A stretch of 40,613 bases of DNA from a virus. The notes beneath the pieces are model-generated. The model made no database searches. It was not told where the DNA came from and saw only the letters and a program-made list of their open reading frames with translations. A program made the translations under genes and the position numbers. Shown here piece after piece: positions 1-40,613 of the stretch; position 1 is the first letter of the stretch; every line of letters begins with the position of its first letter. The stretch covers positions 1 through 40,613 of the IMG/VR virus record IMGVR_UViG_3300036857_000209. One strand, 5' to 3'.

Positions 1-214
1 CGAACTCCTGCCCACCGGCCCGCATGACGATCATGCGGTGGGTTTGGTACTTGCTCTGCGGACAGCGGTCGCGCAGGTGCGGGTGGCGGTGCCGATGCGG
101 GTCGACGTTCGGCCGCGCATTGCAGCCCGGCCCGCCGCGCTGCATGTCCGTCTCGTCAATCGCCTGCTGCCAGCGCCGCCACGCCGCCGTTCCCGGTTTC
201 GGTGTCGTGGTCAT
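1..214 (-). CDS. Partial phage protein of unknown function (runs off left edge)
   Basis: The reading frame opens with ATG at 214 and is still open at base 1, so only the first 71 residues are visible. Its start overlaps the stop of the upstream 30-residue frame (ATGA). The visible part is rich in Arg and His with a His/Pro cluster (PHRHRHPH, about residues 37-44) and two cysteines, so metal binding is possible. I do not recognise a family. If the window is circular, this frame continues without a stop into the ParB-methyltransferase frame at the right end. Otherwise the rest of the gene is outside the window. Confidence 0.5.
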   Translation of the reverse strand, partial: MTTTPKPGTAAWRRWQQAIDETDMQRGGPGCNARPNVDPHRHRHPHLRDRCPQSKYQTHRMIVMRAGGQEF

Positions 215-303
215 CGCCGGCTCGCCGTCGTCCGCTCCGACTCGATCAGCTTCGTGATCGCTTTCAGGAGATCCACGATCGCGACGATCAACCGCTCGTC
301 CAT
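211..303 (-). CDS. 30-residue microprotein, amphipathic helix
   Basis: A short frame starts with ATG overlapping the stop of the preceding gene (TGATG) and ends overlapping the next start (ATGA). The product reads as one continuous helix (MDERLIVAIVDLLKAITKLI onward) with a hydrophobic face. Its support is the perfect stop-start coupling on both sides, which is the rule for genes of this operon. No family is recognisable at this length. It could be a coupling leader rather than a functional protein. Confidence 0.4.
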   Translation of the reverse strand: MDERLIVAIVDLLKAITKLIESERTTASRR

Positions 304-557
304 CAGCGCCTCCTCGGTGCACGTCGCGCACGCGGTCGGTCGGGCACGTCAATCGCGATCTGCAGCTTCGCGCCGTTGGTGAGCACCAGCACCTGATGCC
401 CGGGAAAGACGTACCGCAGTTGATCGTGAATCGTGACCCGGTCGTGGTCACTCAGCGTCGACGGATGCTCGACCACGATGATGTCGCCGGGCTCGACGTG
501 CGTCCGCAGCACGCGCGGCAACAGGATATGGCGGTGCGGATCAGACGGCTTACCCAT
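303..557 (-). CDS. Conserved phage early protein, 84 aa, unknown function
   Basis: The frame begins with ATG at 557, eight bases before the J-domain gene upstream stops. The core 'LRYVFPGHQVLVLTNGAKLQI' (about residues 47-67) resembles small phage proteins whose C-terminal part reads like an alpha-beta unit with an FPGH-VLVL pattern. The start of the protein (GKPSDPHRHILLPRVLRTH) may form a beta sandwich edge. The last 14 residues are an Arg-rich tail. Nothing points to an enzymatic role. It is an early gene next to the RusA resolvase cluster. Confidence 0.6.
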   Translation of the reverse strand: MGKPSDPHRHILLPRVLRTHVEPGDIIVVEHPSTLSDHDRVTIHDQLRYVFPGHQVLVLTNGAKLQIAIDVPDRPRARRAPRRR

Positions 558-1215
558 TGAGTTCTCGTTGCGCCGCCGAACGCGCTTCCGTCAGGCGCGC
601 CATGCTGTCGTGGGAGCCGCCGGCGTCGGGATGCGCCGTCCGCGCGCGCTCGCGGAACGCCTCCTCGACCATCGCGCGGGTGACCGCCGCGCCGGCGGCG
701 AACCCGAGGACGAGTCGCCAATCGTGCGAGGCCTGCGGCGGCAACGCCGCATACCCGGCGAACGCCTGCTCGAGCGTGCCGACGCCGTAGCGATCGATGC
801 GGCGCAAGGCGTCGATGTGCTGCGCGATCGCCGCGATGTTGTCAGCGACGCGATCCCACCGATCGCAGGCGAGGCAGCGCGGCTGCCCCTTCAGCTGGAA
901 GTACACGGCCGCGCCCGGATCGCGCGGCTCGCTCTGGCCCGATCGCGGCAAGCCGTCGAGGCGCACTTCGACGTTCGTGCTCAGGAGCTCGCGCGTCGCG
1001 CCCAGGCGGCCGAGTTCGCCTGACAACCGCTTGAGCGCGTCGGCGACCGTCAGGGCGCGCGTCTGGCGCCGCGTGACGAGGCCACTGGCGCCCTCCTGCG
1101 TGATCGTGTGGGAGGCCGCAAAGGCGGCGCGCCGGCGCTGGGGCGCGGGTGTGCGCGCCCACCCGAGCGGCCAGGCCAGCGGGTAGCGGGTCGCGTTATC
1201 GGCGCCGATCGTCAT
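550..1215 (-). CDS. Phage J-domain (DnaJ-like) protein, 221 aa
   Basis: The C-terminal 40 residues carry an HPD tripeptide (about 195-197) followed by AGG and a helix. This is the hallmark of a J domain, which in DnaJ proteins activates the ATPase of a host Hsp70. The N-terminal part (YPLAWPLGWARTP at about 11-23, STNVEVRLDGLPRSG, ACDRWDRVADNIAAIAQHID, DRYGVG) matches a conserved phage family that pairs a DNA-metabolism-type N-terminal region with a terminal J domain. The ATG at 1215 has AAAGGA four bases upstream. It overlaps the 62-aa gene upstream by 20 bases. It probably recruits host DnaK to a phage replication or assembly complex; the client is unknown. Confidence 0.75.
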   Translation of the reverse strand: MTIGADNATRYPLAWPLGWARTPAPQRRRAAFAASHTITQEGASGLVTRRQTRALTVADALKRLSGELGRLGATRELLSTNVEVRLDGLPRSGQSEPRDPGAAVYFQLKGQPRCLACDRWDRVADNIAAIAQHIDALRRIDRYGVGTLEQAFAGYAALPPQASHDWRLVLGFAAGAAVTRAMVEEAFRERARTAHPDAGGSHDSMARLTEARSAAQRELNG

Positions 1216-1384
1216 GCGGTCCTTTCCGCCACTCTTTCGCGAGCGCGCGCGCCTGCCGCAGCAGCCGCGTGATCCGCCGCGCTTGCCGCGGCGTGATCGA
1301 TGGTTCGGTGAGTCGCAGGCTGGTCAACAACACCAACGTATCCCGCATGTACCGCCGCACCGCCGGATCGTGGGTGGTCAGCAC
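1196..1384 (-). CDS. Small helical early protein, 62 aa
   Basis: The ATG at 1384 touches the stop of the upstream gene, and the frame ends 20 bases inside the J-domain gene. It is strongly basic and helical (RRITRLLRQARALAKEWRK, about residues 38-56), which would fit nucleic-acid binding, but no domain is identifiable. Tight overlap on both sides supports that it is translated as part of the leftward early operon. Confidence 0.5.
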   Translation of the reverse strand: MLTTHDPAVRRYMRDTLVLLTSLRLTEPSITPRQARRITRLLRQARALAKEWRKGPHDDRRR

Positions 1385-1758
1385 TACGACGCCGGCGCCT
1401 CGTCGCCGTGGGTGTCATCGCCGCCGGCGTCGGTGTCGCCGCCGCCCTCCTCGGTCGTCGGCTTCACGCGCACTTTGACGTCCTCCTCGCCCGGCAGCAG
1501 CGTGATCTCGACGCCGTCGCGGTGATAGTGCGCCTTCCCGTACTTGTGCATGAGCGCCATGGTCCGCGACTTCAGCTCAACCTCCTCGCGGTTCAGCGCC
1601 TGGCGCCGATCCCGAATGTCGGCGTAGTCGAGCGCGACCTGCTCGAGGTCGCCGATCTTCCGGTCGTCCATGCCCGGCAGGTTCCGCGATCGTGGCTGGC
1701 GCGGCGGCGCCGCGGTGCGAGGCGTCCGTTTGCGTCCCTTCGGATAACCGTCGGCCAT
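1384..1758 (-). CDS. Conserved phage protein with central coiled coil, 124 aa
   Basis: An Arg/Pro-rich N-terminal tail ends in LPGMDD (about residues 27-32). It leads into a charged helix (ADIRDRRQALNREEVELKSR) that looks like a coiled coil, then a short beta segment (HYHRDGVEITLLPGEEDVKV) and an acidic glycine-rich tail. This architecture recurs in phage early operons near the resolvase, where the function is unknown. The ATG at 1758 lies inside the 3' part of the RusA-like gene, in another frame. The basic N-terminus with LPGMDD is a reason to prefer this start over the internal ATG at 1671. Confidence 0.6.
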   Translation of the reverse strand: MADGYPKGRKRTPRTAAPPRQPRSRNLPGMDDRKIGDLEQVALDYADIRDRRQALNREEVELKSRTMALMHKYGKAHYHRDGVEITLLPGEEDVKVRVKPTTEEGGGDTDAGGDDTHGDEAPAS

Positions 1759-2230
1759 CGTGATCTACCTCCTCCTCGAACAGTGAGAGCGTCGTCTCGA
1801 CGCCGGCGCTCGGCTCGAGGCGAATATCGACGTGCGGCACGTCGGACTCGGCGGCGTACCGCTTACGCGCGACGAGATCCACAATTTGCGCGTCGTCGCG
1901 GTAAAGCACGCCCGCGAGCGCGTCCTGGACACTGCGGATCAACTTGTCGAGATCAGGTTTCTTGACGTGCGCCACAACGCGCCGCGGGAGACTCACCGGC
2001 CGCGGCAAATAGAACACGACGCCGAGGCGCACGCCGTCGCGCCACTGGCCGCGCTCGATCACCGGTCGCTGCAGCAGCTCGTGGTGCGCCACGTCGGCGA
2101 CGAGCTGCTGCCACGTCTTCAGGTTCTTGTTCGTGTCGGTGATGATCGGCCGCGTCCAGCCTTTCGGCACAAAGGCCCGCTTGCTGCCGGCCTGCTGCGC
2201 GATCCCGTTGACCCGGAATTGAAGAATCAC
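1577..2230 (-). CDS. rusA: RusA-like Holliday junction resolvase, 217 aa
   Basis: Residues 1-140 carry the RusA family pattern: VNGIAQQAGSKRAF near the start, then KKPDLDKLIRSVQDALAG (90-107, with the conserved Asp93 and Asp95 and nearby Lys) and YRDDAQIVDL (110-119, with a further Asp). RusA dimers resolve Holliday junctions made by recombination and prepare concatemers for packaging. The start is GTG, overlapping the stop of the 57-aa gene upstream (GTGA). RusA is usually 120-140 residues. Here the frame stays open for about 75 more residues of Ala/Arg/Gly-rich sequence that overlaps the next gene by 182 bases, so the C-terminal extension may be real or an accident of G+C-rich DNA. Confidence 0.85.
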   Translation of the reverse strand: MILQFRVNGIAQQAGSKRAFVPKGWTRPIITDTNKNLKTWQQLVADVAHHELLQRPVIERGQWRDGVRLGVVFYLPRPVSLPRRVVAHVKKPDLDKLIRSVQDALAGVLYRDDAQIVDLVARKRYAAESDVPHVDIRLEPSAGVETTLSLFEEEVDHDGRRLSEGTQTDASHRGAAAPATIAEPAGHGRPEDRRPRAGRARLRRHSGSAPGAEPRGG

Positions 2231-2400
2231 TGGTGCCCCTGCGCGCGCGCGTGGTCGTCGAGTAGCTCGCGCGCCTGTTCGAGGGCGCGGAAGAACCGAT
2301 CGCGATCGTCACCGTCCCATGCGATCACCAGCTCGCGCAGCAGCGCCGCCATTCTTTCCGGGTTGCGGATCGCGAACCGACGCGGCGGCGCGTCCGGCAT
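2227..2400 (-). CDS. Small acidic early protein, 57 aa
   Basis: ATG at 2400 overlaps the stop of the gene upstream (TGATG), and the stop overlaps the RusA start (GTGA). The product is helical and charged (ELVIAWDGDDRDRFFRALEQ, about residues 23-42). No known domain is visible. Coupling on both sides and typical composition support it as a real gene of the resolvase operon. Confidence 0.55.
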   Translation of the reverse strand: MPDAPPRRFAIRNPERMAALLRELVIAWDGDDRDRFFRALEQARELLDDHARAQGHQ

Positions 2401-2639
2401 CACACGTCGTCCTCGGGCGGGTGATCGTCGTCGATGACCGCCGCGCCGATCTGCTGACAGATCTGGCCGAACCGTACGAGGTCGGTCGGCGTCCAGAAGA
2501 CCTGATAGGTCACGGTGAACGCGCCGGACACGCCAATCGCGATATCGAGCAACTTGCAGCCCTGCGGCACGAGGCCCGCTGCCATCAGTGGTTCGTGAAA
2601 CGCCCGGACATCGACGACGCGGACGATGCGCTTCGTCAT
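2400..2639 (-). CDS. Small early protein, 79 aa, unknown
   Basis: The frame is coupled by ATGA to the zinc-finger gene upstream and by TGATG to the 57-aa gene downstream. It reads as an alpha-beta protein with a hydrophobic middle (LLDIAIGVSGAFTVTYQVFW, about residues 30-49) and an acidic end (DDDHPPEDDV). I do not recognise the family. The hydrophobic stretch is more likely a buried beta sheet than a membrane segment, because it contains polar residues at regular spacing. Confidence 0.55.
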   Translation of the reverse strand: MTKRIVRVVDVRAFHEPLMAAGLVPQGCKLLDIAIGVSGAFTVTYQVFWTPTDLVRFGQICQQIGAAVIDDDHPPEDDV

Positions 2640-2845
2640 GAGACGTCCTCGGGTTCGTACGCGCCGGGCAGCGGTACCAGCGGATCGAGCCCGTTCGCGA
2701 TGCGGTACGGATTCACGAGCGCGATGCAGTGGGCGCAGATCGGCTGCCGCGTACCGCGCACCGTGATCGACGGCACGCGATGCGCGTTGAACATGAACAG
2801 TTGCCCGCAGCAATAACAATCGCCGAGCACGAACATGACTCCCAC
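2636..2845 (-). CDS. Phage zinc-finger protein, 69 aa
   Basis: Two cysteine pairs (CYCC at about residues 10-13 and CAHC at about 37-40) enclose a beta segment with FMFNAHRVPSI. The second half, NPYRIANGLDPL-PGAYEPE, is a recognisable phage small zinc-protein pattern. It probably folds around one zinc ion and may bind nucleic acid or a protein partner. I chose the GTG start at 2845 because GGAAGGG lies about seven bases before it; the internal ATG at 2836 has no well-placed ribosome binding site. It overlaps the 79-aa gene by ATGA. Confidence 0.65.
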   Translation of the reverse strand: MGVMFVLGDCYCCGQLFMFNAHRVPSITVRGTRQPICAHCIALVNPYRIANGLDPLVPLPGAYEPEDVS

Positions 2846-2848
2846 GAT

Positions 2849-3118
2849 TTACCCTTCCTCGCCGGGCTCGCGTTCGCCCGCCTGTCGGCGTCGAAAGTCG
2901 AGCGGCAGCATATGCGTGAAGCCGCGCAGCGGCGGCGGTGGTGCCGGCGGCGCGGGGTCGAGCGGCAGATCCGGCGGCGCGGGCCCGGCGCAGACGTCGC
3001 AGCGCACCTTGACGACGCGCGGCCCGATCTCGATCCGCAGGATCGCCGCGCCCTCGACAAACGGCGCGCCGCAGTAGCCGCAGCGGCCCCGCGTCCGTGC
3101 GCGCATCCACGTCACCAT
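2849..3118 (-). CDS. Zinc-ribbon protein with proline-rich tail, 89 aa
   Basis: CGYC (about residues 13-16) and CDVC (about 40-43) form two CxxC knuckles of a likely zinc ribbon, separated by an extended beta segment (AILRIEIGPRVVKVRC). A proline-rich stretch and a basic end follow. It overlaps the upstream gene by seven bases and is followed three bases later by the next zinc-finger gene, so two metal-binding microproteins sit side by side. The function is unknown; nucleic-acid binding is an inference from the fold. Confidence 0.6.
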   Translation of the reverse strand: MVTWMRARTRGRCGYCGAPFVEGAAILRIEIGPRVVKVRCDVCAGPAPPDLPLDPAPPAPPPPLRGFTHMLPLDFRRRQAGEREPGEEG

Positions 3119-3423
3119 GCGTGCCCCAGCCCCAGCCCGATCCGGAGCCGCTCGAGGATCGCGGCCGCGTGCGCGTGGGTGAGCTCCGGCGGCCCCGGTC
3201 TATCCGCCGGCGTTCCGTCTCGCAGGACTGGGGCAACGGCGACGAGCGGCCGATTCGACCCGACGAGGCGGAACGCTTGAGTTACCGCCGCCGAGTCGTA
3301 CGGCAGCCGCAACCGCGCGCAGTCGCACTTGACGGCCTCGGCGAGGTCAGCGATTGTCGAACAGGTTTCGGATCGCAACACGGCCCGGGTGACGATCGCG
3401 ATCGCGTTCGGGTTTGGTTTCAT
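3112..3423 (-). CDS. Early protein of unknown function, 103 aa
   Basis: I placed the start at ATG 3423 (MKPNPNAIAIVTRAVL); the frame is open a little further upstream but without better sequence. The protein is helical, with SETCSTIADLAEAVKCDCAR (about residues 18-37) resembling the first helices of a DNA-binding winged-helix unit. HAHAAAILERLRIGLGLG closes it. No catalytic motif is visible. It is the first gene downstream of the iteron-like repeats, so its mRNA leader or promoter may lie in 3424-3657. Confidence 0.55.
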   Translation of the reverse strand: MKPNPNAIAIVTRAVLRSETCSTIADLAEAVKCDCARLRLPYDSAAVTQAFRLVGSNRPLVAVAPVLRDGTPADRPGPPELTHAHAAAILERLRIGLGLGHAW

Positions 3424-3576
3424 TTCGAAAACGGTTTTGGCGCGCAGCGCCAAGGTTCTAGATCTTCGAAGTACCCGGAACGTACCGAAAGCCGCCCAAA
3501 TCTACGTACTAGCTCCGGCCGTCCCTCTTATAGGATCCGGATCCGGATCGCGCGCGCGCGAGTCCTTAAGTTGTCC

Positions 3577-3635
3577 TCCGCGACTCCGCGCGGATTCCGC
3601 GTGGATTCCGCGCGCCTGTCCGCGTGGACTCCGTC
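3577..3635. repeat. Iteron-like TCCGCG repeats, about 11-bp period
   Basis: The hexamer TCCGCG starts at 3577, 3585, 3596, 3607 and 3619, with a variant TCCGTC at 3630. The steps are 8, 11, 11, 12 and 11 bases, about one helical turn. Several units read TCCGCGYGGAY. They lie in the only sizeable gap of this part of the operon, directly downstream of the replication-organiser-like gene. A triple GGATCC-type repeat (about 3533-3549) and a CG-alternating tract (3549-3560) flank them. Helically phased repeats beside a replication gene are typical of phage origins, but no function is shown here. Confidence 0.55.
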
Positions 3636-3657
3636 GCACTATGGCGCGGACAGCACC

Positions 3658-4017
3658 TCAACCGTCGCCGTCCCGATCGCGTGCCTTGCGCCGGCGATCC
3701 TTCTGCCGCTTCGCCCGCACCTCCGCCGCCGACGGATTGCCGAACTCACCGTAGTCGTGGATCGTGAAGCCGTCGCCGTTGCGCTCCCAGAGGTTCGCCG
3801 CCGCGAGCGCCGCCGCCACCGTCAGCGGGTGCTGCACATGGCGGAAGCTCTTCACGACGGCGAGCGGCAGATAGCCGTCCGTCAAATGCTTGTTCGACCA
3901 CATGAGGCCGACGGCGTACAGGCCGAGCGCGATCGCCGGGCCGTTGCGTCCGAGCTGTTCGCCGGCCTGGAAAATTTTGCGGTGGTCAATCAGTGCGTCG
4001 TCGAGCCGGGCCCACAT
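3658..4017 (-). CDS. Replication-organiser-like protein, 119 aa (possibly truncated)
   Basis: The sequence MWARLDDALIDHRKI-GRNGPAIALGLYAVGLMWSNKHLTDGYLP matches the N-terminal winged-helix-like domain found at the start of phage replication initiators or organisers. 'WERNGDGFTIHDYGEF' continues the domain, and KRQKDRRRKARDRDGDG is a basic linker that in relatives precedes a longer C-terminal part. Here a TGA at 3660-3658 ends the frame. The same frame then stays open for about 50 codons through the iteron-like repeats with a composition like the tails of relatives, so a nonsense change or a shortened variant is possible. It likely binds origin DNA and loads host replication proteins; this is inferred from family and position. 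Confidence 0.65.
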   Translation of the reverse strand: MWARLDDALIDHRKIFQAGEQLGRNGPAIALGLYAVGLMWSNKHLTDGYLPLAVVKSFRHVQHPLTVAAALAAANLWERNGDGFTIHDYGEFGNPSAAEVRAKRQKDRRRKARDRDGDG

Positions 4018-4023
4018 GATCGC

Positions 4024-4185
4024 TCACGCCAACTTGGTCGTTCTCGTTGGCGGTTTCGCGGCTGCCAACGTCGCGCGCGTCTGCTCGTCGAGCAAGTGCT
4101 GCTTGGCGAGTTGCAGCGCGGCGATCTGGTCGTCGAGGCGCGCGATCGCTTTGTCGAGCACGGTCAGTCGTTTCTGTTTCGCCAT
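4024..4185 (-). CDS. Small coiled-coil protein, 53 aa
   Basis: ATG at 4185 has AAGGA nine bases upstream. Residues 8-36 (VLDKAIARLDDQIAALQLAK and on) have a heptad pattern of Leu/Ile and Ala, so the protein is probably a short coiled coil with a basic tail (PPTRTTKLA). It lies seven bases before the replication-organiser-like gene. The function is unknown; it may be an oligomerising partner of that protein. Confidence 0.55.
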   Translation of the reverse strand: MAKQKRLTVLDKAIARLDDQIAALQLAKQHLLDEQTRATLAAAKPPTRTTKLA

Positions 4186-4211
4186 TCGGGGGATCCTTTC
4201 CGGCGGGGTGG

Positions 4212-4325
4212 TCAGCGCACCCGCAACCCGCGCAGGCAGTCGAGTCGCGTCCGATCGGGGGATCGCCACCAGGCTGCGACGCAATCGCCGATCAGCCAGC
4301 ACAGTCGACGCAGGGTCAGTCGCAT
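4212..4325 (-). CDS. Tiny basic protein, 37 aa
   Basis: A strong ribosome binding site (AGGAGGG, four bases before ATG 4325) precedes a 37-residue frame, MRLTLRRLCWLIGDCVAAWW followed by an Arg-rich end with three Cys in total. The first 20 residues are amphipathic and could associate with a membrane. The good ribosome binding site in an otherwise empty gap is the main evidence. No family is recognised. Confidence 0.45.
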   Translation of the reverse strand: MRLTLRRLCWLIGDCVAAWWRSPDRTRLDCLRGLRVR

Positions 4326-4462
4326 ACGGCCCTCCTGCTCGTGGTCGACGCGCGAGCCGCGGACGGCGGCCGGCGACTCACCGTGCAAAAGCATCGGCAC
4401 CGGGCGAAGACGGCGCGCGCGCTCCCGGGTGGACTCGCCGGCCGCTGTGCGCGGCTCGCACG

Positions 4463-5446
4463 TCATAGCGGCGTGATCTCCAACGTGAATTTGCCTTTCG
4501 GATTCGAGACCGTGTACTTCGCCTTGAGGTCCGCCGGCAGCTCGACGCGCGAGTACTTGCCCCAGTGCCCGGTGATCTGAAAGCGGCCGATCACCGCCGA
4601 CTCGACCCCGCGCAGGCGCTGCTTGATGTCCGCGTCCAGGTCGTTGAACTCTTTGCCGGCGGCCTTCAGGACTTCGCGCCGCGCGATCGCCGCCTCGAGC
4701 TCCGGATCGCTGAGGACCTGCGCGCCTCGCCCGCTGATCGGCGGATTACAGATCGTGCCGTAGAACGGACAGCGGCGGCACTCGATCGGATCGTCGGTGA
4801 AGGGTGGCAGCGTGCCGGCGGCGACGTGGTCGAGCACGTGTTCGGCTTTGACGAGAAACGCTTCCATGCGGTCCAGGTGCGGCTCGAGTTCGACCGGCAG
4901 CAGGCGCGGAATGCCCGAGCGGTCGAGGAGCAGAAACCCGTACGGCTCGGCGGCGCCGTAGAGGTACGACAGCAGCTGATAGCCGCCCGACGAGGTCCAC
5001 GGATTCTCGAAGACGTCGGCGAAGGTCTCGAGCTTGTCGACCACGAGCGGCGACCACGCCTTGACTTCGATCGGCGGGTGCGCGCCGGCGATCTCGAGCC
5101 GCGCGTCCACCTTGCCGGTGATCGCCGCGCGGCCCTTGTGGTCCTTCAGGACGAATCGCTCTTGCTGGCCGTGGACGACGAACGGCGGATCGGCATCGCG
5201 GCCGATGCGTGTCAGGTCGACCAGCAGATCACGCTCGCGATCATCGCCGCGGCGGAACTTCGCGAGGACCTCGGCGTCGAACGGCGGCTGCTGATCAGGC
5301 TGCGTGAGTTCGAGCGTCATGCGCCTGCTGCACGCGCGAAACGCTGAGGCATACACCGAGGCGTGCGGCGTGACCGGGCGCCGGCTCGCCGTGAGAAAGC
5401 GCTTCCAGGCGACGTTGATGGCTTCAGCGATCACGGTCGGCGTCAC
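4463..5446 (-). CDS. Cas4-like PD-(D/E)XK nuclease with predicted Fe-S cluster, 327 aa
   Basis: The nuclease core shows GKVDARLEI (Asp114) and PIEVKAW (Glu127, Lys129), the D...ExK signature of RecB/Cas4-type exonucleases. Four cysteines fit the Cas4/AddB iron-sulfur arrangement: Cys39 in the N-terminal FRACSRR segment, and Cys223, Cys226 and Cys233 in CRRCPFYGTIC near the end of the domain. Such enzymes resect double-stranded ends for single-strand annealing. The N-terminal part IAEAINVAWKRF is needed for the first cysteine, so I chose GTG 5446, just at the edge of the pentamer array. An additional 95-residue C-terminal region follows the cluster. It is probably the exonuclease of the phage recombination set encoded just upstream. 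Confidence 0.8.
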   Translation of the reverse strand: MTPTVIAEAINVAWKRFLTASRRPVTPHASVYASAFRACSRRMTLELTQPDQQPPFDAEVLAKFRRGDDRERDLLVDLTRIGRDADPPFVVHGQQERFVLKDHKGRAAITGKVDARLEIAGAHPPIEVKAWSPLVVDKLETFADVFENPWTSSGGYQLLSYLYGAAEPYGFLLLDRSGIPRLLPVELEPHLDRMEAFLVKAEHVLDHVAAGTLPPFTDDPIECRRCPFYGTICNPPISGRGAQVLSDPELEAAIARREVLKAAGKEFNDLDADIKQRLRGVESAVIGRFQITGHWGKYSRVELPADLKAKYTVSNPKGKFTLEITPL

Positions 5447-5449
5447 GAT

Positions 5450-5940
5450 CGCCTGCCTTGTCTTGCCATGCCGCGCCTCGCCATCCTTGCCCTGCCTCAC
5501 CGTGCCCCGACATATCGGGCCACGCCTCGCTAGCCTCGCCGGGCCTGAACCGCGCGAAGACTGGCGACGCCGCACCGCACTCGGCCAGGCCTAGCCGCGC
5601 TTGGCTAGCCGTGCCGCACCCCCACCTGACTCGCTCGCCCAAGCCTCGCCTAGACTCGCTTGCCTCGCCTAATCGCGCCATGCCCGGCTCGTCCTCGCTC
5701 AACCCTGCTCGACCAAGTCGCGCCCGAGCCGCACCTAGCCACGCTTGCCGCGCTGCGCCCAACCGGGCGATGCCAAGGCTCGCCGTGCCGGGCCTGGCCA
5801 TCCATGCCATGCCCCGTCGTGTCGGACCTGGCCACGCTACCCGGCCGCGCCGGGCGATGCCGCGCCGTGGCGTCCAGGCCGCGCCAAGGCGGGCCAAACC
5901 CCGCCCAACCATGCCGTGTTACCCGGCCGCGCCGGGCCGT
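5450..5940. repeat. Degenerate pentanucleotide array, about 490 bp
   Basis: Between the Cas4-like gene and the 174-aa gene the DNA has a 5-base period. On the plus strand units read CCNNG or GCCNN (for example CCATG CCGCG CCTCG at 5467-5481; GCCTC GCCTA near 5643-5652), equivalent to GGC-containing pentamers on the minus strand. There are about 95 units with frequent one-base slips and substitutions. Because 5 is not divisible by 3, all frames stay open for long stretches and give Arg/Gly/Ala/Trp-rich translations on both strands. These I regard as artefacts. The array separates two early genes and its left edge abuts the Cas4-like start. The function is unknown. Confidence 0.75.
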
Positions 5941-6443
5941 GACTCGCCGTCAGGAGCGGACGACGAGATCGAGTCGGTCTGGTACTCCGTCACCGCGTCG
6001 TCAACGGCCGTCCAGACCGATTCCAGCTCCGAGAGATCGGCGTAGCGTTTGCGGTACGCCGTCAATTCGCTGAGCACGTGCGCGAGCAGCTCCGCGCGCT
6101 TCTGCGCGTCCGACAGCAAGGCTTCGATCGCTTCATAGCCACCGACCCGCGATCGCATACTCGGCCGACTCTGATAGCCGCGCGTCGTCGTGATCGTCAT
6201 CGTGCGCTGCTCGCGATCGGTGCGCACAATCGAGAGCTTCACCCGCCGCACGAGGGCCGATGCCTGCGCGAGGCGATACTGCTCGGCGGCCTTCGCGTCG
6301 TCCCACTCGAAGTAGCCGTGCAGGACCGATTCACCCGGTCGCGCAGCGTCGACGACGTCGTGGGGATTCAGGACCCCGTTATGCGCCGCCGCGACGGCGC
6401 GCAGCGCGGCGCGGACCTCCTCCTGCTCGATATCTCTCGTCAT
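5919..6443 (-). CDS. Conserved phage protein of the recombination operon, 174 aa
   Basis: ATG at 6443 overlaps the stop of the 218-aa gene (ATGA). The N-terminal half (VRAALRAVAAAHNGVLNPHD, then HGYFEWDDAKAAEQYRLAQA at about 42-61) is a signature seen in phage early proteins that accompany annealing proteins and nucleases. The middle is a beta segment (TMTITTTRGYQSRPS) and the end a long helix with YRKRYADLSELESVWTAVDD. The last 15 or so residues run into the pentamer array and are Ser/Gly/Ala-rich. No catalytic residues are visible. It is probably an accessory factor in recombination or replication, inferred from neighbours. Confidence 0.65.
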   Translation of the reverse strand: MTRDIEQEEVRAALRAVAAAHNGVLNPHDVVDAARPGESVLHGYFEWDDAKAAEQYRLAQASALVRRVKLSIVRTDREQRTMTITTTRGYQSRPSMRSRVGGYEAIEALLSDAQKRAELLAHVLSELTAYRKRYADLSELESVWTAVDDAVTEYQTDSISSSAPDGESRPGAAG

Positions 6444-7096
6444 GCGACCTGCTCCTTTGGTTGATCCACGGTGAAGGTGCCCCAGCCCTGGCCGGCGGAC
6501 TTTTTCGAGAAGGGTCGACCGGCGCCGACACCGACCTGCTGGCCGGTGCGATCGAGGAGATTGACGACCGATTCGGCCGTGATGAGATCGGCGTCGAATT
6601 GCACCTGAACGTCGGCCCACCACTCGCGCCACATCGGCCGCACGCGGATGTCCACGCTGCCGTTTGCATTGCGGACCGGTTTCTGTGTCAGCTCGGGCTC
6701 GCTCGCACTCTGCAATCGGACAAGCGGATCGCCCGAGCGCGCATCGAACCCGTCAGCCACGATCGAGGTCGCGATCTTGGCGATCGTCATCGGGACGTCG
6801 GTCGTGCGGCAGGCGTCGATCATGCCTTGCCGGAACGCCATCGCGGGGATCCCGTCCCAGCCCGCGACGGCACGATGGCGGGCCTGCTGAAACTCTTCGG
6901 CGTAATTCCGGACGGACCGCGCCTTCTTACCTTTCTGCTCCGCCTTCGGCGTCCCCATGTGCTCGAGCAATTGCTGTTTCACCTTCTCGGGGAAGGCTTC
7001 GATGACGAGCGGTGCGGTGCCGCGCACTCTGATGACAATCACCACCATGTTCGCCGGCCTGATCTGGACGGTGCTCTGTTCCGGTTTCTTGGCCAT
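6440..7096 (-). CDS. Conserved phage recombination-associated protein, 218 aa
   Basis: AGGAG eight bases upstream supports ATG 7096. The protein opens with a basic strand and then VVIVIRVRGTAPLVIEAFPE. It contains WDGIPAMAFRQGMIDACR (about 80-97), ADGFDARSGDPLVRLQS, RVRPMWREWWADVQVQFDAD (about 152-171) and LLDRTGQQVGVGAGRPFSKK (about 179-198). This is a well-conserved phage family whose members I know only as hypothetical proteins next to Cas4-like nucleases. Position suggests a role as an annealing or single-strand-binding partner of the nuclease, but no RecT, Erf or Rad52 motif is evident by eye. Confidence 0.6.
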   Translation of the reverse strand: MAKKPEQSTVQIRPANMVVIVIRVRGTAPLVIEAFPEKVKQQLLEHMGTPKAEQKGKKARSVRNYAEEFQQARHRAVAGWDGIPAMAFRQGMIDACRTTDVPMTIAKIATSIVADGFDARSGDPLVRLQSASEPELTQKPVRNANGSVDIRVRPMWREWWADVQVQFDADLITAESVVNLLDRTGQQVGVGAGRPFSKKSAGQGWGTFTVDQPKEQVA

Positions 7097-7154
7097 TGTC
7101 GATGCTCCTGTTGGTTGTTCGCTGTTGCAGAGGCCGCGAACATTCGCCTCGTCA

Positions 7155-7559
7155 TCACCATCGGATATCCTCCGCGGTGAGCGCCGGTTGTGGGCGCGCG
7201 ACCCGCTCGAGGCGCGCGCCGTTGCTGGTCACCAGCTGGCCGCGATCGCGCTCGGGAATCTTGTACTTCTGCGCGAGCGCGTCGAAGGCGTCGTCGGATC
7301 GCGCCAGGATCGCGTCGCGCAGGAAGTCCAGCACCTTGTAGCGGCCCTGGTACTGCGGCGGCGGGTACTTCGCATCCTCGCAGGCGCAGATCCCGCGCAC
7401 GATCCGAAAAAGGTCATGGAACGACGGCACGAAGCGCGGCACCAGCTCGCCAGGTTTCGCGAACTTCAGCAGCAGCACCTCGATCCACTGCGAGCCGTCG
7501 TCCTTCGTGTACGAGACGATCGCCAGCTTCCGCGTGCTGTCGTTGTCGTCGGGATTCAT
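7155..7559 (-). CDS. Phage early protein, 134 aa, unknown
   Basis: Start ATG 7559 overlaps the stop of the methyltransferase gene (ATGA). It is an alpha-beta protein with SYTKDDGSQWIEVLLLKFAK (about 16-35), a central FVPSFHDLFRIVRGICACED and a helical end (DFLRDAILARSDDAFDALAQ). Two cysteines spaced CAC are not enough for a zinc site. No catalytic motif is visible. Because it is translated directly after the methyltransferase, it may form part of the same early function. Confidence 0.55.
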   Translation of the reverse strand: MNPDDNDSTRKLAIVSYTKDDGSQWIEVLLLKFAKPGELVPRFVPSFHDLFRIVRGICACEDAKYPPPQYQGRYKVLDFLRDAILARSDDAFDALAQKYKIPERDRGQLVTSNGARLERVARPQPALTAEDIRW

Positions 7560-8518
7560 ACCTCGTTGCCCCACACCGCCCAGCCGGGCCGCGCGCTGCG
7601 CGCGAACACCTCGACGCGTCGAAACTGCGGGTACATCGCTTCGATCAGTCGATACACTTCGTCGGGCTTTTCGCTATGGCGCCCGTTGGCCGCGCGCACG
7701 ATGCTGTCGGGCGTGATCGACGGGTGCAGACTGCCGCGCTCGGCGATCAGCAGGAGCTCGTGCCGGGTCCGCACCCACCAGCCGATGCCCGGCGCGGCGT
7801 CCTTTTCCCAGACCATCGATGCCTTGTAGGCGAAGCGCCAGGCATCGAGGACGCGCAGCGCGTCAGGCAATAGCGGCGACGTGGCCCAGAGGAACAACAC
7901 GGCGTCGTCCGCGATTTTCGGAAACGTCGGATCGCGATCGGGCAGCGTGGCGATGGCCTCGACGTCGAGCGTCGGGTACTGCGCCGCGGCCGACTGCGTA
8001 AAGCCGCTGTTGTCGTAGGTCCAGGGCGGATCGGCGCAGATGACCTCGAACACGCCGGGCAGCGCCGACGGCGCGCGCGTCTCGAGACGTTGCAGGCGAA
8101 TCGCCGCGCGCACCTCACCGACGGTCAGCTGTTCGGCGAGCGCGCGCGCCAGCATCGCGCGCTGCTGGTTGGGCTCAAGCGGCGCGACCGCGACGTGGAC
8201 GTGATAGGGGAGATCGTCATTACGTAATGACGTTTGAATCCGGCTAGCGACGTACGCGTAGTTCTTGAGCGTTCCGCGTTCGAGTTCGGTGAGGTCCTCG
8301 GCCTCGGTGTACTTCTCGCCGTACGCCTTTTCGCCGTAGTTCAGCCAGTCGCCGATCCACCACTGCACCGCGCCCTCGATCCGGCGCAGGAGGACGCCGC
8401 ACGCTTCCCACTCGGCGCGCGACGGGGTGCCGCGCACGCCGAGGCCTGTCGGCTTCAAGTCGAACAACCCGAGCTGAAACGATCGATCGCCGACGCGAAT
8501 CAACGACGCGCTCGGCAC
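7556..8518 (-). CDS. MT-A70 family adenine methyltransferase with N-terminal DNA-binding-like domain, 320 aa
   Basis: The C-terminal half has the MT-A70 catalytic motif DPPW (163-166, in FEVICADPPW) followed by DAVLFLWATSPLLPDAL and WWVRTRHELLLIAERG, the usual order for DNA N6-adenine methyltransferases of this group. The N-terminal 150 residues are separate: WWIGDWLNYGEKAYGEKY (about 53-70) and ERGTLKNYAYVASRI (about 80-94) resemble ParB/KorB-type helix-turn-helix regions. GTG at 8518 has AGAGGG about five bases upstream. The enzyme probably modifies phage DNA against host restriction, or regulates early transcription. An 18-bp perfect palindrome lies within its coding sequence. Confidence 0.85.
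   Translation of the reverse strand: MPSASLIRVGDRSFQLGLFDLKPTGLGVRGTPSRAEWEACGVLLRRIEGAVQWWIGDWLNYGEKAYGEKYTEAEDLTELERGTLKNYAYVASRIQTSLRNDDLPYHVHVAVAPLEPNQQRAMLARALAEQLTVGEVRAAIRLQRLETRAPSALPGVFEVICADPPWTYDNSGFTQSAAAQYPTLDVEAIATLPDRDPTFPKIADDAVLFLWATSPLLPDALRVLDAWRFAYKASMVWEKDAAPGIGWWVRTRHELLLIAERGSLHPSITPDSIVRAANGRHSEKPDEVYRLIEAMYPQFRRVEVFARSARPGWAVWGNEV
8215..8232. repeat. 18-bp perfect palindrome inside the MT-A70 gene
   Basis: CGTCATTACGTAATGACG reads the same on both strands, with no loop. It is A+T-rich in its core in an otherwise G+C-rich gene and encodes residues 96-101 of the methyltransferase. It could be a protein binding site, for instance for the ParB/KorB-like N-terminal domain of the same protein. 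It could also be chance, since it sits inside coding sequence. Confidence 0.4.
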
Positions 8519-8519
8519 G

Positions 8520-9437
8520 TCAGCCCTCTTGCCCAGGCTCGCGGCGGCGCGCGTCGGTGGCGGCGATCTCGCGATCGATCTCGGCGTCGGTCGTCTCTGC
8601 CGCCGGCGTGCGCTTCGCCTGCTCCGCCGCCCACTTCGCGGCGTCCACGATCCACTTCTTGTCCGGGTGCTTGGTGTAGTTCGGACAGCCGTAGAAGGCG
8701 GCGCGATTGTTCTTCGCCGGGCGGTAGACGCCTTTCGATCCGCAATGCGCGCACACCGGCGGCTCGAGGTCGGGCGCCTTGTCGCTGGCGCCGCCGACGC
8801 GTTCGTCCCGCGTGCCGAAGCCGCGCCCGTGGCGGCAGTGCTCGATCGACTTCTTCGTGCCGGCCCAGGCCTCGCCGAGGTCCGCGAGCGGGACCGACTT
8901 CATGCCGGCGAGCTCGCGCGTGATGTTGCCGTCGACGTTGGCGCGCGCGGCTTTGCGGACGAGCAGCTCGAGTTCCGCGCCCGACTTGCCGCGGCAGAAG
9001 TCGTCGGTGCTCGAGCGGCCGCCCTCCATCGCTTCGACCACCTGCCGCGTGAGCTTGCAGCGGCCGCTCGCGGTGATCAGGTAATGGAAGACGCCGGGCT
9101 CGGTGCCGACGACTTTCTCCGGCGTCGACACCTCGAAGATCTCGATGCCGTAGAGGTCACGCACGCGATCGGCGCCGCAGTCCTGCAGGTAGCCGACGAT
9201 CTGGCCGCCCTGCTCCTCAGGCGCTTTGAACAGCAGCCAGTCTTCCGGCGAGGTCGCGCGGATGGCGGCGCGGCGCAGCGTGGCGAGCACCTGCACGCGC
9301 GCCTCAATGACCTCAAGCGCCTCGCCTTTCAGCGCCGCCAGTTCGCTCAGCGTGACCGGAATATCCGGCCGGCGGAGCGCGAGATTCAGATCAGTCGGTT
9401 CCGGCTCGACGTCGACCGTCGTCGGTTCAGTCGGCAT
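8520..9437 (-). CDS. Conserved phage protein with topoisomerase-type zinc ribbon, 305 aa
   Basis: The N-terminal 200 residues are a conserved phage domain: LEVIEARVQVLATLRRAAIR (about 41-60), SPEDWLLFKAPEEQGGQIVGYLQDCG (in part), RCKLTRQVVEAMEGGRSSTD and ITRELAGMKSVPLADLGEAW. A zinc ribbon follows (CAHCGSKGVYR ... FYGCPNYTKHPDKKW, about 232-260), like the C-terminal ribbons of topoisomerase I that bind single-stranded DNA. The end is a charged tail. The ATG has GAGGA about ten bases upstream. I know the family only as hypothetical. A single-strand DNA role in recombination is inferred from the ribbon and from the nearby Cas4-like gene. Confidence 0.6.
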   Translation of the reverse strand: MPTEPTTVDVEPEPTDLNLALRRPDIPVTLSELAALKGEALEVIEARVQVLATLRRAAIRATSPEDWLLFKAPEEQGGQIVGYLQDCGADRVRDLYGIEIFEVSTPEKVVGTEPGVFHYLITASGRCKLTRQVVEAMEGGRSSTDDFCRGKSGAELELLVRKAARANVDGNITRELAGMKSVPLADLGEAWAGTKKSIEHCRHGRGFGTRDERVGGASDKAPDLEPPVCAHCGSKGVYRPAKNNRAAFYGCPNYTKHPDKKWIVDAAKWAAEQAKRTPAAETTDAEIDREIAATDARRREPGQEG

Positions 9438-9458
9438 GGTGACAGAGTCCTCTGGTGG

Positions 9459-9773
9459 TCAGGCGCGGCGGCGTTTGCGCCCAAACGTCGGTTCGTAGAC
9501 CGGATCGCCGCAGACATAGCGGTGCACGAGCACCCCCGAGTAACACCGCAGGCTGATCGGCGGGTGCGCTTTGAAGAGGTCGAACGCGCCCGCTTTCGCG
9601 AGTTGATAGAAGCGGCCCGAGCCGAGGTCGAAGATCGCGGCCAGGTCGCTCGAGGTCAGGAGCTCGCCGGCGGCCGCGCGCGCGAGCGCGTCCTGCGCCG
9701 CGGCCGCCCGACGCGCCGGCACCGGGTCCGGCGTGCGCCAGCGCGGCGCCGTCGACAGCGGCGACCAGAACAT
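9459..9773 (-). CDS. Putative helix-turn-helix early protein, 104 aa
   Basis: The region GELLTSSDLAAIFDLGSGRF (about residues 36-55) followed by YQLAKAGAFDLFKAHPP looks like the helix-turn-helix of MerR/excisionase-type proteins, in which the second helix reads the major groove and a short wing follows. The N-terminus is Pro/Ala/Arg-rich and the C-terminus basic (GRKRRRA). The start overlaps the upstream stop (TGATG). It may act as an early regulator or DNA-shaping protein; the call rests on pattern only. Confidence 0.5.
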   Translation of the reverse strand: MFWSPLSTAPRWRTPDPVPARRAAAAQDALARAAAGELLTSSDLAAIFDLGSGRFYQLAKAGAFDLFKAHPPISLRCYSGVLVHRYVCGDPVYEPTFGRKRRRA

Positions 9774-10006
9774 CAGATCACCAGGCGCAGCGGAATCGCC
9801 TCGACCTCGACGGACGGCCGGCGTTGCTCCGCGAGATCCTGCTGGAACTCGGCGGCGTTGTCGTCCTGGTGGACGGCGATCCGGGTGACGTAGGCGTGGC
9901 AGCGGATGCCCTTCGCGGTCCGCCCTTCCCAGATCCGCGCCGGCACCGCGTGGCCGTCCACGATCAAGGTAACCGTCTTCGTCGTGCTTTCCAGGGTGAC
10001 GATCAT
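9773..10006 (-). CDS. Small all-beta-like early protein, 77 aa
   Basis: ATG 10006 is preceded by GAGGG about eight bases upstream. The sequence alternates hydrophobic and polar residues (TVTLIVDGHAVPARIWEGRT, about 11-30; GIRCHAYVTRIAVHQDD), suggesting a small beta barrel, and ends in PSVEVEAIPLRLVI. It lies two bases downstream of the first early gene. No family is recognisable. Confidence 0.55.
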   Translation of the reverse strand: MIVTLESTTKTVTLIVDGHAVPARIWEGRTAKGIRCHAYVTRIAVHQDDNAAEFQQDLAEQRRPSVEVEAIPLRLVI

Positions 10007-10008
10007 GG

Positions 10009-10299
10009 TCAGGCCCTCGCGGGACTCGGGGCCGCCTTCGATCGCCGCGCGCGGCGGGCGTCGTCCCGCTCGCGGGCGAACTCGAGATAGCGGCGGATCT
10101 TGTGGAGCGTGCGATCGAGCGGTTTGACCGTCTCGGGCGCGCGCGTCAGCAGGTAGTGCAGCGTCCGCGCGCTCATCTGAAAGCCGGCGCGTTGCATGTC
10201 GCGCGCGAGTTCCTGCCACGTAAAGTCCTGATCGAGGCGCAGCAGGTCCAGGGCTTTGAGTTCCGGCAACAGCGGCGACGACGACGGCGATGCTTTCAT
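10009..10299 (-). CDS. First gene of the leftward early operon, HTH-like protein, 96 aa
   Basis: DFTWQELARDMQRAGFQMSA (about residues 25-44) followed by RTLHYLLTRAPETVKPLDRTLHKIRRYLEF is a plausible helix-turn-helix with a supporting helix bundle, and the C-terminus is strongly basic. It is the first gene after the strong leftward promoter and faces the repressor gene across the control region. That is the place of a Cro-like or early regulatory protein. The ATG at 10299 has a purine-rich AAGAAG about ten bases upstream. Its function as a regulator is inferred from position. Confidence 0.6.
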   Translation of the reverse strand: MKASPSSSPLLPELKALDLLRLDQDFTWQELARDMQRAGFQMSARTLHYLLTRAPETVKPLDRTLHKIRRYLEFARERDDARRARRSKAAPSPARA

Positions 10300-10306
10300 G
10301 GCGCGA

Positions 10307-10324
10307 ACTTCTTGCAATAGAAGT
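10307..10324. promoter_or_regulatory. Operator-like inverted repeat in the early leader
   Basis: ACTTCT and AGAAGT form a perfect 6+6 inverted repeat around TGCAAT. It begins a few bases downstream of the expected start point of the leftward promoter and ends eight bases before the first early gene. The position fits an operator, and an overlapping TTCTATTGCAAG string resembles TTCTATTCATTGCAAG at 10571-10587 in front of the repressor gene. Confidence 0.45.
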
Positions 10325-10334
10325 AAGTCGCGGA

Positions 10335-10363
10335 AATGTAGTCCGGCGGGCCACGCCTGTCAA
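10335..10363 (-). promoter_or_regulatory. Leftward early promoter, sigma70-type
   Basis: On the minus strand TTGACA (10363-10358, consensus -35) is followed after 17 bases by TACATT (10340-10335, -10). Transcription would start near 10328 and read the whole early operon. The near-perfect hexamers and ideal spacing make this the clearest promoter in the window. Confidence 0.75.
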
Positions 10364-10456
10364 CGCCCCCACGGGTAGTGGCCGAGGACTCAGCCGGCCA
10401 CACTTCGTCGTCTGTTCCCTGATCGAAAAACTGAGCAGGTCAGCCGCGAAAGTCGC

Positions 10457-10484
10457 TTGCATCAACCGCCTCGCGCCCTACAAT
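10457..10484 (+). promoter_or_regulatory. Rightward promoter, sigma70-type
   Basis: TTGCAT (10457-10462) and TACAAT (10479-10484) are separated by 16 bases. Start of transcription would be near 10491, giving a leader of about 125 bases before the repressor. That leader contains a CGCAACG/CGTTGCG inverted repeat (10505-10511/10524-10530) and other symmetric elements. Confidence 0.6.
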
Positions 10485-10537
10485 CGGTAGTCTTATGCAG
10501 TCGTCGCAACGCTGTAATCTCGTCGTTGCGTCCGCAT

Positions 10538-10573
10538 GGCACCATGGTGCCGCCCCCGCCACCCGGCGTTTTT
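10538..10573 (+). promoter_or_regulatory. 14-bp palindrome and hairpin with T-run in the repressor leader
   Basis: GGCACCATGGTGCC (10538-10551) is a perfect palindrome. Six bases later CGCC-ACCC-GGCG (10557-10568) forms a short stem followed by five T. The first fits an operator; the second resembles a weak intrinsic terminator or attenuator between the 10.46-kb promoter and the repressor gene. Confidence 0.4.
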
Positions 10574-10580
10574 CTATTCA

Positions 10581-10607
10581 TTGCAAGCCCTGCAAGCGGT
10601 GTAGCAT
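10581..10607 (+). promoter_or_regulatory. Possible repressor-maintenance promoter
   Basis: TTGCAA (10581-10586) and TAGCAT (10602-10607) are 15 bases apart, shorter than ideal. The start point would fall within a few bases of the repressor ATG at 10616, giving a leaderless or nearly leaderless message. A TGCAAG direct repeat with 9-base period (10582-10587, 10591-10596) overlaps it and could be an operator. Confidence 0.35.
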
Positions 10608-10615
10608 GAGCGGCG

Positions 10616-11092
10616 ATGGCCGCTGCTCCCCAGGCGTTCGCCGCCTTCGTCGCCACCCTGATCAAGAAGCGCGGGATCAAGAAACAAGAGTTCGCGCGCG
10701 AGATGGGCGTCAAGCCGCCGGTGGTCTCGCAAATCTTGAGTGGCTGCTACACCGACCCGAGCATCGAAACCTGTCTGCGGATCGCGCGCGTCGGGCGCGT
10801 GCCGCTCGACACCGTCCTGCGCGAGGCGGGCCGCGTCGACGTCGCCGTCTACCTCGCCGACTTGCAGAGCGACGAAGTGCGCGAGGCGCTCGCGCTGGCG
10901 ACGCGTGTCGAGGCCGATCCGCTCACCGACGACGAACGCCTGATCCTCACGGTGTGGCGCGCGCTCGATCCCCAGGGGCAAGCGGCCTTCCGCGTGATCG
11001 TCAACTATCTCGCGGCGCAAGTGCAGGCCGCCGCCGCGCCCGCCACCGCCCCACCCACCCAGCACGCCCGTCGCCATCGGCGCGCGCGATGA
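10616..11092 (+). CDS. Phage repressor, XRE-type helix-turn-helix, 158 aa
   Basis: FVATLIKKRGIKKQEFAREM, then GVKPPVVSQILSGCYTDPSI (residues 11-50 together), is a typical Cro/CI-type helix-turn-helix, and the remaining four-helix domain (TCLRIARVGRVPLDTVLREA) matches XRE proteins. The C-terminal 90 residues are helical with an Ala/Pro/His/Arg tail. There is no serine-lysine peptidase motif, so it is not a self-cleaving LexA/CI-type repressor. It faces the early operon across the control region and is the likely lysogeny repressor. No Shine-Dalgarno sequence precedes the ATG. Confidence 0.75.
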   Translation: MAAAPQAFAAFVATLIKKRGIKKQEFAREMGVKPPVVSQILSGCYTDPSIETCLRIARVGRVPLDTVLREAGRVDVAVYLADLQSDEVREALALATRVEADPLTDDERLILTVWRALDPQGQAAFRVIVNYLAAQVQAAAAPATAPPTQHARRHRRAR

Positions 11093-11143
11093 GGCTCGCC
11101 GCCCGATTGATCGCCTGCGGTGCTTTCCTTGGGAGTTCTCACC

Positions 11144-11395
11144 ATGCCGAAGCGTGGCTCACGTCTTCGTCTCGTGCAACCGCCGACGACCGAGCCGCCG
11201 CCGCCGTCGTTCGAGTTCAAGGTGGCCAGCGCGGCCGCCGCATCCGCCGCGGTCGCGTACGCCCTCGATCAGTACGCCGGCCCGTTCCAGATCTTTGATT
11301 GGTGGAACCTGCCCACCGATCTGCAGCTCGCGCTCTGCACGCTCTTCGGGAGTGTGCGGCGCCAGCGCCACGGCACTCCGCCGCCGGCGGCATGA
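11144..11395 (+). CDS. Small protein of the lysogeny cassette, 83 aa
   Basis: GGGAG eight bases before ATG 11144 supports the start. A basic Pro-rich N-terminus (MPKRGSRLRLVQPPTTEPPP) is followed by an Ala-rich hydrophobic helix (VASAAAASAAVAYALDQYAG, about residues 27-46), then FQIFDWWNLPTDLQLALCTLFG. It could be membrane-associated. The stop overlaps the next start (ATGA). No known family; it lies directly behind the repressor, where superinfection or host-conversion genes often sit. Confidence 0.5.
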   Translation: MPKRGSRLRLVQPPTTEPPPPSFEFKVASAAAASAAVAYALDQYAGPFQIFDWWNLPTDLQLALCTLFGSVRRQRHGTPPPAA

Positions 11396-11985
11396 GTCGC
11401 GCGGCCGCGCGGAAACTTCAGGCGGCGTTCGCCCAGCTTGACGCGCTGTACGCCGAGCTGCCGCCGATCGTCTGCCAAGGGCGCTGCGCCATCGCGTGCG
11501 GCGCCATCCCGTTGACGGACCTCGAGGCGCGCCGGCTGCAGCTCGCCACGCATACGCAGCCGCGCACGCGCCCGGGCCTCGTCGCGTTGCAGAACTTCGC
11601 GCCGCCGCAACTCCGCGAGCGCTGCGTCTACATGACGCCTGAGGATCGCTGCAGCGTGTACGCGATCCGGCCGCTGATCTGCCGCGTCTGGGGCCTGGTC
11701 CGCATGTTGTCGTGTATGCACGGCTGCGTCCCCGATCGCTGGCTGCAGGATGTCGAGTTCCTGCGGCTGGCGCAGCGCGTCGAACGCATCGCCGGCGGAC
11801 GCGTGGTGCGGACTGGTCCACAGGGCCTCGAGCACACGCCGGGCGAGTCGTTCGCGAGCGTCGGCGTCGGCGCGCCGCTGCGATCGGCCGCCGCGATCGA
11901 ACGCACCGCCGAGCGCACGCGGACGCTCCGCGCGCTCCACGGCGGCCGCGTCATCGTCGCGATCGACGCGAAGGACGACGCGTGA
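11392..11985 (+). CDS. YkgJ-family cysteine cluster (Zn/Fe-S) protein, 197 aa
   Basis: Cysteines in CQGRCAIACGAIPLTDLEA (about residues 28-46) and RCVYMTPEDRCSVYAIRPLICRVWG (split across about 77-101) give the YkgJ/UPF0153 pattern: an N-terminal CxxxC-type cluster, then C-(8)-C-x2-Y-x2-RP-x2-CR-x-WG. Proteins of this family are predicted to chelate zinc or an iron-sulfur cluster; their biochemical role is not settled. The C-terminal part carries additional cysteines (LSCMHGC) and a variable tail. It is overlapped on both sides (ATGA and GTGA). An unusual cargo gene between repressor and integrase. Confidence 0.75.
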   Translation: MSRAAARKLQAAFAQLDALYAELPPIVCQGRCAIACGAIPLTDLEARRLQLATHTQPRTRPGLVALQNFAPPQLRERCVYMTPEDRCSVYAIRPLICRVWGLVRMLSCMHGCVPDRWLQDVEFLRLAQRVERIAGGRVVRTGPQGLEHTPGESFASVGVGAPLRSAAAIERTAERTRTLRALHGGRVIVAIDAKDDA

Positions 11986-12239
11986 ATCCGGACTTCTGGG
12001 CGAGCGTCGCCGCCGCCCGCGATCAACGCTGCCCCTGCGGCCGGCCGCTGCACTACTCCGATCCGACGCTGCGGTTCCGCGTCGAGCAACTGATCGCCGA
12101 ACTCGGGCCGACCGTGACAGTCACCGTCAACAATCGAGCGTGGCAAGTGCCACGGCACTACATCGCCCTTCACGGGTTGATCGCCGCGCAGCTGCCGGCG
12201 CTGGCAGCGCGCTTCGGCTTTACCGAGGTCCCGCCATGA
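11982..12239 (+). CDS. Small protein with CPCG motif, 85 aa
   Basis: GTG 11982 overlaps the stop of the YkgJ gene. RCPCGRPLHYSDPTLRF (about residues 16-32) looks like one half of a zinc knuckle and is followed by a beta strand (TVTVTVNNRAWQVPRHYIAL) and a helix (GLIAAQLPALAARFGF). It could be a small nucleic-acid or protein-binding unit. The function is unknown. It is translationally coupled on both sides within the plus-strand cassette. Confidence 0.5.
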   Translation: MNPDFWASVAAARDQRCPCGRPLHYSDPTLRFRVEQLIAELGPTVTVTVNNRAWQVPRHYIALHGLIAAQLPALAARFGFTEVPP

Positions 12240-12424
12240 CGCTGAAAGAGATCGCCGATCGACTCGACGTGATCGCCGTCGACATGGCGAACGCGCTCAT
12301 GCCTGCGGCCGATGACCCGGATCGCGCCCGCAAGGCGTACGTACTCGGCATCGCCTCCGCCGCCGTGCGCCAGCGCGCCGATCAACTGCGCGGCTTCGCG
12401 CGGGAGGCCGGGCACGACCTCTGA
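12236..12424 (+). CDS. Small helical protein, 62 aa
   Basis: ATGA overlap with the preceding gene. The whole sequence is predicted helical (LKEIADRLDVIAVDMANALM; RARKAYVLGIASAAVRQRAD) and reads like a helix hairpin. No family is recognised. Placement and coupling are the evidence that it is expressed. Confidence 0.5.
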   Translation: MTLKEIADRLDVIAVDMANALMPAADDPDRARKAYVLGIASAAVRQRADQLRGFAREAGHDL

Positions 12425-12446
12425 CTTCGAGCGAGGGGGAACCCAC

Positions 12447-12662
12447 ATGACGAAGATCGTCAACATCGACGGCGTACCGTGCGAGCAGCTCGGTCCCGGC
12501 GTCTACGTGTCGGCCGACGGCGCGCTGCACCTGGTGATGCCTGAGCTCCTGACCGCGGCGGGCTATGCCGACACGCCGGAGAATCGCGACACGCTGACGG
12601 CGGCCGCGCTCGAGGTCGTGCGCGCGCAGTTCCCCACGACGCGCGTCGAGACGGTTGACTGA
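12447..12662 (+). CDS. Small protein of the lysogeny cassette, 71 aa
   Basis: GAGGGGGA six bases before the ATG is a strong ribosome binding site, so this gene starts a new translation unit. The N-terminus is beta-like (KIVNIDGVPCEQLGPGVYVS) and the rest helical (ELLTAAGYADTPENRDTLTA). No recognised domain; one cysteine only. Confidence 0.55.
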   Translation: MTKIVNIDGVPCEQLGPGVYVSADGALHLVMPELLTAAGYADTPENRDTLTAAALEVVRAQFPTTRVETVD

Positions 12663-12669
12663 CCCACCC

Positions 12670-12939
12670 ATGATCGCGCTCGTGGCGGCTGGCGAAACCT
12701 GGGGCGTCGTCGCGGTCGACGGCGTGCCCGCGATCCGCTGCGCGCTCTGCGGCCGCACGAGTGAACACCCGCAGGACGTCGCCAATCGCTACTGCGCGCG
12801 CTGCCACTTGTTTCTCGATCTGGTCGACGAGGCGCGCGAGCTGGTCCGCCTCGGCGGCACCCACGATTGCGGCGAGTGGCGCACGTGGCGCAACGCGTGC
12901 GCGCTCTGCGGACGCGTCCTCGAGGTGCAGACACCATGA
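12670..12939 (+). CDS. Phage zinc-finger protein, 89 aa
   Basis: Three CxxC units are visible: CALCGR (about residues 24-29), CARCH (about 42-46) and CALCGR near the C-terminus, plus HDC and His residues between them. The run HPQDVANRYCARCHLFLD is a conserved phage small zinc-protein signature. It probably holds two zinc ions. I used ATG 12670; a TTG at 12655 would add five residues. Its stop overlaps the next start (ATGA). The role is unknown, but similar genes recur in early and accessory regions of phages of G+C-rich hosts. Confidence 0.65.
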   Translation: MIALVAAGETWGVVAVDGVPAIRCALCGRTSEHPQDVANRYCARCHLFLDLVDEARELVRLGGTHDCGEWRTWRNACALCGRVLEVQTP

Positions 12940-13166
12940 CCGACAAACACACCTTCGCGGTCGACAACCTGACCCACGAGGTCCGCCGCTGGATCACGCA
13001 CCGATGGGAACCGCCGCCGATCGTGGCCGCGGCACTCGCCTATGAGCTGGCGGCGTTAATCGCGCGCTCGGCCGACTCGCCAGCGGCCGCCAACCGCCTG
13101 ATCGATCAGTGGGCGGCGACCATGAAAGATCAGATCGCGGCGTTCGGCATCGGTGAACACCCGTGA
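12936..13166 (+). CDS. Small helical protein, 76 aa
   Basis: Coupled by ATGA to the zinc-finger gene and by GTGA to the next. The sequence is an all-helical protein with EVRRWITHRWEPPPIVAAAL (about residues 15-34) and LIARSADSPAAANRLIDQWA. No known domain. Could be a partner of the adjacent DNA-binding-like protein. Confidence 0.5.
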   Translation: MTDKHTFAVDNLTHEVRRWITHRWEPPPIVAAALAYELAALIARSADSPAAANRLIDQWAATMKDQIAAFGIGEHP

Positions 13167-13399
13167 ACTGGTTCGCCGAACAACGTCAGGCCTGGATCGC
13201 CGACATGCTCACGGTCTACGGCTTCATTAATCGCGAGCACCTGCAGCGCAAGTTCGGGATCTCGCAGCCGCAGGCGTCGATGGATCTGCAAACGTTCGCG
13301 CGCGCGCATCCGCGCGTGGTGCAGTACGACCTCTCGCGAAAGGCTTACGTACGCGTGGACCCGCCGAATTGCGGCCTGCCACGCGTCGTCAAAGTATGA
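13163..13399 (+). CDS. Winged-helix-like DNA-binding protein, 78 aa
   Basis: WIADMLTVYGFINREHLQRK then FGISQPQASMDLQTF (about residues 11-45) is a DeoR-like helix-turn-helix: a first helix, INREHLQRKFGIS as the turn unit, and QASMDLQTFA as recognition helix. RVVQYDLSRKAYVRV provides the wing. The GTG start overlaps the upstream stop. It is likely a regulator of this cassette or of host genes; the target is unknown. Confidence 0.65.
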   Translation: MNWFAEQRQAWIADMLTVYGFINREHLQRKFGISQPQASMDLQTFARAHPRVVQYDLSRKAYVRVDPPNCGLPRVVKV

Positions 13400-13695
13400 C
13401 GCGGCGCATCGTCGGCGAGCCGGGCGCGCGCATGGTGTGGATCGATGATCGGCCGCTGTCGCCGGCACGCTCGCAACGGATCTGGAACCACTCGCCGGAC
13501 GGCTTCAATTGGGGTTATGGCGGCAGCGGGCCGGCGCAGCTCGCGCTCGCGATCCTGCTCGCGTGCGGCGTGCCGAAGCGGCGCGCGCTCGCGCTCTATC
13601 AGGCGTTTAAGTGGGAAGTGATCGCGCCGCTCGAGCAGGGCCGCCGCTTCGTGATCGATCTCGACGTTACCGCCTGGGTGCACGCGCACGACTAA
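13396..13695 (+). CDS. DUF6166-like protein, 99 aa
   Basis: The central signature NHSPDGFNWGYGGSGPAQLA (about residues 31-50) with LAILLACGVPKRRALALYQA after it, and an N-terminal MVWIDDRPLSPARS, matches the DUF6166 family of small proteins found in phages, plasmids and integrative elements. Its function is not known. It ends in a beta strand (FVIDLDVTAWV). ATGA overlap with the winged-helix gene upstream suggests coupled expression. Confidence 0.7.
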   Translation: MTRRIVGEPGARMVWIDDRPLSPARSQRIWNHSPDGFNWGYGGSGPAQLALAILLACGVPKRRALALYQAFKWEVIAPLEQGRRFVIDLDVTAWVHAHD

Positions 13696-13698
13696 CCT

Positions 13699-13992
13699 AT
13701 GACCGGAATCCTGACCACGCTGTACGCCCTGTCGGCGGGCTGCCTGACGATCGCCGCCGTGCTGTCGGTCCGCGCCGGCGCGTGGTGGCAGGCCGGGACG
13801 CAGTGGGCGCTGTTTGCCGCGCTCCTGACCATGCGATCGATCTCGCGAACCGTCGATCAGTGGCTGAAGGCGAAACTCACCGAGTCGGAGCATCAGCGCG
13901 ACACCGCGAAAGCGATCCTGGACGAAACGACGCGGCAGATCGCCGCGGGCCGCGTGCAGATCACGGGCGAACTGCGTGACGCGGTGAACTGA
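13699..13992 (+). CDS. Small membrane protein with cytoplasmic coiled-coil tail, 97 aa
   Basis: Two hydrophobic segments, ILTTLYALSAGCLTIAAVLS (about residues 4-23) and WALFAALLTMRSIS (about 36-49), are separated by a short turn, followed by a charged helix (KLTESEHQRDTAKAILDETT). The layout is that of a two-pass membrane protein with a helical tail. In a lysogeny cassette, such proteins may act in superinfection exclusion; that is inference only. It could also be a holin-like protein, though it lies far from the late genes. Confidence 0.55.
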   Translation: MTGILTTLYALSAGCLTIAAVLSVRAGAWWQAGTQWALFAALLTMRSISRTVDQWLKAKLTESEHQRDTAKAILDETTRQIAAGRVQITGELRDAVN

Positions 13993-14003
13993 ATTTGTGG
14001 CAG

Positions 14004-14064
14004 CCAGAACTCCGCGCGCGATGACGGGCGCCCGTCTGGCGCCGCGAAACCGCGCGGATTCTGG
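14004..14064. repeat. Nested inverted repeats in the 13993-14165 gap
   Basis: CCAGAACTCCGCGCG (14004-14018) pairs with CCGCGCGGATTCTGG (14050-14064) with one bulge, and between them ACGGGCGCCCGT (14024-14035) is a perfect 12-bp palindrome. TTCTGG recurs again at about 14070. The structure could fold as a long hairpin in RNA or serve as an operator. It lies where the chain of overlapping genes is broken. The rest of this gap holds no gene that I can see. Confidence 0.5.
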
Positions 14065-14165
14065 CGTGTTCTGGCCGCCGTTCTGAGAAGCCATATGCTT
14101 CTGATAGGGTGGGTGCAGTGAGGCAAGCGCAATGACGCGCGCGCCCAACCCTGCGAGAGGAACCA

Positions 14166-14399
14166 ATGGCGAAGATCGCGAAGACTCAAGTCCTATTCGA
14201 CACCATGCCGTACGAGAAGTCGCACGGCAAACAACCCCGCGGCCAGGGCGGCTGGGCGTTCATCGACGCGCAGTACGAGCGGCGCGACGACTACCTGGAC
14301 TTTGTGAAGTTTTTTTACGGCTCGTACGCCGTCGCGAAGCGGCAGGCGCGCGAGCACTTCGCGGCGCTCGGCGTCGAGATCGTGGCGGTGCTCTCGTGA
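14166..14399 (+). CDS. Small protein of the lysogeny cassette, 77 aa
   Basis: GAGAGGA four bases before ATG 14166 is a strong ribosome binding site after the 173-base gap, so a new transcription or translation unit probably starts here. The sequence KIAKTQVLFDTMPYEKSHGK then GWAFIDAQYERRDDYLDFVK is Tyr/Asp-rich, ending in a helix (AVAKRQAREHFAALGVEI). No family is recognised. Confidence 0.55.
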   Translation: MAKIAKTQVLFDTMPYEKSHGKQPRGQGGWAFIDAQYERRDDYLDFVKFFYGSYAVAKRQAREHFAALGVEIVAVLS

Positions 14400-14629
14400 T
14401 GTCGGCCGAGTTCCGCGCCCAGATCGTCCGGATTCTCGATCAGCACGCCGAGGCGCTGCGCGCGCTGCGCACGACTCACGATCAGGTGCATCGGGCGACG
14501 CGCACGCTCAACGAACTGATCGCGACCCAGGATGCGATCTTCCAAGTGACCAACGATGCGATTGCGGCCGCCCTCGACGCGAACCAGGCCGCGCTCGCCC
14601 TGCTGCGCCAGAGTGAGGACGACCAATGA
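14399..14629 (+). CDS. Small coiled-coil protein, 76 aa
   Basis: Start ATG 14399 overlaps the preceding TGA (TGATG). The protein is almost entirely one long helix with heptad-like hydrophobics (AQIVRILDQHAEALRALRTT; TQDAIFQVTNDAIAAALDAN) and so probably a parallel coiled coil. The role is unknown. It overlaps the next gene by four bases. Confidence 0.5.
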   Translation: MSAEFRAQIVRILDQHAEALRALRTTHDQVHRATRTLNELIATQDAIFQVTNDAIAAALDANQAALALLRQSEDDQ

Positions 14630-14877
14630 CCACCGACCAGATGATGCGCGACACGCTCCGCCAGATGTTGACCGACTGGACCAACGCCACGCCCGAGCAG
14701 CGCGAGGCTGCCCTGCTGGCCGCCGCCGAGCGCCTGACGCGCGAGCCCGAGATGGTGCATACGAACTGCTCGCGCGGCGACGAGTCGACCTTCGAAATCG
14801 TCGCGCGGCGTGGTGCCTGGCTCGATCTCGCGTGCAGCGCGTGCGCCTGCGAGATCTCGATCAAGGTGCGGTCATGA
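14626..14877 (+). CDS. Small protein with CxxCxC cluster, 83 aa
   Basis: A helical N-terminus (MMRDTLRQMLTDWTNATPEQ) precedes a C-terminal part with Cys48 and the cluster CSACACE (about residues 70-76), a possible metal site made of one upstream cysteine and a CxxCxC. The end is a beta strand (ISIKVRS). It is coupled by ATGA to both neighbours. No known family. Confidence 0.5.
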   Translation: MTTDQMMRDTLRQMLTDWTNATPEQREAALLAAAERLTREPEMVHTNCSRGDESTFEIVARRGAWLDLACSACACEISIKVRS

Positions 14878-15083
14878 GCGCGCGCCGTGTCAAACGCGGG
14901 TACTCCCGCGAGTTTCCCTATCGGCGCGGCCACGGCGGCCGCTATTTGCTGGATTCGATCCCGCCGGCCCTCTGGGCGGGTGTGCGCGCGCGTGCGCGCC
15001 GCGAAGGTGTGTCCCTGCGCACGCTGATTCTTCGGCTGCTCCAGGAGTGGGCGGCCACCGACGAAAGGACGACGACCGTATGA
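14874..15083 (+). CDS. Ribbon-helix-helix-like protein upstream of integrase, 69 aa
   Basis: PPALWAGVRARARREGVSLR (about residues 30-49) followed by TLILRLLQEWAA is the helix pair of a ribbon-helix-helix or MetJ/Arc-type fold, with the basic N-terminus (ARRVKRGYSREFPYRRG) as a DNA-contacting arm. It overlaps the integrase start by four bases. It may regulate integrase or act as an accessory DNA-bending factor, which is inferred from fold and place. Confidence 0.6.
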   Translation: MSARRVKRGYSREFPYRRGHGGRYLLDSIPPALWAGVRARARREGVSLRTLILRLLQEWAATDERTTTV

Positions 15084-16453
15084 CCACCGCGAGTGATGAT
15101 GGGCGCAAGTTGCCCGCCAACGTCTACCGCGACGCCTGGGGCTATTACTTGAAGTTGGCCGTCGGCAGCGCGTCGACGCGCCGCTATACGAACGACACGA
15201 TCCGCTGGCCGTTCGGCACGCCGGACGCCGTGATGATCCGCGCGCGCGATCGCGAGCGCGCCCGCCTCGAGGCCCTGAAGGCGAAGGACGACGCCGAGGC
15301 GCCGGGCGCCGGCACGCTCGAGGCCGACGTGGTGACGTACTTCGCGAGCGACGAGTTGACGCTGACCACCGGCACGCGCAAGGCGCGCACGCAACAACTC
15401 GCCTGGTGGTGTGCGCAACTGGCGGCGCTCGACGCGCCGGTCGTCACGCCGGACGACCTCGCTGCCGATCCGACGCGGGCGAAGCGCGCCGGCCGGTTGG
15501 GCCTCGTCGCGCGCCGTAAACTCGAGATCAAACGCCTCAAGCAAATCCTGGCGCGCGCCTTCAAGGCGACCGATCCCGACAAGAACCCGACGGAGTTCGC
15601 CAACACCTCGAACCAGTACCGCACCGCGCTCGGCCACCTGTTCACGATCCTCGACGCCGACCGCGACGACGCGGTCAACCCGATCCGCAAGATTGCGCCC
15701 CGCCCCCGCGCGGAGGCGAAACCGAGCGGGATTGATATGCGCGTCGTCGCCGAGATTCTCGCGCAGGTGCCGTCGCGCTTCGGCCGCTCGAGCCGCGTCA
15801 GTCAACTGCGCTTGGCGGCGCTCGCCTGGAATCACATCACGCCGATCCAGTTGCAGCGCCTGAACCCGGCGCGCGACTTCCACGATCTCCCGGATGCCAC
15901 GCGCGATGAGATCTTCGCCGGCGCGATCACGCTCGACGTTCCGCCGCGCTTCAAGGGGCGGCAGAAACGGATTCCGGCGCCCAAAACGGTGCCGCTCAAT
16001 CCGTGGGGCGCCGTCGCCATGCGCGAACTCGTCAGCGAGCCAGCGGCCTGGACCAACGAGGGCACCTTCTCCCTCAAGTCGCTCAACATCATCGTGCAGC
16101 GTGCCGCCGAACGCGCCCAGGCGGCGCTCGCGAAGCGTGGCGTGATGGTCGACCTGAGCGGCTTTACGCTCTACCACCTGAAGCACTCGCTGTCGACCGC
16201 GGCGCTCCTTGCCGCGCCGGGACTGATCAACGCGCAGGGGCAGATCGTCCCAACCGGCGGTCTGCAGGCCTTCCTCGGGCACCAGGATGCGCGAACCACC
16301 CGCTATTACACGCAGGCGGCGGTCGATCCCCTGATGCTGCTGACCATGCAACAGACGACGCTGTACCTCGAGGCCCTGTTTAAGCAGCCCCTGCGCGCGA
16401 CGGCGCAGTTGCGCCTCGTCGCCGGCCGGAAGGACGAGGTGAACGAACCATGA
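15080..16453 (+). CDS. int: Tyrosine-type phage integrase, 457 aa
   Basis: The C-terminal catalytic half is recognisable from LRLAALAW-ITPIQLQRL (about 243-261), RFKGRQKRIPAPKTVPLNP (about 290-308, the beta-hairpin lysine region), LYHLKHSLSTAALLA (364-378), and FLGHQDARTTRYYTQAAVDP (398-417) with His401 and the tyrosine nucleophile Tyr409 or Tyr410. The N-terminal half holds an arm-binding-like part and a core-binding helical domain. Two catalytic positions deviate: the box-I arginine site reads IT instead of GLR, and box II reads HLKH, with Lys368 where Arg is usual. It integrates the phage at the host attachment site, with the likely attP 0.9-1.3 kb downstream. ATGA coupling to both neighbours. 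Confidence 0.85.
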   Translation: MTTASDDGRKLPANVYRDAWGYYLKLAVGSASTRRYTNDTIRWPFGTPDAVMIRARDRERARLEALKAKDDAEAPGAGTLEADVVTYFASDELTLTTGTRKARTQQLAWWCAQLAALDAPVVTPDDLAADPTRAKRAGRLGLVARRKLEIKRLKQILARAFKATDPDKNPTEFANTSNQYRTALGHLFTILDADRDDAVNPIRKIAPRPRAEAKPSGIDMRVVAEILAQVPSRFGRSSRVSQLRLAALAWNHITPIQLQRLNPARDFHDLPDATRDEIFAGAITLDVPPRFKGRQKRIPAPKTVPLNPWGAVAMRELVSEPAAWTNEGTFSLKSLNIIVQRAAERAQAALAKRGVMVDLSGFTLYHLKHSLSTAALLAAPGLINAQGQIVPTGGLQAFLGHQDARTTRYYTQAAVDPLMLLTMQQTTLYLEALFKQPLRATAQLRLVAGRKDEVNEP

Positions 16454-16644
16454 CGGACTTCGATCGCCTCCTGCGCCAGCCGACGCATCGGCGGCTGACG
16501 GACGACGAGGCGAGCCGCTATACGGTTTCGGCGGGTGACACGCCGTCGACCACGCCGCGCTGGCCGCTCGTCGTCTACACCTGCAGCGCCGCCGCGCTGC
16601 TGCTCGGCGCCCTCGCGACGCGCGTCTTCGGAGTGGTGCCCTAA
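16450..16644 (+). CDS. Small single-pass membrane protein, 64 aa
   Basis: ATGA overlap with the integrase stop. Residues 38-58 (WPLVVYTCSAAALLLGALAT) form one clear transmembrane segment after a polar N-terminal half (DRLLRQPTHRRLTDDEASRY). The function is unknown. It is co-translated with integrase and with the DUF3846-like gene (TAATG). Confidence 0.55.
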   Translation: MTDFDRLLRQPTHRRLTDDEASRYTVSAGDTPSTTPRWPLVVYTCSAAALLLGALATRVFGVVP

Positions 16645-16946
16645 TGGCGGTGCTGCTGCGCGCGACCGGCGAACGGGTGCCGCTGACGCTCGAGCGCGGC
16701 GCCCGCCTCCTGCCGCAACTCCAGGCGCTCGTCGGCGGCTATATCGAAGTGATCACGCTGGGCGGCACGGCCGCCCGGCGCGACGTCCTCGTCCTCAACG
16801 AGGACGGCAAGCGCGACAACCTACCCGGCAATCTCGTAGCTACCTGGCTCGCGCGACACGTCATCGGCGCCGACGACTGGATTGTCGGCGACGTGGTGCG
16901 CGCGACCATCGAGCACTGCGGCAGCGATCGCGAGTCCTGGCAGTAA
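16644..16946 (+). CDS. DUF3846-like protein, 100 aa
   Basis: LQALVGGYIEVITLGG (about residues 25-40), VLVLNEDGKRDNLPGNLVAT (about 48-67) and WIVGDVVRAT (about 78-87) match the DUF3846 family of small proteins found in phages and conjugative elements, which has no assigned biochemical function. The start overlaps the stop of the membrane-protein gene (TAATG). It is the last gene of the plus-strand lysogeny operon, followed by the first GGAACC repeat pair. Confidence 0.75.
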   Translation: MAVLLRATGERVPLTLERGARLLPQLQALVGGYIEVITLGGTAARRDVLVLNEDGKRDNLPGNLVATWLARHVIGADDWIVGDVVRATIEHCGSDRESWQ

Positions 16947-16982
16947 AAGGCCGCGCCCCCGCAATTAAGGACGCGTGCGTCT

Positions 16983-16999
16983 GGAACCACGCTGGAACC
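16983..16999. repeat. GGAACC direct-repeat pair 1 (11-bp period)
   Basis: GGAACC at 16983-16988 and 16994-16999 are separated by five bases (ACGCT), one helical turn. An equivalent pair lies at 17769-17785 against the tRNA, and a related inverted pair at 17549-17569. Such arrays are typical of integrase or excisionase arm sites. Confidence 0.5.
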
Positions 17000-17021
17000 A
17001 CCCGGCGGCCCTGTAGGCGCA

Positions 17022-17330
17022 TCAACGGTGGCCGCCTTCCAGCTCCGCCGTTACTCGACGTCGACGCGCTCGGTCGTTTGGTCGTGGACGGGGATAGCGG
17101 CGCCGCTCGAGTGGTGCGGCTTCGCGCTCGGCGAGCCAGCGCAGCACCGCGCTCCACCGCCAGCCGATGCGGTGCGCGGTCAGATGAATCGGTGCCGGGA
17201 AGCGCTTCTCTTGAACGAGCTTCCAGAGCGTCGTGCGGTTGATCGGTAGCCGCTCGAGGATCTGTTCGGTGCTGAGAACGTGCTCGTCGGTCTCGGCGGC
17301 GGTGGGGCGTGTCTGTTTGCGTCTCGTCAT
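17022..17330 (-). CDS. xis: Excisionase-like helix-turn-helix protein (AlpA/Xis type), 102 aa
   Basis: HVLSTEQILERLPINRTTLW then KLVQEKRFPAPIHLTAHRIG (about residues 18-57 together) is the AlpA/HTH_17 winged-helix pattern: a helix-turn-helix with INRTTLWKLV as recognition helix and PIHLTAHRIGWRWS as wing, then VLRWLAERE. The C-terminal half is very basic. Small proteins of this type direct excision by bending attachment-site DNA. It is transcribed towards the integrase operon and lies between GGAACC repeat pairs 1 and 3, that is, inside the probable attachment region. A regulatory AlpA role is the alternative. Confidence 0.7.
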   Translation of the reverse strand: MTRRKQTRPTAAETDEHVLSTEQILERLPINRTTLWKLVQEKRFPAPIHLTAHRIGWRWSAVLRWLAEREAAPLERRRYPRPRPNDRARRRRVTAELEGGHR

Positions 17331-17478
17331 GGTGAGTGTGAGTTCACCACGACGGTGTGGACGGGGAACGTACCTTCCCCAGCCATTTTCTACAGGTGGC
17401 GTGTTATTTCAGGTGCAGGTGGCGCAGGGCGTCGCGCCACGGTGCCCTCACCGCGCTAAGCGCCTCATACACCTAACG

Positions 17479-17543
17479 CACGAGGCCTATCCGCGCCGAA
17501 TCCTTCGACAATTTGAAAATCGCGGCCCACGATAGGCCTCATG
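17479..17543. repeat. 13-bp inverted repeat flanking a 39-base spacer
   Basis: CACGAGGCCTATC (17479-17491) and the reverse complement of CATGAGGCCTATC (17531-17543) match in 12 of 13 positions. The spacer contains an A+T-rich stretch (about 17506-17520). The arrangement resembles core-type recombinase sites around a crossover region. Confidence 0.5.
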
Positions 17544-17548
17544 CGTCC

Positions 17549-17569
17549 GGAACCACGCGAAATGGTTCC
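17549..17569. repeat. Inverted GGAACC/GGTTCC pair
   Basis: GGAACCACGC (17549-17558) is identical to the first half of repeat pair 1 (16983-16992). It is followed by GGTTCCAG (17564-17571), the reverse complement of the CTGGAACC found in both direct pairs. Confidence 0.5.
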
Positions 17570-17666
17570 AGTCCGGCGCAGGATCGGAATCTGGCGCGTT
17601 TTTGCGAGTTTTGCGTCGACCAGAACCGCCGGCGGCGATCGCCGCAAAATGCCAAAAACGTCAATA

Positions 17667-17709
17667 AAACTGGCCTCAAACGCGCGATCCGCCACGCGAA
17701 ACTGGCCTC
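17667..17709. repeat. AAACTGGCCTC direct repeat
   Basis: The 11-mer occurs at 17667-17677 and 17699-17709, 32 bases (about three helical turns) apart, with GCG-rich sequence between. It shares GGCCTC with the inverted repeat at 17479-17543. Confidence 0.45.
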
Positions 17710-17768
17710 CTTCACACGCATGGACGGCTAGTCAGAAGGCGCGCGGGGTCAACGATTTGCGAAGTCTA

Positions 17769-17785
17769 GGAACCGCACTGGAACC
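17769..17785. repeat. GGAACC direct-repeat pair 2, abutting the tRNA
   Basis: GGAACC at 17769-17774 and at 17780-17785 has the same 11-base step as pair 1. The second copy ends one base before the first base of the tRNA gene. Confidence 0.5.
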
Positions 17786-17786
17786 G

Positions 17787-17861
17787 GGACGCGTGGCTCA
17801 GCGGTAGAGCGGCGCCTTCACACGGCGTAGGTCGGAGGTTCGAATCCTCCCGCGTCCACCA
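17787..17861 (+). tRNA. tRNA-Val (anticodon CAC)
   Basis: The cloverleaf closes fully. The acceptor is GGACGCG/CGCGTCC (7 bp). The D stem is GCTC/GAGC with loop AGCGGTA. The anticodon stem is GCGCC/GGCGT (one G-U) with loop TTCACAC, giving anticodon CAC for valine GTG codons. The variable loop is AGGTC and the T stem GGAGG/CCTCC with loop TTCGAAT. The discriminator is A, followed by an encoded CCA (17859-17861). No intron and no mispairs except the wobble. It points in the direction of the integrase operon. It is either a phage-borne tRNA or related to the integration site. Confidence 0.93.
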
Positions 17862-17977
17862 CACCCACCCACCGCGCCACCAGGGCGGCCCAGAGCGCGC
17901 GATCGCTGGCGGCATACGGTCACTGGCCGCCGGCGGCGCCCACGCGGCCCACAGGCCAACCGGGCGCCTGCCGGGTG

Positions 17978-17998
17978 GCCTCCCAGGAGGCTTTTATT
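17978..17998 (+). terminator. Rho-independent terminator downstream of the tRNA
   Basis: GCCTCC and GGAGGC form a stem (the loop probably opens to CCAG), followed by TTTTATT. It is oriented to end plus-strand transcripts, that is, the tRNA or read-through from the integrase operon, before they meet the opposing late operon. The remainder of the gap 17862-18099 shows no gene. Confidence 0.6.
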
Positions 17999-18099
17999 GC
18001 GCCGCGTCCCTGACCGCGACCGCGCCCGCCTGACCGCTCGCGCGCGCCTGGCCACTCTCGCGGCCGAGGCCGCCGCCCTGGGCCGCAAGTTTCCCGGCC

Positions 18100-18180
18100 T
18101 CAGCGCTTCCGCCACTCGAGCGCGACGGCGAGCAGGATCAGAATCCAGAGCACGACGACGAACCAGACGGTGACGATCAC
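18100..18180 (-). CDS. 26-residue single-pass membrane microprotein
   Basis: The start GTG at 18180 overlaps the stop of the 44-residue gene (GTGA). Residues 2-22 (IVTVWFVVVLWILILLAVAL) are a full transmembrane helix, ending in EWRKR, which favours an inside C-terminus. It is the last frame of the late operon. Size and place would fit a holin-type or spanin-like lysis component, but no homologue is recognised. Confidence 0.45.
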   Translation of the reverse strand: MIVTVWFVVVLWILILLAVALEWRKR

Positions 18181-18311
18181 CGCGGGAGAATGCCGAGCAG
18201 CTGCGCGATGCAGAGCAGGACGACGGCGACCCAGAGTGGGACCTTGCCCATCGCCGAGCCGATGGCACAGACGAACGCCGCCAGGACGACGAGCAGAGTG
18301 ACGGACAGCAT
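18177..18311 (-). CDS. 44-residue two-segment membrane microprotein (holin candidate)
   Basis: The ATG at 18311 has GGAG a few bases upstream. The sequence MLSVTLLVVLAAFVCAIGSA, then MGKVPLWVAVVLLCIAQLLG, reads as two transmembrane segments joined by a short turn. The gene lies after the tail and fibre genes, where lysis genes usually are, and is translationally coupled to the 26-residue protein. Holin function is an inference from topology and location. Confidence 0.5.
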   Translation of the reverse strand: MLSVTLLVVLAAFVCAIGSAMGKVPLWVAVVLLCIAQLLGILPR

Positions 18312-18357
18312 GGGGATCTCCTCCCAATCTGCACTTTCCAAGGTGCAGGTTCCGAGC

Positions 18358-19707
18358 TCACGCCGCGTGAAACAGGAACACGTCCTGCCGCGCGTCCCTT
18401 AAGGTTTTGCCCCAGTTGGTGCTGAACGAGCCCCAGTCGCCGGCCGGCCGGACGTGGCCGAGGCACTGGTCCCAGAACTCCTGATCGCCGCCAATGCTCT
18501 GATGGTGCAGGAAGCGATAGACCGCTGAGCCGTCCGGCTTGACGGCGATCACCTCGTCGTCCCACGCGCGCACCGGACCGGTCGCGTTGTCGTGGCGCCA
18601 GGTAAAGCTGAAGAACGGCCGCGTGTGCTCCGGGTCCGCGTTCCGATAGTTGCTGTGGTCCTCGATGTAGGTTTGCTGCGGCGTCAACGTCTGCGGCAGG
18701 ACGTTCTCAGAGACGGTCGGATCGAGGAGCGACCGCCGCTGCCACTGCATGCCGTCGTACTGGCCTTGCGCGTCCTGATTGAAGCTGACGCCGTAGCCCT
18801 GGCAGTCGTGACCAGAAACGAAGTGCTGCGGCTGGTAGACGCCGGTCATCGTCCCGGTGACCAGATCCCAGACGAAGAGTTTCGGCCGGCCCGCCTGGAT
18901 GTCGGCGCTCGTCGTGTAGATCAGCGGGAAGCGCCCCGAGTGATCGATGGCGACCGAGTGAATGTGGCAGCCCCACTGATAGAGGTCCTGGCCCGCCCAC
19001 CAGCCGTCGGTGCGCTGGACGTGGAGGAAGTGATGTTCATCCTGCTGCTGCCCGCCGAACGCGATGACCCACGTTCGCTCCGCCGTCACGAGCGCGTTGC
19101 AGTAGCCGCCGATGTCCGCCATGAAGTCGTATCGCTCATCGAGGTTACAGAGCAGCGTCGGCGCGCCGGTCCGCAGGTTGACGGCGTAGATCGTCCGATG
19201 GTTGTCGCCGCCGCAGCCGAGGATGACGTCCGGGTCCTCGAAGCTGAAGCTCGGCTCGACGTAGCTCTTGATGTCGATCGGGTCGGTGCCCTTCGGCCCT
19301 TTCAGTCCGAGGACGCGATCGACGTCGAACAGATCGAGCCGCGCGCGGCGGCGCCGCGCATCGAACGTGAACAACTGCGAACCGCCGGTCGCCTTCATCA
19401 CGTAGCAGCGGCGGCCGTCGCTGCTCCACGCGGCGACGTGCGCGTTCGACGGCGCGCGACACGCCGCGCCGCCGCAGGTGTACTCGTCGGTGAGACGAAT
19501 CAGCTCGGTACCGAAGACGGGGTCCTGAAACGCGAACCCGGCGGGCCCGAGCGCCAGCGGCGGCGGTTTCGGTTCCGGCGTCGTGTCGGTGCGCGCGCGG
19601 TAGCTGCCGTCGGGCGGCTCCGGCGTGTCGCCGAGCGCGGTGAGCGCGACGTCGAGGTTCGCCTGCGCGTCGTAGATCGCCTGTTCGGCTGCCGGGATGT
19701 CCGCCAC
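18358..19707 (-). CDS. Beta-propeller-like phage protein, 449 aa
   Basis: GTG 19707 has a strong AGGAGGG ending three bases before it and overlapping the stop of the glycosidase-like gene, so the two are coupled. After a short helical and proline-rich N-terminus, repeated blade-like segments appear: AHVAAWSSDGRRCYV (about 90-104), NHRTIYAVNLRTGAPTLLC, HIHSVAIDHSGRFPLIYTTS and KLFVWDLVTGTMTGVYQP. The pattern 'S-DG-R, strand, then W/Y-D-TG' is that of WD40/oligogalacturonate-lyase-type propellers. It is probably a virion surface or fibre-associated protein acting on or binding cell-surface sugars, inferred from position beside the glycosidase. Confidence 0.5.
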   Translation of the reverse strand: MADIPAAEQAIYDAQANLDVALTALGDTPEPPDGSYRARTDTTPEPKPPPLALGPAGFAFQDPVFGTELIRLTDEYTCGGAACRAPSNAHVAAWSSDGRRCYVMKATGGSQLFTFDARRRRARLDLFDVDRVLGLKGPKGTDPIDIKSYVEPSFSFEDPDVILGCGGDNHRTIYAVNLRTGAPTLLCNLDERYDFMADIGGYCNALVTAERTWVIAFGGQQQDEHHFLHVQRTDGWWAGQDLYQWGCHIHSVAIDHSGRFPLIYTTSADIQAGRPKLFVWDLVTGTMTGVYQPQHFVSGHDCQGYGVSFNQDAQGQYDGMQWQRRSLLDPTVSENVLPQTLTPQQTYIEDHSNYRNADPEHTRPFFSFTWRHDNATGPVRAWDDEVIAVKPDGSAVYRFLHHQSIGGDQEFWDQCLGHVRPAGDWGSFSTNWGKTLRDARQDVFLFHAA

Positions 19708-19715
19708 GATCCCTC

Positions 19716-21152
19716 CTACGGTTTCTCGAGGTAGACGAAGCCTTTCCACGGCTCGCTGACGACGCGCCAGCCGTCGCGCGGCGTGGCGTGCTCGCGGCTC
19801 GTCTGGATCTGGATGCACCAGCTCCGGCCGCCGTCGCTCTTGCAGTAGCTGCGCGCTTCGAGCGCGTCGTCGTGGAGAATCGGCATGTTACCGACGCCGG
19901 CTTCGCTGCCCATGTCGCCGCGCTGATACGGCCAGGTCAGCGCCTCTTTCGGCGTCCAGCGCAACGCCTCGAAGAACCGTTTTGCGCACGCCGTTTGATT
20001 CGGGCCGATCGGCGTCCGGCTGTGGATGCCGTCTTCGCAATGGTAGGTGGCGCCCGGCGAAAACATCTGCGCGCCGCTCGCGTACCACGCGTGATTGTCC
20101 GGGTTGGCGTCGCGCCGGCCGGGCTCGGAGACTTCCGCCGCGCCCATCGGTTCGTCGCCGATCCACGGCGTCTGCTGGCTTTCGTCGCAGCGGTCCTTGA
20201 GGTCCTTGCACTTGCGCGGCCAGTCCTCCGAGCGATCACAATGCGTGGTGCCGTAGCTCGCGGTCAGCGCCGGCGGCCAGGACGAATACTCCCCGCTCGC
20301 GATCAGACAGGTCGGGTCGTACTGCTGGGCCATCACGGCGAGGTGAATCGCTTCCTCATCACCGCCCGGCAAATTTTTAAACGGTTCGTTGGCGACCTCC
20401 ACGATCTTGTTCCACTTCGATCGCAGGGCGTCGAGGCAGTCCCGCAGGTGCGCCTCGCGGTCCGCGGCGTCGGGCATCACGATCTGGGCATCGGCGAAGA
20501 CGGTGAGCTCGAAGCGGACGCCGCACGCCGCGAGGCGATCCGCGAACGCCGCGAGCTTGTCGTAGTAGCCGACGAAGTGCTCCGGATAGAACGGCGGCTG
20601 ACATTCGGTCCACCCGACCATGCTGAAAACGCGCAACACGTTGGCGCCCAGCCCGATGCGCTCGTCGAGGAACGGCTGGATGTCGACGCCGGTGAGGAAC
20701 CGGTAGAACAACAAAAAATCGGTGAAGCCGCGCCACTGCCAGCACGCGCCGGTGTCGTCGCGGATGGTCGGCCGGGCGATGGTCAGCGGCCCCGACTCAA
20801 CGCCCGGCACCACCGGCGGCGCGAAAGGGACCAGCGGTGGCAACTCCCCGCCCACCGTGAGTTGGTGATTGAGCGGCGGCTCGCCGACGTCGGGGTCGCT
20901 GAGCGTTTTCCAGTGACAGGACACGAGATAGTCCTGATAGCCGGCGGCGCGGACGCGGATCGCCGAGTCGCCGAGTTGGTCGGTCCACTGCCACGCCACA
21001 TAGCCCGAGGCGTCGGTGATGCCGTGCAGCCAGAGGTTCGGCGACGCGCCGACTTGGACTTCGACGTCGGCGCCGCTGACGACCGGCACGAGGGCGACGG
21101 CGATCGTGCGCTCCATCGGGTCGGCCGTGGTGATCGGTTGTTTCCGCGCCAT
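19716..21152 (-). CDS. Clan GH-A-like glycoside hydrolase in the tail region, 478 aa
   Basis: AGGAG five bases before ATG 21152 fixes the start. Residues 15-75 look like a carboxypeptidase-regulatory-type beta sandwich (VSGADVEVQVGASPNLWLHG onward). From about residue 130 a TIM-barrel-like series follows: WQWRGFTDFLLFYRFL, GANVLRVFSMVGWTECQPPF, FELTVFADAQIVMPD and IVEVANEPFKN. The Asn-Glu-Pro at 255-257 matches the acid/base motif of clan GH-A (for example GH5), and IGDEPMG (331-337) could supply the nucleophile Glu334. It is likely a virion-borne depolymerase acting on host polysaccharide, or a substitute for the missing endolysin. Family-level assignment by eye only. Confidence 0.6.
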   Translation of the reverse strand: MARKQPITTADPMERTIAVALVPVVSGADVEVQVGASPNLWLHGITDASGYVAWQWTDQLGDSAIRVRAAGYQDYLVSCHWKTLSDPDVGEPPLNHQLTVGGELPPLVPFAPPVVPGVESGPLTIARPTIRDDTGACWQWRGFTDFLLFYRFLTGVDIQPFLDERIGLGANVLRVFSMVGWTECQPPFYPEHFVGYYDKLAAFADRLAACGVRFELTVFADAQIVMPDAADREAHLRDCLDALRSKWNKIVEVANEPFKNLPGGDEEAIHLAVMAQQYDPTCLIASGEYSSWPPALTASYGTTHCDRSEDWPRKCKDLKDRCDESQQTPWIGDEPMGAAEVSEPGRRDANPDNHAWYASGAQMFSPGATYHCEDGIHSRTPIGPNQTACAKRFFEALRWTPKEALTWPYQRGDMGSEAGVGNMPILHDDALEARSYCKSDGGRSWCIQIQTSREHATPRDGWRVVSEPWKGFVYLEKP

Positions 21153-21165
21153 GCTGGCTCCTCTC

Positions 21166-21459
21166 TCAGAACGCGCCGACACCCCAGAGCTGCCGCACGA
21201 AGGTGCGGAAGTCCTTCGCCGTCGGCAGCGCCGCGTTGCCGGTCCAGATTTGTCCGAGTTGCGTCAGGTCGAGGAGCGCCGTCTTCAGGGTCGCGACCTC
21301 CTGATCGCTGTAGCCGAGCGCGATCAGGTCGGCATCCGGCGTCGCCTCGAGATAGCCCTGCAGGACGACGACGTCGTTGAAGTTCGCCTGGAACAGCCGC
21401 GCGATGTCTCCGGCGCGCTTGTCGATGTCGTCTTTGGTGGTCGCAATGCCGACGCTCAT
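21166..21459 (-). CDS. Small virion-region protein, 97 aa
   Basis: A helical protein (DIDKRAGDIARLFQANFNDV, about residues 11-30; YSDQEVATLKTALLDLTQLG, about 50-69) that lies between the fibre-like protein and the glycosidase. The helical, mid-polar pattern resembles small tail-region proteins of siphoviruses with no assigned role. The frame ends 14 bases before the glycosidase start. Confidence 0.5.
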   Translation of the reverse strand: MSVGIATTKDDIDKRAGDIARLFQANFNDVVVLQGYLEATPDADLIALGYSDQEVATLKTALLDLTQLGQIWTGNAALPTAKDFRTFVRQLWGVGAF

Positions 21460-21473
21460 ACGCTGCTCCTTGT

Positions 21474-22289
21474 CTAGTTCGCCACGAACGAGCCGTTGAT
21501 GTTGAGGGTGCTACCGTCTTTGAGGATGTTGGCGTTGGGCAGGCTCGCCGCCGCCGCCGTCAGGCCGGTGAAGTTGATCGTCGGAGAACCGGGCGGAATG
21601 TACCCGCCGACGAAGACAAAGCCCACCGTGAGGTTGGACCACACCCCGAGATAGACACTCACGGTGTCGAGCACCGTGTACGGGATGCCGGTGGCGAGCG
21701 TACTCAGCGAGCCGGTGCCAATGGCGTTGACGGCCAGCCGGATCTGAAACGTCACCACCCGGCCGCTGACCGTGTAGTAGGTGCTCTGCACGGTATAGGT
21801 CGAGGTACCGCCCGCCGTCGGCACGCAGGCGATCGGGCCGCCCTGGTGATGCTGCACCAGCCGCCAGATCGCCGACGCCGCGTCGTAGCGATAGGTCGCG
21901 GCGCCGCCGGTGATGAGCGAGGTTGGTCCGCTGGTGAGAACGTTGTACAGGCGGTTGCCGGTGCTGGAACTGCCATCGTTATGCGTCAGGTTGACCTGCC
22001 CATTGCCGATGGCGGAGATCGTCAGTACCTGCCCGTCGAGGCCGCCGGCGAGACCGGACAGCGTGAGCAGACTCGCGTTGTTGCAGCGCAGCCACCCGAC
22101 GCCCGGCGTGATCGCGACGTTGTTCTGCAACCCCGTCAGCGTAATCGTCTGCACTAGGGCGCTGCTCAGCGCCTGGTCGATGGGGTCGAGCAGGACGTTC
22201 TTGATCTGCGTCTTGTTCCAGACGGTGCCGACAGTGTTGGTGCCGTCATCGTCCACGAGCGCGTTGTAGGCGGTGCGGTCTATCGGCAT
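21474..22289 (-). CDS. Tail fibre-like protein, 271 aa
   Basis: The N-terminus (MPIDRTAYNALVDDDGTNTV, then GTVWNKTQIKNVLLDPIDQA) is a common opening of phage fibre proteins. The body is Thr/Ser/Gly/Asn-rich beta sequence (TITLTGLQNNVAITPGVGWL; DGQVLTISAIGNGQVNLTHN), with a C-terminal jelly-roll-like part (YTVSGRVVTFQIRLAVNAIG). It follows the large hub protein by one base. It probably forms part of the tail tip or a short fibre that recognises the cell surface. Confidence 0.7.
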   Translation of the reverse strand: MPIDRTAYNALVDDDGTNTVGTVWNKTQIKNVLLDPIDQALSSALVQTITLTGLQNNVAITPGVGWLRCNNASLLTLSGLAGGLDGQVLTISAIGNGQVNLTHNDGSSSTGNRLYNVLTSGPTSLITGGAATYRYDAASAIWRLVQHHQGGPIACVPTAGGTSTYTVQSTYYTVSGRVVTFQIRLAVNAIGTGSLSTLATGIPYTVLDTVSVYLGVWSNLTVGFVFVGGYIPPGSPTINFTGLTAAAASLPNANILKDGSTLNINGSFVAN

Positions 22290-22290
22290 G

Positions 22291-25260
22291 TCACTGTCCT
22301 TCGAGCGTGTCAGCCAAGCGCGCGAGGAGGTCCTGCACAGAGAAGCGCATCGTGCTCGCGCTGACGTCGTAGCGCGGCGGCACCCCCGGCAGCGTGTCGA
22401 TCTGCGTGATGGTCACGTCCTGAATCGTCAAGGTCGCGGCGATGGGCGGCACCGTCAGGTTGATGACAATGGGGCGGCCACTCTTGGTCTTCACGTCGCG
22501 CGTCGCATAGGTGACGGTTTGAATCGGCCGGCTGAAGACCTGCAGATCCGCATCGCAGTAGGCACTGAGCGAGGCTTCGCCGCGCCGCTCGTCCACGATC
22601 TCGTGCTCGAGCACGCCGTCGATGGGATGGTCGACCGTCGAGCCGCGCGCGGCGAACGCCTGCTGCGCCGGGACGTCATCGCGTTGGACCCAGATGTTGA
22701 CCGGCGCGCCTTTCCGCAACGCGCGTAGGAGACCGGTCACGCCGGTCAGGACGGACGCCTCCTGCACCAGCGTGCCGGCCGGGATCGCGGCGGCGACGCA
22801 GCCCGGGCCGGTGGCCGGAATGCCGGTCAGCGTGTTCCCAGACTTGCCGGTGTAGCGGACGGCGGAGTCGCCGATGCGGACCCAGCCGCCGGTTGCCTTC
22901 GAGATCCCGGCGGTCACCAGATCCATCGACGTGGCACCGGCGGCCGTCACCGACGCCGTCGTCGTGAACCCGCCGCCAAGCGCCGAGGTATCCGTTGCTG
23001 GCGGCGCCGCCCCGAGCGTGGCATCGGCGGCCGCATCGACGATGCTCGTGGTGGTGTTGTCGCTGACCGAGCGCAGGAACTTCAGCGCCGAGCCGTTCAG
23101 GACGCTGCGGTAGACCTTGCGCGCGATGGTCCCGGCCGGGCCCGGCAGCAGCGCACTGAGCGTCACCTGCAGGCCTGCCGCCGAGTTGGTAGTCGGCGCC
23201 GCCGGCCCGCGATAGGCGTTCGGCGTCGCGTCGAGGAAGGTCACCGTCACGTTGTCGCTGATCGCGCCGACGAACAAGAAGTCGCCGGCGTTGTTGTAGC
23301 GGCGATAGAGCCGCCGCGCGTTGACGCTGCTGTCGCCGAGCGGGATGTTCGCGAGCGCGACCTGCTGCGTGTAGGTTGCACTGCCGCCGGTGGTGTCGGA
23401 CGTGGGCAGGTTCACGCCGAGACTCGCATCGAGGGCGTTGTCGGTGACGCCGGTGGTCACGTTGTCGCTGATCGTCGCGAGGAACTTCGGCTGCGATCCG
23501 TCCGCCGTCGTGCGATAGATCCGGCGTTTGGTCACGCGGCCATCCGGGGAGGTCGGGATGTTCGAGAGGACGAGCACGCCGCCCTGCGCCGTATCGGTGA
23601 TCGGCGGCGCGCCGCCCATCGCCCCGTTGGCGAGGTTATCGACAAAGGTGCCGCCGTCGGGCCCGACCGATCCGACAAACCCGTAGGAGCCGCCGCCGCC
23701 TTTGACCCGATAGATCCGAATGCTGGTCATCCGGGGTTCGAAGGCGGCGCTGTGCGTGATCGTCCACTGGATCTGGGCATTGGTGCCGTCGCACCACGGC
23801 CCGCTGCCGCTGGATTGCGTGGTCGACTCCCCCTTCGCCGTCGTCACGGTGATTTGCCAGCCGTAGTACTGCCCGGCTTGCAGTGAACCGCCCGGGATCA
23901 TCACGGCGCTGACCTGAATGTTCCCGGTGATGAGCACCCGGGCGGAGATGGCCGCGCTGATCGGTCCGCCGGGCGTTTCGCCCGCCGATGTGCCAAACGT
24001 GCAGGCGTATTTGTAGTTCCGGTACGGCGCCAGATTGCCGATCGTCGCCGGCGCCGCCAGTGTCGGCGCGGACCCGGGCGGCGTGACCGGATTGGGCGGT
24101 ATGGAGCTCGTCGTCACGCCCGCGCTGATCGGGCCGGGCGTCGTCTCGCCGCTGCCGATCACGAACGTCGTGACGTAGTGATGCAGCCCATCCTCCAGGC
24201 CCGCGCCGTTCTGCGCCGTCGGCGACGGGGCGCTCATCGGGGGATCGACGAGCCCGGTGACGACGGGCGCCGCCGGACTCACCAACGATTCACCCGACGC
24301 CGTGACGTCGGTATAGCCGTACCGATAGGTGCCGCTGCCGAGGCCGACCCCGCCGCTGCAGCGCGCGACCGGTGGATCGCCGGGTTGCGCTTGCGTCACC
24401 GCGCCGTAGGTCAGCTGCTGGGTCTCGCTGATGGCCCGGCCGCCGGCTTGATTGAACATGACCGTCGAGGTCAACGGAATCGCCGTGTCACCGGCCGCGA
24501 CGTCGCTGAGGGTGGACTCGCCGTGGCCTTTGCCGTAGACGCGCGTCCGCAACTGTGAGACATCGATGGTCGAGGTGATCGGCGGTTGATCGAGAAACCG
24601 GCCGGGCGTGTCGTCAATCGGATCGGGAACCTCGGTCGCTTCCGTCCGAAACAGATGCAGGTCGAAGTCTTCCCAATAGAAGAAGCCGCCGATCAACTTC
24701 GCGATCTGGCGCATCGCGCCGTTCATGCCCTCGGAGCCATCGAGGTTCACCGAGACCGGCGGCAGGTTGGGTTCGATGTGGTGCGCGGAAAACCCGTAGC
24801 CGAACCCGTTCATGATGTCGAGCGCGACGGTCGAGGCGCTGAGGTTCGTCCAGCTGCCGAAGGGCAGACGGACGTTCGCCCGCGCGGTGCCGTCGGTGGC
24901 GCGTACCAGCCAGCCGACCTGTCGCGGCCGCGTCGGCGCGGAGCGGCCGGTGTAGGAGATCGTCACGCTTTCGATCGAGCCGTCGAACAGCAGCCGCGGC
25001 GCGTCACTGTTGAGGGTGATGCGGACCAACTGATCGACCTCCGGCGCGGCGCCGACCATCACGAACGTCGCCGAGTTCGGCGAGTCGTTCAGCACATCGC
25101 GGATCGTCAGGCCGGACTTGCGGACGCGCGCCGTGACGAGCGCGCCGCCGACCCAGATCGCCACGCGGGTGGCGCGCACGCGCACGAGCGCCGCCGACAG
25201 ATAGTTCAGCCGCGCGTTGTTCAGGCGCAGCATGCCGAGGACGGCGGGCTGGGTCGCCAT
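22291..25260 (-). CDS. Large tail hub/adhesion protein with repeated beta modules, 989 aa
   Basis: The first 290 residues resemble a tail-hub domain (SGLTIRDVLNDSPNSATFVM; VRITLNSDAPRLLFDGSIES; LDIMNGFGYGFSAHHIEPN). From about 300 to 800 the sequence is modular. One type has Y-Y-x-T-x2-GE (YRYGYTDVTASGESLVSPAA; YKYACTFGTSAGETPGGPIS). The other has RRIYRT-DGS-KFLATISDN-T (near 540, 600, 670 and 730), ending in DAxLG-x3-PxxDT. Such alternating modules are common in phage adhesion proteins. The C-terminal 190 residues are a separate beta-rich domain. It overlaps the tape-measure stop by one base and must combine functions usually split over several tail-tip genes. Confidence 0.75.
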   Translation of the reverse strand: MATQPAVLGMLRLNNARLNYLSAALVRVRATRVAIWVGGALVTARVRKSGLTIRDVLNDSPNSATFVMVGAAPEVDQLVRITLNSDAPRLLFDGSIESVTISYTGRSAPTRPRQVGWLVRATDGTARANVRLPFGSWTNLSASTVALDIMNGFGYGFSAHHIEPNLPPVSVNLDGSEGMNGAMRQIAKLIGGFFYWEDFDLHLFRTEATEVPDPIDDTPGRFLDQPPITSTIDVSQLRTRVYGKGHGESTLSDVAAGDTAIPLTSTVMFNQAGGRAISETQQLTYGAVTQAQPGDPPVARCSGGVGLGSGTYRYGYTDVTASGESLVSPAAPVVTGLVDPPMSAPSPTAQNGAGLEDGLHHYVTTFVIGSGETTPGPISAGVTTSSIPPNPVTPPGSAPTLAAPATIGNLAPYRNYKYACTFGTSAGETPGGPISAAISARVLITGNIQVSAVMIPGGSLQAGQYYGWQITVTTAKGESTTQSSGSGPWCDGTNAQIQWTITHSAAFEPRMTSIRIYRVKGGGGSYGFVGSVGPDGGTFVDNLANGAMGGAPPITDTAQGGVLVLSNIPTSPDGRVTKRRIYRTTADGSQPKFLATISDNVTTGVTDNALDASLGVNLPTSDTTGGSATYTQQVALANIPLGDSSVNARRLYRRYNNAGDFLFVGAISDNVTVTFLDATPNAYRGPAAPTTNSAAGLQVTLSALLPGPAGTIARKVYRSVLNGSALKFLRSVSDNTTTSIVDAAADATLGAAPPATDTSALGGGFTTTASVTAAGATSMDLVTAGISKATGGWVRIGDSAVRYTGKSGNTLTGIPATGPGCVAAAIPAGTLVQEASVLTGVTGLLRALRKGAPVNIWVQRDDVPAQQAFAARGSTVDHPIDGVLEHEIVDERRGEASLSAYCDADLQVFSRPIQTVTYATRDVKTKSGRPIVINLTVPPIAATLTIQDVTITQIDTLPGVPPRYDVSASTMRFSVQDLLARLADTLEGQ

Positions 25261-26951
25261 CAGTAGCCGCCCACCTTGGTGCCGCGATAGACGTCCCGCG
25301 TCAGGAGGTCGCCGACCTTCCGCGCCAGGTTCTCGGCGGTGTCGACGATGTTGAAGGTGTTGCTGATGCTGCCGCCGCCGGGCAGCAGCGAGCGCGGCTG
25401 GCCGACGTTCATGCCGCCGCCGAATCCGACCATCGGAAGGCCGCCGCCCATCTGGCCGATGCCTCCGGCGGCGCCGGTGAACTGGTCGTAGTACGCGGTC
25501 AGCGCCGCGTTCATCTCCTCGGGACTACTGAAGCCGGGCAGCGCGAGCGAACCGCCGGCGCCGCCGAGCGGGCCACGCTCGGCGAGCGAGGCGAGCCGAT
25601 CCAGCGCATCGATCTCGCCGCCGATCGCGCCGGCCACCCGCTGATGGTTGGCGACGCGCGTGTCCGCGCCGGTTGTACTGGCGGCGGTGACCTTGTTCTC
25701 GGCGTCGATCTCTTTCTGCTCGAGGTATAGGACTTGCGTCTCAATGACTTCGGTGTACTGGGCGCGCTGGTCGGCGGTGCCCTTGAACGCGGCGATCTCG
25801 TGGTCGGCCCACTCGCGAATCTTCTGGATGCGTTGGTCGAAGGTGGTCGCCGTCGTCGCCATCGACATCTGGGCGAGCTTCGTTTCGGCGTCCTGAATCT
25901 GTTTGAAGCCCGCGAGGATCGTGTCGTTCATCGCCTTGGTCGCGGTTTCGCGTTCCTTGTTCCACTCCTTCTCATGGTCCCAGGCCATCTTGAGCGTGGT
26001 CAGGTGTTCGTCGGCGACCAACTTATCGAAGGCTTGCAGCGCCGCTTCGTGGTCTTTCTGCGCGGCGGTCGCCGCCTTCGTCGTGTCGACGAGCGCCTTG
26101 TGCGCCGAGGCGAGCGCCGCGACCTGCGACTCGTTCAGTTTGAAGGCGCCGGCTAGGTCCTTGGCCGACGCGCCGAGCTCCAGGAACCGCAGCGACTGAT
26201 CGACGACGAGCGGGTCCATCGCGGCGAGGACCGCCTGCCAGTTCTGCCCGACGATCGTCAGATGCGCGATCCCTTCGTCGTACGCCTTTTGCGCGGCGAC
26301 GGCGGCCGTGTGTTTGTCGGTGAGGTACTTGACCGCATCGGCGTACTTGATCGTCTCCGGGGCGCCCGCCTTGATCGCGTTGGTGATCGCGTCCTGCTTG
26401 GCGGCGGCGGTCACGAGCGCCGGATCATCCAAGCGCAGCACGAAGCGCCAGAAGGACTCCGCCGTACTGTCGACGGCCTCTTTCAGGCCGAGGAATTCCA
26501 GCGCCTTGCGCGTGAGATCGTAGGAGGCGAACGCCGTGCCGATCGCGAGGCCGGCCGTGCCGAGCGCGCCCAGCTCCGTCGTGGTTTTGCCGGCGGCGGA
26601 TTCGACTTCCTTCAGGGCACCAATCTCACTCGTCAGGTTGACGCCGACCTTCGAGAGCAGCCGATCGAACTGGCCGAGTGAATCGGTCAGGTTGTTGTGA
26701 TGGACGACGGCTTGTTCGGTTGCGTCGGCCACCCCGCGCGTCGCCGCCATCAGGCGGTCCATGTCGGACGGGGCTTCGGCGCCGAGCGCGGCGTAGCTGG
26801 TGACCGACTTGTCGACCGACGCGGTGACCCGATCCTGTTGCTGCTGGACGCCCGCTTCGGCGGTCTGCAGGCGCGCGGCATCGCCGACCGCCTGGTTGAC
26901 GGCGGTGGTGAAGCTCGAGAAGTCGGCGTCGAGGCGACCGGTGAGCGGCAT
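25260..26951 (-). CDS. Tape measure protein, 563 aa
   Basis: The protein is almost wholly helical, with coiled-coil-like charged repeats (AEAGVQQQQDRVTASVDKSV; KDHEAALQAFDKLVADEHLT; WDHEKEWNKERETATKAMND) and one hydrophobic Gly/Ala stretch (LGTAGLAIGTAFASYDLTRK, about 148-167) that may insert into the membrane during DNA ejection. A Gly-rich C-terminal region follows (GGAGGSLALPGFSS onward). Gene order, after the assembly chaperone with its frameshift and before the tail-hub gene, supports the call. At about 1.5 Angstrom per residue, 563 residues correspond to a tail of roughly 85 nm. Confidence 0.8.
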   Translation of the reverse strand: MPLTGRLDADFSSFTTAVNQAVGDAARLQTAEAGVQQQQDRVTASVDKSVTSYAALGAEAPSDMDRLMAATRGVADATEQAVVHHNNLTDSLGQFDRLLSKVGVNLTSEIGALKEVESAAGKTTTELGALGTAGLAIGTAFASYDLTRKALEFLGLKEAVDSTAESFWRFVLRLDDPALVTAAAKQDAITNAIKAGAPETIKYADAVKYLTDKHTAAVAAQKAYDEGIAHLTIVGQNWQAVLAAMDPLVVDQSLRFLELGASAKDLAGAFKLNESQVAALASAHKALVDTTKAATAAQKDHEAALQAFDKLVADEHLTTLKMAWDHEKEWNKERETATKAMNDTILAGFKQIQDAETKLAQMSMATTATTFDQRIQKIREWADHEIAAFKGTADQRAQYTEVIETQVLYLEQKEIDAENKVTAASTTGADTRVANHQRVAGAIGGEIDALDRLASLAERGPLGGAGGSLALPGFSSPEEMNAALTAYYDQFTGAAGGIGQMGGGLPMVGFGGGMNVGQPRSLLPGGGSISNTFNIVDTAENLARKVGDLLTRDVYRGTKVGGY

Positions 26952-26955
26952 TGGG

Positions 26956-27476
26956 TTACTCGGTCTCGGCGAACTCCGGTGCGGGCGGCGGCAGCATCAT
27001 CGCGCGGAGCAACTCGTAGTCATCGACGTCTAAGTCGCGGACCCAATCAACACGCCAGCCGCAACGGACGGCGAGGGTGAGGTCGGTGAGAGCGGCGGCG
27101 CGCCACCGGGGATCGTTTTTTTTTCCGCGCGGGCCGCGTCCTGCCGCTCGACGTGCGCTTGGATGGCGTCGAGAATCTCCTGGTAGCTGTCGGGGTCGAG
27201 CCGGTCGAGGATGGCGGTAAGGTCATCGACGGAGATGCCCGTGATCTCGATCTTCGCGCCGCTGTCGTCGCGGGCGGACCAGTCCACGAGAAACGCCGTC
27301 ACCAGCGCGAGGCCATGTTGGAAGACGTTGACCGTCGCTTTGCCCTCCGCGTTGATCAGGTACTTGCGCGCGAAGTAGACGCGCTGCTCGCCGGCACTGA
27401 GCCGGTTCCGGACGCGAATCGTTTCGCCATCGCTTAAGGGCAGCGTCGTCAGGTCAGGTCGGAGAAACCGAATCAT
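26956..27476 (-). CDS. Tail assembly chaperone, long -1 frameshift product (gpGT-like), 173 aa
   Basis: A run of nine A on the minus strand (27124-27116) lies in the short chaperone gene, read GAA AAA AAA ACG. A -1 slip on A AAA AAA would join the first 120 residues to 53 residues of the overlapping frame, which continues AAALTDLTLAVRCGWRVDWV, then RDLDVDDYELLRAMM, and stops with TAA at 26958-26956, five bases before the tape measure ATG. The second frame has coding character and exactly fills the gap. This gpG/gpGT arrangement is general in siphoviruses; the two forms chaperone tape measure and tube assembly. Confidence 0.7.
27030..27476 (-). CDS. Tail assembly chaperone, short form (gpG-like), 148 aa
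   Basis: The N-terminal part (MIRFLRPDLTTLPLSDGETI, then RVRNRLSAGEQRVYFARKYL) and the middle (DDLTAILDRLDPDSYQEILD, about 84-103) match the usual layout of phage tail assembly chaperones: a beta hairpin, then a helical domain. It is encoded immediately before the tape measure gene. After the slippery A-run the zero frame continues for 28 Pro/Ser-rich residues to a TAG at 27032-27030. Confidence 0.8.
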   Translation of the reverse strand: MIRFLRPDLTTLPLSDGETIRVRNRLSAGEQRVYFARKYLINAEGKATVNVFQHGLALVTAFLVDWSARDDSGAKIEITGISVDDLTAILDRLDPDSYQEILDAIQAHVERQDAARAEKKTIPGGAPPLSPTSPSPSVAAGVLIGSAT

Positions 27477-27486
27477 CAGGGTCCTT

Positions 27487-27786
27487 TCATCGCACGGGGC
27501 GGCCGAGCGTCGCCTGCAGCGTCGTGTCGCTGACCTGAATCGACTGCGGCTCCAGCGGCCAGTGCCAGTAGCCGCCGGCGCGCGGCGCCGAGAAATGCAG
27601 CGGCCGTTGCCGCAGCGCGAACTTGTTGGTGATGCGGCTGAAGGTCGCGGTCAACGTCCAGCGCGCATCGTGGGTGTGATCCGGCCGGTGATGCCGGATC
27701 GTCCACGCCCGCAGTTCGGCGGCCGGCACGTACTCGCCCCAGAGAATCGTACCGGTGGTGCCGAACAGCCGGATCGACTGGAACAT
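27487..27786 (-). CDS. Small tail-region protein, 99 aa
   Basis: It lies between the tail-tube-like gene and the assembly chaperone, with gaps of six and ten bases. The sequence is beta-like with many aromatic residues (FQSIRLFGTTGTILWGEYVP; RWTLTATFSRITNKFALRQR; FSAPRAGGYWHWPLEPQSIQ). No family is recognised. Many siphoviruses carry one unassigned small gene here. Confidence 0.55.
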   Translation of the reverse strand: MFQSIRLFGTTGTILWGEYVPAAELRAWTIRHHRPDHTHDARWTLTATFSRITNKFALRQRPLHFSAPRAGGYWHWPLEPQSIQVSDTTLQATLGRPVR

Positions 27787-27792
27787 CGCGCG

Positions 27793-28194
27793 TCAGGAAC
27801 CCGTCGGCCCGGTCCACGGTCCGGCGGCGCGGAAGTTCCCGGCGACCTTCGGCGCTTTCATGCTGCAGTCGATGCTCGCATCGAGATAGGCCAGCCCCGA
27901 GAACAGGAACGTCGGTTCGTTGGCGTTCATCATCAGCTCGAGCAGCCCCGGCGTCGTCGCCTTGGCCGCGTCGAACAGGGCGGTTTCGGACGAATTCCAG
28001 AAGCCGCCGACCCCGCCCGCGACGTCCATCATGCCGGGCACGTAGACCTTGTTGGGGTCCCCGTAGCAGCTGACGTCTTCGTACTCGGTTTTGAAGTCCG
28101 CCTTCCAGGTGTTCAGCGACACGATCTCGACGGTGGGCGCCACCCCGGTGTCGCTGTAGCTGATCTTGCCGTAGCGTCCGCTCAGAATCGGCAT
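27793..28194 (-). CDS. Major tail tube protein candidate, 133 aa
   Basis: GAGGAG lies about ten bases before ATG 28194. The protein has short strands with a two-layer pattern (ILSGRYGKISYSDTGVAPTV; IVSLNTWKADFKTEYEDVSC; PTFLFSGLAYLDASIDCSMK), which resembles compact tail tube proteins of some siphoviruses. It is downstream of the tail-terminator-like gene, at the normal place for the tube gene, and before the chaperones. Identification rests mainly on gene order. Confidence 0.65.
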   Translation of the reverse strand: MPILSGRYGKISYSDTGVAPTVEIVSLNTWKADFKTEYEDVSCYGDPNKVYVPGMMDVAGGVGGFWNSSETALFDAAKATTPGLLELMMNANEPTFLFSGLAYLDASIDCSMKAPKVAGNFRAAGPWTGPTGS

Positions 28195-28198
28195 AGCT

Positions 28199-28630
28199 CT
28201 ACGCTCCTCGTGAAAACATGACGCGGTAATGGCCGCCGCGGTGGTTCCAGCGAATCGAGGCGTCGACGGCATCGACTTCCGTCTGGCGCAGCCGCTGTTC
28301 CCGGTGGATGGTCATCCAGCTGTAGCCGCTGACCGTCAACGGCTGGTCTTCGAGCAGCGCGTGAATCCGCGCCGCCGCCGCCTTGGCGTTGCTGCCGCCG
28401 TTGGGCGTCTTCAGTTCGCGAAAGGTCACCGCATAGAGCGCGTCCTCGTACGCGCATTGGCCGAATTCTTCTTCGTCGCGCTCATCGACGAGCGACACGA
28501 TCACGAACGCCTTCGACCCGGCCGGCGCCTCGTCAAACCACACGCCTTGCGGCGCGAGCGCCTGCAGCGTGGCGTCGCCGCTGAGCGTGGCGAGGATCGC
28601 CGCGTCGATGTCGGAGGCATCAGGCAGCAT
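28199..28630 (-). CDS. Tail terminator/completion-like protein (DUF3168-type), 143 aa
   Basis: IDAAILATLSGDATLQALAP (about residues 8-27) followed by GVWFDEAPAGSKAFVIVSLV and a second half with NAKAAAARIHALLEDQPLTV and GYSWMTIHREQRLR matches the alpha-beta fold of DUF3168/gp17-like tail completion proteins. These form the ring that ends the tail tube at the head side. It overlaps the gp10-like gene by eleven bases. Confidence 0.7.
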   Translation of the reverse strand: MLPDASDIDAAILATLSGDATLQALAPQGVWFDEAPAGSKAFVIVSLVDERDEEEFGQCAYEDALYAVTFRELKTPNGGSNAKAAAARIHALLEDQPLTVSGYSWMTIHREQRLRQTEVDAVDASIRWNHRGGHYRVMFSRGA

Positions 28631-29093
28631 CGGTGTAGGACCCCGTGACGCGGAGGCCGGCGTATTCGAGCAGGCGCTTGAGGGCCTCGCCCATGATCGC
28701 GCGGTAGCGGATCATCGTTTTGACGAAGTGGTGCGTCGGCGGCATCCGGCCGACGTACTTCCCGTTGCGCCAGTGCCGCGCCTCCGAACCGTTGTCGTAC
28801 AACCACGCGATCGGCGAGCCGCTGATGACTTCGGCGCCGGTCCACGTCGGCCCGTTGCTGCGGCGCACCGACACGCGCCCCTTGAGTTGCCCGGGCGGAA
28901 ACCACCTACTTTTGCGGAACCGTCCCGGATGCAGCCCGGTCTCGCGCACCGGGTACCCGTCGCGCACCGCGTCGGCCGCCTCGTCGGCGATGCCCTGCAC
29001 GATGTCGACGGCGTCACCGGCCAGATCCGCCGGCAACTTCAGGAGCTGTTGTTTCAGCTCCTCGAGGCCCTCGAAGCGGAAGCGCAGACTCAC
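28620..29093 (-). CDS. HK97 gp10-like neck/tail protein, 157 aa
   Basis: The start GTG 29093 overlaps the upstream stop (GTGA). SLRFRFEGLEELKQQLLKLP (about residues 2-21), the helix LAGDAVDIVQGIADEAADAV, the RVSVRRSNGPTWTGAEVISG segment and an end with PPTHHFVKTMIRYRAIMGEA fit the HK97 gp10/phage minor tail family (family name from memory). These proteins sit at the head-tail junction and help join tail to connector. Position between the head-closure gene and the terminator supports the assignment. Confidence 0.75.
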   Translation of the reverse strand: MSLRFRFEGLEELKQQLLKLPADLAGDAVDIVQGIADEAADAVRDGYPVRETGLHPGRFRKSRWFPPGQLKGRVSVRRSNGPTWTGAEVISGSPIAWLYDNGSEARHWRNGKYVGRMPPTHHFVKTMIRYRAIMGEALKRLLEYAGLRVTGSYTDAA

Positions 29094-29464
29094 GGCACGA
29101 TCTCCACGATGCCGACCACGAGCTCGCGGCAGCGCCCGTCGACGTTGACCGCGCCGACGACGCTCGCGGTGTGCGCGCGTCCGGCCGGGTCGGTCCACGA
29201 CAGGACCGTCGTGGTGTCGACGCCCGGGTGGAACGGCATGAACACCAACTGACTCGCCTGCGCCAGCACGGTGCCGGCGGCCAGGCGCTCGAGATCCGCC
29301 GTGGTCGCCGGTCGGATCTCCGCCGAGACGATCGGCGGATCGAGCGCCGCCGGCGGCACGGTGTAGCCGCCATCGCCATCGGGGACGGGCGCCCCACCGG
29401 GACCGACGAGCGACACGCGCTGCACGCGCGCGCTGATCGCCGTCTGCACGCCAATCAGCCCCAT
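29090..29464 (-). CDS. Head closure/stopper-like protein, 124 aa
   Basis: The protein is a small beta-barrel type: ARVQRVSLVGPGGAPVPDGD onward, IVSAEIRPATTADLERLAAG (about residues 45-64), QLVFMPFHPGVDTTTVLSW and GRCRELVVGIVEIV as the last strand. This order, with a central ERLAAGTV segment, is typical of phage head-tail adaptor or stopper proteins (SPP1 gp16-like), which close the portal channel. It starts one base inside the connector gene stop. Confidence 0.65.
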   Translation of the reverse strand: MGLIGVQTAISARVQRVSLVGPGGAPVPDGDGGYTVPPAALDPPIVSAEIRPATTADLERLAAGTVLAQASQLVFMPFHPGVDTTTVLSWTDPAGRAHTASVVGAVNVDGRCRELVVGIVEIVP

Positions 29465-30072
29465 TACGTCAACCAGATCAGCCGATGCGGCGCGATCGCC
29501 TCCTCATAGCCGTACGGCACCAGCGTGGCCGCATCGGTACTCGCGAGGTCGCGCCCGAGCGTGGCGAAGTGCGCCGTTAACAGGCCGACGGCGTGATAGA
29601 GCAGCGGCGCCTCGGCCTTCAGCGCATCGACCGACGGCCAGCCGGCGACGATCCGGTACGTGCCAGCGACCGGCGGCGTGCTCCACTCGAGGACCAGCGT
29701 GCCGGCGATCACGGTGGCCGTGATGACGCGGCCCTGCGGGTCCGTCATCGACTGCACGGGCGCCGCCTGCCACGGCAGCGGCAGTTGCAGCGGCGCCGCC
29801 TCCGGCTCCCAGTACCACGTGACATCGCGCGTCTGCGTCAGCAACGCGAGGCCGGTGTCCTGCTCGACCTTGTTCCGCGCCGCGGCGATGAAACTCGCCA
29901 TCAGGTCGTCGCGCGGATCGCCGTCCGGCCAGTCGAGGCCGGCGCGCAACTTCCCCTCCGCGATCGTCAGCGGTTCCTCCGCGGGCCCGTCGACCAGCAC
30001 GGAGGCGACCGCCGCCGGCTGTGTCCACGGCGGGCGGACGAACGAACTGGCGGCGGCGCGCGGCTCGGTCAT
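29464..30072 (-). CDS. Gp6-like head-tail connector (adaptor) protein, 202 aa
   Basis: After a 35-residue N-terminal extension, the gp6-like domain is clear: TIAEGKLRAGLDWPDGDPRD (about 36-55), DLMASFIAAARNKVEQDTGL, LLTQTRDVTWYWEPEAAPLQ, LPLPWQAAPVQSM and YRIVAGWPSVDALKAEAPLL. The end is a helix (VGLLTAHFATLGRD). It forms the ring below the portal. ATG 30072 overlaps the upstream stop (ATGA). Confidence 0.8.
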   Translation of the reverse strand: MTEPRAAASSFVRPPWTQPAAVASVLVDGPAEEPLTIAEGKLRAGLDWPDGDPRDDLMASFIAAARNKVEQDTGLALLTQTRDVTWYWEPEAAPLQLPLPWQAAPVQSMTDPQGRVITATVIAGTLVLEWSTPPVAGTYRIVAGWPSVDALKAEAPLLYHAVGLLTAHFATLGRDLASTDAATLVPYGYEEAIAPHRLIWLT

Positions 30073-30293
30073 GCGCGCTTCTTCCGGCGGTACGTCGCCG
30101 TCGTGACCTCGCCTGGTTGCAGTGTCACGACCGGCGGCGCGGCGATCGCCGGCCGCGCCGCCTCGAGTTGGGCATCGCGCATCGGCAGCTGCACGATCAC
30201 GATCCGGCGGCCGACCGCGTCCGGACTCGTGCACGTCGTATGCGGCGCATCGTCCACCGGGCACGGGCCAGGGTCCGGCCACCAGAGGCTCAT
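30069..30293 (-). CDS. Small late protein, 74 aa, unknown
   Basis: The start overlaps the stop of the 59-residue gene (ATGA). Two Cys (CPVDDAPHTTC, about residues 11-21) and a beta-like RRIVIVQLPMRDAQL follow. The end is basic (ATYRRKKRA). It lies in the head-completion segment between decoration-like genes and the connector. No family is recognised. Confidence 0.5.
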   Translation of the reverse strand: MSLWWPDPGPCPVDDAPHTTCTSPDAVGRRIVIVQLPMRDAQLEAARPAIAAPPVVTLQPGEVTTATYRRKKRA

Positions 30294-30469
30294 GGCGTCT
30301 CCGTGTCCTCACGTCGGACGGCCCGCTCGTTCGACCAGCCCGGCGCGAGCTCCTGATCGCCCGCCTCGACCGGCGGCGGCGGCGCCTCGCCGACGGTGTC
30401 CGTCGTGTTACTCCAGCCGGGCGCCGGCGGCGCCGGCGCCTCGACCGTCTCACCAGTCTCGTCAGTCAT
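30290..30469 (-). CDS. Proline-rich late protein with two PGWSN motifs, 59 aa
   Basis: ATG 30469 sits five bases after the stop of the 107-residue gene. The sequence is acidic and Pro/Ala-rich and contains APGWSN twice (about residues 16-21 and 43-48). The same motif appears in the adjacent 107-residue protein. It is too short and disordered to be an enzyme. It may be a linear-motif virion protein, such as a capsid-decoration or fibre-anchoring element. Confidence 0.5.
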   Translation of the reverse strand: MTDETGETVEAPAPPAPGWSNTTDTVGEAPPPPVEAGDQELAPGWSNERAVRREDTETP

Positions 30470-30473
30470 GGGG

Positions 30474-30797
30474 TCACGCTTTCCCGCCGGCCCACGCCGT
30501 GCTCGTCCAGTGTTGGTACGAGCCGTCGCGCAGGACGACGTATTGCCCGGGGGTCCACGCCGTCGCCGGCGTGGCGGTGATGCCGGTCATCGCGAGCGGC
30601 AGCTGCGCGCCGGCCGGCGTGAAGCTGCCCGGGATGCCGGCAAGCGCGCCGGTCGCCGCGGCGCCGGCGTTGCTGAAGCCGGGCGGCGGGAAGGTCGGCG
30701 TCTGCTCGGTGGGCGTCGGGACGGTCGGGCCGGGCGGCTGATTGCTCCAGCCCGGCACCGACATATCGACCGCCTGGACGTCGACAGCAGCGGTCAT
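30474..30797 (-). CDS. Late protein with PGWSN motif and C-terminal beta domain, 107 aa
   Basis: Start ATG 30797 overlaps the capsid stop (TGATG), so its translation is coupled to that of the capsid. The N-terminal part has VPGWSNQPPGP (about 14-24) and a related PPGFSN (about 38-43). The C-terminal 45 residues (TPATAWTPGQYVVLRDGSYQ, HWTSTAWAGGKA) resemble a small carbohydrate-binding or chitin-binding-like unit seen in phage structural proteins. It could be a capsid decoration or head fibre protein; placement directly behind the capsid gene supports that. Confidence 0.55.
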   Translation of the reverse strand: MTAAVDVQAVDMSVPGWSNQPPGPTVPTPTEQTPTFPPPGFSNAGAAATGALAGIPGSFTPAGAQLPLAMTGITATPATAWTPGQYVVLRDGSYQHWTSTAWAGGKA

Positions 30798-32101
30798 CAG
30801 TTGAGGCCCGTCACTTTGCCGAACGCGCCGGGGCGATAGCAGGCCAGCGCGAGCCGTTCCTCGGCGCGGATCGCCACCAGGTTCTTGACGAAATAATCCT
30901 GGTGCGAATTTGAAGCCGCCACGCGGATGCCGCCCTTGCGGAACACCTGCGCCTGCGAGTTGTACGCGCCGACCAAGGCCGTGCCCAACACGATCGACGG
31001 CGTCGGCGCCACGGGCAGACCCCACAGCGTCGGCGTCGGCAGCGGCGAGAACGGGCCGCCGCCGTAGTACTGGCCGTTGTTGTCCTTGCTCGTCTGGATC
31101 GTGAACCAGTTCGTCGGGTTCATCACGACGCCTTCCGGGTAGACGAAGGCGGTGGTGGCGATCGCGGTGATCTGGCGCAGGATGGCGTCGGCGTTGGTCT
31201 CGGGCGGCGTCGCGCCGGCGTTGCGCGCGACGGCGGTCGCGAGGCCGGAGCGATTCATCAGGCCGAGGATGTTCGGCGGCGTGCCGTTGCCGTTGAGGAG
31301 TTGGTCTTCCTCGGCCAGCTGCACACCGAGCGTGAGGCGCGCGTCGATGTAGGCCGCGATCGCCGGCTCGTCCTCGAGGAGCTCCTCAGTCACCGGCAGC
31401 CAGTGCGCGATCTTCTGCACCGGATCGGTCCGCTGATCGAACACGAGCGCGCTTTCCGGTTTCGCCGCCCCTTCCGCCACGGGTGCGGCGGCGTTGGTGA
31501 ACGTCGTCTCGACCATGTAGATGATCGCGTTCGAGCCGGTCGTGCCCGACGCGATCAACTGTGCGACGACGAGCCGCTTGAACATCAACGGCTGGATGCC
31601 GGGCAGGTACTGCGGGACGACGAGCTTGCCGCCGGACGCGGGGTCCTCGCTCAGCAGCGTGCCGTACATCGACGGCGCCGGCTCGTAGCACTCGATCGCC
31701 GGCGACGTCCAGGCGTTCGATCCCCGGTGCGCGCCGCTCTTGATGAAGTCGCGGAAGTCGGGCGACTGCGTGAACTGCTGGCCGATGCTGCGCCGCTCGA
31801 AGGGCGCCGCACCGAGGGAGAACGGCCGCGCCGGTCCGCCGGTGCCGGTCAGTTTGTCGAGCCGCGCGATCAGGTCCGCGTCGCCCTTGGCGGCGTCGAT
31901 GCGTTTCTGAATCGCTTCGGCCTCCGCGAGCGCAGCGCCGATCTTCTGTTTCTCCTCGTCGGTCATCAGCCGGCCGGTGGTCTTCGTACCGTCGGCGTTG
32001 ACCACCACATGCGCCTCGCAGGCGCGCGTCGTCTCGGCGATCAGGCCCGCGGCTTTTTCCTTCGCGGCGCGCAGGTCGCGTTCGAGTTGCAGGATGTTCA
32101 T
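30797..32101 (-). CDS. Major capsid protein, HK97 fold, 434 aa
   Basis: Residues 1-105 are a charged, mostly helical delta domain (LERDLRAAKEKAAGLIAETT; LMTDEEKQKIGAALAEAEAI; IQKRIDAAKGDADLIARLDK), removed by the protease during maturation in phages of this type. The mature part has typical HK97 segments: QPLMFKRLVVAQLIASGTTG, IAHWLPVTEELLEDEPAIAA (with the helix after it), YIDARLTLGVQLAEEDQLLN-GNG, GVVMNPTNWFTIQTSKDNNG and a C-terminal IRAEERLALACYRPGAFGKV. It overlaps the protease stop by four bases. Confidence 0.92.
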   Translation of the reverse strand: MNILQLERDLRAAKEKAAGLIAETTRACEAHVVVNADGTKTTGRLMTDEEKQKIGAALAEAEAIQKRIDAAKGDADLIARLDKLTGTGGPARPFSLGAAPFERRSIGQQFTQSPDFRDFIKSGAHRGSNAWTSPAIECYEPAPSMYGTLLSEDPASGGKLVVPQYLPGIQPLMFKRLVVAQLIASGTTGSNAIIYMVETTFTNAAAPVAEGAAKPESALVFDQRTDPVQKIAHWLPVTEELLEDEPAIAAYIDARLTLGVQLAEEDQLLNGNGTPPNILGLMNRSGLATAVARNAGATPPETNADAILRQITAIATTAFVYPEGVVMNPTNWFTIQTSKDNNGQYYGGGPFSPLPTPTLWGLPVAPTPSIVLGTALVGAYNSQAQVFRKGGIRVAASNSHQDYFVKNLVAIRAEERLALACYRPGAFGKVTGLN

Positions 32102-33117
32102 TGCAGCCCCTTCAAGGCGAGCGCGAGCACCCGCTGCTCGTACTCGACAAACGAGGGATCGCGCACGGCGCGTGACTCCTGAGACGTGGCCGCGATCGGC
32201 GGCTCCTGGCCTGTGGTCACGGACGGTGCAACGACCGCCACACGCGTGCCGGCGCCCGTCGGCGCTTTCGTCACGCGGGCGAGTGTCTCTTCGAGCGGCG
32301 CGATGCGGTCGATGAGTCCCGCCTCGAGCGCCGCCTCAGCTCCCAACGCGCGGCCTTCGCCGAAGCCGGCACGCACCGCCGCCGGCTTGACACCGCGCCC
32401 CACGGCCACGTCGCCAACGAAGCGGCCGTACGCGCCGTCGATTAAGTCCTGGACATGCGCGCGCGCCTCCGGTGTCAGCGGTCCGCCGCCGGCGCCTTCG
32501 CCCTTGTATTTCCCGGCGCTGATCACTTCGCGCTTGATCCCCAGTTTGTCGAGCGCCGCGGTGATGTCGTCGTGGAGCGTCAGCACGCCGATCGATCCGA
32601 CCAGCGACGACGGCGACGCCACGATCTCGGTGGCGCCGGCCATCGCCCAGTACGCCGCGCTGGCGAGCAGATGATTGCCCGACGCGATGATCGTCTTTTG
32701 CGTGCGGGCCTTGAGCACTTCGCGCGAGAACTCGGTGGCGCCGGCGACGTTGCCGCCCGGGCTGTCGACGTCGAAGACGATCGTTTTCACCGCGGGATCG
32801 GCCATCGCGGCGTGGAGCTGCTCCGTCAAGCCCTCGAACGTCGCGCCGCCGGAGACGTCCGAGAACAGATTCATGCGCGGCGCGATGACACCGTGCAGCG
32901 GAATCACCGCCACCAGGCCGCCCTCGGAGGTGACCGGGACGCTCTGCGTCGCCCGCGCGGCGCGGGCAGCCGCGATCGCGGCCTCGTCGGGATCGTCACC
33001 CGCCAGCCGACGCGCGAGAATGCCCGCGATCAGACTGCCCATCGCCGGCGTGATCGCCCACGGATGCTCGAGCGCGAACGCGATCAGGTGATCGTACCGA
33101 CTCGGATTACGGGGCAT
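32098..33117 (-). CDS. S49-family prohead protease (SppA-like), 339 aa
   Basis: The serine peptidase S49 fold is visible from VAVIPLHGVIAP (about 69-80), KTIVFDVDSPGGNVAGATEF (111-130), IASGNHLLASAAYWAMAGAT (144-163, with the likely nucleophile Ser153) and GSIGVLTLHDDI. The likely catalytic lysine is in VISAGKYKGEG (Lys203 or Lys205). These enzymes cleave the scaffold or delta domain during head maturation. The C-terminal 60 residues form a linker that may act as scaffold. It overlaps the portal gene by eleven bases and the capsid by four. Confidence 0.88.
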   Translation of the reverse strand: MPRNPSRYDHLIAFALEHPWAITPAMGSLIAGILARRLAGDDPDEAAIAAARAARATQSVPVTSEGGLVAVIPLHGVIAPRMNLFSDVSGGATFEGLTEQLHAAMADPAVKTIVFDVDSPGGNVAGATEFSREVLKARTQKTIIASGNHLLASAAYWAMAGATEIVASPSSLVGSIGVLTLHDDITAALDKLGIKREVISAGKYKGEGAGGGPLTPEARAHVQDLIDGAYGRFVGDVAVGRGVKPAAVRAGFGEGRALGAEAALEAGLIDRIAPLEETLARVTKAPTGAGTRVAVVAPSVTTGQEPPIAATSQESRAVRDPSFVEYEQRVLALALKGLQ

Positions 33118-34636
33118 ACGGCACCTCGCGGGAAGGCAGGTCGCGATCGACGGCGAACGGGTCGCGGCGTTCGACGAGCATCACGTAGGTCTGATCGGTG
33201 ACGCGCGCCGCATACTCGAGCGCGCCGGCACGACCGAGCAGCGGCGCGAGATCGGCGGCGAGCTCGCTGGTGCAGCGGGCGTGGTTCAGGCTGTCCGCCC
33301 GCGCGTCGATTGCGACCTTCTGCAGCCGCGCCGCCTGGCGCGCGAGCGCCGCGCGCACGACCGGCTCGACCTGCGCCGCCGCCGCGGGGTCGGGCGGCGG
33401 CGTGCCGCCGCCGGCGTCCACCGACGCGCCGGTACTCGGGCCGCCCTGCTGCGCCGCCAACTGATCGGCGGTCGGGTCATCGGTCATGCGCGGCAGGTTC
33501 AGTCGCGCGCGCGCTTCGTTCGCGGTCATGAACGGCCGGCCCACCGCGACCCGCAAGCCGTTGGTCTGCTCCTCGAACGAGCCTTTGAGTTTTTCCGCCA
33601 CGTTGAACTCCACGTACACGTCGGCGCTCTCGGCCGCTTCCGGCAGCAGGAACTTCTCAATGCCTTGCTCGATGTGCGTGAACCACGGCCCGAGGCAGTC
33701 CGTGAGCATTTGCTTGTGCTGTTCCTTGATGTTCGAGAAGGTCGCGTGATCGAGAATGCCAACCATCGGCAGCGGGATCTGATACAGCGCGGCGACTTCC
33801 TCCGCGCTGAACTTGCGCGCCGGGATGTACTCGGAGTCCTTCGCCGAGAACCCCATCGGCTGAAAGGTCATCCCCTCCTCGAGCACGAGCACGCCGCCGG
33901 TGCCCTGCGGCCCGCTATGACGCGCCTGGAGCTGCTCGCGGAAGGATTGTTTCTGCGGCGGCGTCCATTTCGGCGCCTCGCGCGGCCGCTGGATCACGCC
34001 GTCGATCCGCGTGCCGTTCTGCCAGTAGCGTCGGCGCGACTCGTTCGCGGCCAGGTCCTCCTCGAGCGTCAGGCGCAGCGACTCGAGCAGCGACAACCCG
34101 CACTTGGGATCGATCGGGTTGTAGGTGCCGAAGGGCACGACGTCGCTCGTCGGCAGCGGCACGGGCCCGCCGCCGACGGTCCACACGAAGGCGGTCGGGA
34201 GCAAGCCGCCATACACGGTGATCTCCTGCGGCGGCAGGCGCACGAGCGACAGCCGCCCGCCGCTCTGCCGATCCTTCAGCCAGTACGCCTGGCCGTAGAG
34301 CGCGAGATCGGCCATCAACGCCTCGATCAGGCGGTAGGCGGTCATCGCCGGATTCGGGTTCGCGAGCCACTGCGCGAGCGGGTGATCGCTCACCCGCTGG
34401 CGGTCGGTGTCGCTGACCCGTCGAAAGACGTGCAGGCCCACTTGCGCGGCGTTGCGGGCGAGGAAGTCCACGCACTTCCGCACGTTGATTTGCGTCGCGT
34501 AGATCGCGGCGTAGGCGGCCGACAGCATCCAGGTCGACGTCGCCGCCGCGTAGTACGGCGTCCCGCCGTAGGGCGGCCGCGTCGGGTCGCCGCGCACGAC
34601 CTGATAACCGCCGCCCGCCACCGGGACGATCGCCAT
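33107..34636 (-). CDS. Portal protein (HK97-type), 509 aa
   Basis: Portal-family features appear in order: YAAIYATQINVRKCVDFLAR (about 42-61), HPLAQWLANPNPAMTAYRLI (about 84-103), LYGQAYWLKDRQSGG, LVRLPPQEITVYGGLLP, GLSLLESLRLTLEEDLAANE, RRRYWQNGTRIDGVI, ALYQIPLPMVGILDHATFSN (about 322-341) and RLNLPRMTDDPTADQL. A dodecamer forms the DNA channel. The C-terminus is Ala/Gly-rich and extends the family length. ATG 34636 overlaps the upstream stop (TGATG). Confidence 0.9.
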   Translation of the reverse strand: MAIVPVAGGGYQVVRGDPTRPPYGGTPYYAAATSTWMLSAAYAAIYATQINVRKCVDFLARNAAQVGLHVFRRVSDTDRQRVSDHPLAQWLANPNPAMTAYRLIEALMADLALYGQAYWLKDRQSGGRLSLVRLPPQEITVYGGLLPTAFVWTVGGGPVPLPTSDVVPFGTYNPIDPKCGLSLLESLRLTLEEDLAANESRRRYWQNGTRIDGVIQRPREAPKWTPPQKQSFREQLQARHSGPQGTGGVLVLEEGMTFQPMGFSAKDSEYIPARKFSAEEVAALYQIPLPMVGILDHATFSNIKEQHKQMLTDCLGPWFTHIEQGIEKFLLPEAAESADVYVEFNVAEKLKGSFEEQTNGLRVAVGRPFMTANEARARLNLPRMTDDPTADQLAAQQGGPSTGASVDAGGGTPPPDPAAAAQVEPVVRAALARQAARLQKVAIDARADSLNHARCTSELAADLAPLLGRAGALEYAARVTDQTYVMLVERRDPFAVDRDLPSREVPYAP

Positions 34637-34875
34637 CAGGACTCCACCACGAGAAACGCGACGTTGGAGCGATGCACGAGGGCCTCGGCGCCGGCGATCG
34701 CCGTCTTCTGGCCGTCCGCCGAGAGCGTCGACGGCTGGCGCAGCACGAGCCACGGCCCGCGCGTGCGCCACAGCACACCGTGCAAGCCGACGCCCGGATC
34801 GTCTTTCAGACTGATCACCACGGTCCGCAGGAGGCAGGGCGGTCGCCACCACATCAGCGCGCGCCACCACCTCAT
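34636..34875 (-). CDS. Small beta-barrel-like protein upstream of portal, 79 aa
   Basis: The strands RTVVISLKDDPGVGLHGVLW (about residues 17-36), GPWLVLRQPSTLSADG and VHRSNVAFLVVES resemble a small SH3/Sm-like barrel found upstream of portal genes in related siphoviruses. ATG 34875 is chosen; a TTG at 34896 would add seven residues. The N-terminus is Trp/Arg-rich. The stop overlaps the portal start (TGATG). The function is unknown. Confidence 0.6.
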   Translation of the reverse strand: MRWWRALMWWRPPCLLRTVVISLKDDPGVGLHGVLWRTRGPWLVLRQPSTLSADGQKTAIAGAEALVHRSNVAFLVVES

Positions 34876-34925
34876 GTGCCCGTCAGTGTCGGGCAAACGC
34901 CCGCCGAGGGAATTTTCGGTGTCGG

Positions 34926-35117
34926 TTATTCGTCCGCGGCGTCGTCGGTCAACTCGCGCGACAGGCCCCGGCGCAGGAGCTCCGCGACGCTAATGCCCTC
35001 GCGCTGGGCCCGCTGATAGGCGCGATCGTAGTCGGCGGGTGTGACCCGCACCTGCACGCGCGCCGGGTGCTGTCCAGGCGCCAACGGCGGACGGCCGGGC
35101 CGGCGAGGATCTCCCAT
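34926..35117 (-). CDS. Ribbon-helix-helix-like small protein, 63 aa
   Basis: RVQVRVTPADYDRAYQRAQR (about residues 20-39) followed by EGISVAELLRRGLSRELTDD is the RHH pattern: a beta ribbon, a helix, a turn at Gly and a second helix. A basic N-terminus (RRPGRPP) may be an AT-hook-like contact. GGAGGG about seven bases before ATG 35117 is a good ribosome binding site. It lies between large terminase and portal. It could be a late regulator or a packaging-associated DNA-binding protein. Confidence 0.65.
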   Translation of the reverse strand: MGDPRRPGRPPLAPGQHPARVQVRVTPADYDRAYQRAQREGISVAELLRRGLSRELTDDAADE

Positions 35118-35130
35118 GGGCGCACCCTCC

Positions 35131-36807
35131 CTACGCGATGACCAGATCCGGATCCTCGGCGGGTTGCTCGGGCAGCTGCGCGATCCGTCGCGCGTTCGCC
35201 ATGACGAGCGCCACCGCGCCGTCGATCTTGTCTTTCGACGCGTTCTTGTCGAGCCGGATCTCTTTGTTGCGGCCACTGCGCACGACGCTGTTGTCCATCA
35301 TCCACGACAGGATCAGGTTGTTGCCGTGCGCCAGCGCGACGTCGGCGATCAGTTTTTGCGTCGACTTGATCGCCTCGTTCAAATAGAAGCCCTGCGGCGT
35401 GTCGACCATCGTGAGGCCGGCGCCCTGCAGGTGCAGCGCGAGCTGCTGCGCGAAGCGTTTGTCGTATGCGATCTCGAGCACGCCGTCCTCGCGCGCGTCC
35501 GCCTCGATCGTCTCCTCGATCAGGTCGAGATCGGTGGTGTCGCCCTCGGTCACGGTCAGCAGGCCGGCGCGCTCCCACTCGGCGTACGGCCGATCGGGAT
35601 ACTTCGTCAAGGCGATCCGCGGCAGCCAGAACCGCATCGCGACCACGCAGTACTCGGGCAGCTCCCAGAGGCGCGCCCAGGCCGCGAAGTCGTCGGTCTG
35701 GCCGAGGTCGAGCCCGCCGTAGCAGCGCGCCGCGATCAGATCTTCCGGCGTCCAGGTCAACGTCGCGCACTGCCGCCACTTCGCCATCTCCCAGGCCGAG
35801 ACGTGCGCCTGCGTCCAGACGCAGAAGTTGAGGCGCAGCACCGTGTTGGTCTCGCTCGGAATGTGGCGCGCGTTGGTGACCTGGCGATCGAGGTACTCCT
35901 GCTGAATCACGATGCCGAGGTTCGGATTCGCTTTGACGTGGCACGCGCGATCGGTCAGCGGATCGTCGCCCTCGTCCAGCGCGCACACGTACGCGAACAG
36001 GCGATCGTCCTCGACCAGGCCCTCGAGCATTTTCCGCGCGTGCTCGTGGTGCTGCCAGCAGATCGACGTCCGATCGAATCCGGCGTTGGTGATGCCGAGC
36101 GAGAGCGGCTGCCGCCGGCGCTTCGTGCCGGCGCGCATCTTGTTGACGACGACGGCGTCCGCGTATTCGTGCTCCTCGTCGAAGATGACCATGTGCGGGC
36201 GCGGGCCCGACTTGCTGCGCTTGTCCTTCGAGAGCGGGCGGAACCACGAGAAGGTCGCCGGACAGGCGAGGTTGTCCTTGCCCCGTTTGATCAGCTCGGA
36301 CAGATCGGGCGAGGCCTCGACCATGCGATCGGCGTCGAGCCAGCAGATCCGCGCCTGGTCGATGTTCGAGGCCACGCTGTAGATTTCCGCCGCCTGTTCG
36401 CCGTCCATCGTCAGGCCGTAGAGGCCGATGCCGGCGGCGAGCGGCGTCTTACTGTTGCCTTTGCCCTCCTCCACGTACGCCTCGCGGAAGCGGCGATAGC
36501 CGTCGGGCATTTTCCAACCGAAGAGCGATCCGACGATGAACGTGTTCGCCGGCGTCAGGTCGAACGGGATCGGCTCGCCGTCGGCGTCGAGCGTGTCGGG
36601 CAGGCGCAGCAGCTGCTCGAAGAACGTGATGATGTGATTCGCGGCGGCCTCGTAGAAAAAGAACCCGCGCGGGTGGCCGCTCTTGCGCGCCGCGCGCTGC
36701 CGATCCGCGAGATGCCGTGCGCAGGCAAGGCGCACGTACGGGCCGGCGACGATCCGCCCACTGTCGACGGCGAGTGCGTACCGATCGACGCGATGGCGGA
36801 ACGTCAC
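35131..36807 (-). CDS. terL: Terminase large subunit (Terminase_1 type), 558 aa
   Basis: The ATPase half shows FREAYVEEGKGNSKTPLAAG (107-126, phosphate-binding loop) and HMVIFDEEHEYADA (Walker B Asp210 and Glu211). The nuclease half begins at YGGLDLGQTDDFAAW (363-377, with the first metal-binding Asp367). The N-terminal lead FFFYEAAANHIITFFEQLLR and the end DKNASKDKIDGAVALVMANA are typical for this family. It pumps DNA into the head and cuts it. The start GTG 36807 overlaps the methyltransferase-like gene stop (GTGA). In the P-loop the usual Gly before Lys is Ser119 (GKGNSKT), a departure from GxGxGK-type loops. Confidence 0.9.
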   Translation of the reverse strand: MTFRHRVDRYALAVDSGRIVAGPYVRLACARHLADRQRAARKSGHPRGFFFYEAAANHIITFFEQLLRLPDTLDADGEPIPFDLTPANTFIVGSLFGWKMPDGYRRFREAYVEEGKGNSKTPLAAGIGLYGLTMDGEQAAEIYSVASNIDQARICWLDADRMVEASPDLSELIKRGKDNLACPATFSWFRPLSKDKRSKSGPRPHMVIFDEEHEYADAVVVNKMRAGTKRRRQPLSLGITNAGFDRTSICWQHHEHARKMLEGLVEDDRLFAYVCALDEGDDPLTDRACHVKANPNLGIVIQQEYLDRQVTNARHIPSETNTVLRLNFCVWTQAHVSAWEMAKWRQCATLTWTPEDLIAARCYGGLDLGQTDDFAAWARLWELPEYCVVAMRFWLPRIALTKYPDRPYAEWERAGLLTVTEGDTTDLDLIEETIEADAREDGVLEIAYDKRFAQQLALHLQGAGLTMVDTPQGFYLNEAIKSTQKLIADVALAHGNNLILSWMMDNSVVRSGRNKEIRLDKNASKDKIDGAVALVMANARRIAQLPEQPAEDPDLVIA

Positions 36808-37364
36808 GCGCGCACCTCGGGCGGAAACGGCAACCGCTGATTGCCGGCGAGCCAGCGGTTGTACCGAATCGCCGGGCCGCGCGTGAAATGTAGCCGCGGC
36901 GCCGTCTTCTGCGCCGGCGTGCGGAACACCTGCAGGCAGCGACAGGCGCACGAGTCGCCAACGCGCACCAGCCAGGCGCGCTCGAGCACGCACGCCGAAT
37001 CGCTGGCGATCCACATCGTGTGAAACCAGATCAGCCGCTCGCGCGCGCAGTAGGCGGCGCCGCGGATCAGCGCGTTCTTCATCTGCTGGTTGATGCCCAG
37101 GTACGGCGGGTCGAGGATCACCACGTCGAACGCGTCCTGGCGAAACGGCGGCAGCCAGGCATCGCCGAGCACGTGCGGCCGCGTGGTCGAGTCGATGTCG
37201 AGCCGCACGCCCCACCGCGACAGCCCGCCGAACAACTGCAGGACGCGCTTGCCCTCGGTGAGCTGGCGCAGGTGCCGATCGACCGCCGGCGGAAACTTCC
37301 AGCCGTTCGATCGCCCCTGGCGGGCGTTGCCGCACCACAGCACGTCAACGGGAACGCGCGGCAT
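36804..37364 (-). CDS. DPPY-type DNA methyltransferase-like protein, 186 aa
   Basis: VLQLFGGLSRWGVRLDID (residues 42-59) is a Rossmann-type SAM-binding start, and FDVVILDPPYLGI (about 79-91) carries the DPPY catalytic motif of adenine or cytosine N-methyltransferases. After it, the frame continues with ARERLIWFHTMWIASDSACV and a C-terminal TPAQKTAPRLHFTRG. The protein is short compared with 250-300 residue enzymes, so the target-recognition part may be minimal. The start could also be GTG 37382. It sits between the two terminase genes, where it may tag phage DNA during packaging or protect it from restriction. Confidence 0.65.
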   Translation of the reverse strand: MPRVPVDVLWCGNARQGRSNGWKFPPAVDRHLRQLTEGKRVLQLFGGLSRWGVRLDIDSTTRPHVLGDAWLPPFRQDAFDVVILDPPYLGINQQMKNALIRGAAYCARERLIWFHTMWIASDSACVLERAWLVRVGDSCACRCLQVFRTPAQKTAPRLHFTRGPAIRYNRWLAGNQRLPFPPEVRA

Positions 37365-37404
37365 GATTCGCAGGCCACCCACACCGCGCGCAGAGTCGGA
37401 TCAT
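37345..37404 (-). CDS. 19-residue CxxC micro-ORF overlapping the methyltransferase start
   Basis: ATG 37404 overlaps the small terminase stop (TGATG) and the frame MIRLCARCGWPANHAARSR contains a CxxC and a nearby His. It ends 20 bases inside the methyltransferase-like gene. It may carry ribosomes from the terminase gene to the methyltransferase start, for which no good ribosome binding site is seen. It may equally be a chance frame. Confidence 0.3.
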   Translation of the reverse strand: MIRLCARCGWPANHAARSR

Positions 37405-37922
37405 CACTTCACCGGGATCGGCCGCCGCAGTTCCGAGGCCTGGCGCTGCAGGCGCGCCAGCGTCGTCTCGGTTTCGCCGGCGGCGGGCAGTGGGCCGGCG
37501 GCGGTCACGCGCGACCGGCTCGAGGGCGTCAGGCCGAGCTCCGGCCAGAGTTTCTGGCAGCCGGCCAGTGCCTTCGTCGCGATCGCGAGATAGGGATTCT
37601 GCATCGGGTACCCGCTCGGCGCCTGCACCACCATGCCCGACGCTTTCACGCGGGCGATCGCGTCGAGGTACCGACTCCACTCCAGGCAGAGCGCGACGAG
37701 CGCCGTCCGATCGGCTTCGGTGACCTGCCGCGCGACGCGCAGCATGGGCGCCAGGCGCCGCCACTCCGCGGCCGCGATCGCGTCGTTCTCGAGTTCGGGC
37801 GGCGGCTGGTCGAAGGCCTCGGACGGCGGCGGCGGTTTCGGTTCGTCCCGATTCAGCCGGCGTTTGCCCGGGTTCCCTTCGAGCCGTTTCTGGTCGGTCG
37901 GTTTTGGCTTGCGACCGCGCAT
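37404..37922 (-). CDS. terS: Terminase small subunit, P27 family, 172 aa
   Basis: The N-terminal signature MRGRKPKPTDQKRLEGNPGK, then RRLNRDEPKP, is the hallmark of the P27/Terminase_4 small subunit family. The middle (LENDAIAAAEWRRLAPMLRV, ADRTALVALCLEWSRYLDAI) is the helical core, and SGYPMQNPYLAIATKALAGC (about 102-121) the conserved linker. It recognises the packaging site and recruits the large subunit. Its start lies 70 bases inside the 3' end of the ParB-methyltransferase gene, in another frame. Confidence 0.88.
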   Translation of the reverse strand: MRGRKPKPTDQKRLEGNPGKRRLNRDEPKPPPPSEAFDQPPPELENDAIAAAEWRRLAPMLRVARQVTEADRTALVALCLEWSRYLDAIARVKASGMVVQAPSGYPMQNPYLAIATKALAGCQKLWPELGLTPSSRSRVTAAGPLPAAGETETTLARLQRQASELRRPIPVK

Positions 37923-39295
37923 ACATCGCGGCGCGCTCCCTTCTTCGATCTCGTCGACGGTGTGGCGATCGGTGTCGCCTTCTGGCCGGTGAACGCTTCC
38001 CAGCGGTCAATCGCCAGCTGGCAGTAGGTCGGCGCGATCTCCATCGCAAAGCAGCGCGCGCCGTGTTGTTCGGCGGCGATGATCGTGCTGCCCGATCCGC
38101 CGAACGGCTCGAGCACGAGTTCGCCGGCGCCAAGGTAGTGCTGAAAGAAGGCGAGCGGCAACGCGACCGGGAACGCCGCCGGATGCGCCTTCATCGATCG
38201 CCGCGTGAGGTTCGACTGCACGCCGGTCCGCTGCTCGCCGGCCGGCAGATCGACCGTCGCCTGCGCCTGGCTCATCGAGAACACGTCATGCTCGAGCGCG
38301 TGATCGTGCGCCGGCTGCGACGCGCCCACGGCGAGCTCGTCGCTCGTGCCCATGACGAACAGCATCTCATGCGTGTAGTTCGAGGTCAGACTGCGCAGGC
38401 GCGGGTTGACCCGCGTCGCGTGGAAGGTCGGCACCGGCACGCCGACTTTGTGCCAGACGAACTGACGCAGGAACGTCAGCCCGCAGGCCTCGAGCATGAG
38501 CACGTGGCGGTGCGGCGCGGTTTTCGGACTGACCCCGACGTTCCACACGAACGCGCGCCCCCTGGCCAGGTGCGCCGCCCAGGCGCGCACCAGCCCCTCG
38601 AGCCAGCCGAAGTACTCGGCCAGCGCCAGCGGCGAGTCGTCGTGCGTGTCGTACTTCACGCCGACGTTGTAGGGCGGCGAGGTGAACAGCCCATCGGCCC
38701 GTGGCGCGTCGCGGGTGAGGCGGTCGACGTCGGCGGCGGACGCACTGTCGCCGCAGAGCACGCGATGACCGCCGAGCGCGAAGAGGTCGCCCGGCTTGAT
38801 CGTCGTCGCGCGCAGCGCCGGCAGCGCGTCGGGATCGGTCAGCCCGGGCTTGTGGGTCGCGCGCATCATCGCGGCCAGTTCTTTGTCGAAAAAGAACGGC
38901 TTGAGATCGAGGCCGCCCTGCAGGTCGGCGGCGAGCTGCTCGAGGTTCCACGTCGAGAGTTCGCCCGATCGGTTGTCGTACAGCGCGAGCGCGCGCTTTT
39001 GCTCGTCGGTCAGGCCGGCGCGGCGCACCGCGATCAGTTCGTCGCCGGCGGCGTCGATGACGCGGACGGTGTGAATGCCGGCGTCGGCGGCGGCCGCGTG
39101 CACGCCGTTGCCGGCGAGGACGACGTTGTGTTCATCGATCACGATCGACCGCGCGGCCCCGACTTTTTGCAGGGCTTCTCGCACCATGCCGAGGTTGCGC
39201 GGGTTGTGCGTACGGCGATTGTGCGGATCGGCCTGCAGGTCGCTGAGCGCCAGCGTGCCGGCCGGCGGCGACGTGCGCGCCCGCGCGGTGCTCAT
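37853..39295 (-). CDS. ParB-domain DNA methyltransferase fusion, 480 aa (copy 2)
   Basis: Residues 12-95 form a ParB/sulfiredoxin-like domain (LALSDLQADPHNRRTHNPRN; RSIVIDEHNVVLAGNGVHAA). A methyltransferase follows with GGHRVLCGDSASA (175-187), the catalytic TSPPYNV (205-211) and the SAM-binding EPFGGSGSTIIAAEQHGARC (396-415), in the beta-class order used by N4-cytosine and N6-adenine methyltransferases of phages. The SPPY form points more to cytosine N4, but that is not decisive. The C-terminus is a basic tail (TRSKKGARR and on) that overlaps the small terminase gene. It is paralogous to its upstream neighbour, with which it shares ATGA coupling. Confidence 0.85.
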   Translation of the reverse strand: MSTARARTSPPAGTLALSDLQADPHNRRTHNPRNLGMVREALQKVGAARSIVIDEHNVVLAGNGVHAAAADAGIHTVRVIDAAGDELIAVRRAGLTDEQKRALALYDNRSGELSTWNLEQLAADLQGGLDLKPFFFDKELAAMMRATHKPGLTDPDALPALRATTIKPGDLFALGGHRVLCGDSASAADVDRLTRDAPRADGLFTSPPYNVGVKYDTHDDSPLALAEYFGWLEGLVRAWAAHLARGRAFVWNVGVSPKTAPHRHVLMLEACGLTFLRQFVWHKVGVPVPTFHATRVNPRLRSLTSNYTHEMLFVMGTSDELAVGASQPAHDHALEHDVFSMSQAQATVDLPAGEQRTGVQSNLTRRSMKAHPAAFPVALPLAFFQHYLGAGELVLEPFGGSGSTIIAAEQHGARCFAMEIAPTYCQLAIDRWEAFTGQKATPIATPSTRSKKGARRDVCAVASQNRPTRNGSKGTRANAG

Positions 39296-40613
39296 GCGGC
39301 CCTCACTTTCTCCGCGCGCGCGCCGGTGAACGCCTCCCAGCGGTCGATCGTCATCTGGCAGTACCCCGGATCGATCTCGATCGCGGCGCACGCGAGGCCG
39401 AGCTGCTCGGCGGCAATCAGCGTGGTGCCACTGCCCGCGAACGGGTCGAACAGGACGCCGCCGGCCGGTGTGCAGGCGCGCGCGTAGGCGACCGCGAGCG
39501 CCACAGGAAAGCGGGCCGGATGATCCTTGACGCCTGGCTCGCGCGTGACCTCCGGCGGCAGCTGGATCACGGTGCCCAGCGGGCGATGGGAGGCGACCAC
39601 GACCGATCGACGCTGCTGCACCGAGCCGTCGGCCTGGCGATCGCCGGGTGGCCGTACATGACCGGCGGCCTTGTTCGCGACGGTGCGCGCGATCCGGTGC
39701 TTGTCGCGCCCGAGGACGAAGATAAACTCGTGCTCGATCGGAAACATCGCCGAGAGTTTGCCGACCGATCCCTGCGCGCCCTGGTACCAGACGTTCCAGC
39801 TCAGAAGTTTCAGCGCGTGCCGCGCCGCCACCTCGAGGTAGCTGTTCCAGTACGGCACGACCGCGTTGTCCTTCCGCACAAGTCCGAGGTTGACGGCGAA
39901 TAGCGTCACGCGATCGGCGGCCGCCGCGAGGAACTCCGCGAGGTGCGCGACCGAGAGATCGACGTCGCCGCCGTACTGGCGCAGATTCGAGTAGGGCGGC
40001 GACGTGAAACAGAAATCGGCGGGCCGCTCGAGCGCGCGCGCCACGGCCCCGCGATCGGTGCTGTCGCCGCACAGCAGCCGATGCGGGCCGAGCGTGAACA
40101 GATCGCCGCGCGTGATCGTCGTGGTCCGTCGCGCCGGCACCGTGTCGGGTGCCGTGCGGCCGGGTTTCAGCGCGCCATCGCCGATCAGTTGGTGGAGTTC
40201 GACCGCGCTCCAGAACTGCGCGAGGTCCACGCCCTCCAGCTGCGCCGCGCGCACGGCGTCGGCGTCCCAGACGGCGAGTTCGCTGGTGCGGTTGTCGGCG
40301 ATGGTCAGCGCGCGCTTTTGCGCCGGCGTCAGGTTGCGGCGGCGCACGGCGATCACGGCGTCGCCGGCGGCGTCGACCACCTGCACGCGCGCGAGGCCCG
40401 CCAGCGCGGCCGCGTCGATGACGCCGTTGCCCGCAAGAATCGTGTTGGTCTCGTCAATCACGATGGACCGCGCCGCCCCGAAGGCCTTCAGCGAGTCCGC
40501 GATCGCCTGCGCGCCGCGATCGGTGCGGCGCCGCGGATTCTGCGCGTCGCGGGTCAGCGCCGCGAGCGGCAACACCTCCCCCCTGCGCAATTTCGCGGCT
40601 GGCGAAAGTTGAC
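39292..40613 (-). CDS. ParB-domain DNA methyltransferase fusion (copy 1), start beyond right edge
   Basis: The frame is open to the last base. The first alternative start inside the window is TTG 40590, but upstream in-frame codons (GQLSPAAK, using base 1 as wrap-around) suggest that the true start is outside. Counting from TTG: ParB-like domain 5-90 (VLPLAALTRDAQNPRRRTDR; RSIVIDETNTILAGNGVIDA), catalytic TSPPYSN (196-202) and SAM-binding FDPFAGSGTTLIAAEQLGLA (381-400). The C-terminal DRWEAFTGARAEK mirrors DRWEAFTGQKA of copy 2. Together with that gene it probably modifies phage DNA. Confidence 0.85.
   Translation of the reverse strand, partial: QLSPAAKLRRGEVLPLAALTRDAQNPRRRTDRGAQAIADSLKAFGAARSIVIDETNTILAGNGVIDAAALAGLARVQVVDAAGDAVIAVRRRNLTPAQKRALTIADNRTSELAVWDADAVRAAQLEGVDLAQFWSAVELHQLIGDGALKPGRTAPDTVPARRTTTITRGDLFTLGPHRLLCGDSTDRGAVARALERPADFCFTSPPYSNLRQYGGDVDLSVAHLAEFLAAAADRVTLFAVNLGLVRKDNAVVPYWNSYLEVAARHALKLLSWNVWYQGAQGSVGKLSAMFPIEHEFIFVLGRDKHRIARTVANKAAGHVRPPGDRQADGSVQQRRSVVVASHRPLGTVIQLPPEVTREPGVKDHPARFPVALAVAYARACTPAGGVLFDPFAGSGTTLIAAEQLGLACAAIEIDPGYCQMTIDRWEAFTGARAEKVRAA

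Follow-up and report, generated by a model that had tools for sequence, protein, structure and literature searches.

We found that a pentamer array on the minus strand of a tailed-phage sequence is almost certainly part of a VIPR system: within the window, meaning the whole stretch of 40,613 nucleotides that was analysed, a putative vipr gene, a vap-like gene and a multi-guide vrRNA array all run in one direction. Our reference literature on VIPR is one bioRxiv 2026 preprint (version 2; PMC13142463). As described there, the system consists of Vipr (a small ancestral RAMP of ~20 kDa), an accessory gene named vap, and vrRNAs of 9–16 GGY/NN repeats, in which GGY is conserved and NN is hypervariable; the NN pairs recognise DNA with one base skipped per step, competing elements are targeted, and array architectures differ by VIPR type (PMC13142463). 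With high confidence, we regard the VIPR identity as settled, and as new the member itself, the decoded target of one guide (g5) and an apparent punctuation of the array.

An earlier note, made from the letters alone, had described about 490 bp of degenerate period-5 sequence, and autocorrelation bore this out. Identity at lag 5 was 0.487, whereas 500 shuffles that preserved dinucleotides averaged 0.317 (sd 0.019; z 8.8), and lags 10–30 were likewise peaked. When parsed as GGY-NN units by dynamic programming, the minus strand of 5453–5948 formed a single 496-nt array on the same strand as the flanking genes, with 90 clean pentamers plus boundary pieces and a score of 199 versus 62 (sd 7, maximum 87) in 200 shuffles (z ~19). 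All other high-scoring 496-nt stretches of the window overlapped this one, and the array is thus unique in the window, as had been noted. Entropy was 0.82, 0.90 and 0.86 bits at the GGY positions and 1.92 and 1.98 bits at the two N positions, where the maximum is 2.0. GGY was present in 57 of the 90 units (63%) and RGY in 69, which is more degenerate than in most relatives; for this reason, some guides of the window may be decayed. The slips proved to be mostly single missing bases. The contact with two genes reported before was also found: the 174-aa gene runs into the array with its 3' end, its stop codon (5919–5921) lying inside, and at the other side the array stops 7 bp short of the Cas4-like gene, whose GTG start is at 5446.

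An Rfam scan revealed no credible hammerhead or other known RNA in the array region, and none in ten related loci. No CRISPR array with contiguous spacers was found at the locus, which holds the pentamer array only, and no conserved structured 3' tail was seen between the guides of the window array. In another locus (L083), the vipr-linked array is broken by two similar segments of ~85 nt (4514–4600 and 4764–4854) with CATATGTCGG-like sequence; they had no Rfam match and are possibly tails of that type. The window array carries CCGACATATCGGG inside g8 (5507–5519, plus strand). From the earlier suggestion of a structured RNA spacer, the direction towards RNA is loosely retained, and a guide RNA array is proposed here in place of the spacer.

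The identification of vipr was based on profile, model and PHROG. A family profile of the 6443–7096 product matched PDB entry 36pp_D ("SUSP1 Vipr protein") with E=7.6e-39; the profile members came from an iterative search that also found SUSP1, and SUSP1 itself was excluded from the alignment. The single window sequence matched 36pp at only E=0.0014. An AlphaFold2 model of the protein reached a pLDDT of 93.4, and in a Foldseek search with this model all 50 matches listed were chains of CRISPR type III/VII effector complexes (Csm, Cmr, type VII), the best listed match having E=6.5e-6 and a probability of 1.0. The window protein has phrog_4652 in common with the SUSP1 protein at 28474–29061, and carries a glycine-rich stretch near its C-terminus. 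By these criteria, the gene is predicted to encode Vipr, a RAMP homologous to SUSP1 Vipr. Upstream of vipr lies an MT-A70 family methyltransferase gene (7556–8518, minus strand), for which tblastn gave matches in only 4 of the related loci. The 174-aa gene was kept beside vipr in many loci and seems a better vap candidate than the Cas4-like gene, which is probably not a vap. A fold search with the confident model of the 174-aa protein gave no significant structural match.

At least 120 viral loci were fetched by the repeat pattern alone, (GCCNN)x7, with no protein criterion. With an HMM built up from the window's Vipr, homologs were detected in 83 of the 120 loci listed. The same HMM found none in the 54 loci fetched by the Cas4-like protein, and no array was present in any of these 54, which encode relatives of the Cas4-like gene. 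Arrays within 1.5 kb of vipr lay on the same strand in 140 cases and on the opposite strand in 3. GGCNN arrays adjoin a Vipr homolog also in distant phages, namely Cyanophage Cy-LDV1, Gordonia phage ODay and Mycobacterium phage Brocalys. Vipr and the candidate vap are labelled hypothetical, and the arrays are unannotated, in NC_031262 (gp45/gp46, a mycobacteriophage), MW534375 (gp19/gp20, a Gordonia phage) and BK059895 (g34/g33, a cyanophage). GCCNN arrays with no detectable Vipr homolog occurred in 37 of the pattern-fetched loci (e.g. L002, L061 and L077); these may be truncated, decayed, or provided with a more divergent Vipr.

In cleaner arrays of relatives (L126, L071 and L060), guides of about 8–15 pentamers are split by a unit one base short, in which GGCa is followed directly by GGC. 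Across 217 arrays, the spacing from slip to slip was mostly 54, 59, 44, 49, 39 and 64 nt, that is, 5n-1. The slips of the window obey the same rule (g3 39, g4 54, g6 54 and g8 49 nt), and g5 (85 nt) and g7 (75 nt) contain one extra base each. Single-nucleotide deletions 5n-1 apart appear to separate guides, about nine of them in the window array (Table 1). The boundaries of g1–g3, parsed by hand, are uncertain; g1 and g4–g8 span 10–17 units including the boundary piece, and g2, g3 and g9 are shorter. A near-identical contig (L132), which comes from a second dataset, differs from the window at 2 of 5893 bases. One of these differences, at its position 17 (window 5877), belongs to the array, where it alters an N of g1 (ct to tt); it is close to the contig end, where an error is possible.

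Table 1. Predicted features of the putative VIPR locus and its neighbour, in window coordinates.
Feature	Position	Strand	Evidence	Remarks
Cas4-like nuclease gene	4463–5446	-		Core gene of related phages, in them the g5 target; not assigned to the VIPR module
Own version of g5 target site	5309–5356	-	1-nt-skip comparison	VYASAFRACSRRMTLE; 8/32 mismatches
vrRNA (guide) array	5453–5948	-	Parse, autocorrelation	About nine GGY-NN guides
Guide g9	5453–5482	-	Parse	Partial, reaches up to cas4-like start
Guide g8	5483–5531	-	Parse	
Guide g7	5532–5606	-	Parse, target scans	Target not found
Guide g6	5607–5660	-	Parse, target scans	Target not found
Guide g5	5661–5745	-		16 NN units and a 4-mer at the boundary; matches cas4-like gene of related phages at 1-nt skip
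Guide g4	5746–5799	-	Parse, target scans	Target not found
Guide g3	5800–5838	-	Parse	
Guide g2	5839–5871	-	Parse	Short
Guide g1	5872–5948	-	Parse	Irregular, overlaps candidate vap 3' end
Candidate vap	5919–6443	-		174 aa, phrog_15946; 3' end overlaps first array units
vipr	6443–7096	-	Profile search, model, PHROG	218-aa RAMP, phrog_4652

Read with a 1-nt skip, g5 matched the cas4-like gene of related phages at a site close to its start; 3 of 32 bases were mismatched in L135, L137, L170 and L177, and 4 in fifteen more. The guide reads as codon positions 1–2 of VYASAxRxCERRMxYE, the skipped base being the wobble position, and the matching stretch is the interval between two slips with a missing nucleotide. 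Over the same 1.4 Mb, 1200 shuffles of the unit order of g5 never came below 7 mismatches, and the best matches at skips of 0, 2 and 3 had 10, 11 and 11 mismatches, respectively. When all 217 arrays were scanned against the loci at skip 1 with a score of at least 22, 20 matches were returned, 19 of them between g5 and cas4-like genes and one of low complexity; two shuffled controls and one reversed control gave 0, 0 and 0, and skips of 0, 2 and 3 gave 1, 0 and 0. Since the sites are homologous, the 19 matches count as one event, and even one such site falls far beyond the range of the controls. Ordinary homology cannot account for it, since a GGY intervenes after every two matching bases. The phages matched by g5 are probably competitors of the window phage.

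The mismatches at the window's own version of this site are consistent with self-sparing. A strong claim of self-avoidance was rejected, as the divergence of the own site, 8 of 32, is not exceptional, ranking 12 of 53 in the cas4-like family, and is thus no outlier. In other arrays, near matches of guides to own genes beat shuffles in 9 of 710 guides versus ~7 expected, and hence there is no general trend of own-gene matching. A 14-unit guide of the L111 array near 11438 matches its own locus at 11725 (minus strand) with 6 mismatches in 28 at a 1-nt skip; no convincing gene is present at that site.

Among about nine guides, a target was found for g5 only, and even at its best site g5 is mismatched at 3 bases. 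When the complete records of 33 relatives were scanned with up to 3 mismatches allowed, no target of g4, g6 or g7 was found, nor were exact 9-unit patterns of g4, g5 (two sub-patterns) or g7 found in viral contigs. The only g6 match in genome contigs, in an ABC-transporter-like frame of a Chitinophagales MAG, was rejected, as uniform odds would give ~7 such matches and the neighbouring unit is mismatched. Exact 8-unit matches between the guides of all arrays and the first locus set were mainly of low complexity and were also discarded.

In relatives such as L137, a homolog of the 8520–9437 gene and the cas4-like gene are ~120 bp apart, and no VIPR intervenes. On the basis of such relatives, the VIPR module appears to be an accessory insertion beside a core gene whose alleles it would target. 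The Cas4-like family, sought in bacterial genomes for the host lineage, was not found there.

The VIPR of Escherichia phage SUSP1 (type II; PMC13142463) resembles the window locus in having a homologous Vipr of the same PHROG (solved structure 36pp), intergenic GGY-NN guides on the vipr strand, and a second small gene beside vipr. In SUSP1, the vrRNAs stand apart, about four in number, each ~100 nt long and ending in a structured 3' tail, and the accessory gene is vap1 (phrog_5926), whereas in the window about nine guides form one continuous array with no obvious tails, and the vipr neighbour, the candidate vap (phrog_15946), is unlike vap1. Mycobacterium phage Brocalys and Cyanophage Cy-LDV1 carry the same phrog_4652/phrog_15946 pair and adjoining GGCNN arrays, with cleaner GGC units than the window; the place of the array differs, being upstream of vipr in Brocalys, and after vipr and after vap in Cy-LDV1. 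The predicted Vipr fold is similar to the Cas7/Csm3 RAMP of the type III CRISPR-Cas Csm complex. Unlike that system, however, the window locus has no CRISPR repeats or spacers, and its guide is gapped, not contiguous.

Period 5, degenerate units and irregular slips would also be displayed by a neutral satellite, a GC-rich 5-bp microsatellite that had grown by slippage between the two genes and was decaying. Slippage had been raised in the earlier note, but slippage alone is not supported, as it would not keep three positions while randomising two; it fails to explain the near-maximal NN entropy next to a retained GGY, or the gapped match of a guide to cas4-like genes, and the shuffled, reversed and skip controls already make a satellite unlikely. 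Furthermore, the 5n-1 spacing recurs across unrelated arrays, and the linkage to vipr and the 140:3 strand bias also speak against a satellite, which we consider very improbable. The position beside the Cas4-like gene would suit a recombination or replication element serving that nuclease, or a sequence responding to it, along the lines proposed before, and the array has the same outward form as [(G/C)3NN]n, a nucleosome-excluding motif that would act through DNA mechanics. Such DNA-level elements have almost no likelihood in our view, since the 54 loci with a Cas4-like relative lack both array and Vipr, arrays elsewhere adjoin Vipr genes and are tied to vipr and not to nuclease genes, and neither the same-strand placement with vipr nor the 1-nt-skip target is predicted.

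The long open frames on both strands might suggest a repeat protein encoded in one of them. Frame openness, however, follows from unit composition, TAG being the sole possible stop within GGCNN or GCCNN, and the 5-nt period with its 1-nt slips shifts the frame repeatedly. Family searches of the window frames gave no protein family match for those of the array, on which ground a coding role was rejected. We agree with the earlier note that the frames are artefactual and the array non-coding, and the chance of a coding repeat is negligible. We find it unlikely that the locus is a real but decaying and non-functional VIPR in which g5 is a relic guide. The low share of GGY units, the short or irregular g1–g3 and the single target in nine guides would fit decay, but vipr and vap both have intact, conserved frames, RGY is retained in most units of g5, and the near-identical contig shows only its two differences.

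Under the preferred reading, that of a working VIPR locus, the array would be transcribed together with the operon, and Vipr subunits would coat each guide, keeping the GGY bases out of pairing, with 1-nt-short units (GGYn followed by RGYnn) separating one guide from the next. The NN pairs would then bind double-stranded DNA of a relative infecting the same cell, whose cas4-like gene would thereby be silenced, and the own cas4-like allele would escape via its 8 mismatches. More tentatively, and with rather more doubt than belief, we propose that a continuous array punctuated by 1-nt-short units silences kin phages' alleles of a core gene that the phage itself carries (allelic exclusion), with self spared by divergence of the target site; the guides may come from kin genes via some acquisition step.

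In summary, the locus provides support, drawn from the sequence alone and far from SUSP1, for GGY-NN arrays as 1-nt-skip guide RNAs, and it allows a natural target to be named, the cas4-like gene of related phages. Discrimination between self and non-self is made testable as 3 versus 8 mismatches, and the suggested punctuation rule would let guides be read straight from DNA. A putative function is thereby given to phage arrays that genome annotations usually omit or mistake for genes, and to two families listed as unknown, phrog_4652 and phrog_15946.
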